Of a stretch of DNA of 64,000 nucleotides, positions 1 to 64,000 are shown piece by piece. The stretch spans positions 124,001-188,000 of the forward strand of contig NZ_JAMYJR010000023.1 of the NCBI RefSeq assembly GCF_024137025.1, in the 5' to 3' direction. A program made the position numbers and the translations under genes. This DNA comes from Paractinoplanes aksuensis. GTDB taxonomy: Bacteria > Actinomycetota > Actinomycetes > Mycobacteriales > Micromonosporaceae. A model generated the notes under the pieces. The model did not search any database. It had not been told where the DNA came from and saw nothing but the letters and a program-made list of their open reading frames with translations. Position 1 is the stretch's first letter; every line of letters starts with the position of its first letter.

Positions 1-774
1 CACCACGCCGACGACGCCGGGTGGGAGGCCGATCGATTCGACGCCGGACTCGATCGACGGGGACACGCCCTTGGCCAGGCCGACCACCGCGATCAGCGCG
101 GCCATCAGCACCCCCAGGCTGGCCAGCGCGAGCCGTCCGCTCGGCGGGTCGAGGTGTTCCTCCTGGTCGATGACCTTGCCGCTCGAGGTGATGGGCAGGA
201 AGTAGTCGCGGTGGCGCCGGGTCTGCACAGTCACGAACAGCCCGTACAAAGCGAGCGACGACACCGCCGCGAAGGCCAGTTGGGCCGGCGAGAACTGCGG
301 GCCGGGGCGGCTGGTCGTGAAGCTGGGCACGACCAGGCTGAGCGTGGCGATGGTGGCGACCGTGGCGAAGGCGCCGCCGGTGCCCTCGGCGTTGAAGACC
401 GCCACGTGCCGGCGCAGGGCTCCGACCAGCAGCGAGATGCCGAGCAGGCCGTTGCAGGTGATCATCACGGCGGCGAAGACGGTGTCGCGGGCCAGGGACT
501 GGGTCTTCTCGCCGCCGCTGATCATCAGGGTGACGATCAGGGCGACCTCGATGATGGTGACCGCCACGGCCAGCACCAGGGAGCCGAACGGCTCGCCGAC
601 CCGGTGGGCGACCACCTCGGCATGGTGGACGGCGGCCAGCACGGCCCCGCCGAGCAGGCAGGCCGCGATCACGACCACGACCGACGGCAGGTCACGTCCC
701 CAGGTCAGCACGAGGGCGACGAGGGCGACGATCGGAACGAACACCGTCCACTGCCGGAAGAAACTGACTACCAT
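1..774 (-). CDS. chaA: Calcium/proton antiporter, ChaA-like (3' end outside window)
   Basis: The minus strand is open from an ATG at 774 to the window edge, giving the first 258 residues of a polytopic membrane protein. Hydrophobic segments run throughout. A CaCA-type block (GEPFGSLVLAVAVTIIEVAL, about residues 60-80) matches the conserved acidic repeat of cation/H+ exchangers such as ChaA, which export Ca2+ (or Na+/K+) in exchange for protons at the cytoplasmic membrane. The start lies 28 nt downstream of the response-regulator stop in the same orientation, so it may be the last gene of a kinase-regulator-antiporter operon. The C-terminal part is not in the window. Family assignment is fairly secure; ion specificity is inferred. 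Confidence 0.8.
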   Translation of the reverse strand, partial: MVVSFFRQWTVFVPIVALVALVLTWGRDLPSVVVVIAACLLGGAVLAAVHHAEVVAHRVGEPFGSLVLAVAVTIIEVALIVTLMISGGEKTQSLARDTVFAAVMITCNGLLGISLLVGALRRHVAVFNAEGTGGAFATVATIATLSLVVPSFTTSRPGPQFSPAQLAFAAVSSLALYGLFVTVQTRRHRDYFLPITSSGKVIDQEEHLDPPSGRLALASLGVLMAALIAVVGLAKGVSPSIESGVESIGLPPGVVGVV

Positions 775-802
775 CAGGTCACTCTGTCAGACCTGACCGT
801 GG

Positions 803-1441
803 TCAGTGCCCGAGTCCGGCTTCCCGCGCCCGCACGATCGCCTCGGACCGGTCGGCCACCTGCAGCTTGGCGAAGACATTGGACACGTTGTTGCGCACGG
901 TCTTGGGCGACAGATAGAGCGCGGACGCGATCTGGCCGTTGGACCGGCCGGCCGCGAGCAGGTCGAGGATCTCCCGCTCGCGCGCCGTGAGCTGCGGAAA
1001 CGCCTCGGTCGGGGCGGCCGGCCCGGCCGCGAAGAACTCGGCTATGCGCAGGGCCAGGGTGGCCCCGAAGACGGCTCCGCCGGCGGCCACGGTGGTGATC
1101 GCGCGGACGATCTCCTCCTGCTCGGCCCCCTTGACCAGGTAGCCGCGGGCGCCGGCCCGGACCGCGGCGAAGACTGTGCCGTCGTCCTCGGACATGGTGA
1201 GCACAACGATGCCGACCCCGGGCGCGTCGGTAGCCAGTTTGCGGGTGGCCTCGACGCCGTTGAGCCGGGGCATCTGCACGTCCATGACCACCACGTCGGG
1301 CTGCAGCCGGGTCGCGGCGGCCACCGCCTCGACGCCGTCGGCCGCGGTGCCGACCACCTCGAGCCCGTCGACCGTGGCCAGCAGCACGGCCAGCCCGTCG
1401 CGGTAGATGGGATGGTCGTCGGCGACGAGTACCCGGATCAC
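803..1441 (-). CDS. NarL/LuxR-family response regulator
   Basis: A 212-residue two-domain response regulator. The receiver domain (about 1-120) has the acidic pair in VLVADDHP and a phosphoacceptor Asp54 in VVMDVQMPRLNG. The C-terminal LuxR-type helix-turn-helix (about 148-210) contains LTAREREILDLLAAG and SPKTVRNNVSNVFAKL. The GTG start at 1441 overlaps the TGA of the upstream histidine kinase (GTGA), so translation is coupled; a longer in-frame reading upstream lies inside the kinase gene and is rejected. It is the cognate regulator of that kinase. The nearby antiporter gene is a plausible target, which is inference from position only. Confidence 0.92.
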   Translation of the reverse strand: MIRVLVADDHPIYRDGLAVLLATVDGLEVVGTAADGVEAVAAATRLQPDVVVMDVQMPRLNGVEATRKLATDAPGVGIVVLTMSEDDGTVFAAVRAGARGYLVKGAEQEEIVRAITTVAAGGAVFGATLALRIAEFFAAGPAAPTEAFPQLTAREREILDLLAAGRSNGQIASALYLSPKTVRNNVSNVFAKLQVADRSEAIVRAREAGLGH

Positions 1442-3489
1442 ACCAGCACCCCCATCGGCAGTCGGGCCCGCACGACCGTTCCGCGGCCGTCCGGGCACTC
1501 TATGCGGCAGTCCCCGCCCAGTTCGGCGGCGCGCTCACGCAGCGAGACGAGCCCGACCCCGCTGGGGGTGCCGGCCGCGATGCCCACGCCGTCGTCGGTC
1601 ACCTCGACGAGCAGGGCGCCGTCCTCGGTCGTCAACCGCACCGTGGCCGTGGTCGCGCTCGCGTGCCGGGCCACGTTGGTCAGCGCCTCGGAGGCGATCC
1701 GGTAGGCGGCGACCTCGACCGCGGCGGGCAACCGGTCCAGTTCGTCATCACCCTCGACCGTGACGGTGAGGCCGGGTGCCCGCAGCCGGGCTGCTTGCTG
1801 GCGTACGGCACCGAGCAGTCCCACGTCGTCCAGTGCGGGCGGCCTCAGGTCGTGCACGAGACGGCGTACGTCGGCCACGGCTGACGTGACGTCCTCGCGG
1901 GCCTGACGCAGCAGCTTGTCGGCCTCGTCGGGTTTGCGTGCGGCCAGGTTGCGGGCGGTGTCGATGCGCAGCCCGACCCCGCCCAGCGTCGGGCCCAGGC
2001 CGTCGTGCAGGTCGCGGCGCAGGCGACGGCGTTCCTCCTCGCGGGCGGCGACGATCAGCTCGCGGCTGCGCTGCAGCTCCTGGGCCAGGTGGGCCGAGCG
2101 GGCGGCGATCGCGGCCTGCCGCACGACGTCGGCCAGCAGGCGCTCGTCGCGGGCCCGGTTGGCCAGGACGGCCCGCTTCGGCAGCACGACCCGGCCGATG
2201 GTCTCACCCCGGTACGTGATCGGCAGCGCGCGGGTCGGGCCGCCGGGCGCACCGAAACTGGCCACCACCTGCTCACCGCCGGGGCGATCAACTTCGACCA
2301 CGACGTACGGAATTCTGAACGCCCCCGCCACCACCCGGGCCACCGCGAGAAGTTCGTCGGACGGCGAAGCCGACCGTTCCAGCTGTTCGGCCAGGCCGGC
2401 CACCACCTGGTACGGGTCGTCGCGGCGGCCCAGCACGAGCCGGCGCACCGCCCGCCACAGCCGGTGCCGCAGCGGCCCGTAACCGGCGGTGACGACGAGC
2501 ATGGCGACCACGGCGGCGTCCCGTTCCGGCAGCTGACGGCCGAGCAGGGCGCCGGTCGCGCCGAGCACGCAGGCGTCGACGGCCAGGACGGTGACGGCCA
2601 TCGCGCCGTAGAGAACAGTGCCGCCGAGCAGCCGGTCCACGTCGAGCAGGCGCGGACGGATCAGGGCGACGGCGATCGCGGCGCCGGTGAGCCCGACCGC
2701 GGGGCCGATGGCGATGCTGGTGAACCCGGGCAGGACCAGCGCCGACAGGAAGACCAGGACGTCGGCCAGCCCGGCCCAGAGCAGCCAGCGCAGCGCGAGC
2801 CGGTCGTCGCCGGTCGCGCCGCGGAACCGCCGCACCACCACCACGAACGACACGATCATGCCGAGCGGCAGCAGCACCCACAGAGTCGAGAGCAGCGGGA
2901 CCCACACGCCGTCGGGCAACGGCAGCGAGGCGGGGTCGAGGTTCAGGCCGGCGAGCACGGGATTCGAGGGCTGGCCCGCCCGTTCGTCCGCGACCCAGGC
3001 GGGCACGACCAGGGTGGCGAGCGGGGCCAGAGAAGCAAGAGCCAGTCCCACGTACGCAATGAGCTTCCACCGCCCCTGCGGCAGGCGCCCACCGGGATAG
3101 AGCAGCAGCAACAGCGGCAGCCAGATGAGCAGCGCGGCGCCGAGCCGGTTGTAGATCCAGAACGCGGCCGACGCGCCGGGCCGATCGTTGAGGGTCGAGT
3201 AGGCGAGCCACGACGCGGCCGCGCCGTCGACGATCCAGTGCAGCCCGGAGCCGATGAGCACCCAGGTCACCGGGTGCCGGGGCAGGCGGCGCAGCATGAT
3301 CGCGCCCGGGACGAGCAGGCCGAGCCCGGGCAGGCCGACCGTCCAGACCATCTCGGTGCCGGTCAGCTCGCGGTGCCGGCCCGGCACCCGCAGGTCGAGG
3401 ACGGTCGCGGCCACCAGGACGGCCACGGCCACGCCGACCAGGGCGACCGCGGCGGCGGAGCGGCGTTGAACGGGGGTCACGGGCGTCAT
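1438..3489 (-). CDS. Membrane sensor histidine kinase, NarL-partner (HisKA_3) type
   Basis: A 683-residue sensor kinase. The first roughly 330 residues hold many hydrophobic segments forming an integral membrane sensor. A GAF-like region follows (about 355-470). The HisKA_3 dimerisation helix carries the phosphoacceptor His495 in RRDLHDGLGPTLGG. The HATPase_c domain has the N box near Asn605 (ALTNVARHA) and the TDDGVGI motif at about 631-637. This is the DesK/NarX-like class that phosphorylates LuxR-type regulators, here the overlapping downstream gene. The stimulus is unknown. Its start faces the divergent thiol-transferase gene across about 100 nt that must hold both promoters. Confidence 0.92.
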   Translation of the reverse strand: MTPVTPVQRRSAAAVALVGVAVAVLVAATVLDLRVPGRHRELTGTEMVWTVGLPGLGLLVPGAIMLRRLPRHPVTWVLIGSGLHWIVDGAAASWLAYSTLNDRPGASAAFWIYNRLGAALLIWLPLLLLLYPGGRLPQGRWKLIAYVGLALASLAPLATLVVPAWVADERAGQPSNPVLAGLNLDPASLPLPDGVWVPLLSTLWVLLPLGMIVSFVVVVRRFRGATGDDRLALRWLLWAGLADVLVFLSALVLPGFTSIAIGPAVGLTGAAIAVALIRPRLLDVDRLLGGTVLYGAMAVTVLAVDACVLGATGALLGRQLPERDAAVVAMLVVTAGYGPLRHRLWRAVRRLVLGRRDDPYQVVAGLAEQLERSASPSDELLAVARVVAGAFRIPYVVVEVDRPGGEQVVASFGAPGGPTRALPITYRGETIGRVVLPKRAVLANRARDERLLADVVRQAAIAARSAHLAQELQRSRELIVAAREEERRRLRRDLHDGLGPTLGGVGLRIDTARNLAARKPDEADKLLRQAREDVTSAVADVRRLVHDLRPPALDDVGLLGAVRQQAARLRAPGLTVTVEGDDELDRLPAAVEVAAYRIASEALTNVARHASATTATVRLTTEDGALLVEVTDDGVGIAAGTPSGVGLVSLRERAAELGGDCRIECPDGRGTVVRARLPMGVLV

Positions 3490-3593
3490 CGTCGCAGGTG
3501 AGGCGTCCCGCGGTCAGTGGGCGAATGTCCCGGATGACCCGGGACATCGACTTTCGGTGGGCGCTCGGTCACCGCACGAAGCAGGATAGGGAC

Positions 3594-4601
3594 ATGGCGT
3601 ACGTGAACCCGCAGGGCGAATTCACCCGGGATCAGCGGTACATCGCGACCCGGATCACCGAGGACGGCCGCGACGGCTACCCGGTCGAACCCGGGCGTTA
3701 TCGATTGGTGGTCGCCCGCGCCTGCCCGTGGGCCAACCGCGCCATCATCGTGCGGCGCCTGCTCGGCCTCGAGGACGTGCTCTCGATGGGCATCTGCGGG
3801 CCGACCCACGACGAGCGCAGCTGGACCTTCGACCTCGACCCGGGCGGGCGCGACCCCGTGCTCGGCATCGAGCGGCTGCAGGAGGCGTACTTCAAGCGCA
3901 TCCCGGACTACGACAAGGGCATCACCGTGCCGGCGATGGTCGACGAGACGACCGGGCAGGTGGTCACCAACGACTTCGCGCAGATGACGATCGACCTGTC
4001 ACTGGAGTGGACGCGCTACCACCGCGAGGGGGCGCCCCAGCTCTACCCGGAAGAGCTGCGCGACGAGATCGACAAGATCAACAAAGCGGTGTTCACGGAG
4101 GTCAACAACGGCGTCTACCGGGCGGGCTTCGCGGGCACCCAGGAGGCGTACGACAAGGCCTACGATCGGCTCTTCGCCCAGCTCGACCAGCTCTCGGAGC
4201 GGCTGGCCGGTCAGCGCTACCTGGTCGGCGACACGATCACCGAGGCCGACGTGCGGCTGTTCACGACGCTGGCCCGCTTCGACGCGGCGTACCACGGGCA
4301 CTTCAAGTGCAACCGCAGCAAGCTGACCGAGATGCCGGTGCTGTGGGCCTATGCCCGCGACCTGTTCCAGACGCCGGGCTTCGGCGACACCACCGACTTC
4401 GTCCACATCAAGCAGCACTACTACATCGTTCACAAAGACATCAATCCGACCGGCATCGTGCCCAAGGGGCCCGACCTCCAGGGCTGGCTGACGCCGCACG
4501 ACCGCGAGAAGCTGGGCGGCCGCCCGTTCGGCGACGGCACTCCCCCACCGCCGCCGAAACCGGCGGAACGGGTGCCCGCGGGACACGGCGCTGTTGCTTA
4601 A
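3594..4601 (+). CDS. Glutathionyl-hydroquinone-reductase-like GST family protein
   Basis: A 335-residue protein of the Xi/omega-like glutathione transferase family (YqjG/ECM4), with a thioredoxin-fold N-terminal domain and an all-helical C-terminal domain. The catalytic cysteine is Cys44 in ACPWANR, the usual CPWA motif of S-glutathionyl-hydroquinone reductases. The ATG at 3594 is preceded by AGGATAGGGAC; an upstream in-frame ATG has no such site and would sit in the intergenic region. Characterised relatives reduce thiol-quinone adducts. Most actinobacteria use mycothiol instead of glutathione, so the co-substrate here is probably not glutathione (inference). The gene overlaps the stop of the convergent neighbour by 4 nt. 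Confidence 0.85.
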   Translation: MAYVNPQGEFTRDQRYIATRITEDGRDGYPVEPGRYRLVVARACPWANRAIIVRRLLGLEDVLSMGICGPTHDERSWTFDLDPGGRDPVLGIERLQEAYFKRIPDYDKGITVPAMVDETTGQVVTNDFAQMTIDLSLEWTRYHREGAPQLYPEELRDEIDKINKAVFTEVNNGVYRAGFAGTQEAYDKAYDRLFAQLDQLSERLAGQRYLVGDTITEADVRLFTTLARFDAAYHGHFKCNRSKLTEMPVLWAYARDLFQTPGFGDTTDFVHIKQHYYIVHKDINPTGIVPKGPDLQGWLTPHDREKLGGRPFGDGTPPPPPKPAERVPAGHGAVA

Positions 4602-5242
4602 CGGAAGTCGATGTTCTCGACGATGTGGTTCGGGAAGCCGACCCGGGCCGCGCGCAGCATGGCCTGGGCCAGCTTGTCGGTGGTGGTGACGTATTTGGGG
4701 GCGATGCGCTCGAGCAGCGGGACGATCGGGCCGACGGCGGTGTAGATCGTGTTGTACCAGCCGGTCTTGGAACGGACGCCGCGCGTGGGCTGGATCATGC
4801 CGGGGCGGAAGGCGTAGCCGTTGGGCAGCAGGGCGATGATGTCCTGCTCGGCGCGCCCCTTCACCCGCTGCCACATCTGCCGGCCCTGCAGGTTGGTGCC
4901 TGCGCCCGAGACGTACACAAATGTGGTTTGGGGGTTGATCTCGGCGAACGTGCGGGCGGCGGCCATCGGGTAGTCGTAGCTGACCCGGGTGTAGGCGGTC
5001 TCGTCCATGCCGACCGACGAGACGCCCAGGCAGTAGAGACAGGCGTCGGAGCCGCGCAGGTCGTCCTTGATCGGGCTCAGGTCGGTGAAGTCGTTCAGCT
5101 TCACCTCGCGCAGCTTGGGATGAGAAACCCCGGTTGGCGTACGGATGACCGCCAGCACCTCGTCGACGTCGGGCGCCAGCAGACTTTCGCGCAGCGCGCC
5201 CTGGCCGACCATGCCGGTCGCCCCGAAAACCACGACCTTCAT
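4598..5242 (-). CDS. NAD(P)-binding Rossmann protein (atypical SDR/epimerase-like)
   Basis: A 214-residue single-domain Rossmann protein. It starts with the dinucleotide motif VVVFGATGMVGQG (Gly7, Gly10, Gly13) and continues with LYCLGVSSVGMDETAY and FVYVSGAGTN, as in NAD(P)H-binding proteins of the YbjT/HTATIP2 group. It lacks the long C-terminal substrate domain of true epimerases. The ATG is preceded by a strong GAGGGGGAACT ribosome site. It is transcribed divergently from the SWIM-domain operon, about 90 nt away. A redox or regulatory role is likely, but no substrate can be named. Confidence 0.75.
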   Translation of the reverse strand: MKVVVFGATGMVGQGALRESLLAPDVDEVLAVIRTPTGVSHPKLREVKLNDFTDLSPIKDDLRGSDACLYCLGVSSVGMDETAYTRVSYDYPMAAARTFAEINPQTTFVYVSGAGTNLQGRQMWQRVKGRAEQDIIALLPNGYAFRPGMIQPTRGVRSKTGWYNTIYTAVGPIVPLLERIAPKYVTTTDKLAQAMLRAARVGFPNHIVENIDFR

Positions 5243-5330
5243 AGTTCCCCCTCGGTGAGCTCGCCTCGATCATGTCATCGGGCCGCCGGGGCCCGGCAGA
5301 ATTGTCGTACCCGCCGCCTAGGGTTTTCCC

Positions 5331-8105
5331 GTGACCGTTGAACGATGGCCGGCCGCCCAGGTCGAGACGCTCGCCCCCGATGCCCCGTCGGTCAAGGCCG
5401 CCCGCGGCCTGTCCGGCCCCGGGTCGTGGTCAGCCACCGGGCGGCTCGACGACATCCTGTGGGGACAGTGCCGCAGCTACCAGGTCTGCGTCGACCTGGC
5501 CGGGCCCGCGTTCAAGTGCAACTGCCCCAGCCGCAAGATTCCCTGCAAGCACGCGCTGGGCCTGCTGCTGCTCTGGTCCGAATCCGATGTGTCCGACGCC
5601 CCCGCGGCCGATTTCGCCCGCGAGTGGCAGGCCGCGCGGGCGGCCCGGGCTGCGGCCAAGCCCAAATCGGCCGCCACGGCTCCCGATCCGGCGGCCGCGG
5701 CCAAGCGGGTCGAGCAGCGCGCCGAGCGGGTCGCCGGCGGCCTGGCCGAGCTGCGCCGCTGGCTCGACGACCAGATCCGCCAGGGCCTGGCCGGCGCGCA
5801 GCGCGGCGGCCACCAGCCGTTCGAGGCCATGGCCGCCCGCCTGGTCGACGCGCAGGCGGGCACCGCGGCCGGGGCCGTGCGACGGCTCGGCTCGGTCGCC
5901 GGCGTCGGCCCGCACTGGGCCGACCGGCTGCTCGGCGAGCTCGCCCTGCTGCGCCTGCTCGTCTCCGGGTACGAGCGTCTGGCCGAGCTGCCGCCCGAAC
6001 TGGCCGCCACCGTCCGCAGCCGCATCGGCTTCCCCATGCCGACCGACGAGGTGCTGGCCGGTCCCCGCGTCGCCGACCGGTGGCAGGTGCTGGGCCAGGT
6101 CGACTCCGACGAGGGCGCGCTGACCACCCGGCGCACCTGGCTGCGCGGCGCCGAGCAGGGCCGGTTCGCGCTCGTACTGTCGTTCGCCGCCCCCGGCCAG
6201 CCGCTGGTCTCCGACCTCGTCCCCGGCACCGAGTTCCGGGGTGAGCTGGCCTTCTATCCCGGCGCGGCCCCGCTGCGGGCGCTGGTGGCCGAGCGGGTCA
6301 GCGCGGCCGAGCCGTTCCGATCCCCCGACGGCGCCGTCCCGCCGGCCGAGGCACTGGCCTTCTACTCCACGACGATCACGGCCGAGCCCTGGCGCTACGA
6401 CGCCCCGGTGCTGCTGTCCGGGGTCGCGCCGAGCGCCGACGGCTGGCTGGTCGACGAGTCCGGCGCCGGCCTGCCGCTCGCCCCCGGCCACCGCGAACCG
6501 TGGTGGCTGCTGGCCGCGGCGGGCGGCCGCCCCGCGACAGTGGCCGCCGAGTGGTCGCCGGTCGGCCTGCGCCCGCTCGCGGCCTGGGCCGAGGGCGCGT
6601 TCGTGACCGCCGGCCCCCAGGTGCCCGACCCGGGCGCGCCCCGCTCGGCCGAGCTTCCGCCCGAGCTGCTGGCGGCCGCCCTGGTCGGCACCAACCGGCG
6701 GCCCTGGGCGGGCGAGTCGTCGCTGCTCGACGCGGCCGCTGTGGCCCTCACCCGTCACCGGGCGGGCGTGCTGCCGGGCCTTGGGCACATCGCCGTGCCG
6801 GCCGCGCCCGACGAGACCACCGCTCCCCTGCCCGGCCCGGCCGGCCATCGCGTGCAGCGCATCCTGGCCGGGGCCGTGCCCGGCGGCGCCCAGCTCGCCC
6901 AAGAGCTGCTGGCCCAGTGGCTCGCCGCCGCGGCCGAGCGGGGCGGCCACGTGCCCGCGGTCGTGCTGCCCGCCCTGCTCGACGCGGGCCGCCGCAACTC
7001 GATCGTCCGCCCGGCCCTGGCCCGGGTGGCCGGCCGGCGCGGCTCCTGGCTGGCCGGCATGCGCGCCGACTGGCGCTGGCTGCGCGACGAGACGCCGGTG
7101 GCCGTGGTGCTGCCCGACTGGCACACCGGCAGCTCGGGCGAGCGGCTGGGCCACCTCACCGCGCTGCGCGCGACCGACCCCGGCCGGGCCCGTGAGCTGC
7201 TCGAGAGCACCTGGGCCCAGGAGTCCTCGGACGACCGCGCCCGGTTCCTGGGCGCGCTGGCCACCGGCCTCGGCCCGGCCGACGACCCGTTTCTCGAGCA
7301 GGCCCTCGACGACCGCCGCAAAGAGGTGCGCGAGGCCGCGCTCGGCCTGCTGCGCCAACTGCCCGGCTCCCAGCTGCGTGCCCGCATGAAAGAGCGCGCC
7401 CTGTCCCTGGTCCAGCGCGAGCGCCGGCTGCTGGGGGCCGACCGGCTCACCGTCACCCCACCCCAAGAGCTCGACGCCGTCCTGCGCCGCGACGGCGTGG
7501 CCGCCACACCCGCCCGCGGCATCGGGGTGAGCGCCTGGCTGCTCGAAGAGGTCGTCGCCGCGGCCCCGCTCGACACCTGGTCCGAGCCCGCGACGATGCT
7601 GCGGCTGGCCCGCAACAACGACTGGGAGGGTCCGCTGCTGCACGGCTGGGCCAAGGCCGCGGTGGTGCAAGAGGATCCGGCCTGGGCCGCCGCGCTGCTC
7701 CGCGAGTCGTCCGGCTCGCTGCGCGAATCCGTCCGGTGGGACCTGCATCTCGTGCTGCCGCCCGACGAGCTGGGCCGGCTCGCGGCCGACGCCCTGCGCC
7801 GCGACGACGGGCTGGCCACCCGGCTGCTGTCGCTGCACCCCGGCCACTGGCCCGAAGAGCTGTCGGTCGCCGTGCTCGAGACGATCGCCCACCGGGCCCG
7901 CACCGACCGCCACAGCTGGCAACTGGGCGAGCTGTGCCGCGCGGCCGCCCTGTCCATGCCCCCGGGCTACGCCGACCTCGTCGGCCGCCTGGCCGGCCAG
8001 CTCGACCAGGAACCGGCCGACGCCTCCCGGGTGCGCCCGGTGGCCGACCTGGCCCGCACCCTGACCTTCCGCTCCCAGATGCTCGACGAGCTCAAACCCG
8101 CCTGA
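5331..8105 (+). CDS. SWIM zinc finger / DUF5691 fusion protein
   Basis: A 924-residue cytosolic protein joining two parts that are often separate genes. The N-terminal half has a SWIM zinc finger, CxCx6CxH with Cys63, Cys65, Cys72 and His74 (FKCNCPSRKIPCKH), followed by a helical Ala-rich region. From about residue 440 it matches DUF5691, recognisable by LAAALVGTNRRPW, and continues as helical repeat-like sequence. SWIM fingers bind DNA or protein in other families; the function here is unknown. It begins with GTG at 5331 and is the first gene of the MoxR/DUF5682/vWA operon. The family names are from memory of the domain signatures; the gene order supports them. Confidence 0.85.
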   Translation: MTVERWPAAQVETLAPDAPSVKAARGLSGPGSWSATGRLDDILWGQCRSYQVCVDLAGPAFKCNCPSRKIPCKHALGLLLLWSESDVSDAPAADFAREWQAARAARAAAKPKSAATAPDPAAAAKRVEQRAERVAGGLAELRRWLDDQIRQGLAGAQRGGHQPFEAMAARLVDAQAGTAAGAVRRLGSVAGVGPHWADRLLGELALLRLLVSGYERLAELPPELAATVRSRIGFPMPTDEVLAGPRVADRWQVLGQVDSDEGALTTRRTWLRGAEQGRFALVLSFAAPGQPLVSDLVPGTEFRGELAFYPGAAPLRALVAERVSAAEPFRSPDGAVPPAEALAFYSTTITAEPWRYDAPVLLSGVAPSADGWLVDESGAGLPLAPGHREPWWLLAAAGGRPATVAAEWSPVGLRPLAAWAEGAFVTAGPQVPDPGAPRSAELPPELLAAALVGTNRRPWAGESSLLDAAAVALTRHRAGVLPGLGHIAVPAAPDETTAPLPGPAGHRVQRILAGAVPGGAQLAQELLAQWLAAAAERGGHVPAVVLPALLDAGRRNSIVRPALARVAGRRGSWLAGMRADWRWLRDETPVAVVLPDWHTGSSGERLGHLTALRATDPGRARELLESTWAQESSDDRARFLGALATGLGPADDPFLEQALDDRRKEVREAALGLLRQLPGSQLRARMKERALSLVQRERRLLGADRLTVTPPQELDAVLRRDGVAATPARGIGVSAWLLEEVVAAAPLDTWSEPATMLRLARNNDWEGPLLHGWAKAAVVQEDPAWAAALLRESSGSLRESVRWDLHLVLPPDELGRLAADALRRDDGLATRLLSLHPGHWPEELSVAVLETIAHRARTDRHSWQLGELCRAAALSMPPGYADLVGRLAGQLDQEPADASRVRPVADLARTLTFRSQMLDELKPA

Positions 8106-8174
8106 CCCGACCCCGATTTTTCTGTCAGAGGTGGGCGATAGCCTTCGGCTCTGGCGAAGACCAAGGAGCTTCAC

Positions 8175-9236
8175 GTGACCGCACTGCGCCCGCACGCCGA
8201 GGATCAGTACGCCGAAGAGCTGGCCCTGCTGGCCGCGGCCGACGACCGTCCCCGCCCGCCCGGCTGGCGGCTCTCGCCCCAGGCCGTGGTGACCTATCTG
8301 CTGGGCGACGGCGCCAAGATCACGCCGAAGTACGTCGGCCCCCGCCGCCTCATGGAGGTCGCGGTCTCCACCCTCGTCACCGACCGCGCGCTGCTGCTGC
8401 TCGGCGTGCCCGGCACGGCCAAGACCTGGGTCTCCGAACACCTCGCGGCCGCCATCTCGGGCGACTCCACCCTGCTCGTGCAGGGCACCGCCGGCACGGC
8501 CGAAGAGGCCATCCGGTACGGGTGGAACTACGCCCGTCTGCTGGCCGAGGGCCCGACCGACGCCGCGATGGTGCCCAGCCCGATCATGCGGGCCATGCAG
8601 ACCGGCACGATCGCCCGGCTCGAAGAGCTGACCCGCGTGCCCTCCGACGTGCAAGACGCGCTGATCACCATCCTGTCCGAGAAGACGCTGCCGGTGTCCG
8701 AGCTCAACACCGAGGTGCAGGCGCAGCGCGGCTTCAACCTGATCGCCACCGCCAACGACCGCGACCGCGGGGTCAACGAGCTGTCGAGCGCCCTGCGCCG
8801 CCGGTTCAACACCGTGGTGCTGCCCGTGCCCGCCTCGGCCGACGACGAGGTCGAGATCGTGGCCCGCCGGGTGGCCCAGCTCGGCCGCTCGCTCGAACTG
8901 CCCGAGGTGCCGGCCGCGCTCGAAGAGATCCGCCGCGTGGTCACGGTCTTCCGCGAGCTGCGCAGCGGCCTCACCGAGGACGGCCGCACCAAGCTCAAGT
9001 CGCCCACCGGCACCCTGTCCACGGCCGAGGCGATCTCGGTCATCACCAACGGCATGGCGCTGGCGGCCCACTTCGGCGACGGCCGGCTGCACCCGGGCGA
9101 CGTGGCCGCGGGCATCCTGGGCGCGGTCGTCAAAGACCCGGTGTCCGACAGTGTGGTGTGGCGCGAATACCTCGAGACCGTGGTGCGCGAGCGCGCCGAC
9201 TGGCGCGACTTCTACCGGGCCGCCCGCGATGCCTGA
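8175..9236 (+). CDS. MoxR-type AAA+ ATPase (YehL-like)
   Basis: A 353-residue AAA+ ATPase. Walker A is GVPGTAKT (77-84); a Walker B-like stretch with Glu150-Glu151 lies in ARLEELTR; sensor 1 is in NLIATANDRDRG; an arginine-finger region follows (ALRRRFNTV). MoxR proteins are thought to act as chaperones that remodel or load cofactors onto vWA-domain partners, and a vWA gene is present three genes downstream. The GTG start at 8175 follows AAGGAG at 8162-8167. The stop overlaps the next start by 8 nt, showing translational coupling. The closest familiar relative by gene neighbourhood is E. coli YehL. Confidence 0.9.
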   Translation: MTALRPHAEDQYAEELALLAAADDRPRPPGWRLSPQAVVTYLLGDGAKITPKYVGPRRLMEVAVSTLVTDRALLLLGVPGTAKTWVSEHLAAAISGDSTLLVQGTAGTAEEAIRYGWNYARLLAEGPTDAAMVPSPIMRAMQTGTIARLEELTRVPSDVQDALITILSEKTLPVSELNTEVQAQRGFNLIATANDRDRGVNELSSALRRRFNTVVLPVPASADDEVEIVARRVAQLGRSLELPEVPAALEEIRRVVTVFRELRSGLTEDGRTKLKSPTGTLSTAEAISVITNGMALAAHFGDGRLHPGDVAAGILGAVVKDPVSDSVVWREYLETVVRERADWRDFYRAARDA

Positions 9237-11976
9237 GCGGCTCTACGGCATCCGCCACCACGGGCCGGGCTCGGCCCGGGCGGTGGTGGCCGAGTTGGAG
9301 CGCCAGCCGCCCGAGGTGCTGCTGGTCGAGGGGCCGCCCGAGGCTGACTCGCTGGTGCGGTGGGTGGCCGACGCCGGGCTCGAGCCGCCGGTGGCGTTGC
9401 TGGGCTACGCGTCCGACGATCCGCGGCGGGCGGCGTTCTGGCCGTTCGCCGTCTTCTCGCCGGAGTGGCAGGCGATCCGCTGGGCGGTCGAGCGGGGGGT
9501 GCCGGTCCGCTTCTTCGACCTGCCGTTCGCCTACCGCCTGACCGGCGAGGCCCGCCCCGCACCCCGCCCGTCGCCGTCTTTACCGGGCGCGCCCGCCGCG
9601 GCCTCACCCGGCGGCCCCGATGCCCCGGCGCCGGGTCCGGGCGACTCCCGTTCGCAGGGCGGCGCTCCGGGCTCTGTGCCGTCCACTGCTCCGGACACCT
9701 TGCCGTCCGGGGGATTCGACTCGCACGGCGACACCCCGGGCACAGTGCCGTCCGGCGGACCTGACACCCAAGGCGACATCCCGGGTGCTGTGCCGTCCAC
9801 CGCTCCCAGAGCCCTGCCGTCCGGCGGACCCGACTCGCGGAGCGGCATCCCGTCCGCCGGCCCAGACGCGACACCTCCAGGTGGTTCCGACACGCCCCAC
9901 CCCGTCCCGTCCGACGGACCCGGCCGCGCTCCCAGCGCCGCTCACCCGGACAGCTCGACCCCTGCTCCCCACGCCGCTCACCCGGACAGCTCGATCCCTC
10001 CTCCCCACGCCGCTCACCCGGATGGCTCCGCCCCCGCTCCGGACGCCGCTCGCCCGGGCTTCGACGGCGCTCCGGGCGGCGTGGTGCCGGGCGACGGTGG
10101 AGCGGAAGAGCCGGCGGCGCCGGTGCGGCCGGTGGATCCGATCGGGGAGTTGGCGGCGGCGGCCGGGTATGACGATCCGGAGCGGTGGTGGGAGGACGTC
10201 GTCGAGCACCGCGGCATGCCGGCGTTCGAGGCCATTGCCGAGGCGATGACGGCCATCCGCGACACGTCGCCGGAGGACCCGGACGATCTGGTGCGCGAGG
10301 CGTACATGCGGACGGTGCTGCGCGAGGTGCGCAAGACCTATGACGACATCGCCGTCGTGTGCGGGGCCTGGCACGTGCCCGCGCTGACCCGCAAGGTCGC
10401 CGTCAAGGACGACACCGCGCTGCTCAAGGGGCGGAAGAAGGCCAAGGTCGACTTCACCTGGGTGCCCTGGACGTACGGGCGGCTGGCGTCCTGGTCCGGC
10501 TACGGCGCCGGGGTCAACTCGCCGGGCTGGTACCACCACCTGTTCACCTCGGCCGACGAGGTCGTGCCGCGCTGGCTGGTCGACGCGGCCGGCGTGCTGC
10601 GGGCCGAGGGGGTGCCCACGTCGTCGGCCCACGTCATCGAGGCCACCCGGCTGGCCGAGGCGCTGGCCACCCTGCGTGGGCGGCCCCTGGCCGGGCTGGC
10701 CGAGGTCACCGAGGCGGCCGAGTCGGTCATGTGCGACGGCGAACCGCTGCGGGTCGAGCTGATCACCCGCAAGCTCGTTGTCGGCGAGCGCCTCGGCGGG
10801 GTCCCGGACGACATGCCGGCCGTGCCCCTGGCCAAAGACCTGGCCGCCCAGCAGCGTACGACCCGGCTCAAGCCCGAGGCGCTGGAGCGCAACCTCGACC
10901 TCGACCTGCGCAAAGAGACCGACCTGCGGCGCAGTCGCCTGCTGCACCGGCTGCGCACGATCGGCGTCCCTTGGGGTGAGGGCACGACGACCCGGGGCAG
11001 CACCGGCACCTTCCGCGAGGAGTGGAAGCTGCGCTGGCAGCCCGAGTTCGCCATCCGGCTGGTCGAGGGCAGCATGTACGGCACCACGGTCGCCGCCGCC
11101 GCCACGGCCAAGGTGGTGCGGGCGGCCGACCAGGCCGAGACGCTGGCCGACGTCACCGCGCTGGTCGAGACGTGCCTGCTGGCCGACCTGGCCGACGCGT
11201 ACCCGCGGGTGCTGGCCGCGCTCGACACCCGGGCCGCGCTCGACGCCGACGTGAACCACCTGATGGCGGCGATCCCGGCCCTGGCCCGCACGCTGCGGTA
11301 CGGCGACGTCCGGCAGACCGACGTGGCCGGGCTGGCCGACGTGACGGCGAGCCTGCTGAGCCGGGTCTGCGCCGGCCTGCCGTCGGCGGTCGGCTCGCTG
11401 TCCGACGAGGCGGCCAAGGTGCTGCGCGACCGGGTCGACGGGGTGCACACCGCGGTCGGTCTGCTCGACGACGCCGACCTGCGGGAACGCTGGATGTCCA
11501 CGCTGGCCTCACTGTCCGGGCGAGCCGACCTGCACGGCCTGCTGGCCGGGCGGCTGACCCGCCTGCTGCTCGACGCGGGCCGGCTCGACGGCGCCGAGGT
11601 GCGCCGCCGCCTGCGGCTGCCGCTGACCGTCGGCACGCCGCCGGCCCACGCCGCGGCCTGGGTCGAGGGCTTCCTGTCGGGCGGCGGCCTGCTGCTCGTG
11701 CACGACGACGCGCTGCTGTCGCTGCTCGACGACTGGCTGGCCGACATCCCGGCCGAAGCCTTCGACGACGTGCTGCCGCTGCTGCGCCGCACGTTCGGCG
11801 CGTTCGAAGCGGGCGAGCGCCGGGCCATCGGCGAACGCCTGGCCGGCCCCCGAGCCGCGGGCGACGAGACGGCAGGCGACGGCCTCGGCTTCGACCCGGC
11901 CCGGGCCGACCTGGTGCTACCCACCCTGACCGCCCTGCTGGGCCGCCCGATCACCGCCACCGGGGAGGCACGATGA
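9229..11976 (+). CDS. DUF5682 family protein (YehM-like) with low-complexity insert
   Basis: A 915-residue protein. Its N-terminus reads YGIRHHGPGSARA (6-18), then LLVEGPPEAD with Glu34. After a long insert comes VVCGAWHVPAL with His382. This spacing of Gly-x-x-His, Glu-x-Pro and Gly-x-x-His signatures resembles TraB/ChaN/EreA-type hydrolases, which is my inference. Residues about 107-297 are a Pro/Ser/Gly/Asp-rich repeat insert absent from a compact fold. The C-terminal half is helical. The start ATG is inside the MoxR gene; the stop overlaps the mini-ORF start as ATGA. It is the third gene of the operon. No biochemical function is known to me. Confidence 0.85.
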   Translation: MPERLYGIRHHGPGSARAVVAELERQPPEVLLVEGPPEADSLVRWVADAGLEPPVALLGYASDDPRRAAFWPFAVFSPEWQAIRWAVERGVPVRFFDLPFAYRLTGEARPAPRPSPSLPGAPAAASPGGPDAPAPGPGDSRSQGGAPGSVPSTAPDTLPSGGFDSHGDTPGTVPSGGPDTQGDIPGAVPSTAPRALPSGGPDSRSGIPSAGPDATPPGGSDTPHPVPSDGPGRAPSAAHPDSSTPAPHAAHPDSSIPPPHAAHPDGSAPAPDAARPGFDGAPGGVVPGDGGAEEPAAPVRPVDPIGELAAAAGYDDPERWWEDVVEHRGMPAFEAIAEAMTAIRDTSPEDPDDLVREAYMRTVLREVRKTYDDIAVVCGAWHVPALTRKVAVKDDTALLKGRKKAKVDFTWVPWTYGRLASWSGYGAGVNSPGWYHHLFTSADEVVPRWLVDAAGVLRAEGVPTSSAHVIEATRLAEALATLRGRPLAGLAEVTEAAESVMCDGEPLRVELITRKLVVGERLGGVPDDMPAVPLAKDLAAQQRTTRLKPEALERNLDLDLRKETDLRRSRLLHRLRTIGVPWGEGTTTRGSTGTFREEWKLRWQPEFAIRLVEGSMYGTTVAAAATAKVVRAADQAETLADVTALVETCLLADLADAYPRVLAALDTRAALDADVNHLMAAIPALARTLRYGDVRQTDVAGLADVTASLLSRVCAGLPSAVGSLSDEAAKVLRDRVDGVHTAVGLLDDADLRERWMSTLASLSGRADLHGLLAGRLTRLLLDAGRLDGAEVRRRLRLPLTVGTPPAHAAAWVEGFLSGGGLLLVHDDALLSLLDDWLADIPAEAFDDVLPLLRRTFGAFEAGERRAIGERLAGPRAAGDETAGDGLGFDPARADLVLPTLTALLGRPITATGEAR
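9650..10070 (+). repeat. Degenerate in-frame repeats encoding a Pro/Ser/Gly/Asp-rich insert
   Basis: Inside the DUF5682 gene the DNA repeats two related units. The first encodes variants of PSGGPDS/PSTAPD, several copies between about 9680 and 9910. The second is about 36 bp and encodes AAHPDSSxPxPH, three copies between about 9935 and 10035. Reading frame is kept throughout. The encoded segment has no predicted fold and looks like a flexible linker. Such tracts grow and shrink by slippage, so length is expected to vary between strains. Confidence 0.75.
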
Positions 11977-12212
11977 ACGGCAGCGACGCCGCACGCCGCG
12001 CACGCCCTGTGAGCGGCCAACGCCTTGTGGGCGACCACCTTGTCAGCGACCAACGCCGGGTGGGCGACCAACGCTTTGTGAGCGGCCAACGCTTTGTGAG
12101 CGACCACCAGCCCGTGCGGCACGGCCACCAGCTCGTGCGGAACGAACGCGCTGGGGGCGGGCAAAGGGCCGTGCGCTGCGAAGACCTGACGGGCGGGGGA
12201 CGCGATGAGTGA
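11973..12212 (+). CDS. Hexapeptide-repeat mini-ORF between DUF5682 and vWA genes
   Basis: A possible 79-residue protein whose ATG overlaps the DUF5682 stop (ATGA) and whose stop overlaps the vWA start by 8 nt. Residues about 12-55 are six to seven copies of a hexapeptide of form V-(S/G)-(D/G)-(Q/H)-R-(F/L). The peptide is very rich in Arg, Gln, Asp and Gly with no hydrophobic core, so it may be disordered. The exact overlaps at both ends suggest that ribosomes do pass through it, either as a real protein or as a translational bridge. I do not recognise a family. It could also be a non-functional repeat that happens to stay open. Confidence 0.4.
   Translation: MNGSDAARRARPVSGQRLVGDHLVSDQRRVGDQRFVSGQRFVSDHQPVRHGHQLVRNERAGGGQRAVRCEDLTGGGRDE
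12009..12140. repeat. 18-bp tandem repeat (minisatellite)
   Basis: About seven head-to-tail copies of an 18-bp unit close to GTGAGCGACCAACGCTTT, with one 15-bp and one 21-bp variant copy. All unit lengths are multiples of three, so the reading frame of the mini-ORF is kept through the array. The copies differ by a few bases each. Confidence 0.8.
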
Positions 12213-13407
12213 CGAAGTGACTGACGCGGCAGCGCAGGAGCGGTTGCGGCGCTGGCGGATGGTGCTCGGCGGGGCGGCCGAGAAGTCGCTGGGCAAGGCC
12301 GAGGGGCGGGACGGCGCGATGGATTCGGCGCTGGCCGCGCTCTACGAGGGCGGGGCCGGGGACGGGGGCGAGGAGCGCAGCAACCGGCGGTCGGCAGGGC
12401 TGGGCGGGTCGGCGCCCAAGGTGGCGCGGTGGCTGGGTGACATCCGGGAGTACTTCCCGAGCACGGTCGTGCAGGTCATGCAGCAGGACGCGATCGAGCG
12501 GCTCGACCTGTCCCGGCTGCTGCTCGAACCCGAGATGCTCAGCGCCGTCGAGCCCGACGTGCATCTGGTCGGCACGCTGCTCTCGCTCAACCGGGTCATG
12601 CCCGAGAAGACCAAGGACGCGGCCCGCCAGGTCGTGCGGACCGTGGTCGAGCAGTTGGAGAAGCGGATCGAGCAGAAGACCCGGGCCGCGATCAGCGGGG
12701 CGCTCAACCGGGCGGCGCGGATCAACCGGCCCAAGCACGCCGACATCGACTGGAACCGCACCGTGCGGGCCAACCTCAAGCACTACCAGGCCGAGCACCG
12801 CACGGTGATCCCCGAGCGGCTGATCGGCTACGGGCGGCGGACCACGGCCGTCCAGCGCGACGTCGTGCTCTGCGTCGACCAGTCCGGGTCGATGGCGGCG
12901 TCGGTGGTGTTCTCGGGCGTGTTCTCGGCCGTTCTCGCTTCGATGAAATCCCTGCGCACGTCATTGGTCGTCTTCGACACGGCCGTGGTCGACCTGACCG
13001 AGCAGCTCGACGACCCGGTCGAGGTCTTGTTCGGGACGCAGCTGGGTGGCGGCACCGACATCAACCGGGCCATCGCGTACAGCCAGCAGTTGATCACCAG
13101 GCCGAGGGACAGCATCTTCGTGCTGATCAGCGACCTGTACGAGGGTGGCATCCGGGAACAGATGCTCCGGCGGGTGGCCGAGATGACCGCGGCCGGGGTG
13201 CAGGTCGTGGTGCTGCTGGCGCTGTCCGACGAAGGGGCGCCGGCCTACGACCACGACAACGCGGCGGCGCTGGCGGCATTGGGGGTGCCGGCCTTCGCGT
13301 GCACGCCGGACGCTTTCCCCGACCTGATGGCGGCCGCAATCGAACGCCGGGACCTGCAGACGTTCGTCGCGGCCCACCAGAACGAGGCCCAAGGGAAGCG
13401 ACTCTGA
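12205..13407 (+). CDS. vWA domain protein (YehP/CoxE-like), MoxR partner
   Basis: A 400-residue protein with a helical N-terminal half and a C-terminal von Willebrand factor A domain (about 215-390). The metal-ion-dependent adhesion site is complete: Asp225-x-Ser227-x-Ser229 in DQSGSM, Thr284 in GGGTDI and Asp310 in ISDLYEGG. Proteins of this type bind a divalent metal through the site and are remodelled by MoxR ATPases. It is the last gene of the operon and starts inside the mini-ORF. It has no signal peptide or membrane segment, so it is cytosolic. The resemblance to E. coli YehP is by architecture and neighbours. Confidence 0.88.
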   Translation: MSDEVTDAAAQERLRRWRMVLGGAAEKSLGKAEGRDGAMDSALAALYEGGAGDGGEERSNRRSAGLGGSAPKVARWLGDIREYFPSTVVQVMQQDAIERLDLSRLLLEPEMLSAVEPDVHLVGTLLSLNRVMPEKTKDAARQVVRTVVEQLEKRIEQKTRAAISGALNRAARINRPKHADIDWNRTVRANLKHYQAEHRTVIPERLIGYGRRTTAVQRDVVLCVDQSGSMAASVVFSGVFSAVLASMKSLRTSLVVFDTAVVDLTEQLDDPVEVLFGTQLGGGTDINRAIAYSQQLITRPRDSIFVLISDLYEGGIREQMLRRVAEMTAAGVQVVVLLALSDEGAPAYDHDNAAALAALGVPAFACTPDAFPDLMAAAIERRDLQTFVAAHQNEAQGKRL

Positions 13408-13524
13408 CACGAGAAAGCCGGCGGTGAGTCGTTCGCGGACCTCAGCTCGATCCCCGAACCGGGCTTCCGGCCGCACCCAGACGACGCGCTGGAGGCGGTT
13501 GTAAGCGACCCCATGACGCGACGT

Positions 13525-13770
13525 GGGCTTCGGGCATCGCCCGCTGCACCAGCACGAGGCACCTGAGCTGGTCGTGAGCGGTCATTGACGCGAACTTCGC
13601 CGCCGCACCCGGAACAGGGCGGCGACGGCTGTTGAGCGGACACATGACCGACGCGGGCCTCGGGCTCGCCCGCTGCACCAGCACGAGGCACCTGATCTGG
13701 TCGCGAGCGGTCATAAACGCAAGCTTCGCCGCCGCACCCGGAACAGTGCGGCGAAGGCTGTTGTGAGTGG
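13525..13770. repeat. Two imperfect ~115-bp direct repeats in a 390-bp intergenic region
   Basis: The non-coding stretch 13408-13796 contains two direct repeats at about 13525-13638 and 13655-13769. They share long blocks, for example CGCTGCACCAGCACGAGGCA and TTCGCCGCCGCACCCGGAAC. A third, shorter and more diverged copy lies at about 13450-13505. A 118-codon minus-strand reading frame spans the array, but it only reflects the repeat and is not called. Nothing else recognisable is present apart from the methyltransferase promoter near its right end. Confidence 0.7.
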
Positions 13771-13796
13771 GCGCTGATGTAACTAGCGTTGGCAGC

Positions 13797-14558
13797 ATGA
13801 GTGCTTACCTGAGCAACCCGCAGATCTGGCAGGAAAGCTGGGACCGGCAGCAGCAGGCGTTCCTGCCCGACCGGGAGGAGCGGTTCGCCGCGATGCTGTC
13901 GGCGGTGGCCGCGACTACCGACGGGCCGGCGCCGCGGGTGCTCGACCTGGCCGGCGGCACCGGCACGATCTCGCTGCGGACGCTGGCCCGGTTCCCGCAG
14001 GCCCAGGTCACCGTGCTCGACCAGGACCCGGTGCTCATGGCCATCGCGACGGCGTCGCTGCGCGACCGCGGCGAGGTGGTCGACGCCGACCTGGGCGACC
14101 CGGGCTGGCGGGCCAAGCTGTCGTCCGACGGCTTCGACGCGGTACTCACCGCGACGGCCCTGCACTGGCTGCCGGCCGAGCGGGTGGCCACGCTGTACGG
14201 CGAGATCCGCGAGGTGCTGCGGCCGGGCGGCATCTTCGTGAACGCCGACCACATGCCGGAGGATTCGCTGCCGTCCCTGTCCGAGCGGCTGCGCGACCAC
14301 GCGCGGGCCGAGCGCGAGGCACGGTACGCGGCGGGCGCCGCCACCGGCTGGGGCGAGTGGTGGGAGAAGGCGGCAGCCGACGAGTTCCTCGCGCCGCGGG
14401 CCGTCGAGCGAGAACAGATCTACCCGAAGACCCGCCACGGCCAGGAGTGGAACCCGCCCGCCCTGTGGCACGTCGACGCCCTGCGGGTGGCCGGTTACAC
14501 CGAGGCCGGCGTCCTGTGGCGCGGCGGCACCGACGCCGCCGTCGTCGGCCTGCGCTGA
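13797..14558 (+). CDS. Class I SAM-dependent methyltransferase
   Basis: A 253-residue Rossmann-fold methyltransferase. Motif I is RVLDLAGGTGTISL (47-60), followed by a motif II acidic residue in VTVLDQDPVL and a motif IV region AVLTATALHWLPAE, as in Methyltransf_25-type enzymes that act on small molecules. The ATG at 13797 is preceded by only a weak ribosome site, so leaderless or near-leaderless translation is possible. It stands alone between repeat-rich intergenic regions. The substrate cannot be predicted. Confidence 0.82.
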   Translation: MSAYLSNPQIWQESWDRQQQAFLPDREERFAAMLSAVAATTDGPAPRVLDLAGGTGTISLRTLARFPQAQVTVLDQDPVLMAIATASLRDRGEVVDADLGDPGWRAKLSSDGFDAVLTATALHWLPAERVATLYGEIREVLRPGGIFVNADHMPEDSLPSLSERLRDHARAEREARYAAGAATGWGEWWEKAAADEFLAPRAVEREQIYPKTRHGQEWNPPALWHVDALRVAGYTEAGVLWRGGTDAAVVGLR

Positions 14559-14630
14559 CCCCACCGCCTTCCGCCTGCGCCAACCCGCGGTAACCGGCCT
14601 GACCAGGCGCAGCTGTCGGCCGGCCCGCAA

Positions 14631-14793
14631 GACGAACCGTTTCGTCTCGCGCTGACACCGCTGCTGCCCGCCTACGAGACGAACCGTTTCGTCTCGCGCA
14701 GACGCCGCCGTCTGCCGACCCGCGGAACGAACCGTTTCGTCTCGCGCTGACACCGCCGCCGGCCGACCGCGGAACGAACCGTTTCGTCTTGCG
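14631..14793. repeat. Cluster of four palindromic repeats (dispersed family, locus 1)
   Basis: Four copies of a palindrome-centred element lie at about 14631-14651, 14676-14698, 14724-14746 and 14771-14793, evenly spaced by about 47 bp. Each carries a core close to GACGAACCGTTTCGTC followed by TCGCG. The same family occurs as nine copies at 25957-26308. The rest of the 406-bp gap 14559-14964 holds no gene I can support. Confidence 0.85.
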
Positions 14794-14964
14794 CTGACGC
14801 CGCTGTTGCCGGTCTGTGCCGGGCGCCGGCCCGACGACGGCTGGCCCTTGATGACGCGTGCGCGGGAGAACTGGTCTGCGTGGGGTTGTGGCAGTGGTTA
14901 CGTCGTCGTGTGTCTTTGCATAGCAACGGGCTGCGCAGAGCTACGGGAGGAATACGGTTACGCC

Positions 14965-15405
14965 ATGCCATTGACTGGGGAGTACGCGCCGAGCACGTCG
15001 GACTGGGCGCGCAAGCAGGCCGAAAAGATCGAGGGCACCGCGGGGGCCGAGGGCAATGACCTGCAGGGGTATCCGGTGGTGCTGCTGACCTCGGTGGGGG
15101 CCAGGAGCGGGAAACTGCGCAAGACGCCGCTGATGCGGGTCGAGCACGAGGGTGAGTACGCCGTGGTGGGCTCGCTCGGTGGGGCGCCCAAGAATCCGGT
15201 CTGGGTCTACAACCTGCGCAAGAACCCGCACGTCGAGCTGCGCGACGAGACCGTGGAGCACGACTACGTCGCCCGCGAGGTCGAGGGGGACGAGCGGGCC
15301 GTCTGGTGGGAGCGTGCGGTGGCGGCGTTCCCGAACTACGCCTCGTACCAGAAGAAGACCGAGCGTCTCATCCCCGTCTTCATCCTCACGCGCCTGCCCG
15401 AGTAG
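14965..15405 (+). CDS. Deazaflavin (F420)-dependent nitroreductase-family protein (DUF385)
   Basis: A 146-residue split-barrel protein of the Ddn/FDOR-A family. Characteristic segments are [39 protein letters not shown], and [17 protein letters not shown]. Relatives use reduced coenzyme F420 to reduce quinones, nitro compounds or enones at the membrane face. The ATG at 14965 is chosen because the conserved N-terminus begins there; a longer reading upstream has no family similarity. A GGGAGG sequence lies about 14 nt upstream, slightly far. It is monocistronic in appearance. Confidence 0.88.
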
Positions 15406-15671
15406 GGCGGGGCGCCGGGGAGCGCAGCACCACCGCAGGCCGAAGCGAAGCCACCACGAGCCGGCCCACCACGGCCCCAGGCCGAAAGCAACACCACCAC
15501 ACGCCGAAGCGAAGCCGCCGCGGGCCGGAACAGAGCGGCGGCCGGAGGTAGCAGCCGAGCCGGTTGCCGCGGGCGGCGGAGCACGCGTGGGGCGGGTGGT
15601 TGTGGGGCGGTTCGGCAGATCGTCGCGGAAAAGCGGGTGCCATCCGGCCGTCCACGGCCGATCATCGTTGT
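15406..15671. other. Repeat-rich intergenic region without a gene
   Basis: The sequence contains the direct repeat GCCGAAGCGAAGCC at two places (near 15439 and 15504) within a longer imperfect duplication that also includes CCACCAC tracts. No reading frame here resembles a protein. It separates the reductase from the AAA ATPase gene and presumably holds that gene's promoter near its right end. Confidence 0.4.
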
Positions 15672-16817
15672 ATGCGTACTCCCCACCAGGCGGTCGAGCG
15701 GCTCGGCGGCCGGCACGCGGACGCGGCGACCACCGCGCCCGTGTCGGCCACCCTGCCGCTGGCCGGCGCGGTGGACGACGGCGACCGTCTGGTCGATGTG
15801 GTGGATCTGTTGGCCCTCGACGCTTTTGTCACGGGCCGTGAGCCGTACGGGCGCAGCAAGTATCTCGAGAACGTCCGCTCCGACGCTCCGCTGATGACCG
15901 ACGACGCCCGCATCGTGCGCGACGCCGTCGACGAGGACGGGCAGGGTCGCCTGGCGGTCGGCGAAGGCTGGACACTGCACGTCACCCGGTGGAAGCAGAG
16001 CCGCCGGGCCCGGGTCACCGTCACCGCCGTCAACGCCGAGCTGGCCGAGTCCGTGCTCGAGGCGGCCACCCGCGACGCGGTCGAGGAACCCCGGCCCACG
16101 CCGGACAACGTGCCCATCGGGTTCTGGCATTTCGGGCAGCACGGCCCGCGCCGGGCCGCGCGCGAGATCGACGCCGCGCCATGGGAGGCGATCCGGGCCA
16201 ACTACAGCAGCGTCGTCGCGTCCACCCTCGAACGCCTGATGGGCCTGACCGCCGAGTCGATCAGCGGGCGCCTGCTGCTGTTGCACGGCGAGCCGGGCAC
16301 CGGCAAGACGACCGCGCTGCGGGCGCTGGCCCAGCAGTGGCGCTCGTGGTGCCAGGTCGACTGTGTGCTCGACCCGGAGCGTCTGTTCAACGACCCGGCG
16401 TACCTGATGAGTGTGGCCCTCGGCAGTGACGACGAGAACGAGCCGCGCTGGCGCCTGCTGATGCTCGAGGACTGCGACGAGCTGATCAGCGGTGAGGCCA
16501 AGGCGAGTGCCGGCCAGTCGCTGTCGCGGCTGCTCAACCTGACCGACGGCCTGCTCGGCCAGGGCCGCAACGCGCTGATCGCGATCACGACCAACGAGGA
16601 CCTGGCGTCACTGCACCCCGCGGTCGTGCGGCCGGGGCGGTGCCTGGCCAGCATCGAGGTCGGCCGGCTGCCGTACGCCGAGGCCGTCGCCTGGCTGGGC
16701 CGGGCCCAGGGCATCGGCGCTCGGGGGGCCACGCTGGCCGAGCTTTACGCGCTCAAGACCGGCAGCGAACCGGTCACCGTGCCGCGGGCCGAGCCCAACA
16801 CCGGCATGTATCTGTAA
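15672..16817 (+). CDS. AAA+ ATPase with N-terminal DUF5925 domain
   Basis: A 381-residue protein. The N-terminal about 150 residues match the DUF5925 region that precedes AAA domains in actinobacteria. The C-terminal AAA+ module has Walker A GEPGTGKT (206-213), Walker B LLMLEDCDEL (262-271), sensor 1 in ALIAITTNED and a RPGRC box, as in FtsH/CDC48-like AAA proteins. It is cytosolic with no membrane segment. The ATG at 15672 is chosen as the start of the conserved region. It converges on the DUF1540 gene and shares a strong terminator with it. Function unknown; a protein-remodelling role is inferred from the fold. Confidence 0.85.
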   Translation: MRTPHQAVERLGGRHADAATTAPVSATLPLAGAVDDGDRLVDVVDLLALDAFVTGREPYGRSKYLENVRSDAPLMTDDARIVRDAVDEDGQGRLAVGEGWTLHVTRWKQSRRARVTVTAVNAELAESVLEAATRDAVEEPRPTPDNVPIGFWHFGQHGPRRAAREIDAAPWEAIRANYSSVVASTLERLMGLTAESISGRLLLLHGEPGTGKTTALRALAQQWRSWCQVDCVLDPERLFNDPAYLMSVALGSDDENEPRWRLLMLEDCDELISGEAKASAGQSLSRLLNLTDGLLGQGRNALIAITTNEDLASLHPAVVRPGRCLASIEVGRLPYAEAVAWLGRAQGIGARGATLAELYALKTGSEPVTVPRAEPNTGMYL

Positions 16818-16824
16818 TAAGAAA

Positions 16825-16836
16825 GCCTAACCTAAT
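16825..16836 (+). repeat. Left arm of 12-bp inverted repeat flanking the DUF1540 gene
   Basis: GCCTAACCTAAT lies just after the AAA ATPase stop. Its exact reverse complement is at 17269-17280 on the other side of the DUF1540 gene, inside the iron box. Read on the minus strand, this arm also matches an iron box at 15 of 19 positions, but it sits at the 3' ends of two genes, where an operator is not expected. Confidence 0.6.
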
Positions 16837-16839
16837 AAA

Positions 16840-16874
16840 TGCGCCTGCCGTTGCTGACCGCAACGGCAGGCGCA
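16840..16874. terminator. Strong bidirectional hairpin terminator
   Basis: A perfect 15-bp stem, TGCGCCTGCCGTTGC paired with its exact complement, closes a 5-nt TGACC loop between two convergent genes. The left flank AATAAA gives a U-rich tail on the minus-strand transcript. It should end transcription of both the AAA ATPase and the DUF1540 gene. Confidence 0.88.
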
Positions 16875-16889
16875 AATACTGAAAGTCGA

Positions 16890-17180
16890 TCAGGCCTTTT
16901 CGTAGGTCATGCAGTCGGCCTTGTCGCCCGACTCGCCCACGACGATGGCCGAAGCCTTGCACTCGAGGTTCTCGTTGTGCTTGCAGTCGGAGCGCTTACA
17001 TGCCCCGACCTGCGCCGCCGCCTTGCCGGTGCCACCCTTGTCGCCCGACACGTAGGTGTCGCACTCGGCCGAGATCGCGCTGCCGATGGTGACCGCGAAG
17101 GCGGTGCACCCACCGTTGTTGTAGCCGCAGCTGGTCGCGGTGCACGACTGAACGCGGGGCATTTCCAGCATCTGAGTCAT
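16890..17180 (-). CDS. Small Cys-rich protein with two DUF1540 repeats
   Basis: A 96-residue protein made of two similar halves. The first has VQSCTATSCGYNNGGCTAFAV and AECDTY; the second has VGACKRSDCKHNENLECKAS and ADCMTY. Each half shows the Cx4-5Cx5-6C...C...Y pattern of DUF1540, whose four cysteines probably bind metal. There is no signal peptide. The ATG follows GGAGG 10 nt upstream. A near-perfect iron-box sequence lies about 90 nt upstream of the start, so expression is likely to respond to iron (inference). The function of the family is not known to me. Confidence 0.85.
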   Translation of the reverse strand: MTQMLEMPRVQSCTATSCGYNNGGCTAFAVTIGSAISAECDTYVSGDKGGTGKAAAQVGACKRSDCKHNENLECKASAIVVGESGDKADCMTYEKA

Positions 17181-17269
17181 GGGATCGTCGCCTCCATTTT
17201 CGTCAACCCGTCAGCTCGACCATAAACCATTTCCCGGAAATGCCGAAACTACACCACGAATTTATTTGA

Positions 17270-17288
17270 TTAGGTTAGGCGCACCTAA
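17270..17288. promoter_or_regulatory. Iron box (DmdR/IdeR-type operator)
   Basis: TTAGGTTAGGCGCACCTAA differs at one position from the well-known actinobacterial iron-box form TTAGGTTAGGCTCACCTAA bound by DtxR-family repressors (DmdR1, IdeR). It overlaps the stop codon of the PurA-like gene and lies 90-108 nt upstream of the DUF1540 start, with AT-rich sequence (TAATCAAATAAAT) that could provide a -10 region. The likely controlled gene is DUF1540. Binding is not shown. Confidence 0.72.
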
Positions 17289-18484
17289 TAATTGCCATTC
17301 ACAAGCTTTTTGTCGGCGGCCGAGGGCCCGTACGACTCGACCGTGACCGGGGCGGACAGAAGATCCTCGATGGCTCCGGCCCAATCATCCGGTCGCCGCA
17401 GGATGTCCGGTTCGGCCCGGTTCAGGCGAGCGGTGAGCTCGGCCTGGTAGTCGAGATCACGCGCCGGCCCGGGTTCGATCCGGGTCCACGGTTCGCCGTC
17501 GACGGTGTACGACTCGCAGATCCGCAACTCCGGGCAGCGGTCCGGGACGTCGAGGTGGGTGACCGCCAGTTCGTCGACCCCGCCCGCCACCTCGGCCGCG
17601 TAGCGGTGAGCGACCGCGTCGAAGTGCCCGACCCGGAAGGCGCCCTGCCACTCCCCCGTCGCGTTGTGCCCCTCGGGCAGGTCGAGCGCCGGGTCCTCGG
17701 TCACGAACGGGCCCGCGCCGTGCCGGGTCGTGTACGTGCGCACCACCCCGAGCCGCCGGAACGAGCCGGTCAGCGCGGCCACGTTGTCGAAGGTCGTCGT
17801 CGACCAGGTCGTGTGCGGGTGCCAGCCCCGCCACTCGTCGAGGAGCACGCCCTGCGCCCCTTCGAACACGCACGGCCCCTCGCGCAACAGCTTCGGCTCG
17901 TGCCCGGAGACGATCGACACCGTGCGGCCGAAGGCCAGGAACGCGTCCACGACGTCGTCGAGCGGCACGCCGGCCGGCCCCAGATCCGATTCCACCGCGG
18001 CCAGCCGGGCGCGTAACGCCGTACGGGAAAGGGTGTCACCGACGCGGGGGGCGTTGTCGTGACTCAGCGCGTACGCCATGGTCTCGCCCACGCCCATGCC
18101 GCACGATCCGTGACGGCCGGCCCCGCGGGAGATCTCCCGCCGCTGGTTGGCGGCCCGGTGCCAGGGCGTGGCCAGCAACGCGTCCCCGTCCACGGTGAGC
18201 AGGTCGAACGGGTTGCCCAGGGCCGCCGCCTCGGCCGCCAGCGCGAGCGGGTCGACCACCACGAACCGGGTCAGGTGGGTCGGCACCCCCCGCAGCGTGC
18301 CCGACCCGAACTGCGCGAACGTGTGCTGCCGCCCGTCCTCGGTGACCACGTTGTGTGCGGCCTGCGCACCCCCGTTGAAGCGCAGCACCGCGCGCACAGT
18401 CGAGGCCGAGCACAGAGCGTCCACGACCGTGCCCTTGCCGGCGTCCCCGTAACCGAGGTCGACGACCGCGACGTGCTCGCTCAC
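17285..18484 (-). CDS. Adenylosuccinate synthetase (PurA) paralogue
   Basis: A 399-residue GTPase-fold enzyme related to PurA, which joins IMP and aspartate using GTP. The P-loop reads DLGYGDAGKGTVVD (9-22). The catalytic Asp14 is kept, but the usual GDEGKG is GDAGKG. The catalytic His is at position 44 in FNGGAQAAHNVV, where standard PurA has NAGHT. HTFAQFGSG and VFEGAQGVLLDEW are also conserved. It is shorter than housekeeping PurA (about 430). The GTG start overlaps the upstream vWA stop (GTGA), placing it last in the Nudix-pseudokinase-vWA operon. A specialised nucleotide-ligating role is more likely than de novo AMP synthesis (inference). Confidence 0.85.
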   Translation of the reverse strand: MSEHVAVVDLGYGDAGKGTVVDALCSASTVRAVLRFNGGAQAAHNVVTEDGRQHTFAQFGSGTLRGVPTHLTRFVVVDPLALAAEAAALGNPFDLLTVDGDALLATPWHRAANQRREISRGAGRHGSCGMGVGETMAYALSHDNAPRVGDTLSRTALRARLAAVESDLGPAGVPLDDVVDAFLAFGRTVSIVSGHEPKLLREGPCVFEGAQGVLLDEWRGWHPHTTWSTTTFDNVAALTGSFRRLGVVRTYTTRHGAGPFVTEDPALDLPEGHNATGEWQGAFRVGHFDAVAHRYAAEVAGGVDELAVTHLDVPDRCPELRICESYTVDGEPWTRIEPGPARDLDYQAELTARLNRAEPDILRRPDDWAGAIEDLLSAPVTVESYGPSAADKKLVNGNY

Positions 18485-19440
18485 AGCCGCTCGTTCCCCG
18501 AGCCGGTGGTGCCGACCGGCAGCGTGCCCCGCCGCACGACGCCCCCACGCTGCAGCGGAGCCAGCGCCTTGCCGACCGTGGTCCGGTGCGTGGAGCCCTC
18601 CTCGACCAGGTCGTCGAGCCCCGCGTCGAGGTCGATCGTGCCCTCGCCGAGACCGACCGTGAGCGCGATCGTCTCGCACACCGCGTCCAGGTCGTCGAGC
18701 TCGAGCACGTTCTGTCCGAGCAGCTCCCGCCACCGCTTCAGCACGTCACGGTTGCCGCCGTGACCGGCCGCGGTCGGCAGCAGGTAGTACACGTCGAACG
18801 TACGGGTCAATTCGGCCACGATGGCCTCGGTGCTGATCTTCTCGGCTTTGGAAGAGCCGAGGAACTTGGCAACCTCGCGCGGCTTGACCTTGTCGTACGG
18901 CATCTCGTCGCCGATCAGGAACAGGTAGCCGCGCCGGCCGCGCTTCTCGAACGAGTCGAGCGCGGTGTGCCGGGCCATGAAGTACATGGCCAGCTCGTAC
19001 GACTCCATCATCTGCCCGCCGCCCCCGCCCTCGAGCACGATGCGGGCCAGGTCCTCGTCCATCCGGTTGTCCGACTCGAACTGCCCGATCTGCAGCGGCA
19101 CCCGGTCGCACGTGGCGTCACCGACCGCGCCGAACAGGATGTGCGGGTCGGTGGCGTACGACTTGCGGGTCAGCAGCCCCAGCAGTTGCGGCAGCTTGGT
19201 CTGCAGCACCCGCGGCACCCCACCCATCGAGCCCGTGACGTCGAAAAGCACGGCGATCGGCGTACTGAAAGGGTGTTCGGCACTGTCGCGGCTCTCCCGC
19301 TTGCCGACTCCCTTGGGGTCGAGCGCCGCGTGGGCCTGGCGCGCCCCGCTGTCGCTGTAGGCGAAGGCGCTCGTGCCGGTGGCCCGGCGGTAGTTGTCGG
19401 CGGCGGTGTACACGTCGGTCGACCAGCGTCCGCTTCCCAT
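18481..19440 (-). CDS. vWA domain protein of the Nudix/pseudokinase operon
   Basis: A 319-residue cytosolic protein. A short basic N-terminus is followed by a vWA domain beginning at PIAVLFDVTGSMGG with Asp67-x-Thr69-x-Ser71 as metal site. Further acidic segments include FLIGDEMPYD. A C-terminal region (about 245-310) contains THRTTVGKALAPL, which looks like a small helix-turn-helix. The ATG follows GAGGAGACAGAC, a strong ribosome site. It lies 10 nt after the pseudokinase stop and overlaps the PurA-like start. The vWA may be a metal-dependent scaffold for the operon's partners, which is inference. Confidence 0.85.
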   Translation of the reverse strand: MGSGRWSTDVYTAADNYRRATGTSAFAYSDSGARQAHAALDPKGVGKRESRDSAEHPFSTPIAVLFDVTGSMGGVPRVLQTKLPQLLGLLTRKSYATDPHILFGAVGDATCDRVPLQIGQFESDNRMDEDLARIVLEGGGGGQMMESYELAMYFMARHTALDSFEKRGRRGYLFLIGDEMPYDKVKPREVAKFLGSSKAEKISTEAIVAELTRTFDVYYLLPTAAGHGGNRDVLKRWRELLGQNVLELDDLDAVCETIALTVGLGEGTIDLDAGLDDLVEEGSTHRTTVGKALAPLQRGGVVRRGTLPVGTTGSGNERL

Positions 19441-19450
19441 GTCTGTCTCC

Positions 19451-20341
19451 TCAGATCGTGAAGGGCCGGAAGGTCCGCGGCCCGTACAGGTTGTCCAGGA
19501 CTTCGTCGAGCTCACCGAGCAGCCGCCACGCGTCCTGCGGCCGCATGCGCGGCTTGTCGTAGGTGCAGCCGGCGGCGAACTGCTTCAGAGCTCTTGGTGG
19601 CTCTTGCATCAGCCGCATGATCAACTTGGTGGCCATGTAGATGTCGGTGGCCGGGGTCGTGCGCTTCTCGAGCAGCACTTCCGGCGGGTAGTGGTCGCGG
19701 TGCCCGGCGACGATCGCCTTGACGTGCGGCCCCGAGTAACACCAGTCGACGAGGGCGAGGCCGTGCTGCTCGGGCTCAATCAACACGTGTTCTTCCAATA
19801 CGGCGCCGTGCACCACACCCGCGCGGTGCGCCCAGCCGAGCCCGACCAGCAACCGCCGCCACATCCACGCCGCGTCGCGCGGATCGATCTTTTTACGGAG
19901 GTGGCTGAGAGGCACAAAACCGACAAGCCGTTCGAGTACGTTGACCCGCCGCCGCTTACGCTCCACGTCCTCGTGCACGTAGCTGTCGATCAGCTTCGGC
20001 GCGTAAGGCCGATACTTCGGATCGCCCTTCTCCCGCAACGCCGTCAGGGCGGCCGCCTCGGCCCCCATCAGGTCGCTGTCGGCCGGGCTGCGCGGAATCT
20101 TGAGCAGCCCTTTGTCACCGGTGACGAGGTCGGCGATGTCCCCCACGGCGACTCGCCGGCTCCGCTCCTCGTAGAGCTTCGACAGCTGCGCGAAAGCCCG
20201 ATTGGCGGCCGCGCTCTGCGCGTCGGTCACGGCGTCCGGGTGTACGGCCTTGGCGTACGCGCGGTAGGCCGCCTCCCCGTCGCCCAAGTCGGTAAAGCTT
20301 CCGGCCCGCTCGATCCGCGCCACCGCCTCGGCGAACCTCAT
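19451..20341 (-). CDS. J-domain / protein-kinase-like pseudokinase
   Basis: A 296-residue protein. The N-terminus resembles a J domain with the HPD motif at 34-36 (AVHPDAVTD). The rest has a kinase-like order: a beta-3 Lys81 in GLLKIPR, a helix-C Glu95, then GWAHRAGVVHGAVLEEHVLI where the catalytic-loop HRDxxxxN is replaced by HGAxxxxH (Ala180, His185). The metal-binding DFG is DWC, with Asp199 kept. Loss of the catalytic Asp and Asn argues for a pseudokinase. Its ATG overlaps the Nudix stop (ATGA). It probably acts as a binding or regulatory module for the vWA and PurA-like proteins. Confidence 0.78.
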   Translation of the reverse strand: MRFAEAVARIERAGSFTDLGDGEAAYRAYAKAVHPDAVTDAQSAAANRAFAQLSKLYEERSRRVAVGDIADLVTGDKGLLKIPRSPADSDLMGAEAAALTALREKGDPKYRPYAPKLIDSYVHEDVERKRRRVNVLERLVGFVPLSHLRKKIDPRDAAWMWRRLLVGLGWAHRAGVVHGAVLEEHVLIEPEQHGLALVDWCYSGPHVKAIVAGHRDHYPPEVLLEKRTTPATDIYMATKLIMRLMQEPPRALKQFAAGCTYDKPRMRPQDAWRLLGELDEVLDNLYGPRTFRPFTI

Positions 20342-21093
20342 CGCACACCGTCCTCACGGGTCGGCCGCAGCAGCGCCGGGTGCAGCAGTCGCGCGTCGCC
20401 GGCCCGGTAAAGCTTCGGCTTGGGCCCGCCCCGCTCCCCGCCCCGCGTCGACGTCTGCCCCGTACCCTCGACGAACCCGGGAACGGACAGCACCTTGCGA
20501 TGAAAGTTGCCGGCGTGCAGATCCTCGCCCCACACCGCCGCGTAGATCGCCCGCAGCTCCGAGATGGTGAACTCGTCCCCCGCGAACGCGGTGGCCAGCG
20601 GCGTGTACTCGAGCTTGGCCCGCGCCCGCTCGAGCCCGTCGGACAGGATCACGTCGTGGTCGAAGGCCAGAGCAGCTGCCTCGTCGACCGGCATCCAGTA
20701 AGCACCGGCCGCGTCGCCGCCGGCGCTGGGGTCGGGCAGGCTGGGCGCGAAAGCCAGATAGGCCACCGAGAAGACCCGCAGGCGCGGGTCACGCCCGGGA
20801 TCGCCGTAGGTCTTGAGCTGCTCGAGGTGAACCCGCTCGAGCTGCCCCTCACCCGGTGTCAGCCCCGTCTCCTCAGCCAGCTCCCGCCGCGCCGCGGCGT
20901 CAGGCCCCTCGTCCGCGCGAACGAACCCACCCGGCAGCGCCCGATGCCCGGCGAAGGGGTGCTCGGCCCGCTCGACCAGCAGCACGCAGAGGCGCCCGTC
21001 GCGGATGGTCAGCGCGACCACGTCAACCGTGACGGCCACGGCCGGGTAGGCGGTCGCGTCGTACCCCGCCAGGAACTCCGCCTCACCGTTCAC
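20338..21093 (-). CDS. NrtR-like Nudix hydrolase / winged-helix regulator
   Basis: A 251-residue protein. The N-terminal Nudix domain has an intact box, Gly56-x5-Glu62...Arg70-Glu71-Leu-x-Glu74-Glu75-x-Gly77. The C-terminal half (about 155-225, DEFTISELRAIYAAVWGEDL and NFHRKVLSVPGFVE) matches the winged helix of NrtR regulators, which sense ADP-ribose and control NAD genes. Many NrtR regulators have a degraded catalytic box; this one is intact and may hydrolyse its ligand. GTG at 21093 follows AGAGAGGAAAA. It is the first gene of the operon and may autoregulate. A conserved Lys/Arg-rich tail region follows the wing. Confidence 0.85.
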   Translation of the reverse strand: MNGEAEFLAGYDATAYPAVAVTVDVVALTIRDGRLCVLLVERAEHPFAGHRALPGGFVRADEGPDAAARRELAEETGLTPGEGQLERVHLEQLKTYGDPGRDPRLRVFSVAYLAFAPSLPDPSAGGDAAGAYWMPVDEAAALAFDHDVILSDGLERARAKLEYTPLATAFAGDEFTISELRAIYAAVWGEDLHAGNFHRKVLSVPGFVEGTGQTSTRGGERGGPKPKLYRAGDARLLHPALLRPTREDGVR

Positions 21094-21333
21094 CGCAGTT
21101 TTCCTCTCTATGAGATTAACTCGAACTGAGAACAACCTAGAACGATCCGGCGCGACGGTCAACCCCACTATCGGATTCAGCAGGCCCTCCGGGCCGATTC
21201 AGGCATCTTCGCTATACCGGCATTTACGAGTAAATGCCACGTTACGCTCCGGAACGAGACGGCCCGCCGTCCTCGACACGCGCGGGCTCACCCATTCCCA
21301 GAAGCGGTTCGCAGAACCGTAGGAGGACCTCGC
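21094..21333. promoter_or_regulatory. Divergent promoter region (Nudix operon / TIG-domain protein)
   Basis: This 240-bp gap separates two divergent genes. Directly upstream of the Nudix start the minus strand is less GC-rich and carries repeated GTT-containing steps (GTTCTCAGTTCGAGTTAATC, 21117-21136), a possible binding site for the NrtR-like protein itself. The rightward gene has an AGGAGG ribosome site at 21323-21328. No gene is seen. Confidence 0.4.
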
Positions 21334-23130
21334 ATGCGCAAGTCCCAAACTTCGAGCGGCTCCCGTTCGCTCCGAGCTGGCGTAGCGGTGGCGGCATCCG
21401 CCGCCGTGGTCGTTGCCGGCATTGCGGCACCCGCCTATGCCGCCAATACCGCGGTCACGGCCAACCCGGCCGTTGGACCCGTCGGTGGTGGCTTCACCAC
21501 CACCCTGAGCGGCACCGGTGCGTTCCCGGCGGCCTCGGCGTCAGTTCTGGCTGGTCGCACAACGACCTCCACCACCTGCCCGACGACCTACGGCACCAGC
21601 GGCACCACGGTGACCGCCACGCGGACGAACGACAACGCGGCCGACGCGACAGTGGCCGACCAGACCCTGGCTGCCGGCACCTACCGCCTCTGCATCTATG
21701 GCGTGGCGGCCGGTCAGACCGTGGTCTCGGCCTCGCCGCTGGTGGCCACGTCCGACGCGATCACCGTGAGCGTCGCGAACACCAGGCCGGTCCTGAGCAG
21801 CACCGCCGGCCCGATCGCCGGCGGAAACGCGGTCAACTTCACCGGAACCGGCAGCTTCATCGGGACGGCGTCGACGGTCGGCGCGATCTTCACGACAGCC
21901 ACCTGCCCGACGACGTACAACGTGGCTCCCGCCGGCAACTTCGCGGCCACGGCCACGAAGTCGAGCACGAGCGCCGCCGCCGTCACGGTGCCCGCCGGCC
22001 TTTCCCTCGGCAGCGCCTACAACGTCTGCCTCTACAACGGCACAGCTACGAACTCGGCGCTTCTAGGTTCCAGCAGCGCCACCTACTCGGTGCTGCCGCC
22101 CGCGACGCTGAGCCCGCGGTCGGGTAGTTCCGGGGTCGCCTCGACCATCACGGTCCAGACGACTGCGGCCAACACCTTCCCGGCATCGCCGACGCCCGGT
22201 GTCACCCTGACCACCGTCACGTGCCCGGCAACCTACGCCGTGGGCAGCGGCGCGGCGCCGTACGCGGCGACCGTCCGTCGCATCAGTGGAACCAAGCTGG
22301 CCGCGACTCTCCCGGTGACCAGCATCGCGACCACGCCCGGCCAGGCCACCACGGACTGGAACGTCTGCGTTTACGGCGAGGCCACCGCGCTCTCTCCGCT
22401 CCTGGTCGCTCCGGTCGCGTACACCGTGGCGCCGGTGCTGGCCATCACCGCGCCAACGCCCGCGACAGGCCCTGCCCAGGGTGGTACCGAGGTCGCCATC
22501 ACCGGCACCGGATTCCCGTTCCCGCTCGGTAACGCCCTGCTGACCGTCTCGATCGGCGGCTCCGCCCTGACCGACGTCCGCACCACCTCCGCCACCCGTC
22601 TGGTCGGCACCACGACGGCCCGGGCGGCCGGTCCGGCTGACATCAGCATCACGACGGCGGCGGGCACCGTAACCACCAGCAACACCCCGTTCACGTTCAA
22701 CTACGGCATCAACATCGCCCCGAACTGGGCCGCACCCGGCGCGACCAACATCACGCTCGATGTGCTGGGGGCCGGCTTCGGCGCCCTGGACTTCGAGGAC
22801 TTCCCGGCAAGTGGCGCGCCGACTGCCGACAAGGCCCACGTGCTGCTGGTGGACAACAGCTGGTTCGCCAACAACACCGGCGCGCCGGACGAAGCGTTCA
22901 GCGACGGCGGCGTAGTCAGCGAGTGCACCGGGGTGACCAAGATCGGTCTCAATGAGATCATCTGCGACCTCGACCTCACCAAGGATGTCGACGCGACCGG
23001 CAACCTGGTCGCCGGAGCTGTGCCGGCCGGCACCTACACGGTCGTAGTGGTCAACGACACCGACACCCTCGACGCGACCAAGCACTCCACGATCTCGAGC
23101 GCTGCGACCTTCACCGTGGCCGCCAACTAA
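21334..23130 (+). CDS. Secreted repeat protein with a TIG/IPT domain
   Basis: A 598-residue exported protein. The signal peptide has a basic start, a hydrophobic stretch to about 33 and an AYA cleavage site after residue 36. Three repeats of about 110 residues follow, each with a TCP(T/A)TY motif (near 83, 190 and 295) and a C(I/L/V)Y(G/N) motif (near 119, 231 and 344), giving one probable disulfide per repeat. A TIG/IPT domain (about 369-455, APTPATGPAQGGTEVAITG) and a C-terminal domain follow. Ser, Thr and Ala dominate. It has no sortase signal, so it is probably released. AGGAGG precedes the ATG. A surface or extracellular adhesion role is inferred. Confidence 0.8.
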   Translation: MRKSQTSSGSRSLRAGVAVAASAAVVVAGIAAPAYAANTAVTANPAVGPVGGGFTTTLSGTGAFPAASASVLAGRTTTSTTCPTTYGTSGTTVTATRTNDNAADATVADQTLAAGTYRLCIYGVAAGQTVVSASPLVATSDAITVSVANTRPVLSSTAGPIAGGNAVNFTGTGSFIGTASTVGAIFTTATCPTTYNVAPAGNFAATATKSSTSAAAVTVPAGLSLGSAYNVCLYNGTATNSALLGSSSATYSVLPPATLSPRSGSSGVASTITVQTTAANTFPASPTPGVTLTTVTCPATYAVGSGAAPYAATVRRISGTKLAATLPVTSIATTPGQATTDWNVCVYGEATALSPLLVAPVAYTVAPVLAITAPTPATGPAQGGTEVAITGTGFPFPLGNALLTVSIGGSALTDVRTTSATRLVGTTTARAAGPADISITTAAGTVTTSNTPFTFNYGINIAPNWAAPGATNITLDVLGAGFGALDFEDFPASGAPTADKAHVLLVDNSWFANNTGAPDEAFSDGGVVSECTGVTKIGLNEIICDLDLTKDVDATGNLVAGAVPAGTYTVVVVNDTDTLDATKHSTISSAATFTVAAN

Positions 23131-23148
23131 GTGATCGAACAGCAGTAG

Positions 23149-23177
23149 AACGGCCCGGAGCTGAGCTCCGGGCCGTT
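23149..23177. terminator. Hairpin terminator after the TIG-domain gene
   Basis: A 13-bp perfect stem (AACGGCCCGGAGC with its complement) closes a TGA loop and is followed by TTCTCGTTG. It lies 19 nt after the stop and before the convergent minus-strand gene, so it probably serves both. Confidence 0.85.
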
Positions 23178-23195
23178 CTCGTTGCCGCCATGACT

Positions 23196-23921
23196 TCAAC
23201 CCATCTCGGACCACTTCTTGTCGATCGCGTCGACCGCCTTGTCGCGGGACGGCTTGCCGTCGAGGTCGACCACCATGGCCACCACGCTCTTGTTCGCGGT
23301 GACCCGCCAGCACATCAACAGATTGTCTTTCTTCGCGGGCACGGCCTGAGCGCTGAACTGGAAGGTTTGCGAGCACGGCACACCGCGATGCCGCCCCACG
23401 CCACCCGACACATTCGCCAATCGCCCCTGCCCCGTCAGGTCTCCCCGGGCCGCCGTCACCGTGAGGGTGCCCCCCTTGGTCCGCGTCTCCTGAGTAGTGA
23501 CGGCAAGCCGCTGGCCGGCGCTAGTCATCTGCTGCTCGACCGCGCCCTGGACCGGAACCCCGTCCTCAGCCATCTTCCGGCGGGCGTCCTCGATCTTCTT
23601 GCGGACCTCCGCAGGTACGGAGGGCATCACCGTGGCCGGGGACGCCTTCGGCGAGGAGCTGGGCGTCTCCTCCGTCGGTGAAGCCCTTTTGACATCTGGC
23701 TCCGTCCCGCCGAACCGCGACTCCGCCGCCTCCGGCGTCAACGCCACCCGGCCCTCCGCCGGAATGTTCTCGTCGCCGGCCCGGTCGGCCACGAGGAATG
23801 CACCGGTGCCCAGCACCGTCGCGAGGCCTACGGCACCGACGGCCAGTTTCCTCTTCCGAAAGGAGACGGGTCTCGTCGTGGCGGAGATGGTGTCGTCGCG
23901 CTGCCGACCGTCCTCGGTCAT
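23196..23921 (-). CDS. Single-pass membrane protein, module copy 1 (unknown function)
   Basis: A 241-residue protein with a short cytosolic N-terminus (FRKRK), one hydrophobic segment (about 26-47), a Ser/Pro/Thr-rich stalk and an extracytoplasmic domain (about 140-241). That domain contains two cysteines in CSQTFQF and LLMCWRVTANKSVVAMVV and the ending DAIDKKWSEMG. It is paralogous to the product at 26373-27074, and both are divergent from a secreted subtilase. The start at 23921 is preceded by GGGGGAC; an ATG 15 nt upstream is possible. A role in handling or restraining the neighbouring protease is conceivable, but only position supports it. Confidence 0.7.
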   Translation of the reverse strand: MTEDGRQRDDTISATTRPVSFRKRKLAVGAVGLATVLGTGAFLVADRAGDENIPAEGRVALTPEAAESRFGGTEPDVKRASPTEETPSSSPKASPATVMPSVPAEVRKKIEDARRKMAEDGVPVQGAVEQQMTSAGQRLAVTTQETRTKGGTLTVTAARGDLTGQGRLANVSGGVGRHRGVPCSQTFQFSAQAVPAKKDNLLMCWRVTANKSVVAMVVDLDGKPSRDKAVDAIDKKWSEMG

Positions 23922-24137
23922 GTCGTAGTCCCCCATGTCGATGGCTTGGCCGCCGAGAGACGACGGCTCTCCCACTCCATGGTCGAGGAAATCCGGACTT
24001 TTCATTACGAAACAGCCGGACTGCGGCTGTGACCTGCGGCGCGTCCGGTCACGCAACCGAGCTGCACCGGGCATTTGCCTGACGAAATCGCGGCACCGGC
24101 CGACCGTTCTGCTCGACCACAATCGGGGAGGACGACC

Positions 24138-25883
24138 ATGAAGAAGCACCTGCGCCGTTACGCGGTGGGCGCGCTGGCCATCGGCGCGATCGCCGGCAGC
24201 GCTGCGATCGCCCTGCCCGGCAACGTCACCGCCGTGAGCGAGTGGCAGCCCGCTACGTCGTACACGCCGACCACGTACAACCTGGCCGAAGCGCCCGAGC
24301 GGCTGCTCCCGGCCGCGGTATCGGCGCAGAAGCCCGTACGCGTGGTGACCACGACCCTCGACGCCGACGGACGGCCGGTCATCAAGGTCACGACTGCGAC
24401 CAGCAAGTCGGCCGCGGCCAAGGCCGTCAAGGCCGGGCAGTCGGCTCCGAACGCGGTCGGCGTCGAGCTGGACGCCGTCGCCACCGCCACCGAGGTGCCC
24501 GCCGGCTCGGACACGTACCGCAGCCAGCAGTGGGACTTCTCGAAGATCCGCGTGGCCGACGCCTGGACGAAGTCGACCGGGGCCGGCGTCACCGTCGCCG
24601 TGCTCGACACCGGCGTCGACGCCCAGCACCCCGACCTGGCGGCCAACGTGCTCACCGGCTTCGACGCGACCACCGACAAGGCGGGCGTCAGCACCGACGC
24701 CAACGGGCACGGCACGCACGTCGCGGGCACGATCGCCGCGGTCACCGGCAACGGCAAGGGGATCAGCGCCGTCGCTCCCAACACCAAGATCCTTCCCGTA
24801 CGCGTTCTGGCCGCCAACGGCTCGGGCAACATGTCCGACGTCGCCGAGGGCATCGTGTGGGCGGCCGACCACGGCGCCACCGTCATCAACATGTCGCTCG
24901 GCTCGACCTCCAAGGTCACCGCCGTCACCAACGCCATCACGTACGCCCGCAGCAAGGGCGTCACGATCGTCGCCGCGGCCGGCAACGAGCGCGCCAAGAA
25001 CAGCCCGACCAGCTACCCGGCCGCCGACGCCGGCGTGATCGCGGTCGCCGCCACCGACTCGTCCGACAAGGTCGCCACGTACTCGAACGCCGGCGCCTAC
25101 GTCGACGTGGCCGCCCCCGGCTCCGGCATCCTCAGCACCTACCCGACCGCGCTCGGCGGCAAGACCGGCTACGCCACGATGAACGGCACCTCGATGGCGT
25201 CCCCGCACGTGGCCGCGGTGGTCGCGCTCCTCGAGGCGTACCAGCCCACGCTGACCCCCGACCAGATCGAGACCACCCTCAAGAACACGGCGGTCGACCT
25301 CGGCGCCAAGGGCCGCGACGACGACTTCGGCGCGGGCCGTATCGACCCCGTCGCCGCCCTCACCGCCCTCACCCCGGCGACCACCGCCCCCACGAGCCCG
25401 GCCACCACAAGCCCGACCCCGTCGGCCACCAAGCCCGCGACCAGCACGCCCACCCCGACCCCGTCGGCGACCAAGCCCACGACCACCACCCCGACCCCGA
25501 CGCCGACGCCGACCAAGACGGCCCCCGCCAAGCTCACCCCGACGGTCACGGTCGCCACCTCGACGACCTCACCCGCCAAGGGCGGCACCGCCTCGATCAC
25601 CTACACCGTGGTCACCGCGCCCGGCAGCCCGTGGGCGAACAAGTCGGTGCGGATCGCCCTGGCCAACGCCAGTATGAACAACTGGAGCTACACGACCGCG
25701 AAGACCAACGCCGACGGCCGCATCGCCTTCACGGTCACGGCCAACGCCAGCTTCGACGTGAAGCTCGTCGTCGCCGCCACCGACACCTCGGTCGAGACCA
25801 CCTCGTCGGTCACGACCTTCACCGTACGATCCCAGACCGCCGCCAAGGCCAAGCTCGCGCCGAAGCCGGCCACCGTCCGCTGA
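24138..25883 (+). CDS. Secreted subtilisin-like serine protease, module copy 1
   Basis: A 581-residue S8 protease. A basic N-terminus and hydrophobic segment (to about 32) form a signal peptide, followed by a short pro-region. The catalytic domain (about 130-400) has Asp157 in AVLDTGVD, His191 in NGHGTHVAGT, oxyanion Asn283 in AAAGN and Ser352 in MNGTSMASPHVAA. A Thr/Pro/Ser linker (about 415-475) leads to a beta-rich Ig-like C-terminal domain. ATG follows GGGGAGGA. It is divergent from a single-pass membrane protein gene. The whole arrangement is repeated 3 kb downstream. Activity is expected outside the cell. Confidence 0.93.
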   Translation: MKKHLRRYAVGALAIGAIAGSAAIALPGNVTAVSEWQPATSYTPTTYNLAEAPERLLPAAVSAQKPVRVVTTTLDADGRPVIKVTTATSKSAAAKAVKAGQSAPNAVGVELDAVATATEVPAGSDTYRSQQWDFSKIRVADAWTKSTGAGVTVAVLDTGVDAQHPDLAANVLTGFDATTDKAGVSTDANGHGTHVAGTIAAVTGNGKGISAVAPNTKILPVRVLAANGSGNMSDVAEGIVWAADHGATVINMSLGSTSKVTAVTNAITYARSKGVTIVAAAGNERAKNSPTSYPAADAGVIAVAATDSSDKVATYSNAGAYVDVAAPGSGILSTYPTALGGKTGYATMNGTSMASPHVAAVVALLEAYQPTLTPDQIETTLKNTAVDLGAKGRDDDFGAGRIDPVAALTALTPATTAPTSPATTSPTPSATKPATSTPTPTPSATKPTTTTPTPTPTPTKTAPAKLTPTVTVATSTTSPAKGGTASITYTVVTAPGSPWANKSVRIALANASMNNWSYTTAKTNADGRIAFTVTANASFDVKLVVAATDTSVETTSSVTTFTVRSQTAAKAKLAPKPATVR

Positions 25884-25895
25884 CCCAGCCCGACC

Positions 25896-25925
25896 AGGAC
25901 CCCGGAGCCCCCGCTCCGGGGTCCT
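25896..25925. terminator. Hairpin terminator after subtilase 1
   Basis: A perfect 13-bp stem (AGGACCCCGGAGC with its complement) closes a CCCC loop 13 nt after the protease stop codon. There is no long T tract, as is usual in actinobacteria. Confidence 0.85.
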
Positions 25926-25956
25926 GCCCATCCCAAGCCACCCACCCCGCAACGAC

Positions 25957-26308
25957 GAGACGAAACGTTGCGTCTCGCGGCAAAGGCGTAAGAGGGCAGC
26001 GCTGGTCTCCGCTGAGGCGACCACGCCGAGACGAAACGTTTCGTCTCGGCGTGGTCAGCCGCGACGAAACGTGTCGTTCCGGCCCGGGCTGGCCGAGAGC
26101 GGACGAGCCGTTTCCCCTCGCGGTCGCCGGCCGAGACGAGCCGTGTCGTTCTGGCCCGGACTGGCCGAGAGCGGACGAAACCGTTTCGTCTCGCGATGGC
26201 CGGCCGAGACGGGACGTATCGTTCCGGCGCGGGCTGGCCGAGATGAAACGAGCCGTTTCGTCTCGCGGTCAAGCCCGGCCGCGGCGAGACGAAACGTTTC
26301 GCCTTGCG
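25957..26308. repeat. Array of nine palindromic repeats (dispersed family, locus 2)
   Basis: Between the two protease modules, nine copies of a palindrome-centred unit start at about 25957, 26019, 26061, 26102, 26133, 26174, 26206, 26242 and 26286. The ideal core is the perfect 20-bp palindrome GAGACGAAACGTTTCGTCTC, usually followed by GCG. Copies alternate between well-kept palindromes and variants ending in GTCGTTCCGG, giving a higher-order period of about 72 bp. The copy at 26019-26056 extends to a perfect 38-bp palindrome. The same family is present at 14631-14793. No gene is seen in 25884-26372. Confidence 0.88.
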
Positions 26309-26372
26309 TCAGCCTTCAGCGGGCTCAAGCCAGACATGTCGTGGCGGGGTGTGAGCGGGGTAAGCCGAGTAG

Positions 26373-27074
26373 TCAGCTGAGGCGGTTCCATTCGCGGCGG
26401 ATGGCGGCGACGCTGTCGCCCGAGGAGGGGCGGCCCTGGTCGGCGACGGCGACCGTGACGACGCTGCGGCTGGCCGAGGTGCGCCAGCAGATCAGCATTG
26501 ATGGCACCACGCGGGCCTGCTCGCCCGTGGCCGCGCGCACCGTCTTGGTGCAGCGCGCCCCACCCACCAACCACCCCGTGTCCCCCGCTATGGCCAGCTC
26601 CGGCCGCCCGGTCAGGTCGTACTCGGCCGACGTCACCCGGATCCGGCCGCTGCCGGTGGACTCGCTGTGCTCGTTGAGCGTGGACGCCACCGCCAGCCCG
26701 GTCGACTCCGACGGTGCGGACACCGACGGGGACGGTGGTGGCGGGGTCGGGCTGGCCTCCTGCCGCGCGCCCGACCGGCTGACCCGCCCCGGCGACGCGG
26801 CCGCGACCGGTGAGGCCGGGGTGGCCGGCGTAGACGACACCGTCGGTGATGGCGACACCGGCGCGATCACCCGAGGCTCCCGGATCGCCGTGTTGCGCGA
26901 CAGATCAACCAACTGACTCTGCACCACGAAGAATGCGGCCCCGCCCAGCGCCGCCAGCCCGGCCAGCCCCACACCCAACTGCTTGCGCCGCTGGTGGCGC
27001 CGTTCCCGCGCCAGCGAACGGTAGATGCCGTTCTCGTCCTGCACGGTCACCGGCGCGTGTTCCCCCCGTCCCAT
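26373..27074 (-). CDS. Single-pass membrane protein, module copy 2 (unknown function)
   Basis: A 233-residue paralogue of the product at 23196-23921. It has a cytosolic basic segment (RERRHQRRKQ), one transmembrane helix (about 35-55), a long Pro/Ser/Thr/Ala stalk and a C-terminal domain with cysteines in GARCTKTV and LICWRTSASRSVVTVAV, ending AAIRREWNRLS. The ATG at 27074 begins MGRGEHAP; a longer frame upstream lacks similarity to copy 1. It is divergent from the second subtilase. Function not recognised. Confidence 0.7.
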   Translation of the reverse strand: MGRGEHAPVTVQDENGIYRSLARERRHQRRKQLGVGLAGLAALGGAAFFVVQSQLVDLSRNTAIREPRVIAPVSPSPTVSSTPATPASPVAAASPGRVSRSGARQEASPTPPPPSPSVSAPSESTGLAVASTLNEHSESTGSGRIRVTSAEYDLTGRPELAIAGDTGWLVGGARCTKTVRAATGEQARVVPSMLICWRTSASRSVVTVAVADQGRPSSGDSVAAIRREWNRLS

Positions 27075-27180
27075 GCCCCGATCGTGCCACCGACACGGAC
27101 AAAGCGCTCTAAAACCACCGGAACCAAGCTGCACCGCTTCGCTTCCCGGCCTGCCAACCGGGGCTGACGAATCCTCTGAC

Positions 27181-28884
27181 ATGAACAAGCAGATGCGTCG
27201 CTACGTTGTGGGTGCCGTCGTCCTGAGCGCGGTCGCGTTCACGCTCCCGGTTCACACCCCGATGATCGCGGTCAGCAGCGGCAACCCGGCCGCCACCAAC
27301 GACCCGAACGTGACGACCCCGCGGGCCGCCCGCGCATACGGTCAAAAGGCCCCCCGCGCCTCCGGTCAAAAGGCGGACCGGCACTCGATCACCCGCAACC
27401 TCACGGCGGCCCCCCAGCATCTGCTTCCGCCGGTCGTTTCCAAGGCCCTTCCCGTACGCGTAGTCAGCACCACCGTGGGCCGGGGCGGCCGCCCGGTGGT
27501 GTCGGCCCGTACCGTCACCGACCGCAGCCGAGCCGAAAGACTGGTCACCGACGGGCAGCGCGCACCCGGCGCGGTCAGTGTCGAGCTCGACGCCCCGGTC
27601 AGCATCGCCCAGGCCGACCCGTTCCTGCCTGCGCAGTGGGACCTGGCCCGCACCCGGGTCGACGGCGCCTGGCCGCGCTCGACCGGGGCCGGCGTCACCG
27701 TCGCGGTCGTGGACAGCGGCGTCGACGCCTCCCACCCCGACCTGGCCGGTCAGGTGCTGCCCGGCGCCGACTTCATCACCGGCACCGAGGGCGTTTCGGT
27801 CGACCCGCACGGGCACGGCACGCACGTGGCCGGCACGATCGCCGCGCTCACTGGCAACGGCACCGGCGTGGCCGGCATGGCCCCGCACGCCCGCATCCTG
27901 CCGGTCCGGGTGCTCGGCGCCAATGGCTCGGGCTACATGTCGGACGTGGCCAACGGCATCACCTGGGCCGTCGACCACGGCGCCGACGTCGTCAACATGT
28001 CGATCAGTTCGTCCTGGCAGGTCGCCGCGGTCAGCAACGCCATCTCGTACGCCCGGGACAAGGGCGTCGTGGTGGTCGCGGCGGCCGGCAATTCGCGCGC
28101 CGCGGGCAGCCCGGTCCTGTTCCCGGCGGCCGACGAGGGCGTCATCGCCGTCGCCGCCACCAACCCGGACGACTCCGTGGCCGGCTATTCGAACCGCGGC
28201 GGCTACGTCGACGTGGCTGCCCCCGGCACCGGCATCCTCAGCACGTACCCGGGCGACCGCTACATCCGCATGAACGGCACCTCGATGGCCGCCCCGCACG
28301 TCGCCGCCGTGGCCGCCCTGCTGAAGGGGGGCGACCGCGCCCTGACCCCGGAGCGGATCGAGACCGCCCTGACCTCGTCCGCCGCCGACCTGGGCGCCCC
28401 GGGCCGCGACGACGACTTCGGCGCCGGTCTGCTCGACGCGGCCGCCGCCCTGGCCACCCTGACCCCGCCGGCCCCGGCCACGACCGCGCCCACCACGGCT
28501 CCGGCCACGGCCCCCATCACCGTCCCGGCCACGACGCCGCCGACCACGATCCCGGCCACGCCCAGCCCGACGGTCACCGAGACCACCCCGGCCCCGGCGC
28601 CCACGACCGAGGTACCGGCGCCGGCGCCGACGCCCAGCGCCACCCCGTCCGCCACGCCGGCCAAGCCGATCATCCGCCTCGTCCGCCCCGGCTCGGGCAA
28701 GCTCACGGTCGCCATCGTCGGCGTTCAGGGCGTGCCGGTGGAGGTCCAGCAGTGGAACGGCCCGGACTGGGTGACCGTCCGCACCTACCCGGCCACCACT
28801 ATTGCCCGATTCGTCGATCTTGTTCCCGGCTTCGATCACCGCGTCGTCGTGGCGGGCGCCACAAGCGACGTGATCCGGCTCTAG
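27181..28884 (+). CDS. Secreted subtilisin-like serine protease, module copy 2
   Basis: A 567-residue S8 protease and paralogue of the product at 24138-25883. After a signal peptide (hydrophobic to about 30) and a longer pro-region, the catalytic residues are Asp178 (AVVDSGVD), His212 (HGHGTHVAGT), Asn304 (AAAGN) and Ser368 (MNGTSMAAPHVAA). A Pro/Thr/Ala linker (about 435-495) precedes a compact beta-rich C-terminal domain that differs from copy 1. The ATG at 27181 has only a weak ribosome site, so expression may be lower or the leader may be short. It is divergent from membrane-protein copy 2. Confidence 0.92.
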   Translation: MNKQMRRYVVGAVVLSAVAFTLPVHTPMIAVSSGNPAATNDPNVTTPRAARAYGQKAPRASGQKADRHSITRNLTAAPQHLLPPVVSKALPVRVVSTTVGRGGRPVVSARTVTDRSRAERLVTDGQRAPGAVSVELDAPVSIAQADPFLPAQWDLARTRVDGAWPRSTGAGVTVAVVDSGVDASHPDLAGQVLPGADFITGTEGVSVDPHGHGTHVAGTIAALTGNGTGVAGMAPHARILPVRVLGANGSGYMSDVANGITWAVDHGADVVNMSISSSWQVAAVSNAISYARDKGVVVVAAAGNSRAAGSPVLFPAADEGVIAVAATNPDDSVAGYSNRGGYVDVAAPGTGILSTYPGDRYIRMNGTSMAAPHVAAVAALLKGGDRALTPERIETALTSSAADLGAPGRDDDFGAGLLDAAAALATLTPPAPATTAPTTAPATAPITVPATTPPTTIPATPSPTVTETTPAPAPTTEVPAPAPTPSATPSATPAKPIIRLVRPGSGKLTVAIVGVQGVPVEVQQWNGPDWVTVRTYPATTIARFVDLVPGFDHRVVVAGATSDVIRL

Positions 28885-28925
28885 GCGCTGTCGGAGGCGA
28901 AGATCATCCGGTTTACTCATCACTC

Positions 28926-29525
28926 ATGGGCATCATTTCCAGGGGATTCGGCGGCCGGCGGCGTGAGTCGGTGCCCGGCCTGCCGCCCGGCCAGTACCTC
29001 ACCCACGATTTCCCGGTGCTTTCCGCCGGGCCGACCCCGCGCATCCCGCTCGATCGCTGGCGCTTCACCGTCACCACGGAGACCGGCGACAAGACGAGTT
29101 GGAACTGGACGGAGTTCCAGGCGCTGCCGGCCGAGGACGTCACGGTCGACATCCACTGCGTCACCAAGTGGTCCAAGCTGGGCTCCACCTGGCGTGGCGT
29201 CTCGCTCGACACGCTGCTGGCCGACGTCGAGTCGGCCGCCGACTACACCATGGTCCACAGCTTCGGCGGGTACACCACCAACGTGCCGATGGAAGATCTG
29301 CTCGACGGCAAGGCCTGGGTGGCGTACAAGTTCGATGGTGAGGATCTCGAGCCCGAGCACGGCGGCCCGGCCCGGCTCCTCATCCCGCACCTGTATTTCT
29401 GGAAATCGGCGAAGTGGGTCAACGGCATTCAGCTGATGCCCGAGGATGAGCCTGGTTTCTGGGAGGCCGCCGGCTATCACATGTACGGAGACCCATGGCG
29501 CGAACAGCGGTATCAGGGCGACTGA
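28926..29525 (+). CDS. Sulfite-oxidase-fold molybdopterin oxidoreductase
   Basis: A 199-residue soluble protein of the oxidoreductase molybdopterin-binding family (YedY/sulfite oxidase fold). The probable molybdenum ligand is Cys78 in VDIHCVTKWS. Other family signatures are TWRGVSLDTLL, GGYTTNVPMEDLL and HGGPARLLIPHLYFWKSAKWV. There is no Tat signal, unlike YedY, so it probably works in the cytoplasm. The stop lies inside the next gene (31-nt overlap), a flavin reductase that may supply electrons. ATG at 28926 begins the conserved region. Confidence 0.9.
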   Translation: MGIISRGFGGRRRESVPGLPPGQYLTHDFPVLSAGPTPRIPLDRWRFTVTTETGDKTSWNWTEFQALPAEDVTVDIHCVTKWSKLGSTWRGVSLDTLLADVESAADYTMVHSFGGYTTNVPMEDLLDGKAWVAYKFDGEDLEPEHGGPARLLIPHLYFWKSAKWVNGIQLMPEDEPGFWEAAGYHMYGDPWREQRYQGD

Positions 29526-30250
29526 TCTGGCGGGCGGCGACGGTTGCCGCCGCCCACCAGGAATCGCCGACAGCACGGACGCTCGTGCTCGACGTTCCGG
29601 ACTGGCCGGGTCACCTGCCCGGCCAGCACGTCGACGTGCGCCTGACGGCCGAGGACGGCTATCGCGCGCAGCGGAGCTACTCGATCGCCTCGGCCTGGCC
29701 CCACCCCGAGGGCAAGGTCGAGCTGACGGTCCAGCGGCTCGACGACGGCGAGGTCTCGCCCTACCTGACCGACACTGTCGAGGCGGGCGACCGGATCGAG
29801 TTGCGCGGGCCGGTCGGCGGCTGGTTCGTCTGGCGCGACCAGCAGCCGGCGCCGGTGCTGCTGATCGGCGGCGGTTCAGGGGTGGTGCCGTTGATGGCGA
29901 TGGTGCGGGCCCGGGCCATGGCCGGCACGAAGCAGCCGTTCCGGCTGATCTATTCGGTGCGTACGCCGGAGGATCTGCTCTACGCCGACGAGTTGCGCCG
30001 CCGGGTCCGGGACGACGCCGGCCTCGACGTGCACTACGTCTACACGCGGAAAACGCCGGACAACTGGCCCGCACCCCCGAAGAGGATCGACGTGGCCGCC
30101 CTGAACACGTACGGTTGGCCGCCGGACTTCGCACCCGACTGTTTCGTGTGCGGTCCGACGACGTTCGTCGAGACGGCCGCGGACATCCTGGTCGCACTCG
30201 GCCACGACCCGCGCCGGATCCGCACCGAACGCTTCGGAGGAACGTCGTGA
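29495..30250 (+). CDS. Ferredoxin-NADP-reductase-type FAD/NAD(P) oxidoreductase
   Basis: A 251-residue flavoprotein. The FAD domain carries RSYS at 60-63; the NAD(P) domain has GGGSGVVP at 125-132 and a CGPTTFVE motif near 217. It lacks an iron-sulfur domain, so electrons must pass to a partner protein. The 31-nt overlap with the molybdopterin gene and the GTGA overlap with the DUF6510 gene indicate a three-gene unit. The molybdenum protein is the probable electron partner (inference). Confidence 0.9.
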   Translation: MARTAVSGRLIWRAATVAAAHQESPTARTLVLDVPDWPGHLPGQHVDVRLTAEDGYRAQRSYSIASAWPHPEGKVELTVQRLDDGEVSPYLTDTVEAGDRIELRGPVGGWFVWRDQQPAPVLLIGGGSGVVPLMAMVRARAMAGTKQPFRLIYSVRTPEDLLYADELRRRVRDDAGLDVHYVYTRKTPDNWPAPPKRIDVAALNTYGWPPDFAPDCFVCGPTTFVETAADILVALGHDPRRIRTERFGGTS

Positions 30251-30531
30251 CACAACCCGGCGAGACGGGCGCCGCGCTCGACGGCAACGCCATGGCCGGC
30301 GACCTGCGTGAGATCTTCGCGGTCGACGTGACAGCGGCCCGGTACATGTGTGCGGGCTGCACCCACACCGACGCCGTGGCCACGCTGATGGTGTGGCAGC
30401 ACTCGCCCGGTCTGGTGGCGCGCTGCCCGCACTGCTCGGATGTGGTGTTGCGAGTCGTGCGGGCGCCCGACCGGGTCTATCTCGACCTGCGGGGCAGCGT
30501 ACGCCTCGAAGTGCCGCTCGAAGGCAGCTGA
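30247..30531 (+). CDS. DUF6510 zinc-ribbon protein
   Basis: A 94-residue protein with a probable zinc ribbon formed by Cys35, Cys38, Cys60 and Cys63 (MCAGCTH and ARCPHCSD), matching the DUF6510 family that often accompanies sulfite-oxidase-type genes in actinobacteria. The GTG start overlaps the flavin reductase stop (GTGA). Function unknown; it may be an assembly or electron-transfer accessory. Confidence 0.8.
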   Translation: MTQPGETGAALDGNAMAGDLREIFAVDVTAARYMCAGCTHTDAVATLMVWQHSPGLVARCPHCSDVVLRVVRAPDRVYLDLRGSVRLEVPLEGS

Positions 30532-30533
30532 CC

Positions 30534-32270
30534 TTGACCCGCCCGGCGGCGCCGGAGGACCCGTTGCTGGCCCAGGCCGGCGACTGGTCCGCGACCATCG
30601 GCGCCGCCCAGGACGAACTGATCCGCACCGCGCCCGAGTGCGTGCTGGTCATCCAGGGCGGCCCCGGCACCGGCAAGACCGACACCGCGCTGCGCCGGGT
30701 GGCCTGGTTGATCAGCGAGCCCGACCTCGCCCTGAGCGCGTCCGGAGTGCTGGTGGTGGGCCCGTCGCACGCGTTCGCCCGGCGCACCCGGGCCCGGCTC
30801 GACGGCTGGGGGCACGAGGGGGTCGCGCACAGCTCGATCGACGGGCTGCTGCCCAAGGCGGTCACCGGCCGCCCCGAGGCGCCGCACGTGATCCGGCTCA
30901 AGGGCGAGGCGCGGATGGCCGGGCTGCTGCAGCGGGCGATCGAGAAGCACCGGGCGCGGGAGCGGGCCATCCCGCCCGTGCTCATGATCCGGGGACGGGT
31001 GGTGCAGCTCGACCCGGCCACGATCGAGCGGGTGATCACCACGGCCAAGGCCAGCGAGGCCCCGGCCGGCGACCGGCGACGCCTGCTGCGGGCCGCGCTC
31101 GTAGCCGGTACGCAGGATCCGCGGTTGATTCTGGAAGCGGCCGACATGCTGGCCGACCGGTTGTGGCCCGAGTTCGAGGCGACCACGTTCCTGTCCGAGT
31201 TGTTCGGCTCCCGGTTGCGGCTGACCGCGGCGGCCGAGGGCGAGTTCACCGACCGCGAGATCGACGCCCTGTTCCGGATGACCGGTGAGGAGCCGCCGTT
31301 CAGCGAGGCCGACCTGCCCCTGCTGGATGAGGCCGAACACGTGTCGGGGGTCGAGCCGCAGACGTACGCCCATGTGGTGGTCGACGAGGCGCAAGACCTC
31401 TCGCCGATGCAGTTGCGGGCGATCTCGCGCCGCTCGGCCAACGGTTCGCTGACCGTGATCGGCGACATGGCCCAGTCGACCGGCCCGTGGGCCCGCGACG
31501 ACTGGCACGACGTGCTCGCGCACCTGCCCTCGGAGATGCCGCACGTGCACCGCGAGCTGCACTTCGGCTATCGCATCCCGCGTCAGATCTTCGACCTCGC
31601 GGCCGAGTTGCTGCCGACCGCGGCGCCCACCGTGCAGCCACCGACGACCGTGCGGGAGGGGCCGGCCGACCCGGTGATCGCGCCGGTCGAACCGGCCGGG
31701 CGGGCGGCGGTCGTGGTGACGGCGGCGGCCGATCACGCGGCCGACGGGCGTTCGGTCGCGGTGATCTGCCCGGCCCGGTGCCGCGACGAGATCGAGGCGG
31801 CGCTGCGGGCCGAGGAGCTTTCCTGGGGTACGGCTCCGGGCGACGAGCGGGGGCCGGCGATCACGCTGCTGAGCCCGCACGAGGCCAAGGGTCTGGAGTT
31901 CGACGCCGCGATCGTGGTCGAGCCGGGGTTCATCGTCGACGACGACCCCCGCGGGCACCGGCTGCTCTACACGGCGCTGACCCGGGCCACCGGCCACCTG
32001 CATCTGGTCGGCGCCCCCGAGGACCTACCGGCCGATTTCGGTACGCAGCCCGACGCGGAACCCGAGGCCGAGCCCGCGCCCGTGTCCGCCCCGCCCGCGC
32101 CCCCGGTCGTGCCGGAAGCGCTGCCCATGCCGGACGACCCGGTGCTGCGCGAGCGGATCGACATGGTCGCGCACAACATGGCCGAGACGCTGCTGGCCAA
32201 CCTCACCCCGGAGCTGTGGCCGGTCGCGCTCGACCGCCTGATCGAGCTGATCAGCCCCGACCCGGAGTAG
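30534..32270 (+). CDS. Compact HelD/UvrD-like superfamily 1 ATPase
   Basis: A 578-residue SF1 ATPase. Motif I is GGPGTGKT (42-49), motif II VVVDEAQDLSPMQ, motif III TVIGDMAQS, and the C-terminal motifs include EAKGLEFDAAIVVEP and LLYTALTRAT. This order matches HelD/HelR proteins, which release stalled RNA polymerase. It is shorter than typical HelD (about 700-770), and the long N-terminal coiled-coil arm is missing. The TTG at 30534, just after GAAGG and 2 nt past the DUF6510 stop, is the best start. It may be the fourth gene of the oxidoreductase operon. Confidence 0.8.
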   Translation: MTRPAAPEDPLLAQAGDWSATIGAAQDELIRTAPECVLVIQGGPGTGKTDTALRRVAWLISEPDLALSASGVLVVGPSHAFARRTRARLDGWGHEGVAHSSIDGLLPKAVTGRPEAPHVIRLKGEARMAGLLQRAIEKHRARERAIPPVLMIRGRVVQLDPATIERVITTAKASEAPAGDRRRLLRAALVAGTQDPRLILEAADMLADRLWPEFEATTFLSELFGSRLRLTAAAEGEFTDREIDALFRMTGEEPPFSEADLPLLDEAEHVSGVEPQTYAHVVVDEAQDLSPMQLRAISRRSANGSLTVIGDMAQSTGPWARDDWHDVLAHLPSEMPHVHRELHFGYRIPRQIFDLAAELLPTAAPTVQPPTTVREGPADPVIAPVEPAGRAAVVVTAAADHAADGRSVAVICPARCRDEIEAALRAEELSWGTAPGDERGPAITLLSPHEAKGLEFDAAIVVEPGFIVDDDPRGHRLLYTALTRATGHLHLVGAPEDLPADFGTQPDAEPEAEPAPVSAPPAPPVVPEALPMPDDPVLRERIDMVAHNMAETLLANLTPELWPVALDRLIELISPDPE

Positions 32271-32274
32271 CGGC

Positions 32275-32655
32275 TCAGGACCGGAAGCTACCCCGCAGGC
32301 GCTGGGCCAGCGTGACCGGGGCGGGCGGCGCGGGCGGCCCGGGCCGGGGTCGCGACGGGATCGACCGGCCCACCGGGCGGTCGTAGTCGGCGGTGGCGAT
32401 GGCCTCGATGATCTGGCCGTCGCCGAAGTTCTCGGAATCGGGGATCGAGGGCACGAACCCGACAAGCACACCGTTACGCATGATCTGGGCCTCGAGCCCG
32501 GCTGTGCCGTCGTTGTCCCAGATCGCCTCGCGGCCGTCGGGCAGCATGACCCGGATGCCGTACTGGGTGATGCCGGCCTGCGGCAGTTTCACATGGGCGA
32601 AGACATTGCGCGCCCGCAGCGTGTCGACGATCCGCCGTGCCCGTTCTTCTTCCAT
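32275..32655 (-). CDS. Small conserved-looking protein of unknown function
   Basis: A 126-residue protein. The N-terminal 85 residues look folded, with mixed helix and strand (YGIRVMLPDGREAIWDNDG). The C-terminal part is Pro/Arg-rich. It converges on the HelD-like gene with a 4-bp gap. No family is recognised. ATG at 32655 is the only reasonable start. Confidence 0.65.
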   Translation of the reverse strand: MEEERARRIVDTLRARNVFAHVKLPQAGITQYGIRVMLPDGREAIWDNDGTAGLEAQIMRNGVLVGFVPSIPDSENFGDGQIIEAIATADYDRPVGRSIPSRPRPGPPAPPAPVTLAQRLRGSFRS

Positions 32656-32762
32656 GGGGCGACGCTAGTCGCGCGGCCTGACAGCAGCCTGAAGATCGCC
32701 TGTGGCACTCGTGTGAATGGGTGCTCACCGTCCGATATCGACGCTGGTCACATCGACGTACG

Positions 32763-32828
32763 TTACTCCCCTGTAACAGGAATGTCACCGTGTTTCTTTT
32801 CTCGGCACCCTGAATTACCGTTCAGTAA
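32763..32828. promoter_or_regulatory. Two TTAC-N6-GTAA sites upstream of the SGNH hydrolase
   Basis: Two interrupted palindromes of form TTACN6GTAA occur at 32763-32776 and 32815-32828, 52 bp apart (five helical turns), in the 220-bp gap before the secreted hydrolase. The left one extends to GTTAC-N6-GTAAC. Their same form and helical phasing suggest a dimeric repressor or activator site. The regulator is unknown. Confidence 0.45.
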
Positions 32829-32875
32829 CCGGAGCGCTCCGGCTTCCTCTCCCACCACGGACCGGAGGCCACTCG

Positions 32876-33676
32876 ATGGGCAGGCGTCTATCCCTTCTCG
32901 GCTGTCTCATAACTACGTCCCTGCTCTCGCTGGCCGTGGCCGCCCCCGCCGCCGCGGCCGTCGATCCCGCCGTCACCGACTACGTCGCGCTCGGCGACTC
33001 CTACTCCTCGGGCGTCGGCGCGCCCGGCCAGAGCGTGTTCTGCCTGCGCAGCAAGCAGGGCTACCCCGGCCAGTGGGCGGCCCGCAACCAGCCCAAGTCG
33101 TTCACCGACCTCAGCTGCGGCGGCGCCGTGACCAGCGACGTCCGCAACCTGCAGGTCCCGTTCCTGAGCAGCGGGGCCGAGCTGATCAGCATCACCATCG
33201 GCGGCAACGACGCGGGCTTCGCGCCGACCGTGATCGGCTGCCAGGTCGGCACCGACGCGGCCTGCCTGGCCAAGGTCGCCACGGCCCGTACGGACATAAC
33301 CGGGACCCTGCCCGGCAAGCTCGATGCGACGTACGCGGCGATCAAGCGCAAGGCCCCACGGGCCGAGGTCGTGGTGCTGGGCTATCCGATCCTGTTCGAC
33401 ACGGCGTCGGCGTCGTGCGGGCTCACCGGCATGAGCCTGACCAAACGCCGCGCTCTCAACGAGGGCGCGCAGGTGCTCAACGACGTCATCCAGGCGCGAG
33501 CACAGGCCGCGGGGTTCACGTTCTCCGACGTACGCGATGAATTCGCCGGCCACGGCATCTGTTCCTCGAGCCCGTACCTGAACGGCCTCACGGTCGTCCC
33601 GCCGCAGAACTCCTTCCACCCCAACGTCAACGGCTACACGTACGGGTATCTGCCGGCCCTCGCGAGCGCGCTGTAG
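32876..33676 (+). CDS. Secreted SGNH/GDSL hydrolase (lipase/esterase)
   Basis: A 266-residue exported hydrolase. The signal peptide ends around AAPAAAA. Block I is ALGDSYSSGVG with nucleophile Ser42; block II Gly in CGGAVT; block III GGND with Asn111; block V FHPN with His248. Six cysteines (FCLRS, LSCGG, GCQ, ACL, SCG, GIC) fit three disulfides, as in the Streptomyces SGNH lipase group. GGAGG precedes the ATG. It is likely to release fatty acids from esters outside the cell. Confidence 0.92.
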   Translation: MGRRLSLLGCLITTSLLSLAVAAPAAAAVDPAVTDYVALGDSYSSGVGAPGQSVFCLRSKQGYPGQWAARNQPKSFTDLSCGGAVTSDVRNLQVPFLSSGAELISITIGGNDAGFAPTVIGCQVGTDAACLAKVATARTDITGTLPGKLDATYAAIKRKAPRAEVVVLGYPILFDTASASCGLTGMSLTKRRALNEGAQVLNDVIQARAQAAGFTFSDVRDEFAGHGICSSSPYLNGLTVVPPQNSFHPNVNGYTYGYLPALASAL

Positions 33677-33759
33677 TCCCCCGGTCCCGGGCGGATGCCA
33701 CCGGCCGGCACCCGTCCGGGACCACCCGACCGCCCCGACGACCGGGATCGTCTGCAGGC

Positions 33760-34050
33760 ATGGCAAGCGTCTTCGTTCTCCTGCTCCTGCTCGACCTCGC
33801 GCTGGTGATCATCGCCCTGGTCGACTGCCTCCGCTTCAAGGAGGACGAGATCCGGACCGCGCCCTGGGCCGCCTGGATGTTCGCGATCCTGCTGGTCAGT
33901 CCGTTCGGCGCCATCGCCTGGTTCGTCAAGGGCCGCCCGGTCCCGAAGGTCGCGCTGCGCCCGCGCCCGGTCTTCGTCGCCCCGGACGACAACCCCGACT
34001 TCCTCAAATCGCTCTCGGCCGCCATCCGCGACCGCGACGACAACCGCTGA
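33760..34050 (+). CDS. PLDc_N domain small membrane protein
   Basis: A 96-residue protein with two hydrophobic helices (about 4-22 and 41-58) around a short acidic and Arg-containing loop (CLRFKEDEIRTAP). It then has GRPVPKV and a charged tail, matching the PLDc_N (phospholipase D N-terminal) transmembrane module, here as a stand-alone protein. Function unknown; many actinobacteria carry such small proteins. Confidence 0.8.
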   Translation: MASVFVLLLLLDLALVIIALVDCLRFKEDEIRTAPWAAWMFAILLVSPFGAIAWFVKGRPVPKVALRPRPVFVAPDDNPDFLKSLSAAIRDRDDNR

Positions 34051-34102
34051 CCCGGGCGTGGCCAGGCGGTCGTGGCAGTTCCGGTTCTTCGAACTGTTGC
34101 CG

Positions 34103-34125
34103 GTTAGTTAAAGAGCTTAATAAAC
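34103..34125. promoter_or_regulatory. Possible operator upstream of the GH30 gene
   Basis: GTTAGTTAA-N5-TTAATAAAC is an AT-rich interrupted inverted repeat (7 of 9 positions pair) that stands out from the GC-rich background. It ends 41 nt before the start codon. Size and form fit a LacI- or ROK-type sugar repressor site; the regulator is not identified. Confidence 0.5.
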
Positions 34126-34166
34126 TCCGGGGCGGATAGCGGTTGATCTATCTCTCAGGAGGACTG

Positions 34167-36356
34167 GTGAAGCGACCACTCACCGCGGCGCTGGCTGTCG
34201 CATCGACGGCTCTGACGCTGGTGGCGGCGCAACCCGCAACCGCGGGTGGGGCGAGAGCGACGGTGACCGGCACCTACTCGGCCGGGGCGGCCGACGCATG
34301 GAAGGCCCTGCCGTCGACGCGGGTCGGGGACGGCGCGGGCCGGGCGGTCGACGCCACGGTGGTCGTCGACCCGTCGCAGCAACGGCAGCGGTACAGCGGC
34401 ATCGGCATGTCGATCGACGAGACCAGCGTCTCCAACCTGTGGAAACTGACGAAGGCAGAGCGCGAGAAGGCCGTACGCCTGCTGGTCGACCCGAAGCACG
34501 GCGCGGGCTTCGACCGGTTCCGGCTCACCATCGGCAGCCCCGACCTGATCGAGCATCTGCCCTTCTGGTCGTACGACGAACTGCCGCCCGGGGTCTCCGA
34601 GGACTTCGCGCTGAAGCACTTCTCGATCCAGCGGGACATCGACCTGCACATGGTCGAGGCGGTCAAGCTGATCCAGAAGTACAACCCGGACGCCACGTTC
34701 TTCGCCTCGGCCTGGAGCGCGCCGGCCTGGATGAAGACCAACAACCGGTTCACCGGCGAGGTCGCGCTCAAGCCGGGCAGCACCACCGAGCACTACCAGG
34801 TGGGCCGGCTGCGCGACGACTGCATCGACGTGTTCGCCCGGTACTACGTGAAGTACCTGCAGGCGTACGCGAAGCAGGGGGTTCGGGTCGATGCTCTGAC
34901 CCTGCTCAACGAGCCCGGGATGGACGTCGTCTACCCGGCCATGGACATCAGTGTCGATCAGCAGCAGAAGCTGGCCGTCGCGATCAAGCGCGAGCTTCGC
35001 AAGAGCAAGCTGGACACGAAGCTCTACGTGCACGACTTCAACTTCTGGGACTGGCGCGACCCGAACAGCACGGCCACCAAGAACTACTACCGGATCATGA
35101 ACGACCCGGCCACCCGGAAGGCGGCCGACGGCATCGCCTTCCACCCGTACTGGGGTGATCCGGCCGTGATGCGCGACGCCTACAACGAGTTCGGCAAGCC
35201 CGTGCACATGACCGAGACGAGCGATCTCAACCCGGCCACCGTGCTCAACTACTTCCGGTTGAACGCCAGCAGTTACACGATGTGGGCGCAGGCCACCGAC
35301 CAGACCGGCGGCACGCTGCACTGGACCGACAAGCGCGACAACAACGTGGACTGGGAAGAGATCGGCCGCACGACCAAGTGGCCCGACCGCCTGGTCAAGG
35401 TCAACACCGACACCAAGACCTTTTCCGTACGCGATGAGCTCTATCCGCTGGGGCAGTTCGCCCGCTACCTGTCCCCGTCGGACGTGCGCGTCGAGTCGAG
35501 CGCGGCGGCCGCCGGCGTCAGCAACGTCGTCTACCGCAACGGCGACAAGTTCACCGCCGTGCTGGCCAACGGCACGGCGGCCGACAAGTCGGTGCGGGTC
35601 AAGCTCGGCAGCGAGTCCTTTGTGGTCCGCGTGCCGGCCAACGCGTACGCCACGTACCGCTGGAAGGCCGATCCCCCGCGCCGCGACCACGCGCCGGTGC
35701 TCCGGGCGGTGCCGCCGCTGACCGTCGACCAGTACGCGACCACGCTGTTCCGCCTGTCGGCGACCGACCGTGACCGCGACCGGCTCAGCTTCTACGCGAC
35801 CGACCTGCCGGCCGGCGTCTCCCTGGACGCGACGACCGGCGTGGTCACGCTGAGTCCGACCGTGGCCGGGGCCCAGAAGCTGACCTTCCACGTGACCGAC
35901 GGCGCGGCCCGCGACACCGTGACCGTCGACGTGAACGTCACCCCGCAGGGCGCGCCGATCGGCGTGCGGGTCGAGGCCGAGTCGTACGCCGCCCAGAACG
36001 GCTGGACCGAGGGCGGAGCCAACTTCGTCGAGAGCAACGCCGGGGCCAGCGGCGGCAAGAACATCGGCTGGACCGCCGCCGGCAACTGGCTGAGCTACCG
36101 CGTGAACGTCGCGCAGCCCGGAACGTACGACCTGGAACTGCGCGTAGCCAACGGCACGGGCGCGGTGGCGGCGGACGCCATCACGTTCCGCGATGCGGCC
36201 GGCGACAAGCTGGCCACGGTGTCAGTGCCGGCCACGGGCGGCTGGGCGACCTACCAGTCGGTGCACGTGCCGGTGACGCTGGCCGCGGGCGACCAGCTGG
36301 TCACGGTTTTCTGCGAGACCGGCGGCTTCAACCTGGACTATGTGACGTTGAGCTGA
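34167..36356 (+). CDS. Secreted GH30 glycoside hydrolase with Ig-like and CBM6 domains
   Basis: A 729-residue exported enzyme. The signal peptide is followed by a GH30 (glucosylceramidase-type) catalytic domain starting at YSGIGMSIDETS. The acid/base is probably Glu249 in LLNEPG and the nucleophile Glu350 in MTETSD. A beta-sandwich (to about 510) completes the GH30 fold. Next come a cadherin/putative-Ig-like domain (about 515-590, PAGVSLDATTGVVTL) and a C-terminal CBM6-like domain (about 600-729, VEAESYAAQNG, GNWLSYRVNV, FNLDYVTLS). GTG at 34167 follows AGGAGG by 3 nt and beats an upstream ATG. Likely acts on plant or fungal beta-glycans. Confidence 0.9.
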   Translation: MKRPLTAALAVASTALTLVAAQPATAGGARATVTGTYSAGAADAWKALPSTRVGDGAGRAVDATVVVDPSQQRQRYSGIGMSIDETSVSNLWKLTKAEREKAVRLLVDPKHGAGFDRFRLTIGSPDLIEHLPFWSYDELPPGVSEDFALKHFSIQRDIDLHMVEAVKLIQKYNPDATFFASAWSAPAWMKTNNRFTGEVALKPGSTTEHYQVGRLRDDCIDVFARYYVKYLQAYAKQGVRVDALTLLNEPGMDVVYPAMDISVDQQQKLAVAIKRELRKSKLDTKLYVHDFNFWDWRDPNSTATKNYYRIMNDPATRKAADGIAFHPYWGDPAVMRDAYNEFGKPVHMTETSDLNPATVLNYFRLNASSYTMWAQATDQTGGTLHWTDKRDNNVDWEEIGRTTKWPDRLVKVNTDTKTFSVRDELYPLGQFARYLSPSDVRVESSAAAAGVSNVVYRNGDKFTAVLANGTAADKSVRVKLGSESFVVRVPANAYATYRWKADPPRRDHAPVLRAVPPLTVDQYATTLFRLSATDRDRDRLSFYATDLPAGVSLDATTGVVTLSPTVAGAQKLTFHVTDGAARDTVTVDVNVTPQGAPIGVRVEAESYAAQNGWTEGGANFVESNAGASGGKNIGWTAAGNWLSYRVNVAQPGTYDLELRVANGTGAVAADAITFRDAAGDKLATVSVPATGGWATYQSVHVPVTLAAGDQLVTVFCETGGFNLDYVTLS

Positions 36357-36360
36357 GCCG

Positions 36361-36954
36361 TCACGGGTGCCGCTGCCACGGCGGCGGCACCCGTACCGCG
36401 GCCATGCCCGCCGCGGCCGCCGACTGCATGCCGAAGTCGGTGTCCTCGAAGACCAGGCAGCGCTCGGGCGCCACGTTCAGCAGCTTGGCCGCGGCCAGAA
36501 AACACTCCGGATCAGGCTTGCCGTTGAGGTAGTCCCCCGCACACACCATGACCTCGAACCGGTCGAGCAGCCCCAGCGTCGTCAACGACGCCGTCACCGA
36601 CTCCCGGCTGCTCCCGCTGACAACAGCGAACGGCACCTTCCCGTACGCATCCTCGATGTGTTCCAACACCTCGGGCACAGCCGCCACGGTCGGCAACAGC
36701 TCCTGGAAGATCTGCTCCCGGCGCTTGTCCACGACGTCGACCGGCATGGCCAGCCCCTGCCGCACGTTCAGATCCTCGATCACCGACGTCGGCGTGCGCC
36801 CTCCCCACGCATAGAACAACTCTTCCGGGAACTCGGCGCCCCACTCCTCCAGAGCCAGCTGCCAGGCCCGGAAGTGAATGGGCATCGAGTCGGCGATAGT
36901 GCCGTCACAGTCGAACAGGTACGCGTCGAACTCGCCCGCAGGCAGCGGCAACAT
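36361..36954 (-). CDS. HAD-family phosphatase (beta-phosphoglucomutase-like)
   Basis: A 197-residue HAD hydrolase. Motif I is FDCDGTIADS with Asp15 and Asp17, motif II AVVSGSSRES, motif III GKPDPECF and motif IV VFEDTDFGMQ, with a helical cap between motifs I and II. It matches the beta-PGM/fructose-1-phosphatase (YqaB) subgroup that dephosphorylates sugar phosphates. ATG at 36954 (MLPLPAGEF) is preferred because the family starts a few residues before motif I; an ATG 27 nt upstream is possible. It converges on the GH30 gene with a 4-nt gap. Confidence 0.85.
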   Translation of the reverse strand: MLPLPAGEFDAYLFDCDGTIADSMPIHFRAWQLALEEWGAEFPEELFYAWGGRTPTSVIEDLNVRQGLAMPVDVVDKRREQIFQELLPTVAAVPEVLEHIEDAYGKVPFAVVSGSSRESVTASLTTLGLLDRFEVMVCAGDYLNGKPDPECFLAAAKLLNVAPERCLVFEDTDFGMQSAAAAGMAAVRVPPPWQRHP

Positions 36955-37062
36955 CACAGTGACCAGGATAATCACGCTCATTGTCCGATTACCGGGTACG
37001 CCGTTCGTCGGAGACGTGGGACTCACTCACCGGGTCCCCCGTCCGCGACCCGGAGGCTTTCC

Positions 37063-38208
37063 GTGACCGCCAGCCAGCGCGCCACCACTTCGACCCACGA
37101 CCGGTGGGCCGTCACCGCCGTGTTCCTGCTCAACGGCCTGACCCTGGCCACTTGGATCGTGCGCGCCCCCTCGTTCAAGGCCGCCCACGATCTGAGCGAC
37201 ACCCGGTTCGGCCTGTCCGGGCTGCTCTTCGCGGCCGCCGCGCTCGCCTGCATGCAGTCGATCGGCCCGCTGGTGGCCCGAGTGGGCACCCGCCCGATCC
37301 TGCGGGCCGCCTTGGTGGTGATGCCGCTCCTGCTGGCCGGCCTGTCCGTCGCGCCCACCGAGGCCTGGTTCCTGACCGGCGCCGCCGTGCTCGGAGGAGC
37401 CCACGGCGCCACCGACGCGGCGATGAACGCGAGCGCGGTCGCGGTCGAACGGCAGGCCGGACGGCCGATCCTCAACAGCTGTCACGCCGCCTGGAGCATC
37501 AGCGCGGTGATCGCGTCGCTGTCCACGGCCGCCCTGGCCCACCTCGGCGTCGGCCTGACCGCCCATCTGCTCACGGCGGGTGCCGTGCTGCTGGCAGCCG
37601 GCCTGGTCACAGCCGGCCGGCTGCCGGACAACGGACGAGCCACGACCGAGCCGGCCTCGGTGCGCGCGGGCTGGACCCGCCCCCTGGTCCTGCTCGGACT
37701 GACCGCCACCGCGCTGATGATCTGCGAGGGTGCGGCCCTCGGCTGGGGCGGCATCTTCCTGCACGAGGAACGCGGCGCCACCTTGAGCCTGGCCGCAGTG
37801 GCCATCACCGCCTACACGGCCAGCCAGACCCTCGGCCGCCTGACCGGCGACCGCCTGGCCGAACGACACGGCGCCAACCGCCTGTTCCGAACCGGCGCGA
37901 TGCTGGCGGCCGCCGGCTTCTGCATAGCCGTCCTGACCCCGAACCCCGGCCTGGCCGCGGGCGGCTTCGCCCTGGCCGGCCTGGGCTCATCAGTGCTGGT
38001 GCCACTGACCTTCAGCGCCGTCGGCCGCCTCCCCGGCGCCTCCACCGCCGCCCTCGTCTCCCGCCTGACCACCTTCACCTACACCGGGATCCTGCTCGGC
38101 CCAGCCCTGATCGGCTGGATCGCCGGCCACATCGGCCTGGCCACCACCATGACCGCCGTCATCCCGCTGCTACTGCTCGTAACCCTGGCCCCCCGCCCAC
38201 GACAGTGA
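37063..38208 (+). CDS. MFS transporter
   Basis: A 381-residue major facilitator with about 12 transmembrane segments. The first loop contains a FKAAHDLSDTRFGLSGLLFA region, and a loop after segment 8 has RLTGDRLAERHGANRLFRTG, close to motif A of the family. It resembles the YbjJ/inner-membrane MFS subgroup. The GTG at 37063 follows CGGAGG. It ends against a bidirectional terminator shared with the EF-Tu gene. The substrate is unknown. Confidence 0.88.
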   Translation: MTASQRATTSTHDRWAVTAVFLLNGLTLATWIVRAPSFKAAHDLSDTRFGLSGLLFAAAALACMQSIGPLVARVGTRPILRAALVVMPLLLAGLSVAPTEAWFLTGAAVLGGAHGATDAAMNASAVAVERQAGRPILNSCHAAWSISAVIASLSTAALAHLGVGLTAHLLTAGAVLLAAGLVTAGRLPDNGRATTEPASVRAGWTRPLVLLGLTATALMICEGAALGWGGIFLHEERGATLSLAAVAITAYTASQTLGRLTGDRLAERHGANRLFRTGAMLAAAGFCIAVLTPNPGLAAGGFALAGLGSSVLVPLTFSAVGRLPGASTAALVSRLTTFTYTGILLGPALIGWIAGHIGLATTMTAVIPLLLLVTLAPRPRQ

Positions 38209-38240
38209 GGGGTGGCCGGCTCATCGAGCCGACCACCCCT
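38208..38240. terminator. Bidirectional terminator between MFS and EF-Tu genes
   Basis: A 15-bp stem with one mismatch (AGGGGTGGCCGGCTC against GAGCCGACCACCCCT) closes an ATC loop and fills the 37-bp gap between two convergent genes. Confidence 0.85.
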
Positions 38241-38245
38241 GACAA

Positions 38246-39436
38246 TCAGTCGAGCAGGGCCGTCACCGTGCCCGCGGCGACCGTGCGGTTGCCCTCGCGG
38301 ACGGCGAAGCCCGCGCCCACCTCGAGCGCGACCGGCTTGCCCAGCGTCACCGCGACCTTGTCCAGCGTGTCGCCCGGCATGACCAGGTCGACGCCGCCGA
38401 GGTCCAGGCCGCCGGACACGTCGGTGGTGTGGAAGAAGAACTGCGGGCGGTAGTCCGTCGCGAACGGCGTGTGCCGGCCACCCTCCTCCTTCGTCAACGC
38501 ATACATCCGCGCCTCGAACTTCTGGTGCGGCGTGACGCTGCCGGGCACGGCCACGACCTGGCCGCGCTGCACCTGCTCGCGCTTGATGCCGCGCAGCAGG
38601 ATGGCCGCGTTGTCGCCGGCCTCGGCCGTCTCGAGCGACTTGCCGAACGTCTCGAGCCCGGTCGCCACGGTGGCGATGGTCGGGCCGAGACCCACGACCT
38701 CGACCGGGTCGCCGACGCGCAGCGTGCCCCGCTCGATCTTGCCGGTGACCACGGTGCCGCGGCCGCTGATGGTGAGCACGTTCTCGATCGGCATCAGGAA
38801 CGGCTCGCCCAGCTCACGCTGCGGCACGGGCACGTAGTCGTCGACCGCGTCGAGCAGGTCCACGACGGACTGCACCCACTTCGGGTCGTCCTCGAGGGCC
38901 TTGAGCGCGCTGACCCGGACGACCGGAACCTCGTCGCCGGGGAAGCCGTACTCGCTCAGCAACTCGCGGACCTCGAGCTCGACCAGGTCGAGCAGCTCCG
39001 GGTCGTCGACCGCGTCGCTCTTGTTGAGCGCCACCACCAGGTACGGCACGCCGACCCGCTGGGCCAGCAGCACGTGCTCGCGGGTCTGCGGCATCGAGCC
39101 GTCCTGGGCCGACACGACCAGGATGGCCCCGTCGACCTGCGCCGCCCCCGTGATCATGTTCTTCACGTAGTCGGCGTGGCCCGGCATGTCCACGTGCGCG
39201 TAGTGCCGGGTCGGCGTCTCGTACTCGACGTGCGCGATGGTGATGGTGATGCCGCGGGCGGCCTCCTCCGGGGCCTTGTCGATGCCCTCGAACGCCACGT
39301 ACCGGTTGGAGGCCGGGTCGCGGTCGGCGAGAACCTTCGTGATCGCGGCGGTCAGGGTCGTCTTCCCGTGGTCGACGTGCCCCATCGTGCCGATGTTGAC
39401 GTGCGGCTTGGTCCGGATGAACTGGCTCTTGGCCAT
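38246..39436 (-). CDS. tuf: Divergent elongation factor Tu paralogue
   Basis: A 396-residue EF-Tu with all G motifs: GHVDHGKT (19-26), the switch I region RGITIT, DMPGHAD (83-89) and NKSD. It delivers aminoacyl-tRNA to the ribosome. It is not in the str operon (no rpsL, rpsG or fusA nearby). It carries unusual residues: Met84 where E. coli has Cys81, and Gln126-Arg127 where E. coli has Arg123-Gln124. Changes of Gln124 to Arg, Lys or Glu give kirromycin resistance in E. coli. It is therefore probably a second, specialised EF-Tu like Streptomyces Tuf3. GAGGG lies 12 nt before the ATG. Confidence 0.9.
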
Positions 39437-39675
39437 GATCTGATCAATCCCTCACTGGATGTAAGGCATTCTGGGGAGTGCGCGCCCCGCCTGCCGAGCG
39501 GGGAGCGCCAGAACCGCGCATGAAGCGACCACCCTTCCCCGGGGTTCTGCTGCGGCTGGGGAAGGGTCAGATTCGCGTATCGGAGAGCACGCACACGGGA
39601 GCCGCCCCTTGGGGCAGCTGCAGACCGAGTGCGTACATGCGGATCACGGTAGGCGGTAACGCCGCACCGCGCGAT
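39437..39675. promoter_or_regulatory. Leader region of the EF-Tu paralogue with hairpins
   Basis: This 239-bp gap lies upstream of the EF-Tu start and after the kinase stop, both on the minus strand. It holds a 10-bp perfect stem (ACCCTTCCCC at 39531-39540 with 39558-39567) and a smaller one at about 39485-39503. These could be a terminator for the kinase gene or an attenuator in the EF-Tu leader. No gene is seen. Confidence 0.45.
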
Positions 39676-41469
<1,794 letters not shown>

Positions 41470-41623
41470 TGGTGGTCCTCCCGAAGCCCCATCCGACCAC
41501 CCCGCCCGCCACCCCAAAGCGGACTAAAGTCGGCTGTACGCCGGAATACTGCTGTTTGTCCGCTTCGGAGCGCAACCCCCTCCGCCCGAGTTCGCACCTT
41601 TGGTCGGAGTCGCGGAAACGCCG

Positions 41624-43660
41624 TTACTTGGACGTGGCGGCCTCGTTCGTCGCAGTACCGGAGAGCGTCCGGATCGCCCCGAGCAGCGTCGATCGGGTGA
41701 ACGGCTTCTCGATCAGCATGCTGTTGTCGTCGAGGTGCAGCTGGGGGCCGAGCGACGCCGCCGTGTAGCCGGACATGTAGAGCACCGGCAGGTGTGGCTG
41801 GTGCGTCCGCAGCGCCGCCGCCAGCTCGGGCCCGGTCATCGTCGGCATGACCACGTCGGTGATCAGCAGGTCCGGGTGGGCGCCCGCGGCCACCTGGCTC
41901 ACCGCCTGCAGCGTGTCGGTGGCGACCGTGATGGCGTACCCGGCCGGCTCGATCAGGCGCTGCACGAGCTGCGCCACCTCGGGCTGGTCCTCGACGATCA
42001 GCACCCGGCCGATCACCGCCGGCGCGCCCTGGCGGCCCGACGCGGCCAGCGGCTTGTCCTCGGCCGCGGGCAGGTACAGGTGGACCGTCGTGCCCATCCG
42101 CGGCTCGGACTCGAGCTCGATGTGCCCGCCCAGCCCCTGCACGATGCCGGCCGTGGTGGCCAGGCCCAGGCCGGCCGCGGTGGGACGGGTGGTGAAGAAC
42201 GGCTCGAGCGCGCGCTGGCGCACCTCGTCGGTCATGCCGACGCCGGTGTCGGTGATGACGATGTGCACGAGCCGGCCCGGCGGCACACCCTCGGGACCCT
42301 TGCCCGCCTCGACCAGCTCGTTCATCGCGGCCACCCGCAGCATGCCGCCGTGCAGCATGGCGTCGCGGGCGTTGGCGGCCAGGTTGACGAGCGCCTGCTC
42401 GAGCGGGCCTCGTTCGGCCTTGACCGCCCACACGTCGGGGCCGAACGCCAGGTCGAGGCCGATGTGTTCGCCCAGCGTACGGGAAAATAGGCTTTGGACG
42501 TCGGTCAGCAGATCCGGGATCGGAATGATCTCGGGGCGGTTGCCGTCGCTGCGGCCGAACGCGAGCAGCTGGTGGGTCAGCGAGCGCCCGGTGCCCACCG
42601 CGTCCAGGATGTCGGTGGCGAGCCGGTGGTGCTCACTGCCCTCCTCGGCCGAGTGCGTGATCATCTCGGCCGAGCCACCGACCACGGTCAGCAGGTTGTT
42701 GAAGTCGTGCGAGATGCCGCCGATGAGCTGGCCCAGGCTGTCCAGCCGGCGCAGGTGGTCGAGCTGGCGCTTGAGACCGCGGGCGTCGATGTGGTCGGTG
42801 GTGTCGGTGACCATGCAGACCACGCCGGTGAACTCGCCGTGATCGCCCATCAGCGGCATCATGCTGATCCGGACGCTGCGCTGCGATCCGTCGGCCCGCA
42901 TGAGCCGGGTGCCACCGACCGTGGAGCGGCCCTCGCGGCACTCGTTGATCCGCCGGTTCAGCTCCTTCTGGCCCTGGTCGTTGAGGAAGCCCCGCAGCGA
43001 GACGCCGACCAGCTGCGAGCGGGGCATGCCCAGGACGACCCCGATGGGCTCGTTGGCGTACGTCACCACCGCGTCCGGATCGAGCTGGAGCACCCCCTCG
43101 GGGATGGTCTCGAGCACCCGGCGGTAGCGCTCCTCGCTGGCCCGCAGCCGCTCCAGGGCCCGCGCGCTCGAACAGGCCAGGGCCAGCTCACCGGCGATGT
43201 CGCGGGCCAGCTCGACCTCGGCCGTCGAATAGAACGAGCCGGGCGTCTCGCGGGTCAGCACCAGATACCCCGCGTACGTGTTGTCGACGATCACCGGGCA
43301 CAGCACGGCCGAGTGGATCTCGTGCTCCTCGCCCGCCAGCGGCTCGACGCCGTCCCCGGCCAGCACGATGGGCCGGCGGCTGGCCGCCAGCGCGGTCGAG
43401 AAGTCGTCGTCGGGCAGCTGGTCGACGTGGTCGAGCACGCGCGACAGCGAGGCCGACCGCCCGTCGTCGACGTGGTGGTAGGTGATCGAGTCGTACCGGC
43501 CGTCGTCCCGCAGCAGCTGCACGCCGGCGCCGTCACCGATCATGTCGGCGGCGGCGCGGGCTGCTGTGGACTGCACGGCGGCAGGTTCGTGCGAGACCCG
43601 GCTCAGTGCCAGGGCGAGATCGGCGAGCGCGTACCGGAGGGGGTAAGCCATGACACCCAT
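41624..43660 (-). CDS. Hybrid histidine kinase: GAF-PAS-HisKA-HATPase-REC
   Basis: A 678-residue soluble hybrid kinase. Domains in order: GAF (about 20-165), PAS (about 180-295), HisKA with His318 in GISHDFNNLL, HATPase_c (about 415-530, NLAANARDAM, TDTGVGM, GLGLATTAGIVQGLGG), and a C-terminal receiver with phosphoacceptor Asp602 in LLITDVVMP. The layout matches CckA-like kinases. No membrane segment is present, so it senses an internal signal. Two ATGs (43660 and 43651) are possible. No partner histidine phosphotransferase is nearby. Confidence 0.9.
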   Translation of the reverse strand: MGVMAYPLRYALADLALALSRVSHEPAAVQSTAARAAADMIGDGAGVQLLRDDGRYDSITYHHVDDGRSASLSRVLDHVDQLPDDDFSTALAASRRPIVLAGDGVEPLAGEEHEIHSAVLCPVIVDNTYAGYLVLTRETPGSFYSTAEVELARDIAGELALACSSARALERLRASEERYRRVLETIPEGVLQLDPDAVVTYANEPIGVVLGMPRSQLVGVSLRGFLNDQGQKELNRRINECREGRSTVGGTRLMRADGSQRSVRISMMPLMGDHGEFTGVVCMVTDTTDHIDARGLKRQLDHLRRLDSLGQLIGGISHDFNNLLTVVGGSAEMITHSAEEGSEHHRLATDILDAVGTGRSLTHQLLAFGRSDGNRPEIIPIPDLLTDVQSLFSRTLGEHIGLDLAFGPDVWAVKAERGPLEQALVNLAANARDAMLHGGMLRVAAMNELVEAGKGPEGVPPGRLVHIVITDTGVGMTDEVRQRALEPFFTTRPTAAGLGLATTAGIVQGLGGHIELESEPRMGTTVHLYLPAAEDKPLAASGRQGAPAVIGRVLIVEDQPEVAQLVQRLIEPAGYAITVATDTLQAVSQVAAGAHPDLLITDVVMPTMTGPELAAALRTHQPHLPVLYMSGYTAASLGPQLHLDDNSMLIEKPFTRSTLLGAIRTLSGTATNEAATSK

Positions 43661-43719
43661 GACGACATGATCCGCGTCTTACGAGGTGCGTGGTGCCGGT
43701 TCGCCAGGTTTGCAACCAT

Positions 43720-44463
43720 TCATCTGATGATCTCGGGGAGCACTGTCGCGGCCGGCCCGCGCAGGTTGACCGCGCAGAACGGGTCGAGCGGCGTCGGCTG
43801 CGGGTTGACCTGAATGACGGTACCGCCCAGCTTCGCCGTCACCTGCGGGATCTCGGCGGCCGGATGGACCACCCCCGACGTACCCACAGTGACCAGCACA
43901 TCGGCGTTGGCGGCGGCCTCGACCGCCTTCTCCAACGCGTCCACCGGCAACGATTCACCGAACCAGACCACCCCCGGGCGTACGAGGGACTGGCAGTGCT
44001 CACAAGAAGGCGGGGTTCTCGGCCCTTCGGTCCCCGCCCCGCCAACTGCAGGCGCGCCCGCCGCCCGGCCGCACCCGGAACAGCGCGGGGTGAAAAGCGA
44101 GCCGTGCAGGTGGATCGGGTTCTTGGAGCCGGCCCGCTCGTGCAGGTCGTCGACGTTCTGCGTGATCACGACGGCGTCCCGCCGCGCGACCGCCTCGTGC
44201 CCCGCGTTCGGCCCCACCCGCTCGACCAGTTCGCGCCGCCACTCGTACCAGCCCCACACCAGCGCCGGATCCTGCTCGAACGCCTCGGGGGTGGCCAGCG
44301 CCTGGGCGTCGTACCGCGCCCACAACCCGGTCAGCGCGTCCCGGAACGTGGGCACACCGCTCTCGGCCGACATGCCGGCCCCGGTGAGGACGACGAGCCG
44401 CTCGGCGCCGGCGATCAGAGCCGCGGCTGCTCGCAACTGGGCCGGTTCGCTCAGGGGTTCCAT
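43720..44463 (-). CDS. Sirtuin NAD-dependent protein deacylase (CobB/SIRT5-like)
   Basis: A 247-residue class III sirtuin. NAD-binding motif GAGMSAESGVPTFR (28-41), TQNVDDLHERAG, catalytic His120 in HLHGS, four zinc cysteines 128, 131, 154 and 157, and VWFGE. Tyr73 and Arg76 in WYEWRR match the pair that favours succinyl and malonyl lysine in SIRT5-like enzymes, so desuccinylase activity is likely (from family knowledge). A Gly/Ala-rich insert separates the cysteine pairs. ATG at 44463 has no clear ribosome site. It is divergent from the LPMO gene. Confidence 0.92.
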   Translation of the reverse strand: MEPLSEPAQLRAAAALIAGAERLVVLTGAGMSAESGVPTFRDALTGLWARYDAQALATPEAFEQDPALVWGWYEWRRELVERVGPNAGHEAVARRDAVVITQNVDDLHERAGSKNPIHLHGSLFTPRCSGCGRAAGAPAVGGAGTEGPRTPPSCEHCQSLVRPGVVWFGESLPVDALEKAVEAAANADVLVTVGTSGVVHPAAEIPQVTAKLGGTVIQVNPQPTPLDPFCAVNLRGPAATVLPEIIR

Positions 44464-44506
44464 GATCCGAGTGTGCCCGGGCCCCCACCCCGTTTCGCAA
44501 CTGCTA

Positions 44507-44540
44507 TTGACAACCATCGATTCTGTGGCACGGTGTTACG
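44507..44540 (+). promoter_or_regulatory. Possible promoter of the LPMO gene
   Basis: A perfect -35 hexamer TTGACA at 44507-44512 is followed by the weak -10-like GTTACG about 22 nt downstream. The spacing is longer than ideal, so the -35 match is the main support. Confidence 0.35.
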
Positions 44541-44638
44541 ACACCCGCCGGTGTATGTGATTCGGGAGTTGAGGGCAGCTCCCGCCGGTTCCCCCTGGCC
44601 TGTCCACCGGGCCACCGACCATGCGGAGCAATGCCCTC

Positions 44639-45703
44639 ATGAAACGAAGAGTTCTCTTCAGCGCGGCCGCCGGCCTGCTGCTCGCCGCCCTCACCGTCCT
44701 GTTCGCGCCGGTCTCCCCCGCGAACGCGCACGGCAACGTCACCGGCCCCTCCTCGCGCAACTACGGCTGCTTCGAGCGCTGGGGCAGCAAGTTCCAGGAC
44801 CCGGCCATGGCCACCGAGGACCCCATGTGCTGGCAGGCCTGGCAGGCCAACCCGAGCGCCATGTGGAACTGGAACGGCCTGTTCCGCGAGAACGTCGCCG
44901 GCAACCACCAGGGCGCGATCCCGGACGGCCAGCTCTGCAGCGGCGGTCGTACCGAAAGCGGCCGTTACAACGCCATGGACACCATCGGCGACTGGAAAGC
45001 GACCAACGTCGGCAACAGCTTCAACGTCAAGCTGTTCGACGGCGCCCGGCACGGCGCCGACTACATCTGGGTGTACGTCTCGAAGCCCGGCTTCAACCCG
45101 ACCACCCAGGCCCTGAAGTGGTCGGACCTCGACCGCGTCTCGCAGATCGGCAACACGCCGGCCGCGCAGTGGACCCAGCGCTCCGACGGTGTCGAGATCG
45201 ACATCCCGGTGTCGGTCTCGGGCCGCAGCGGACGGGCCATGGTCTACACGATCTGGCAGGCCAGCCACCTCGACCAGTCCTACTACTTCTGCAGCGACGT
45301 GAACTTCGGCGGCACCACCACACCCCCGACCACGCCGCCGACGACTCCCCCGACGACCCCGCCCACCACGCCGCCGACCACCCCGCCGACCACTCCCCCG
45401 GCTTCCGGGGCGTGCTCCGCGACGTACGCGACCAGCAGCCAGTGGTCGGGCGGCTTCCAGGGCGAGGTCAAGGTGACCGCGGGCGCGGCCGCCATCAAGG
45501 GCTGGACGGTGACCCTGACCTACGGCAGCGCACCGTCAGTGAGTCAGTCCTGGAACTCCACGGTCACCGCGAGCGGCAACGCGCTGGTCGCCAAGAACGT
45601 GGCCTACAACGGTGCTTTGCCCGCCGCGGGCACGGCCGGCTTCGGCTTCATCGGCTCCGGCACGGCCTCGACCCCGACGGTGACCTGCGCCGCCACCACC
45701 TGA
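44639..45703 (+). CDS. AA10 lytic polysaccharide monooxygenase with CBM2
   Basis: A 354-residue secreted copper enzyme. The signal peptide ends PANA before His31, which becomes the N-terminal His of the copper histidine brace (HGNVTGPSSRNYGC). The second brace His is His210 in ASHLDQSYYFCSDVNF. A TPPT-repeat linker (45319-45405) joins a C-terminal CBM2 cellulose-binding domain (CSATYATSSQWSGGFQGEV). It cleaves crystalline cellulose or chitin oxidatively; the CBM2 favours cellulose. The ATG at 44639 has GGAG upstream and gives a normal signal peptide; an ATG 18 nt earlier is less likely. Confidence 0.93.
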   Translation: MKRRVLFSAAAGLLLAALTVLFAPVSPANAHGNVTGPSSRNYGCFERWGSKFQDPAMATEDPMCWQAWQANPSAMWNWNGLFRENVAGNHQGAIPDGQLCSGGRTESGRYNAMDTIGDWKATNVGNSFNVKLFDGARHGADYIWVYVSKPGFNPTTQALKWSDLDRVSQIGNTPAAQWTQRSDGVEIDIPVSVSGRSGRAMVYTIWQASHLDQSYYFCSDVNFGGTTTPPTTPPTTPPTTPPTTPPTTPPTTPPASGACSATYATSSQWSGGFQGEVKVTAGAAAIKGWTVTLTYGSAPSVSQSWNSTVTASGNALVAKNVAYNGALPAAGTAGFGFIGSGTASTPTVTCAATT

Positions 45704-45750
45704 CCACCGCCGGCCTATAGCGCCGGACATTCCCAGCCGTTACAGTCGTA

Positions 45751-45764
45751 TGGGAGCGCTCCCA
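45751..45764. promoter_or_regulatory. CebR operator (cellulose-response box)
   Basis: TGGGAGCGCTCCCA is the exact 14-bp palindrome bound by the LacI-type repressor CebR in front of cellulase and cellobiose-uptake genes. It lies 47 nt after the LPMO stop. No intact plus-strand gene follows it; an IS110 remnant does. It may be left over from a lost cellulase gene. Confidence 0.75.
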
Positions 45765-46051
45765 ACATACGTCCCCGCGAAAGGAGCCCAGCTCAACCCG
45801 GCGGAAGACCCTGAACGAACGGGGGACGGAGTCCTGCCCTCCCCGTCCCCCGTCCCACCCCTGGCCGAATTCCTACGACGCCGGTCCTGGCTTCGACCCG
45901 GCGGCATCTCCCGCGATTTCTGCGGCGCTGTTCGACCCGGCGGTAGGTCCCCCAAGGCCGCCAGGAGGCTGACGCGCGCCTTCAACGGTGGCGTGGTCAC
46001 CATCCTCACCGGCGCTGTCATGCGCTTTGACGCGGCATTGCCGAACACCGA
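45765..46051. other. Non-coding remnant region between CebR box and IS remnant
   Basis: About 290 bp with no convincing gene. A direct repeat TTCGACCCGGCGG occurs at about 45893 and 45929. Reading frames on both strands are open but show no family features or good ribosome sites. Confidence 0.4.
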
Positions 46052-46426
46052 GGTGAGGCTCGGGAACTGTTCGACATCCTCACCCGGCACGGCCGGATCC
46101 TGGCCGTGGCCGACCGCCGCTCGGGCACCAGCATCCGCGAGGAACACTCGCCCAAGGGCGGCAATGAGCAGCTGAAATGCGCGTTCCTCCGGTCCGCGTT
46201 CGCGGCGCTGTCCGATCCGCCCAGCCGGGCCTGCTACGACCGCGAACGGGCTGAAGGCAGGAAACACAACGCAGCCCCTGTCTGCCTGGCACGGCGCCGC
46301 GTCGACGTCCTGCACGCCATGCTCCGCACCTCAACGCCCCATCAGCACAAACCAGCGGAAAAGCTCGCCCTCGCAGGGACACCCCCGGGGCCATCCCGAA
46401 CCCCCTCCCTCCCGGGGCAGGGATGA
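46052..46426 (+). pseudogene. IS110-family transposase remnant
   Basis: The plus strand encodes a short N-terminal-like piece (ARELFDILTRHGRILAVADR). It runs directly into the C-terminal block of IS110/Transposase_20 proteins: GTSIREEHSPKGGNEQLK, SAFAALSDPPSRACYDRERA, EGRKHNAAPVCLARRRVDVL and HAMLR. A full transposase is about 400 residues; the middle, including the DEDD catalytic core and leucine-rich part, is deleted. It is not functional. Family similarity ends at about 46336. Confidence 0.8.
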
Positions 46427-46493
46427 GCCTAGGACTTGATCAGCGGAGGGCTGAAGTTGTCCACAATCCGGTGCTGTCCACAGGGTGGGCGGG

Positions 46494-47477
46494 TCAGGGG
46501 TGTGGTGGCGGGGGTGTGGCGGCTACCGTCGCGAGCAGGTGGAAGGCCTGGGCTTCGGGGGAGGTGCCGGGGTGGTCGAAGGTTGGTGTGCCGCAGGCGT
46601 TCTGCACCAGGCCGTGGTTGTCGACCTCGGCGGTGGCGGCGGCCAGCAGGTCGTGGCCCAGTGTGGCGTACTCGGGTGGCAGCCAGCCGTCGGTGGCGCC
46701 GGTCAGGGCGGCGTAGGCGAACATCTGCGCGGCGTTCGACTCGCGGAACGTGGCCGGGTCGTCGAGCACGTCGTGGAACAGGCCGTCGGGGCGGCGCAGG
46801 GGCAGGCACGCGTCGAGCACCTCGCGTGCGTGGGCGGGCAGGTCGGTCTCCAGCAGGGCGGGGGCCAGGCGTACGGCGCGGGCGATACCGGCTACGACCC
46901 AGCCGTTTCCGCCGCCCCAATGGGCCGGGCGAACCGGCGAGATCGCCGAGTAGAGGCCGTCGCGGCACAGATGTCGCCGATGGCCGTGGACCTGGCGTAC
47001 GGCCTCGTCCAGCTCGCCGCTCAGCGCCAGGAACGGCACCACCATGTAGACCGTGTCCGCCCATACCTGGGACGAGCCGAGCACGTGGCAAATCGTTCCG
47101 TCGGTCGTACGCGGGGCAGCGCCGAGCAGGAAGTCGAGCTGGCGCCGGGCGGCGTCCGTGAAGCCGGCCCGGACGACCGCCTCCCCGCACGCCGCGCCGT
47201 TGACCGCGTTGTCGTCGGGGCCACCCAGCCGCCCGTCCGGCGCCTGTCGCGCCACCGCCGACTCGGCCATCAGGTGGGCCAGGTCGTCGCGCCCCAGGTC
47301 GAGGGCCGCTTGTGAGGCGACTCCCTGCTCCCAGCTCTGCCGCTGCATCGCGAGCAGCGCATCGAGCACCCGCCCCACCCGATCGGCACCCCCGCCCGTA
47401 CCGAAAGAGGCGCCCGGACGGGAGGAGGCGCCCGGACCGGAAGCAGCGCCCGGACCAGAGGGAATGTCAGGCGTCAT
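46494..47477 (-). CDS. GH88/GH105-like unsaturated glycoside hydrolase
   Basis: A 327-residue (alpha/alpha)6-barrel protein. SSQVWADTVYMVVPFLA and HWGGGNGWVVAG match family 105/88 enzymes, which cleave unsaturated uronic residues left by polysaccharide lyases. There is no signal peptide, so it works in the cytoplasm. The first 30 residues are a Gly/Pro/Ser-rich stretch of SGPGA-type repeats. It starts inside the PRPP synthetase gene (11-nt overlap), an odd pairing for such an enzyme. Sugar specificity unknown. Confidence 0.82.
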   Translation of the reverse strand: MTPDIPSGPGAASGPGASSRPGASFGTGGGADRVGRVLDALLAMQRQSWEQGVASQAALDLGRDDLAHLMAESAVARQAPDGRLGGPDDNAVNGAACGEAVVRAGFTDAARRQLDFLLGAAPRTTDGTICHVLGSSQVWADTVYMVVPFLALSGELDEAVRQVHGHRRHLCRDGLYSAISPVRPAHWGGGNGWVVAGIARAVRLAPALLETDLPAHAREVLDACLPLRRPDGLFHDVLDDPATFRESNAAQMFAYAALTGATDGWLPPEYATLGHDLLAAATAEVDNHGLVQNACGTPTFDHPGTSPEAQAFHLLATVAATPPPPHP

Positions 47478-48417
47478 GGAACAGGGCGCTGACCGACTCG
47501 CCGTTGTGGATGCGGCGCATCGCTTCGGCCAGGGCCGGGGCGACCGACAGGATGGTCAGCTTCTCGGTGTGGTTGGTGGCCGGGATCGGGACCGTGTTGG
47601 TACAGACGATCTCTTCGATCTCTTTCTCGGCCGAGAGGCGCTGCACCGCGTCGGCCGCGAACAAGCCGTGGGTGCAAGCCACCCGTACGCTGCGGGCGTT
47701 GCGCTCCCGCAGCCGGTCGAGGAGTTCGAAGACCGTGCTGCCCTTGGCGATCTCGTCGTCCAGCACGATCACGTCCTTGTCGGCCACGTCGCCGATCACC
47801 GTGCTGATGACCACCTTGTCGTCGGCGTAGCGCTGCTTGGCGCCGGCCGCGACGCCGATGCCGAGCAGCCGGGCGAACGCCGCCGCCTCCTTGGCGTTGC
47901 CCAGGTCGGGTGAGACGACCACGGCGTTGCTCAGGTCGTAGCGGCGGAAGTGGCGGGCCAGCTCTTGCAGCGCGTGCAGGTGGTCGACCGGGATGTTGAA
48001 GAAGCCGTGCACCTGCGGCGAGTGCAGCGTCATGGCCAGCACCCGGTCGGCGCCGGCCGTGGTCAGCAGGTCGGCCACCAGGCGCCCGCCGATGCTGATG
48101 CGCGGCGCGTCCTTCTTGTCACTGCGGGCGTACGCGTAATGCGGCAGCACCACCGTGATGCGCCCGGCCGAAGCGCCGCGGGCCGCGTTCAGCATGAACA
48201 GCAGTTCGACCAGGTTCTCTTGCACGGGTGGGACGAGCGGCTGGATCAGGTAGACGTCCCGTTCGCGGCAGTTGGCCTGCAGTTGCACCTCGATGCAGTC
48301 GTTGGCGAAGCGGGAGGTGCGGATCGGCAGCAGCGGCACTCCGAGGTGGTCGCAGATCTCGGCGGCCAGGGCAGGATGGGCGGATCCGGAGAAAACGGCG
48401 ATGTCGCGCACGGTCAC
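47467..48417 (-). CDS. Divergent ribose-phosphate pyrophosphokinase (PRPP synthetase)
   Basis: A 316-residue Prs-family enzyme that would make PRPP from ribose-5-phosphate and ATP. It keeps the overall order, but with altered motifs: PHYAYARSDKKD for the usual PYxxYARQDRK, TLHSPQVHGFF (130-140) for DLHxxQIQGFF, SPDLGNAKEA for PDxGGxxRA, and VIVLDDEIAKGST (217-229) for VDDMxDTGGT in the PRPP loop. It is therefore a paralogue, not the housekeeping Prs. Start is a GTG at 48417. It is coupled to a glycoside hydrolase gene. Activity is likely, but substrate preference may differ. Confidence 0.85.
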   Translation of the reverse strand: MTVRDIAVFSGSAHPALAAEICDHLGVPLLPIRTSRFANDCIEVQLQANCRERDVYLIQPLVPPVQENLVELLFMLNAARGASAGRITVVLPHYAYARSDKKDAPRISIGGRLVADLLTTAGADRVLAMTLHSPQVHGFFNIPVDHLHALQELARHFRRYDLSNAVVVSPDLGNAKEAAAFARLLGIGVAAGAKQRYADDKVVISTVIGDVADKDVIVLDDEIAKGSTVFELLDRLRERNARSVRVACTHGLFAADAVQRLSAEKEIEEIVCTNTVPIPATNHTEKLTILSVAPALAEAMRRIHNGESVSALFHDA

Positions 48418-48478
48418 ACCCTAAAATGCCCGGCCCACGGGGACGAAACGCGGCCCCGGGAAACGCTAGGTTGGCACC

Positions 48479-49321
48479 ATGAACGGACTCGCTGTCGCCT
48501 GCCGGCGCGTGGTGCACATCTACCGGGCCGAGGCGGGCGATGTGGTCGCGCTGGCCGGGGTCGACCTGTCGATCGCTCCGGGTGAGACCATCGCGCTGGT
48601 CGGCCCGTCCGGGTCGGGCAAGTCGACGCTGATCGCGTTGCTGGCCGGGCTGATGCGCCCGTCGGCCGGGCGGATCAACATCGGCACCTACGACATGGGC
48701 AAGCTCTCCGACGGCGAGATCTCCCGCCTGCGGGGTACGGAGATCGGGGTCGTCCTGCAGGGGGCGGCCCGCAACCTGCTGCCGTACGCGTCGCTGCACC
48801 GCAACATCTGGCTGGCCCAGCGCCGGGCGGCCCACACCCGCGGCATCACCCTCGATGACCCCGACCGCATCCTCGACCTGGTCGGCCTGCCCGGTCAGGG
48901 CCGTCAGCGCCTGGCCGACCTCACCCCCGGCGGCCGTCAGCGGGCCGCGCTGGCCGTCGGCATCGCCACCGGCCCCGGCCTGCTGCTGGTCGACGAGCCG
49001 ACGAGCCGTCTCGACACCGCCGGCCGCGACGAGGTCCTCGCGGCGATGGAGACGGTCAACGCCGAACGCCAGACCACGATCGTGGTCGTCACCCACGACA
49101 ACGAGGTCGGCGCCCGGCTGGGCCGCGCGGTGACCATCCGCGACGGCCGGGTCGGCGCCGAGGGCCGCGACGGGCAGGACTTCGCCGTGGTCGCCGGTGA
49201 CGGCACTGTGCAGCTGCCGCCCGAAGTGCTCGGCTCGTACCCGCCGGGCACGCTGTTCACCGTGCAGCACATCGACGGCGAGGTCACCCTGGTGCCGGGC
49301 GGAACGGAATCCGTGGTCTGA
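48479..49321 (+). CDS. ABC transporter ATPase with altered signature motif
   Basis: A 280-residue ATP-binding subunit of the LolD/MacB type. Walker A GPSGSGKS (42-49) and Walker B LLLVDEPTS with Asp172-Glu173 are intact, and the switch His is in VVTHDN. The signature LSGGQ is LTPGGRQ (148-154), with the key Ser replaced. The C-terminal 60 residues form an added domain. It lies next to a broken ABC-2 ATPase and a truncated permease, and divergent from the PRPP gene. Partner permeases may be those on the opposite strand at 51.6-57.6 kb. Confidence 0.82.
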   Translation: MNGLAVACRRVVHIYRAEAGDVVALAGVDLSIAPGETIALVGPSGSGKSTLIALLAGLMRPSAGRINIGTYDMGKLSDGEISRLRGTEIGVVLQGAARNLLPYASLHRNIWLAQRRAAHTRGITLDDPDRILDLVGLPGQGRQRLADLTPGGRQRAALAVGIATGPGLLLVDEPTSRLDTAGRDEVLAAMETVNAERQTTIVVVTHDNEVGARLGRAVTIRDGRVGAEGRDGQDFAVVAGDGTVQLPPEVLGSYPPGTLFTVQHIDGEVTLVPGGTESVV

Positions 49322-49323
49322 CC

Positions 49324-49678
49324 ATGACGCCCGCCCTGCGCCTGACCGGCCTGCGCAAGGCCTTCGGCGACAGGGTCGCGGTCGACGACGTCGACCTGGT
49401 CGTGCCGCCGGGCTCGTTCTTCGGGCTGGTCGGGCCGAACGGCGCGGGCAAGACGACGGCCCTGTCGATGGCGGTGGGCCTGCTCCGCCCCGGCGGCGGC
49501 CGGTCCGAGGTGTACGGGCACGACGTGTGGTCCGATCCGGTCGGGCCAAGGCGTTGCTGGGTGTGCTGCCCGACGGCCTGGCCCTGCCCGAACGGCTCAC
49601 TCGCTCGAGGCGACCTTCGTCCGGCTGGCCGGCGGTGACGCGCACACCCGGACGGGTCTGTCGTGGCTCTCGTCCTGA
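49324..49678 (+). pseudogene. ABC-2-type ATPase, internally deleted and frameshifted
   Basis: The N-terminal about 80 residues look normal (LTGLRKAFGDRVAVDDVDLV, Walker A GPNGAGKTT). The frame shifts at about 49540-49550, where another frame continues as AKALLGVLPDGLALPERLT. A further shift near 49595 restores a typical C-terminal tail, LEATFVRLAGGDAHTRTGLS. Signature and Walker B motifs are missing, so about 150 residues are deleted. It starts 2 nt after the previous ATPase and overlaps the next gene. Confidence 0.8.
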
Positions 49679-50508
49679 TCCGGATGAAGCTGGCCGTCCT
49701 GAGCAACTCGATGACCGGCGGCCAGGCGGCCTGGATGGTCGTGGGCGCGGTCCTGGGCCTGGCCGCGGCGGCGGCGACGATCGGGCTGGCCTTCGCCGGT
49801 GACGCGGGCGATCTGCTGGCCGGCGCCGCAGTCTTGTGGCTGCTCGGCTGGGTCGCCTGCCCGCTGCTGGGCGGCTCGGCGGTGTTGCGCCCCGGCCATT
49901 TCGCCCTGCTGCCACTACCCCGGCGACGGCTGGCGGCCGGGCTGCTCGCGGTGGCCCTCGTCGGTGTCCCCGGGGTGGTCACGGCCGTCGCTTTCCTCGG
50001 CCTGGTCCCGTACGGGCTGAGGCTCGGGCCGGGGGCCGGGCTCACCGCCGTGCCGGCCGCGGCGCTCACGCTGATCCTCGTGGCGCTCGCATGGTGGCTG
50101 GGCCGCGCCGCCCACACCCGCCTCACCGCCCGTGGCCCCGAAATGCTGACCCACTTGCGTACGGGCAAAGCCCCCACCCCCACCACAGCGACGCCCCCGC
50201 CCGACACCCGCCCGTGGCCCCAGATCATCGTTTACCTGACCCTCGGCACGATCCTGCTGTTCCCGCAGGGCCTGGTGCCCACCATCTTCCTACTCACCGG
50301 AGTAGAAGCCCGAGTCTGGTTCCTGGCCATGTACCTGCCCACCGGCTGGGGCACCCCGGTCGCCGCCCTCTTCGTCGTGACCGGCGCCCTGATCTGGCTC
50401 AAGCCTTCCGCACAGCCCGAAGTTGAGGCATCCGACGCCGACGCAGCTCAGCCGATCGCGTGCTCGAGTTGCTGCGCCGGATCAGAGCGGCCGGCCCAGG
50501 ACCTCTGA
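49663..50508 (+). CDS. Truncated ABC-2-type permease (probable decaying gene)
   Basis: A 281-residue protein with about six hydrophobic segments. The start (VLIRMKLAVLSNSMTGG) is typical of large actinobacterial ABC-2 permeases that are usually about 500 residues. After about residue 150 the family pattern breaks at a Thr/Pro stretch, and the last segments look joined from a distant part. With its ATPase partner broken it is probably non-functional. GTG at 49663 lies inside the ATPase remnant. Confidence 0.55.
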   Translation: MALVLIRMKLAVLSNSMTGGQAAWMVVGAVLGLAAAAATIGLAFAGDAGDLLAGAAVLWLLGWVACPLLGGSAVLRPGHFALLPLPRRRLAAGLLAVALVGVPGVVTAVAFLGLVPYGLRLGPGAGLTAVPAAALTLILVALAWWLGRAAHTRLTARGPEMLTHLRTGKAPTPTTATPPPDTRPWPQIIVYLTLGTILLFPQGLVPTIFLLTGVEARVWFLAMYLPTGWGTPVAALFVVTGALIWLKPSAQPEVEASDADAAQPIACSSCCAGSERPAQDL

Positions 50509-50670
50509 CCGCTCCGATTGAGCGAGCAGACCCAGCATGGGTGAAACCTCGCGCATCTCGATCGCGTCGACGTTCAGACCAGTCAGGACTCGATGCAGTC
50601 CCGGCACGTCGCCGTCGTCGGTCAGGCGTTGCCAGCGGTCCAGATTTCGCGCGTGAGGCTGCCCACGCAC
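50482..50670 (-). CDS. Hypothetical fragment, possibly the end of a small regulator
   Basis: A 62-residue reading frame with a folded-looking composition (DRWQRLTDDGDVPGLHRVLT, NVDAIEMREVSPM). It overlaps the permease end by 27 nt. No start with a good ribosome site is visible and the upstream sequence looks broken, so it may be the C-terminus of a decayed gene. I do not recognise the family. Confidence 0.3.
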   Translation of the reverse strand: MRGQPHARNLDRWQRLTDDGDVPGLHRVLTGLNVDAIEMREVSPMLGLLAQSERSEVLGRPL

Positions 50671-50766
50671 GGCTTTCCGCAGGCGTGTTCCACCTCTTCC
50701 GTCCCGGACGTCACGCGGTCGGGCCCGGCCACGGAACAGATGAGGGCTGCCCCCGGCTCGCAGGCG

Positions 50767-50967
50767 CTATGAGTGGTCCGGGATCGGCCGATCGCGGCGA
50801 TCCGAGGTCGAGTCCGCTGATGGAGGTCCGTCTCCCGGAGGCGGCGGCCACATCTCACCCCAATCCGGTGCGCGGGGTGGGGTTGATCGCGCTGGAAGCT
50901 CCAAGTCCACTCCGCCCAGCTGCGAGAACCGCTCGGCCAGCGCGGCGAACAGCTCGGGCCGCGTCAC
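50767..50967 (-). CDS. Small protein coupled to the FtsX-type ABC operon
   Basis: A 66-residue reading frame whose GTG overlaps the stop of the ABC ATPase (GTGA). The N-terminus TRPELFAALAERFSQLGGVD looks helical; the rest is Pro/Asp/Arg-rich. It may be the last gene of the ABC operon or a truncated relic of one, as the downstream sequence 50500-50766 contains only fragments. No family recognised. Confidence 0.4.
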   Translation of the reverse strand: MTRPELFAALAERFSQLGGVDLELPARSTPPRAPDWGEMWPPPPGDGPPSADSTSDRRDRPIPDHS

Positions 50968-51617
50968 GGGCGGACCCAGGTGGCTTCGCCGTCGCCCAGG
51001 TGTAGTTCGCGGTCGCAGGCCGCTGCCGCTTCCGGGTCGTGGGTGGCGAAGACGACGGCGGCGCCGCGGGTCGCTTCGGCTCGTAGCAGTTCCATGACCT
51101 TCTGGCGGTTGGCTGCGTCGAGTTCGCTCGTGATCTCGTCGGCCAGCAGGATGTCGCCCTGCAGGGCCAGGCCGCGGGCGATCGCCGTGCGCTGCTGCTG
51201 GCCGCCCGACAGTTCCTCGATCAGCTGATTGGCCTGGCCGGACAGGCCCAGCGGTTCCAGCGCCTCGGCCGTGCGCCGCCGGGCCTCGGCCGCGGTGCCG
51301 CCGGTCGCGATGACCGCGACCGAGATGTTCTCGGCCGCGGTCAGGATCGCCGCCAGGCCGTTGTCTTGCGGGATCAGCACCACGCCCAGCTTCACCGCCT
51401 GGTCGCGGTCGGTCAGCTTCTCGCCGTCGACCAGCACCTCGCCCCGGGCCGGGGTGAGCAGGCCGGCCATCGCGCTGAGCAGCGTGGTCTTGCCCGCGCC
51501 GGACGTGCCGGTGACAGCCAGGATCTGGCCCGGCCGGGCCTCGACGGTGACGCCGCGCAGCACCGTCAGGTCGGCGTCCCAGGCCAGGTCGGCGTCCACA
51601 ACGCTGAGTGTCTTCAT
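50964..51617 (-). CDS. ABC transporter ATPase (MacB/LolD type)
   Basis: A 217-residue ATP-binding protein. Walker A TGTSGAGKT, Q loop IPQDNG, signature LSGGQ (136-140), Walker B ILLADE (156-161) and switch His in FATHD are all intact. It is the energy subunit for the two FtsX-type permeases upstream in the operon. ATG at 51617 follows AAGGAT, which overlaps the permease stop; an ATG 15 nt earlier lacks this spacing. Confidence 0.92.
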   Translation of the reverse strand: MKTLSVVDADLAWDADLTVLRGVTVEARPGQILAVTGTSGAGKTTLLSAMAGLLTPARGEVLVDGEKLTDRDQAVKLGVVLIPQDNGLAAILTAAENISVAVIATGGTAAEARRRTAEALEPLGLSGQANQLIEELSGGQQQRTAIARGLALQGDILLADEITSELDAANRQKVMELLRAEATRGAAVVFATHDPEAAAACDRELHLGDGEATWVRP

Positions 51618-51628
51618 GTGGTGATCCT

Positions 51629-54598
51629 TCATCGGGGCGTGATGCGACGGCGGAGGTCCCGGCCCGTGGCCAGGGCCACCGTGGCCAACAGTAGGAGGAC
51701 GAGCACTGTCGTGCCGATCAGGACCAGCACCCGGGGCCAGGCCGGCAACGGCAGGTCGGCCGGGTTGACGCCGGCCAGCGGCAGCGCCCACCCGGTGGCC
51801 GCCCAGCCGACTACCGCGGTGGCCATGCCGGTGACGGCCGCGATGCCGACCAGGGCCGGATAGGTCCACAGGGTGGCCCGGCTCGTCGCCGCGCGGCGCA
51901 GGCCCTGCACGCGCAGGGCCGACAGGTCCTCGACCCGGCGGCTCCGGTCGACCGCGGCCGCCAGCACCAGCGCGAACGCGCCCAGCAGCACGGCCAGGCC
52001 GCCCGCGATCAGGTGGAACCACAGCGACAGAGCCGGGCCCTGCTCGTCGAGCTGGCGCCGCACCTGGTCGGCCCGGGAGTCGGCCCGGATGGTCAGGCCC
52101 TCGGCGGTCAGCCGCTCGGCGATGTCGGCGGGGGCGCGGTCGTTGAGCCACACCTCGGGCACCAGGGCCGGAGCGCCGTCGATGGCGAACCGGTCGGCGT
52201 ATTCGAGGTCGACCAGCGTGGCGTTGCGCCCGACCCGCGGCACGGCGGGCAGCCCTTCGACCTCGGTCACCGACATGGGCTTGCCGTCGAGACCGGTGAG
52301 CACGGCCCCGGGCGAGGAGCTCCCGGCGTACGCGATGGGAAGGGGGTAGGGCGTGTCGAGCGGGTGGAGCCAGGCGCCCTCGGGCAAGCCGTTCGGCGCG
52401 TCCAGGGTGATGCGCAGGCCGTCGGGCGCCGAGCTGACCGTGCCGTACCGGGGCATGCGCCACAGGGTCGCGCCCAGCGACGAGACCGTTATCGAGCTCG
52501 TCACGCCGGTCACGTTGCCGTTGACCATCAGCTGCAAGCCGTTGATGCGGCAGCCCTCGGCGCATGCGGGGACCTTCTGCACGTAGTCGTGCCGGCCCTC
52601 CCCCAGGTCGCCCAGCTGCACCAGCGTGTCGCCGCGCCCGCCCAGCGACGACAGCGCAACGTTGAGCCGCACCTCCTTGCCCTTCACGACGCCGGTCGCG
52701 GTGGCCCGGACGGCCAGCTCCGACCCCTTGATCACCGGGGCCGGCGGCGCCTCGGGGCGCAGCGCCCGCACCACCGCAGCGACCGGCGGGGCGTCGTCGG
52801 GCCAGGTCGCGACGGCCGCGAGCCGGGTCGTGTCGGCGGCCAGGCCGAGCGGTTCGAGGCCGGTGCTGTTGCGCAGCCGCACGGTGGCCATCGCGAACTC
52901 GCCCTCGGGATCGACCTGCCGGACCACGTGCAGCAGGCGGCTGCGGTGGACCGGGGACACCTCGAGCACCCGGGCCGCGCCGACGCCGAGCTCGGCCTGC
53001 ACGACCCGGCCCCGGGCGGCCACGTCGATCGCGCAGGCCGCGTAGCCGGCCACGGCCACGGTCGCGACCAGCAGGGCGAACAGCCGCTGGGCGCCGGGAC
53101 GGCGGGAGAGCTGGAAGCCGGCCAGCGCCGGGGCGAGCCGGCCCGCGGCCAGGGCCCGGGACGCGTACCGGGTGACCAGCGGCAGCAAAGCGCGCGCGGC
53201 CAGCAGGGCGAGGGCGAGCATGACGAACGCGGGTGCGAGCAGGCCGACGCCGCTGAGCGATCCCCCCGAGACGGCCAGCTGCACCGCCGCCACGACGGCC
53301 AGCAGGATCACCACGGCCTCGACGGCGAGCGCGCGCGGCCCGTTGGCGGCCACCGGGTTGCGCCGCAGCAGGGTGGCGACCGGGCTGAGCAGCTGGCGGC
53401 GCTGGGCCAGCACGGCCGCACCGACGGCGGCCAGCGCGGCGAAGGGCGCGTACCGCAGGGAGGCCCAGCCCTCCTCGATGCCGACGCCGGGGAAGCGGGC
53501 CGCGGCCACCGCGTTGACCAGCAGTTGCCCGGCCAGGCAGCCGGCCACCGCACCGGCCAGGATGGCCACCAGGCTCTCGCCGGTCGCCAGCCACCAGCGG
53601 TTCCACCACCGCGAGCCGCGCAGGGCCACGATCGCGAGCTCGGACTGGCGGCCCTGGGTGCCGTAGCCGACGGCCAGGAAGATACTGAAGCAGGCCAGCA
53701 GCACCAGCGGCACCGCGAGCACCGGCACCAGCAGGTGGGCGGCCGCGCGGCCCGACTCGATCCGGTCGAGCAGGGCCGGGATGGCCGTGTCGACCTGCAG
53801 ATTGGGGCCGATCTCGGTGGCCTTGCGGGTGAGCGCGAGCAGGCCGGTGCGCAACTCGTCGAGCCGGTCGGGGTTGAGCGCGCCCGGCCCGGCCAGCCCG
53901 TCGATGGACAGGTCGGTCAGCCCGTGCTCGATCGTCTCGAACGTGTTGGCGTCGGTGAAGACCGGCTCGGCCGGCCCCAGCCCGGCCAGCGACGTGAAGT
54001 AGCCGTGCGTGCCCCAGTAGACGTCAGCCGGGTCGTCGACCTCGTAGACGCCGGCCACGACCAGTCGCTCAGGGGCGCCGTCCTTCTTCCAGTACGGGTC
54101 GACCGGGTCGTCCTCCATCACCGCGTTCATCAGCGTGACCGGGTCGCCCGCCCGCACCCCGGCCCGCTCGGCCGTCCGCGCCCCGACGATGACGTCGTCC
54201 TCGCCGACCAGGCAGCGGCCGCTGACGATCCGCACGTGGGCGCAGACGTCCTGCCGGAACACGACCCGGCTGGGATAGGCGACGCTCTTCTCGAGCCCGA
54301 TGACCGGGTACGACGAGCTGTAGACGTAGCTGAAGCCGGGCAGCTCGACCAGGGCCGCGCCGACGTCGGCGAAGCCGGGCCCGCCGGTCTGGATCCGGGC
54401 GTCCTGGGCGCCGGCGATGACCAGGCTGCGCTCGCCGGGAGTGGCCGTCTCGATCTGGCCCGCCGCGATGGCCCGGTCGGTCGCGGTCAGGTAGGCCGGC
54501 GAGGCGACGGCCGCGGCCACCGCGAACATCGCCAGCAGCGCGAGCGTGACGGCCTGCCCGCGCCTGGTCCACACCATGGCCAGCACCAGCGACATCAT
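51629..54598 (-). CDS. FtsX-like ABC permease 1
   Basis: A 989-residue permease. An N-terminal transmembrane helix (about 14-35) is followed by a large extracytoplasmic domain. Membrane segments follow in two FtsX-type blocks, the first around 260-440 (ACFSIFLAVGYGTQGRQSEL) and the last near the C-terminus (about 850-980). Such permeases export lipids or peptides, or transmit force to outside partners. ATG at 54598 overlaps the stop of permease 2 (ATGA). Confidence 0.88.
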   Translation of the reverse strand: MMSLVLAMVWTRRGQAVTLALLAMFAVAAAVASPAYLTATDRAIAAGQIETATPGERSLVIAGAQDARIQTGGPGFADVGAALVELPGFSYVYSSSYPVIGLEKSVAYPSRVVFRQDVCAHVRIVSGRCLVGEDDVIVGARTAERAGVRAGDPVTLMNAVMEDDPVDPYWKKDGAPERLVVAGVYEVDDPADVYWGTHGYFTSLAGLGPAEPVFTDANTFETIEHGLTDLSIDGLAGPGALNPDRLDELRTGLLALTRKATEIGPNLQVDTAIPALLDRIESGRAAAHLLVPVLAVPLVLLACFSIFLAVGYGTQGRQSELAIVALRGSRWWNRWWLATGESLVAILAGAVAGCLAGQLLVNAVAAARFPGVGIEEGWASLRYAPFAALAAVGAAVLAQRRQLLSPVATLLRRNPVAANGPRALAVEAVVILLAVVAAVQLAVSGGSLSGVGLLAPAFVMLALALLAARALLPLVTRYASRALAAGRLAPALAGFQLSRRPGAQRLFALLVATVAVAGYAACAIDVAARGRVVQAELGVGAARVLEVSPVHRSRLLHVVRQVDPEGEFAMATVRLRNSTGLEPLGLAADTTRLAAVATWPDDAPPVAAVVRALRPEAPPAPVIKGSELAVRATATGVVKGKEVRLNVALSSLGGRGDTLVQLGDLGEGRHDYVQKVPACAEGCRINGLQLMVNGNVTGVTSSITVSSLGATLWRMPRYGTVSSAPDGLRITLDAPNGLPEGAWLHPLDTPYPLPIAYAGSSSPGAVLTGLDGKPMSVTEVEGLPAVPRVGRNATLVDLEYADRFAIDGAPALVPEVWLNDRAPADIAERLTAEGLTIRADSRADQVRRQLDEQGPALSLWFHLIAGGLAVLLGAFALVLAAAVDRSRRVEDLSALRVQGLRRAATSRATLWTYPALVGIAAVTGMATAVVGWAATGWALPLAGVNPADLPLPAWPRVLVLIGTTVLVLLLLATVALATGRDLRRRITPR

Positions 54599-57500
54599 CG
54601 GGCGCTCACCCCGTCGCGCAGCCGGCGCACCAGCGGGAGCACCGAGAGCCAGCCGACCAGCCCGAGCACGATCAGCGCGACCAGCCCGGCCAGCCCGACC
54701 GCGGTCCAGCCCAGAGCGCCCGGCGGCGGCAGCACGTCCCACTTGTCGGTGAACCCGCGCACGGCCACCCGGGCCACCGGATTCGCGATCGCCGCCGCCA
54801 TCAACCCGACGGCCGGCCCGGTCAGGATCAAGACCCAGGTTCCCGCGTACGCCGTCCCGACCGCAGCCTTCAGCGGCAGCCCCTGCAACCGCAGCGCCCG
54901 CAGTTGCTCGAGCCGCGCGCGCCGGTCGACGGCGCCCGCCACGGCGACGGTCGCGGCCGCCAGCAGCAGCCCGACCACGCCGCCGAGCAGCCCGAAGCGG
55001 GCGATCGCCGAGGGCGCCTGCTCGGCCAGCCGGGCCGATCGGCGGGCCGCGGAGTCCTCCCCGCTGACGACCAGCCCGGCCCCCCGCAGCGCGGTCACCA
55101 CCTCGGGTCCGGCCTCGGGGGCCAGCCAGACCTGGAACTCGCCGGGCTGGTTGACGTCGCCGCCGATCCGGCGCGCGGTCTCGAGGTCGACGAGCACCCC
55201 GGCCCGGCCGATCACCGGCAGCACCGCGGTGGCGCCGTCGACCCGCACCGGGACCGGCTGACCGTCGAACGTGGTCAGCGCGGGCTCGCCGAACCGCCAG
55301 CCGGTCGGCGGCGACCCGGCCAGCACGACCGGCGGTGGCAGGGCGCTGTCCACGGCGTACACCTGGATGCCGATGTCGGGGGTGCCGGCCCTGTTCTCGT
55401 CGCGCGCGATGCGCAGGGCGCCGTCGGCGGCGACGATGTCGAGCGCCGCGCCGGTGGTCTCGGGCCGCCAGCGGGCGATGTCGCCGAGCTCGTCCGGCCC
55501 GAGCACGGCGGCCGCCGGGCTCTGCTGGGTCAGCCCGCGCAGGGTCACCGCGCTGCCGGCGTCGGCCGGGGGCAGGTAGCCGTTCGGCGCGGGCGGGCTG
55601 CTCAGCTGCCAGCGCAGGATGCGGCAGCCGGGTGCCTCGCTGCACCCGGTGACCGGCGCGGTGACGGTCTGCTCGCCCGCGCGCAACGGGCCGAACCGCA
55701 CCTGGACCGGGGCGCCCGTGCCCTCGTGCTGCAGAGTTAGCCCGACCGCGACCGGGCGCCGGCTCTCGTTGCCCAGCCGCAGGCTGAGCCGCTCGCCGGT
55801 GATCGCGGGCGCGGGCTTCGGACCGGGGCTCTCGGCGGTGGCGGCGGCGAGCAACCCCACCGGCCCGTACGCGGGCTGCCAGCGCGCCACCGCGGCCAGC
55901 CGCGCGCTGTCGACCGCGAGCACGGGCGGATCACTCGACCGGTCGACGACCACGGCCATGGCCCGGCGGCCCTCGGGATCGGCCCGGCGGACGGCCGCGA
56001 GCAGCGTGGTGCGGTTGGCCGCCTGCACGCTGAGCACCCGCTCGGCCCCCAGCTCGGCCGTGCTGCGCTCGTTCCGGGCCCGGTTGTCGCCCAGGGTCAG
56101 GCCCAGGGTCGTGGTGAACAGGGCCACCGCCACCACGACCAGCGCGAACACCCGGTCGCTGCCGGGCTGCCGGGACACCTGCACCGCCGTGAGGCCGAGC
56201 CGCAACCGGCCCGTACGCAGGGCGGCACCCCCACCCCGGTCGGCCACCCGCCCCAGCAGCCGGGCCAGCAGCACCGCCACGGCCAGCGCGACCAGGGCCG
56301 GCGCGGCCGCCGCGAGTCCGCTGCCCGGGGCGCTCGACCGGGCCTGATAGACGGCGGCCACCGCGACCGCGATCAGCAGCAGGTCGGTCAGCCCGGCCCG
56401 CCAGTCCCCGCGGCCGGCGCCGACCGCGCGCAGCAACTCGGCCACCGGTCGGCGCAGGGCCACGGCCTCGATCGCGGCCAGCACGGCCAGCCCGCCCAGC
56501 AGCACCGCCCCGGCCGCCGCCAGCGACAACAGCAACGCCTCGCGCTGTTGCCCCTCGGCCTCGACCGGACCGGCCAGCCACCGGGCCAGCAGATACCCCG
56601 ACGGCAGCCCGATCAGCGCGCCCACGGTCAACGGCAGCAGATGCTGGCCCCAGGCCAGGCGCAACATGGCGAACCGGGTGCTGCCGCGGAGCTTGAGCAG
56701 GGCGGCGTCGCCGCGCCGGTCGCGCCCGGTGTACCGGCCGGCCAGCCCGATCGCGAACCACGTCAGCACCAGCGTCTGCCCCATCGCCAGCACCACGCCG
56801 AGCCGGATCTCGGTGCGGTCGCGCTCGATGGCCGCCAGCAGCGGACCGGACGCGTTGACCAGGCGCAGGCCCGAGGCCGCGGCCTTGTATTGCGCCTCGC
56901 GCAGCACCGCGCCGAGCGGGAAACCGCCCTCGCCGCGCAGCAACTCGTCGGGCAGGATCAGGTCGAAGGTGGCGGTCGGCCGGGCCAGCGCCGCGGTCTC
57001 GAACGTCGCGAGCGGGGTGAAGGCCGGGTCGAGCCCGCGGTCGGCCCGGAAGAGCGCGTTGCTCCAGTACAGGCTGCTCGGGTCGGCGTACGTGAACAGC
57101 GCGACCACGGTCAGCGTCACCGGCGGCGAGTTCGGGGAATCGCGCAGGGTCAACCGGTCGCCGGGCCGCACACCGAGCTGCTCGGCCGCCGTGACGCTGA
57201 TCGCGGTCTGCCCGGCCGTCGCGGGGCAGGGGCCGTCGAGGCGTACGTGGGCACAGAAGTCGTCGCGGAAGGCCACGCTCATGGTCGTGGCGACGCCGTC
57301 GGTGTCGACGGCGAGCGGCAGCGCGAGCCCGGTGACCGGGTCACCGACCGGCAGGGACAACTGGCCCCGCATCACCGCTTCGAGCTCGGCCAGGGCGCCC
57401 TGCGGGTCGCCGTCGGTGTCCGAGATCTGCTGCGCCGACACGGTGCGCTGGAAGGCCGGGGCGGCGGCCACGTCGGCCGCGGCGGCCCGGTTGATGCTCG

Positions 57501-57615
57501 CGTAGGCGAACCACGGCCCGGCCGCGGCCACCGCCGAGGCCAGCACGGTGAGCACCAGGACGGTCAGCACCTGGGCGGTGCGCGTCCGCACCGCACCCCA
57601 GATGAGCCCGATCAT
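54595..57615 (-). CDS. FtsX-like ABC permease 2
   Basis: A 1006-residue permease with the same plan as its neighbour: N-terminal helix (about 15-38), extracytoplasmic domain with a Cys pair (FCAHVRLDGPC), FtsX-type helices around 275-480, a second outer domain and C-terminal helices. The two permeases probably form a heterodimer with the downstream ATPase. It is the first gene of the operon. The short gap to corA (45 bp) leaves little room for a promoter, so read-through from outside is possible only if corA were upstream; corA is downstream of none, so the promoter lies within 57616-57660. Confidence 0.87.
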   Translation of the reverse strand: MIGLIWGAVRTRTAQVLTVLVLTVLASAVAAAGPWFAYASINRAAAADVAAAPAFQRTVSAQQISDTDGDPQGALAELEAVMRGQLSLPVGDPVTGLALPLAVDTDGVATTMSVAFRDDFCAHVRLDGPCPATAGQTAISVTAAEQLGVRPGDRLTLRDSPNSPPVTLTVVALFTYADPSSLYWSNALFRADRGLDPAFTPLATFETAALARPTATFDLILPDELLRGEGGFPLGAVLREAQYKAAASGLRLVNASGPLLAAIERDRTEIRLGVVLAMGQTLVLTWFAIGLAGRYTGRDRRGDAALLKLRGSTRFAMLRLAWGQHLLPLTVGALIGLPSGYLLARWLAGPVEAEGQQREALLLSLAAAGAVLLGGLAVLAAIEAVALRRPVAELLRAVGAGRGDWRAGLTDLLLIAVAVAAVYQARSSAPGSGLAAAAPALVALAVAVLLARLLGRVADRGGGAALRTGRLRLGLTAVQVSRQPGSDRVFALVVVAVALFTTTLGLTLGDNRARNERSTAELGAERVLSVQAANRTTLLAAVRRADPEGRRAMAVVVDRSSDPPVLAVDSARLAAVARWQPAYGPVGLLAAATAESPGPKPAPAITGERLSLRLGNESRRPVAVGLTLQHEGTGAPVQVRFGPLRAGEQTVTAPVTGCSEAPGCRILRWQLSSPPAPNGYLPPADAGSAVTLRGLTQQSPAAAVLGPDELGDIARWRPETTGAALDIVAADGALRIARDENRAGTPDIGIQVYAVDSALPPPVVLAGSPPTGWRFGEPALTTFDGQPVPVRVDGATAVLPVIGRAGVLVDLETARRIGGDVNQPGEFQVWLAPEAGPEVVTALRGAGLVVSGEDSAARRSARLAEQAPSAIARFGLLGGVVGLLLAAATVAVAGAVDRRARLEQLRALRLQGLPLKAAVGTAYAGTWVLILTGPAVGLMAAAIANPVARVAVRGFTDKWDVLPPPGALGWTAVGLAGLVALIVLGLVGWLSVLPLVRRLRDGVSAR

Positions 57616-57660
57616 GCCGGGAGGTTACGCCATCGGCGGAGCCGCGCGATGCCCCGCCGG

Positions 57661-58665
57661 TCAGAGCCAGCCGCGTCGTTTCAGGTAGAGGTAGAGAAGT
57701 GCCGAGATCGCGAGGATGGCCGCGGTGCTGACGACGAAACCGGAGAACTTCTCGAAGCCCGGGTACGGCAGGTTCTGCCCGAAGTAACCGGTGATCGCGG
57801 TCGGCACGGCGACGATGGCGGCCCACGCGGCCAGCTTGCGGGTGGTGTCGTTGAGCACGTTGCCCTGCTCGGCCAGATCGGCCTGCAGCAGCGCGTCGAT
57901 CCGGTCGCGCAGATGCTCGACCTCGTCGACGGTGTGGGTCGCGTGGTCCTCGACGTCGCGGTAGTAGGGACGCAGCTTCGCGTCGACCAGGCCGAGGTCG
58001 GCCCGCATGGCCTGGCCGACCAGTTCGGGCATGGGCCCGACGGCCCGCCGCAGCGCCGCCAGCAGCTTGCGCTGCTCGACGCCCTTCATGCGGACCGAGC
58101 GCGGCGCCCCGCCCTCCTCCAGCAGCTTGTCCTCGACCTTGTCCATCGCCGCGTCGAGCCGCTGGGCGACCGCGTACTGCCCGTCGACGACCACGTCGAG
58201 CAGCCCGTACAGCAGGAAGCCGACGCCGCCGCCGTCGAGCTGGGCGTCGACGTCCCAGCGTTCGACGAACTTGCTGGTGTCGCTGGGCGACTTGCGCACC
58301 GTGATCAGGGCCCGCGGCGTCACGAAGACACTGATCTCGGTCTTGCCGAACTTGGTGTGCGAGTCCTCGGTGGCGATGTCGACCGCGTACACGTTGAGGA
58401 AGACGTGGTGGGGGTAGCGGTCGAGCTTGGGGCGCTCGTGGTCGACCGTCGCGTCCTCGACGGCCAGCGGGTGCAGCTGGAACTCCCGGGCGACCAGGGT
58501 CAGGTCGTCCGCCGTGGGATGGAACAGGTCGAGCCAGAGCACCGCGCCGGGGTGCTGCTCGAGCAGGGGGGCCACCTGGTCGTACGGGAAATCCTGGGCG
58601 ATCGCCTTCCCGTTCTCATAGAGGCGGGTCTCGATCGGGCAGGTGGGTTCGGTCACGGGAACCAC
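57661..58665 (-). CDS. corA: CorA-family divalent cation transporter with GQN motif
   Basis: A 334-residue magnesium/cobalt transporter. A large cytosolic N-terminal domain with acidic helices is followed by two C-terminal transmembrane helices. The pore motif, usually YGMN, is FGQN (296-298) in ITGYFGQNLPYPGF, a variant seen in actinobacteria as far as I recall. The C-terminus is basic (LKRRGWL). GTG at 58665 follows GAGGGG. It lies upstream of the ABC operon on the same strand with a 45-bp gap, so permease 2 could be read from the corA promoter. It is divergent from pnuC. Confidence 0.88.
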   Translation of the reverse strand: MVPVTEPTCPIETRLYENGKAIAQDFPYDQVAPLLEQHPGAVLWLDLFHPTADDLTLVAREFQLHPLAVEDATVDHERPKLDRYPHHVFLNVYAVDIATEDSHTKFGKTEISVFVTPRALITVRKSPSDTSKFVERWDVDAQLDGGGVGFLLYGLLDVVVDGQYAVAQRLDAAMDKVEDKLLEEGGAPRSVRMKGVEQRKLLAALRRAVGPMPELVGQAMRADLGLVDAKLRPYYRDVEDHATHTVDEVEHLRDRIDALLQADLAEQGNVLNDTTRKLAAWAAIVAVPTAITGYFGQNLPYPGFEKFSGFVVSTAAILAISALLYLYLKRRGWL

Positions 58666-58696
58666 TATGCCCCTCGGCCGCGCCCTACGATGAGTC

Positions 58697-59431
58697 GTGA
58701 CCTGGGCCGACCAACTACTCTCCGCGTTCTACCACGCCAAGTGGCAGGTCACGGCCGACCAGGCGATCTATTACCGCGAGATCGTCGGCAACGCCTTCGG
58801 GCTGGGGTCAGCCCTGTTCGGCATGCGCCGCAACGTCTGGGCGTGGCCGGTCGGCATCGTCGGCAACGTGCTGCTGTTCACCGTCTTCGCCGGCCAGGCC
58901 ATCGGCAACGACCAGGGCACGCCGCTGTTCGGGCAGGCCGCGCGCCAGGTCTTCTTCGTCGTGGCCAGCGTGTACGGCTGGTGGCGCTGGAACCAGAACC
59001 GCAAACGCAGCTCCGCCGGCGTGGCTGTCCAGCCGCACTGGGCCACCGCCCGCCAGCGCATCGTCTACGGCAGCCTGGCCCTGTTCGCGGTGGTCCTCTG
59101 CTTCTACGTGTTCCGGGCCGTCGGCGCCGGCTTCCCCGTCCCGTGGTGGTACTACCTGGCCGACTCCTGGATCTTCGTCGGCTCCATGCTGGCCACGTAC
59201 GCGCTGGCCCGGGGCTGGGTCGAGTTCTGGCTCTGCTGGATAGCCGTCGACCTGGTCGGCGTGCCCGAACTGCTGCACTTCCGCTACTACCCGTCGGCCG
59301 TCCTCTACGGCGTCTACGCGGTGTTCGTCATCTGGGGCTTCGTGGTGTGGCTGCGCATCTCCCGAGCCGAATCGGGGCCGCCCGACGAACAGGCGGCCCC
59401 GGCCGCTCAGACCTCGGCCGTCAACTCGTAG
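58697..59431 (+). CDS. pnuC: Nicotinamide riboside/mononucleotide transporter PnuC
   Basis: A 244-residue membrane protein with about seven helices. WAWPVGIVGNVLLF and VASVYGWWRWNQ correspond to the substrate-contacting Trp/Asn motifs of PnuC, and WIAVDLVGVPELL and YGVYAVFVIWG close the family pattern. It takes up NAD precursors by facilitated diffusion. GTG at 58697. No NadR kinase is adjacent. The 3' end overlaps the convergent small gene by 25 nt. Confidence 0.9.
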   Translation: MTWADQLLSAFYHAKWQVTADQAIYYREIVGNAFGLGSALFGMRRNVWAWPVGIVGNVLLFTVFAGQAIGNDQGTPLFGQAARQVFFVVASVYGWWRWNQNRKRSSAGVAVQPHWATARQRIVYGSLALFAVVLCFYVFRAVGAGFPVPWWYYLADSWIFVGSMLATYALARGWVEFWLCWIAVDLVGVPELLHFRYYPSAVLYGVYAVFVIWGFVVWLRISRAESGPPDEQAAPAAQTSAVNS

Positions 59432-59655
59432 ATCTCGGTCGTGGGGTGACCCGCGCGCTCGTGGATCCGCATCACGGCCTCCTTGCTCGGCCCAGAACTG
59501 AGGCAGAACACCTTGCCCGACTCGGGGTCGAGCCACGCCCGCTCGAAGTGCACCCCCTCCTCGCCCTCGATCTTCAGATCGGCGTCGTGCGCGTCGGCCA
59601 GCTGCTCCGGGGTGACGCCGTGGAATCCGCTGTGTACGTCCATGAATTTCGCCAT
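59407..59655 (-). CDS. SCO4226-family nickel-binding protein (DUF4242)
   Basis: An 82-residue ferredoxin-like-fold protein. MAKFMDVHSGFHGVT, AHDADLKIEGEEGVHFERAW, KVFCLSSGPSKEAV and HERAGHPTTEIYE match the SCO4226/DUF4242 family closely in length and order. The Streptomyces member binds nickel; cellular role unknown. It is convergent with and overlaps the pnuC 3' end. Confidence 0.88.
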   Translation of the reverse strand: MAKFMDVHSGFHGVTPEQLADAHDADLKIEGEEGVHFERAWLDPESGKVFCLSSGPSKEAVMRIHERAGHPTTEIYELTAEV

Positions 59656-59790
59656 GACCCCAGCCTGGCCGCCGGGCTTGCGTCGGACATCGGTCAGAGC
59701 ACCTACGGAGGCGCGCCGGGCTGACCTAAAGTCGCGGACGTGGTGCTGGGGTCTGTCCGGCCGTTGACGTGGGAGCGAGGCGAGGTCCAG

Positions 59791-62547
59791 ATGGTGGCCA
59801 GCCCTGTTCTGGTCGGCCGCGAGGACCTGCTCGCCCTGGCCGACCGCCGTCTGAGTGCGCCCACCGGCGAGGCGCTGTTCCTCGCCGGCGAAGCCGGCAT
59901 CGGCAAGACCCGTCTGCTCGGCGAGATCGTGGGCCGGGCCCGCTCATTGGGGTACGAGGTGCTGGCCGCGGGCGCCTCGCCCGGTGACACCGAGGTCGCG
60001 GGTGGACCGCTGGCCGACCTCGGGACTCAATTGCGCCGCCACCCCGGCACCGCCGCGGCCGGTGAACGCCTCGGCCAGCGCCTGCGCGAGCTCACCGACG
60101 GCGACGCCGCCAGCCAACGCCGCCTGCTCGTCGCCGACCTGACCGACCTGCTGGCCCACTCGTACGACCCGGCCCGGCCGCTGTTGATCACCATGGAAGA
60201 CCTGCACTGGGCCGACGACCTCACCCTCGACGTGCTGGCCCGGCTCGCCCAGCACGCCCGGACGATCCGGCTCCTGGTGATCGGCACCTACCGCAGCGAC
60301 GAGCTCTACCCGCGCATCCCGATGCGGCAGTGGCGCACCCGCCTGCTCACCCAGCGATTGGCCGAAGAAGTGCGGCTCCCCCGGCTGCGGCCGGACGAAA
60401 CGGCAGTGATGGCCGCTGCCATCACCGGGGCCAGCCTGCCCACCGCGGCCTCCGAGGCGCTGCACGCCCGCAGCGACGGCATTCCGCTGCACGTGGAGGA
60501 GTTCCTGGCGACCCCGGCCGACCCGATGCTGGGCGCCGAGGGCGACCAGGTTCCGGACACACTGGCCGAGGCTGTACTCGCCCGCGCCGCCACGCTGACC
60601 ACCCCGACGCGTGCCCTGGCCGAGGTGGCGTCGGTGCTGGGCCGCTCGTTCGACCTCGACCTGCTCACCACGATGACCGGTGACGAGCCGGCCGCCGTGG
60701 ACGAGGCGCTGCGCGAGCTCACCGAGCAGTTCTTCGTGCGGCCCAGCCCCGACGGCGCCGGCTACACCTTCCGGCACGCGTTGATCCGCGACGCGCTGTA
60801 CTCCGGAATCACCCCGCTGCGGCGGCGCGCCCTGCACGCCCGGGCTGCCGGCACCGGACTGCCCGACGCACTGGCCAGCGACCACTACGAGCGCGCGGGC
60901 CGGTTCGACGAGGCGTTCCGGCACGCCCGGGCCGCAGCCCGGGAGGCGTCGGCGCTGTCCGCGCACCGGGAAGCGGCCGAGCTCTACCGCCGGGCCCGGC
61001 GCACCTGGCCGTCCCGGCTGCCCCGCTCCGACTGGGCCGGGCTGCTCACCGCCCTGGCCTGCGAGCTGACCTCGATCGACGAGAACGAGGAGGCCGCGGC
61101 CTGCTACGCCGAGGCCTACGACGTACGGCTGGAACTGGACGACAAAGCGGGCGCGGCCGCCCTCGTCGGGGACTGGGTGGCCGTGCGCCACCTGCTCGGG
61201 GCCGATCTCGAGACCCGCACGGAAGCGCTGCGGGCGGCCCTGCCCCTGGCCGCCGACCACCCGCGCACGTGCGCCGAGCTGCACGCCGAACTGGCCGCCG
61301 CGTACATGCTCGACCGTCGCCTCGACGAAGCCCTGGCCAGCGGCGAACAGGCCCGGGCGCTGGGTGTGGAGGACCGCGCGCTCTGCCACGTCGACGCCAC
61401 GGTCGGCTCGGTGCTGTTGTTCGCCGGCCGCACCGAGGAGGGCACCCGCCTGCTGCGCGACGCGATCACCCGCGCGACCGGTCTGCGGTACGAGGTCCAG
61501 GCCGCCCGGTCGTACCGGATGCTCGGCACGTCGATGTCGGTGCTGGTCGAATACGACGAGGCGGAACGGACGCTGCGCCCCGGCATCGCCTACGCCCAGC
61601 AGGTCGAGCTGTTCAACGACCGGCACTACATGGCGGCCCACCTGGCCCACGTCCAATGGGCCACCGGCGACTGGACGGCCGCCACCACGACGGCCCGCCA
61701 GGCGCTGGCCGACGGCGGCGGCATCACCACCGAGATCACCGCGCGGCATGTGCTCGGCTTTCTGGCGCTGGGCCGGGGTTCGTACGAGGAAGCCCTCGAC
61801 CAACTCACCCGGGCCGAACGCCTCGGCTCGGGCATGCGCGAGCTGCAACGCCTCTCCCCCGCCTGGTGGGGCCTGGCCGAACTGGCCCTGGCCACCGGCG
61901 ACACCGCCACGGCGATCGCCCGCTGCGACCAGGGCTTCGCCGCCTCGGCCGCGGTCGGCGACGCCGCCTACCTTTTTCCGTACGTGGTGACGGGCACCCG
62001 AGCCCATCTCGCGGCAACCGGCCCGACGGCGGCCCGGGCGTGGCTCACGCGCACCACGGATCTGCTGCGGTCGCGGGGCATTCCCGGAACGATGGGCGCA
62101 CTCGACCACGCCAGGGGCTTGATCCAGCTACAAGAGGGACGGACCGGCAAAGCGCGGGACTCGCTGGCGGTCGCGGCCGCTTTCTGGAGGTCGCGGCGCC
62201 GCTTCTGGGAGGGCGCAGCCGTGCTTGTCGATCAGGCACGCTGCGCCCGCCGGTCGCGCCGCCCTGGGGAGTCCGCGGCGTTTGTGGAGGAAGCGACCCG
62301 GATGTATTCGGCCGCGGGCGCACCGACCCCGGCGGAAGTGCGGTCCGACGGAACTCCGGCACTGCTGTCCGCTCGGGAGATCGAGGTGGCACGACTGATC
62401 GCCGCCGGCCTGACCAATCGCGAGATCGCGGTGGCTTTGACCATCGCGCCCAAGACCGCCGCCGCTCACGCCGAACACATCCGCACCAAGCTCGGGGTGT
62501 CACGCCGGGCCCAGATCGCCACCTGGGTGACGACCACTATGGCGTAG
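59791..62547 (+). CDS. LAL-type (large ATP-binding LuxR) transcriptional regulator
   Basis: A 918-residue regulator. The N-terminal AAA module has Walker A GEAGIGKT (33-40) and Walker B LLITMEDLHWAD. A winged-helix region and long helical TPR-like repeats follow. A C-terminal LuxR helix-turn-helix (about 855-918, LLSAREIEVARLIAAGLTNR and PKTAAAHAEHIRTKLGV) ends the protein. The ATG at 59791 has GAGG 6 nt upstream; a GTG 51 nt earlier has none. Such proteins often activate specialised-metabolism or sugar genes, but no such cluster is adjacent. Confidence 0.92.
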   Translation: MVASPVLVGREDLLALADRRLSAPTGEALFLAGEAGIGKTRLLGEIVGRARSLGYEVLAAGASPGDTEVAGGPLADLGTQLRRHPGTAAAGERLGQRLRELTDGDAASQRRLLVADLTDLLAHSYDPARPLLITMEDLHWADDLTLDVLARLAQHARTIRLLVIGTYRSDELYPRIPMRQWRTRLLTQRLAEEVRLPRLRPDETAVMAAAITGASLPTAASEALHARSDGIPLHVEEFLATPADPMLGAEGDQVPDTLAEAVLARAATLTTPTRALAEVASVLGRSFDLDLLTTMTGDEPAAVDEALRELTEQFFVRPSPDGAGYTFRHALIRDALYSGITPLRRRALHARAAGTGLPDALASDHYERAGRFDEAFRHARAAAREASALSAHREAAELYRRARRTWPSRLPRSDWAGLLTALACELTSIDENEEAAACYAEAYDVRLELDDKAGAAALVGDWVAVRHLLGADLETRTEALRAALPLAADHPRTCAELHAELAAAYMLDRRLDEALASGEQARALGVEDRALCHVDATVGSVLLFAGRTEEGTRLLRDAITRATGLRYEVQAARSYRMLGTSMSVLVEYDEAERTLRPGIAYAQQVELFNDRHYMAAHLAHVQWATGDWTAATTTARQALADGGGITTEITARHVLGFLALGRGSYEEALDQLTRAERLGSGMRELQRLSPAWWGLAELALATGDTATAIARCDQGFAASAAVGDAAYLFPYVVTGTRAHLAATGPTAARAWLTRTTDLLRSRGIPGTMGALDHARGLIQLQEGRTGKARDSLAVAAAFWRSRRRFWEGAAVLVDQARCARRSRRPGESAAFVEEATRMYSAAGAPTPAEVRSDGTPALLSAREIEVARLIAAGLTNREIAVALTIAPKTAAAHAEHIRTKLGVSRRAQIATWVTTTMA

Positions 62548-62836
62548 TCGCCTCTCGATCGCCGGCTCGGACTCGATGGTTCGCCGCGTCGCCCGGTCGG
62601 CCAGGTTCTCGGTCATGGCCGGCATGGCGTGCATGGCCCGGGGATGGTCGTAGAGAAACCGCAGCCAGACCGGCCCGGGCAGATAGAGTGCCTCGACGTC
62701 GGAGGGCGATGATGCTGGCCATGCGAGCCAGGCCGCGGATGACGGCCATTTCCCCCACGATCTCCTCCGGCCCGCGGAACTCGAGGATCCGGGGTGGGCT
62801 ACCGCGCATGACCTTGCCGAGTGCAAAAGGCGGCAA
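62500..62836 (-). pseudogene. Crp-like cyclic-nucleotide-binding domain remnant, frameshifted
   Basis: On the minus strand, one frame gives EFRGPEEIVGEMAVIRGLAR and MASIIALR, the core of a cNMP-binding domain. The frame then breaks at about 62700, and another frame continues as DVEALYLPGPVWLRFLYDHP and RAMHAMPAMTENLADR, the expected following strand and helix. The first half of the domain and any DNA-binding domain are missing. It overlaps the LAL gene end. It is a decayed gene. Confidence 0.7.
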
Positions 62837-62846
62837 TGCAGTGCCT

Positions 62847-62873
62847 CGGGGAGGCAGGCGAGCCGCCTCCCCG
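62847..62873 (-). terminator. Hairpin terminator after thrS
   Basis: A perfect 9-bp stem (CGGGGAGGC with GCCTCCCCG) closes a 9-nt loop, 13 nt beyond the thrS stop on the minus strand. No long T tract follows, as is usual in high-GC actinobacteria. Confidence 0.75.
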
Positions 62874-62886
62874 ACGATTCCAGCGC

Positions 62887-64000
62887 CTAATCCGCAGTCG
62901 GTGCAGAGGGACCCACGTTTGTCCGGGACCGCACGACCTCGACCACGTGCGCAACCGCTTCGTCGATGGCCACGCCGTTGCGCTGGGAGCCGTCGCGGTA
63001 GCGGAAGGAGACCGTTCCGGCGGACACGTCGTCATCGCCGGCGATGGCCATGAACGGGATCTTCTGCTGCTGGGCGGTGCGGATCTTCTTCTGCATGCGG
63101 TCGTCCGAGTGGTCCACCTCGGCTCGGATGCCCTGCGCGCGCAGCTTGGCGACGAACTCTTCCAGGTAGGTCGCGTGATCGTCGCGGATCGGGATGCCTA
63201 CGACCTGGACGGGGGCCAGCCAGGCCGGGAACGCTCCTGCGTAGTGTTCGACCAGGACGCCGAAGAAGCGTTCGATCGAGCCGAACTTCGCCGAGTGGAT
63301 CATTACCGGCTCTTGGCGGGTGCCGTCGGCGGCCTGGAACTCGAGGCCGAAGCGGGCCGGCTGGTTGAAGTCGTACTGGATGGTCGACATCTGCCAGGTG
63401 CGGCCGATCGCGTCCTTGGCCTGGACGCTGATCTTCGGGCCGTAGAAGGCCGCGCCGCCCGGGTCGAGCACCAGCTCCAGGCCGGACTCGGTGGCCACGT
63501 CTTCCAGGACCTTTGTTGCGGCGGCCCACTGTTCGTCCGTGCCGATGAACTTGTCGCTCTTGGGGTCTCGGGTCGACAGTTCCAGGTAGTAGTCGTCGAG
63601 GCCGAAGTCGTCGAGCAGGGAGCGGACGAAGTTGAGCAGGTGCTTGATCTCGGCCGGGGCCTGTTCGGTGGTCACGTACGAGTGGGAGTCGTCCTGGGTC
63701 AGGCCGCGGACCCGGGTCAGGCCGTGGACCACTCCGCTCTTCTCGTAGCGGTAGACGGTGCCGAACTCGAAGAAGCGCAGCGGCAGCTCACGGTAGGACC
63801 GCCCGCGCGACCTGAAGATCAGGTTGTGCATGGGGCAGTTCATGGCCTTGAGGTAGTAGTCCGCGCCTTCGAGCTGCATGGGCGGGAACATCGTGTCCTT
63901 GTAGTACGGCAGGTGCCCGGAGGTCTGGAACAGCCCCTCCTTGGTGATGTGGGGCGAGCTGACGTACTGGAAACCCTCTTCGATGTGGCGGGCGCGGACG
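62887..64000 (-). CDS. thrS: Threonyl-tRNA synthetase, C-terminal part (5' end outside window)
   Basis: The last 370 residues of a class II synthetase that charges tRNA-Thr. Present are [16 protein letters not shown], the zinc site Cys in [11 protein letters not shown] with later His residues in TQDDSHSYV and IHSAKFGS, the class II motif 2 ([19 protein letters not shown]) and the anticodon-binding domain ([38 protein letters not shown]). The reading frame is open to the edge. It is the housekeeping gene at this end of the window. Confidence 0.95.

Follow-up and report, generated by a model that had tools for sequence, protein, structure and literature searches.

Actinoplanes and the genera segregated from it, as well as Virgisporangium and Pilimelia, form sporangia. 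We have analyzed a stretch of 64,000 nucleotides from Paractinoplanes aksuensis, hereafter called the window, in which two genes for predicted single-pass membrane proteins (MP1 and MP2), two subtilase genes (SUB1 and SUB2) and the gene for an IPT/TIG protein (TIG) lie together; a search of a limited literature collection found no paper on this locus. Among the systems described so far, the type VII secretion mycosins (profile TIGR03921) resemble the subtilases, in that the catalytic domains of SUB1 and SUB2 match most of the profile length, with 259.5 and 247.3 bits, respectively, below the curated cut-off of 278.75. Unlike those mycosins, however, the subtilases of the window have no C-terminal membrane helix, as judged by hydropathy, and their catalytic domain is followed by a T/P-rich linker. 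Upstream of the subtilase genes, a direct repeat resembles the TcrA box of the TcrA regulon of Actinoplanes missouriensis, which has been published as nnGCA(A/C)CCG-n4-GCA(A/C)CCGn (PMC12691653); the A. missouriensis copy of SUB (locus L064) has a repeat with three mismatches to that box. Published work on the laboratory strain A. missouriensis 431 includes the deletion and complementation of genes (e.g. PMC13293333).

Results

Organization of the locus

In the window, TIG is convergent with MP1 and SUB1 is convergent with MP2; SUB2 comes next and is followed by a molybdopterin oxidoreductase gene, an FAD reductase gene and a helicase gene, in that order. The features are as follows (position 1 is the first base of the window):

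21242..21336, + strand: TIG promoter with a −10-like box (TTACGCT) and 5′ leader with two hairpins (R1 match, covariation)
21334..23130, + strand: TIG, IPT/TIG (Ig-repeat) protein of 598 aa, putatively secreted; convergent with MP1 (Pfam, model)
23149..23177, no strand: perfect inverted repeat with 14-base arms and a 1-base loop, between the TIG and MP1 stops (read in the sequence)
23196..23921, − strand: MP1, predicted single-pass membrane protein with a low-complexity linker and a C-terminal folded domain
24053..24070, + strand: direct repeat GCAACCG-AGCT-GCACCGG before SUB1, resembling the TcrA box (1 mismatch to its published form)
24138..25883, + strand: SUB1, mycosin-like S8 subtilase, predicted to be secreted; convergent with MP2
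25952..26311, no strand: cluster of dispersed palindromic repeats (GAGACGAAACGTTTCGTCTCG type), between SUB1 and MP2
26373..27050, − strand: MP2, paralogue of MP1, in a SUB-facing clade (comparison, tree)
27120..27137, + strand: degenerate direct repeat GGAACCA-AGCT-GCACCGC, upstream of SUB2 (4 mismatches)
27181..28884, + strand: SUB2, mycosin-like S8 subtilase, predicted to be secreted, paralogue of SUB1; oxidoreductase gene next

The TTACGCT sequence may act as the −10 box of TIG. Directly after the second hairpin of the leader comes an AGGAGG ribosome-binding site, and the inverted repeat at 23149..23177, judging from its sequence and position, is likely to be a terminator common to TIG and MP1. 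For MP1 the start (23921) was set by a GGGGGA ribosome-binding site together with the alignment of the family, and for MP2 the GTG start (27050) by aligning the protein to the family start.

A preliminary description of this DNA had recognized two subtilase paralogues on the plus strand and two membrane-protein paralogues on the minus strand, and both assignments hold. SUB1 and SUB2 are S8 subtilases, 49% identical to each other, with Pfam Peptidase_S8 matches at E 1.8e-63 and 3.1e-60, respectively, and with the catalytic motifs DTGVD/DSGVD, GHGTHVAGT and GTSMA; the C-terminal domains of MP1 and MP2 are 36% identical over 98 residues (E 8e-13). The head-to-head placement of each membrane protein gene with a subtilase gene is also confirmed, at the starts adopted here (MP1 at 23921 and SUB1 at 24138; MP2 at 27050 and SUB2 at 27181). 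Each MP also has a secreted neighbour tail to tail, a contact absent from that description: TIG (21334-23130) for MP1, and SUB1 for MP2. Across the 69 SUBs collected from the genus, a last domain of about 75 aa is present in 63, SUB1 not being one of them, and a hydrophobic stretch in the last third in seven.

The membrane protein family

The MPs have no significant match in Pfam or NCBIfam. When Pfam was scanned up to E 1, MP1 gave only DUF6172 (E 0.11) and DciA (E 0.13), both below cut-off, and MP2 gave none; by the same scan, a test by sequence only, the MPs have no domain of the known subtilisin inhibitors (I9 propeptide, SSI). A search of the PDB by sequence, with a profile made from an alignment of the C-terminal domain (A4, 50 rows), returned two matches, at E 0.3 and 1.2, which we regard as chance, and PADLOC, consulted for a role in defence, matched SUB1 to subtilase and IetS models only and did not match the MPs at all. 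In the family alignment two Cys residues, the Trp after the second Cys and the last Trp are invariant. By hydropathy, 117 of the 128 MPs of the genus have a single predicted membrane helix and 11 have none, and the mean net charge before the helix is +2.6. The N terminus would lie in the cytoplasm.

The model of the MP1 C-terminal domain is of good quality (pLDDT 89.4, pTM 0.80). With this model, Foldseek found nothing at E 0.001 (best E 0.14), and VIA-align gave Z values of 4.6-6.2 against the C-domain of RseB, Tsi3, PsbP, DcrB, TiME, EagT6/SciW and LpqN, below the Z of 8 at which the tool advises trust and in the range of the unrelated profilin (Z 5.0) and TrmE (Z 4.8). The predicted domain resembles, only weakly, known protein-binding modules, several of which are grouped as Mog1/PsbP-like.

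With MP1 as query, 60 of the 67 genomes of the genus gave a match at E 0.01. With the A4 profile, MP was detected in 70 of 354 searched genomes of the family, which fall in six of 44 genera; in the genus, seven genomes had no match at E 0.001, and two to four copies often lie at one place. The named records with MP belong to Actinoplanes, to its segregates Paractinoplanes, Amorphoplanes and Nucisporomicrobium, and to Virgisporangium and Pilimelia. Absence of MP here means that it was not found at the depth of the first-look candidates scored per genome, 12 in the 354-genome search and 40 in the search with MP1. In the genome of the window, 10 Mb in size, no clear copy besides MP1 and MP2 was found; three further matches, at E 0.14-0.53, are regarded as chance. 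A wider origin was sought in a class-wide sample of 394 genomes, which returned the genome of the window itself and two matches of about 24 bits, also regarded as chance.

Neighbours of MP across genomes

Neighbourhoods were compared in 61 stretches, 60 from the genus and the window, with genes assigned by homology; genes outside the homologue families were called with a simple codon-score caller, the homologues being forced. Of the genes on the 3′ side of the 128 MPs, 58 are TIG and 43 SUB, all convergent, 18 are co-directional MPs and nine are others; on the 5′ side, 38 are SUB and 15 TIG, all divergent, 18 are co-directional MPs and the rest are other genes. The median convergent gap to MP is 98 bp for TIG and 51 bp for SUB. 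The same flanking genes recur at many Actinoplanes MP loci. At one locus, L088, MP has neither TIG nor SUB in 20 kb.

In other genera, TIG adjoins MP in all of the 10 fetched loci, in nine convergently and in one co-directionally, and the Pfam TIG domain was confirmed in the four tested. The flanks differ, with, from reading of the sequences, GroEL in genus g7 and glutamine synthetase and lipoyl synthase in Virgisporangium. Within about 20 kb around MP, a SUB of this type was found in none of the 10; a weaker subtilase match (57-89 bits) lies about 4-6 kb from MP in five of them, and in the one tested by Pfam (L104) the S8 domain is real and belongs to a larger protein of another kind. The 61-stretch counts do not include stretches L107 to L112; none of the families sought is represented in L109 or L111, and L110 and L112 hold MP matches of about 33 bits only.

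These distributions bear on the proposal of the preliminary description that each MP works with the protease it faces, perhaps as inhibitor, anchor or maturation factor, the whole divergent pair having been duplicated as a unit. The head-to-head order of the window speaks for it, as do the presence of a SUB in 47 of the 61 MP stretches, window included, and a divergent MP at 38 of the 69 SUB genes. However, MP occurs without SUB in 14 of the 61 stretches, some of which reach contig edges, and in 10/10 of the loci of other genera, so that MP is regularly found with no subtilase of this type nearby. Two genomes among the 14 have a second locus with SUB. In the other direction, four of the seven genomes of the genus in which MP was not detected (G058, G008, G029 and G005) carry a SUB 53-59% identical to SUB1, with no MP and no TIG found within 20 kb and, in two of the four, with a box-like site of two mismatches upstream. 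This genomic dissociation argues against an obligate MP-SUB pair.

Phylogeny of MP and SUB

The MP tree, made by a quick method and containing many weak forks, has 136 rows, two of the 128 MPs of the genus (<180 aa) having been excluded, and the SUB tree has 68, one of the 69 SUBs (<350 aa) having been excluded. When the MP tree was labelled with the type of the 3′ partner, SUB or TIG, six changes sufficed for 101 rows (mean 32.8, least 25, in 200 shuffles), and when it was labelled with the type of the 5′ partner, eight changes were counted on 53 rows (mean 13.3, least 9). For the 36 rows that carry both labels, the 3′ label changes once and the 5′ label five times, with shuffle means of 8.8 and 7.4 and least values of 5 and 4, respectively. 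Because near-copies cluster such labels, this comparison of the two sides weighs more than either count. Within the genus, then, the phylogeny of MP tracks the tail-to-tail partner better than the head-to-head one, and of the two sides of MP the divergent one is the less conserved.

MP1 and MP2 belong to different clades. The set of MP1 has nine rows, eight with a convergent TIG, and five, MP1 included, face a SUB. In the set of MP2 all 11 rows have a convergent SUB, and nine of them also face a SUB, which favours a role toward the facing subtilase, as does the head-to-head order of MP2 and SUB2, retained in 9/9 rows of the SUB2 set. SUB1 and SUB2, in turn, lie in separate supported sets of the SUB tree; hence, the duplication of the pair as a whole is not borne out, and what stands of the suggestion that MP works with its protease is the frequent company of the two and the MP2-SUB2 order, not a dedicated partnership. 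A convergent MP is found at 43 of the 68 SUBs, 23 of which have no divergent MP, a further point against a partner dedicated to the facing protease; the other 25, SUB2 included, have no convergent MP, and 12 of these lie directly before an oxidoreductase gene. The two facing pairs of the window look like a local arrangement and not the conserved unit.

The TIG protein and its leader RNA

TIG matches the Pfam TIG domain at E 6.7e-9 (36.1 bits; gathering score 20.9), and its model (pLDDT 75.4) is all beta except for one short helix. In the fold search, plexin ectodomains, including an IPT3-IPT6 fragment, came out on top, next to many other Ig-like arrays, with TM-scores of about 0.2. A hydrophobic stretch at the N terminus suggests that the protein is secreted. 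A hydrophobic stretch in the last third is found in two of 101 TIG proteins, and most end in a sequence of the FTVxx[FY] type, F or Y being the last residue in 91 of the 101. TIG of the window ends in FTVAAN, with N and not an aromatic residue last; with no hydrophobic stretch in its last third, it was rejected as a sortase-anchored surface protein.

The 7-mer AGGAGGA occurs in 69 of 100 TIG upstream regions (1.4 expected). From 82 CGTAGGAGG sites, 74 were retained as leaders and 33 non-redundant copies were aligned. The alignment contains two hairpins, with two-sided changes in six of 11 pairs; none of 500 shuffles scored as high, and slid controls gave at most three two-sided pairs. The RNA model built from it, R1, finds a single strong copy in the genome of the window (E 5e-17), the next match being at E 0.2, and none of 4227 Rfam families matches the leader of the window's TIG up to E 5. 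Among 200 sampled genomes of the family, R1 is positive in 35 (30 of the genus and five of g7), all 35 MP-positive, and in the six sampled genomes of the genus without leader (G005, G008, G016, G020, G029 and G058) MP is likewise undetected. Thus, the leader and MP occur together within the genus. In the same sample the leader is present in two of the six MP-positive genera and was not found in the other four, in whose fetched loci the AGGAGG core pattern was not seen either.

A TcrA-box-like repeat upstream of SUB

Allowing two mismatches, the TcrA box is found on the forward strand in 32 of 69 SUB upstream regions, as compared with about 2% of shuffles; 15 have at most one mismatch and five are exact. 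The best matches fall 84-93 bases before the SUB start in 47 of the 69. A motif-blind alignment of 58 non-redundant SUB upstream regions places GCAACCGA.CT.GCACC among the most conserved blocks, alongside the ribosome-binding site and the start. None of 100 TIG upstream regions has such a box at this threshold, on either strand, and of 128 MP upstream regions six have one in the forward direction and 15 in reverse, the reverse matches presumably being, in part, the same sites in shared promoters. Degenerate sites are seen at several SUB2-type genes (L063, L086 and L073), and for the window's SUB2 the motif scan gives another site with four mismatches. Over the whole genome, 114 matches with at most one mismatch were counted, against 73 for the reversed control; the whole window has 11 matches with at most two mismatches, against 11.6 expected, and is on this account uninformative by itself. 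The conservation of the repeat makes SUB a candidate member of the TcrA regulon.

Discussion

The best-conserved unit at this locus is the gene for a secreted TIG protein together with that for a membrane-tethered partner. Tail-to-tail adjacency alone does not establish joint function. Nevertheless, we tentatively favour the reading, to which we give not quite an even chance, that MP, tethered to the membrane, serves secreted Ig-array (IPT/TIG) proteins as a docking or assembly partner and is not a dedicated partner of SUB, the subtilases being, it would seem, a separable part of the locus with a promoter element of their own. The ancestral unit was likely a tail-to-tail pair of a secreted TIG gene and an MP gene. 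MP, with a cytoplasmic N terminus and a single membrane crossing, would reach into or through the wall with its low-complexity linker of about 100 residues and display its small C-terminal domain outside, where the domain may bind the emerging secreted protein and help to fold it, retain it or place it at the surface. Growth of the locus in Actinoplanes may have come from duplicated MP and TIG genes and from mycosin-like subtilases that were recruited to it, some of which would have taken the position of TIG opposite MP, as in the convergent SUB1 and MP2. Possibly, subtilases expressed under the TcrA-like element process or remove surface proteins during sporangium development, a link suggested by morphology and by the promoter repeat. 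Several observations count against MP as a partner of TIG: of the 128 MPs of the genus, 38 stand head to head with a SUB, the MP2-SUB2 order is constant in the SUB2 set, L088 has neither TIG nor SUB, the leader is present in only two of six MP-positive genera and the fold match is weak; against the TcrA part counts the absence of TcrA-like boxes from the 100 TIG genes.

A rather unlikely alternative is that MP is a general chaperone or retention module for surface proteins, TIG and SUB alike, individual MPs having become specialized by clade for their clients. The sorting of MP clades by type of convergent neighbour, TIG or SUB, and the short convergent gaps for both would fit such a module; against it are the 25 SUBs, SUB2 included, with no convergent MP, and the occurrence of SUB without detected MP in other genomes. 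It is unlikely that the adjacency merely reflects inherited gene order and convergent transcription, for example with a shared terminator or antisense control, and proteins that make no contact. The inverted repeat common to the TIG and MP1 stops and the flanking genes shared by many Actinoplanes loci speak for this, but the TIG-MP pair persists amid different flanks (GroEL; glutamine synthetase and lipoyl synthase), and some genomes of the genus lack leader and detected MP together. That each MP serves the subtilase it faces, in a pair duplicated as a unit, is quite improbable in view of the dissociation of the two genes and of the separate clades of MP1 and MP2.

To return to MP as a partner of TIG, we hold in serious doubt an extended form in which the locus encodes a lineage-specific surface-assembly system of sporangium-forming actinomycetes: MP would be a membrane receptor that docks TIG, perhaps through the conserved FTVxx[FY] end, a new leader RNA would control the TIG mRNA, and TcrA-driven subtilases would cut the layer at maturation or dehiscence. 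TIG of the window has no aromatic end, 34 of 41 TIG proteins with no adjacent convergent MP do have one, and among the SUB proteins one of 69 ends in F, all of which counts against docking through this end.

A plausible but misleading account of the locus, protease plus inhibitor, can thus be replaced by a testable one, a surface Ig-array protein with a membrane partner, and an unnamed family of membrane proteins gains a candidate partner and a distribution. If the link with the sporangium is true, the locus also provides candidates for protein components of the Actinoplanes sporangium and for its proteases.

Like described IPT/TIG secreted proteins, the neighbour of MP1 combines a TIG domain with a repeat architecture that is all beta; unlike them, it belongs to a lineage-specific set with an mRNA leader of its own, found in the genus and in one other genus, and with an end of the FTVxx[FY] type in most members. 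The predicted domain of MP is similar to the extracytoplasmic or chaperone domains of RseB (C-domain), Tsi3, PsbP, DcrB, LpqN, TiME and EagT6/SciW in its strand arrangement and C-terminal helix. It differs from them in the low sequence identity and the lack of a profile match, Z being at most 6.2, and MP is set apart by invariant residues of its own and by a single predicted membrane helix at the N terminus.

A candidate leader RNA at the TIG gene

The gene for the secreted IPT/TIG Ig-repeat protein (TIG) is preceded by a two-hairpin 5′ leader (window 21242-21336), which shows covariation and is conserved at TIG genes of the P. aksuensis genus and of g7, another genus that carries the single-pass membrane protein MP. 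An RNA model search of the P. aksuensis genome returned one strong copy, and a search of Rfam gave no match at 21242-21336. The leader is a candidate for a new RNA that may act as a cis-regulatory or as an mRNA-stabilising element.

Protein termini and neighbouring genes

The last residue is F or Y in 91 of the 101 TIG proteins compared (L037-L096 and the window; FTVxx[FY] type); that of the window protein is N. A final domain of about 75 residues occurs in 63 of 69 of the mycosin-like subtilases (SUB), and SUB1 (24138-25883) lacks it.

Two genes border the locus:

20338-21168, minus strand, NUDIX/NrtR-like regulator
19451-20341, minus strand, kinase-like protein that weakly matches DnaJ

Both flank the MP/SUB/TIG locus in the window and in many Actinoplanes stretches. 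At ten SUB-less loci (L043-L045, L053-L056, L065, L080, L081) other genes adjoin TIG/MP: secreted glycosidase-like proteins (u13), joined in most by patatin-like proteins (u16), both named by sequence reading.

A dispersed palindromic repeat

Shortly past the end of SUB1 begins a cluster of a GAGACGAAACGTTTCGTCTCG-type palindromic repeat, which is both dispersed and clustered (25952-26311, 14628-14744 and further genome sites). At three or fewer mismatches the genome holds 131 matches, both strands being counted at most places, against none for the reversed control.
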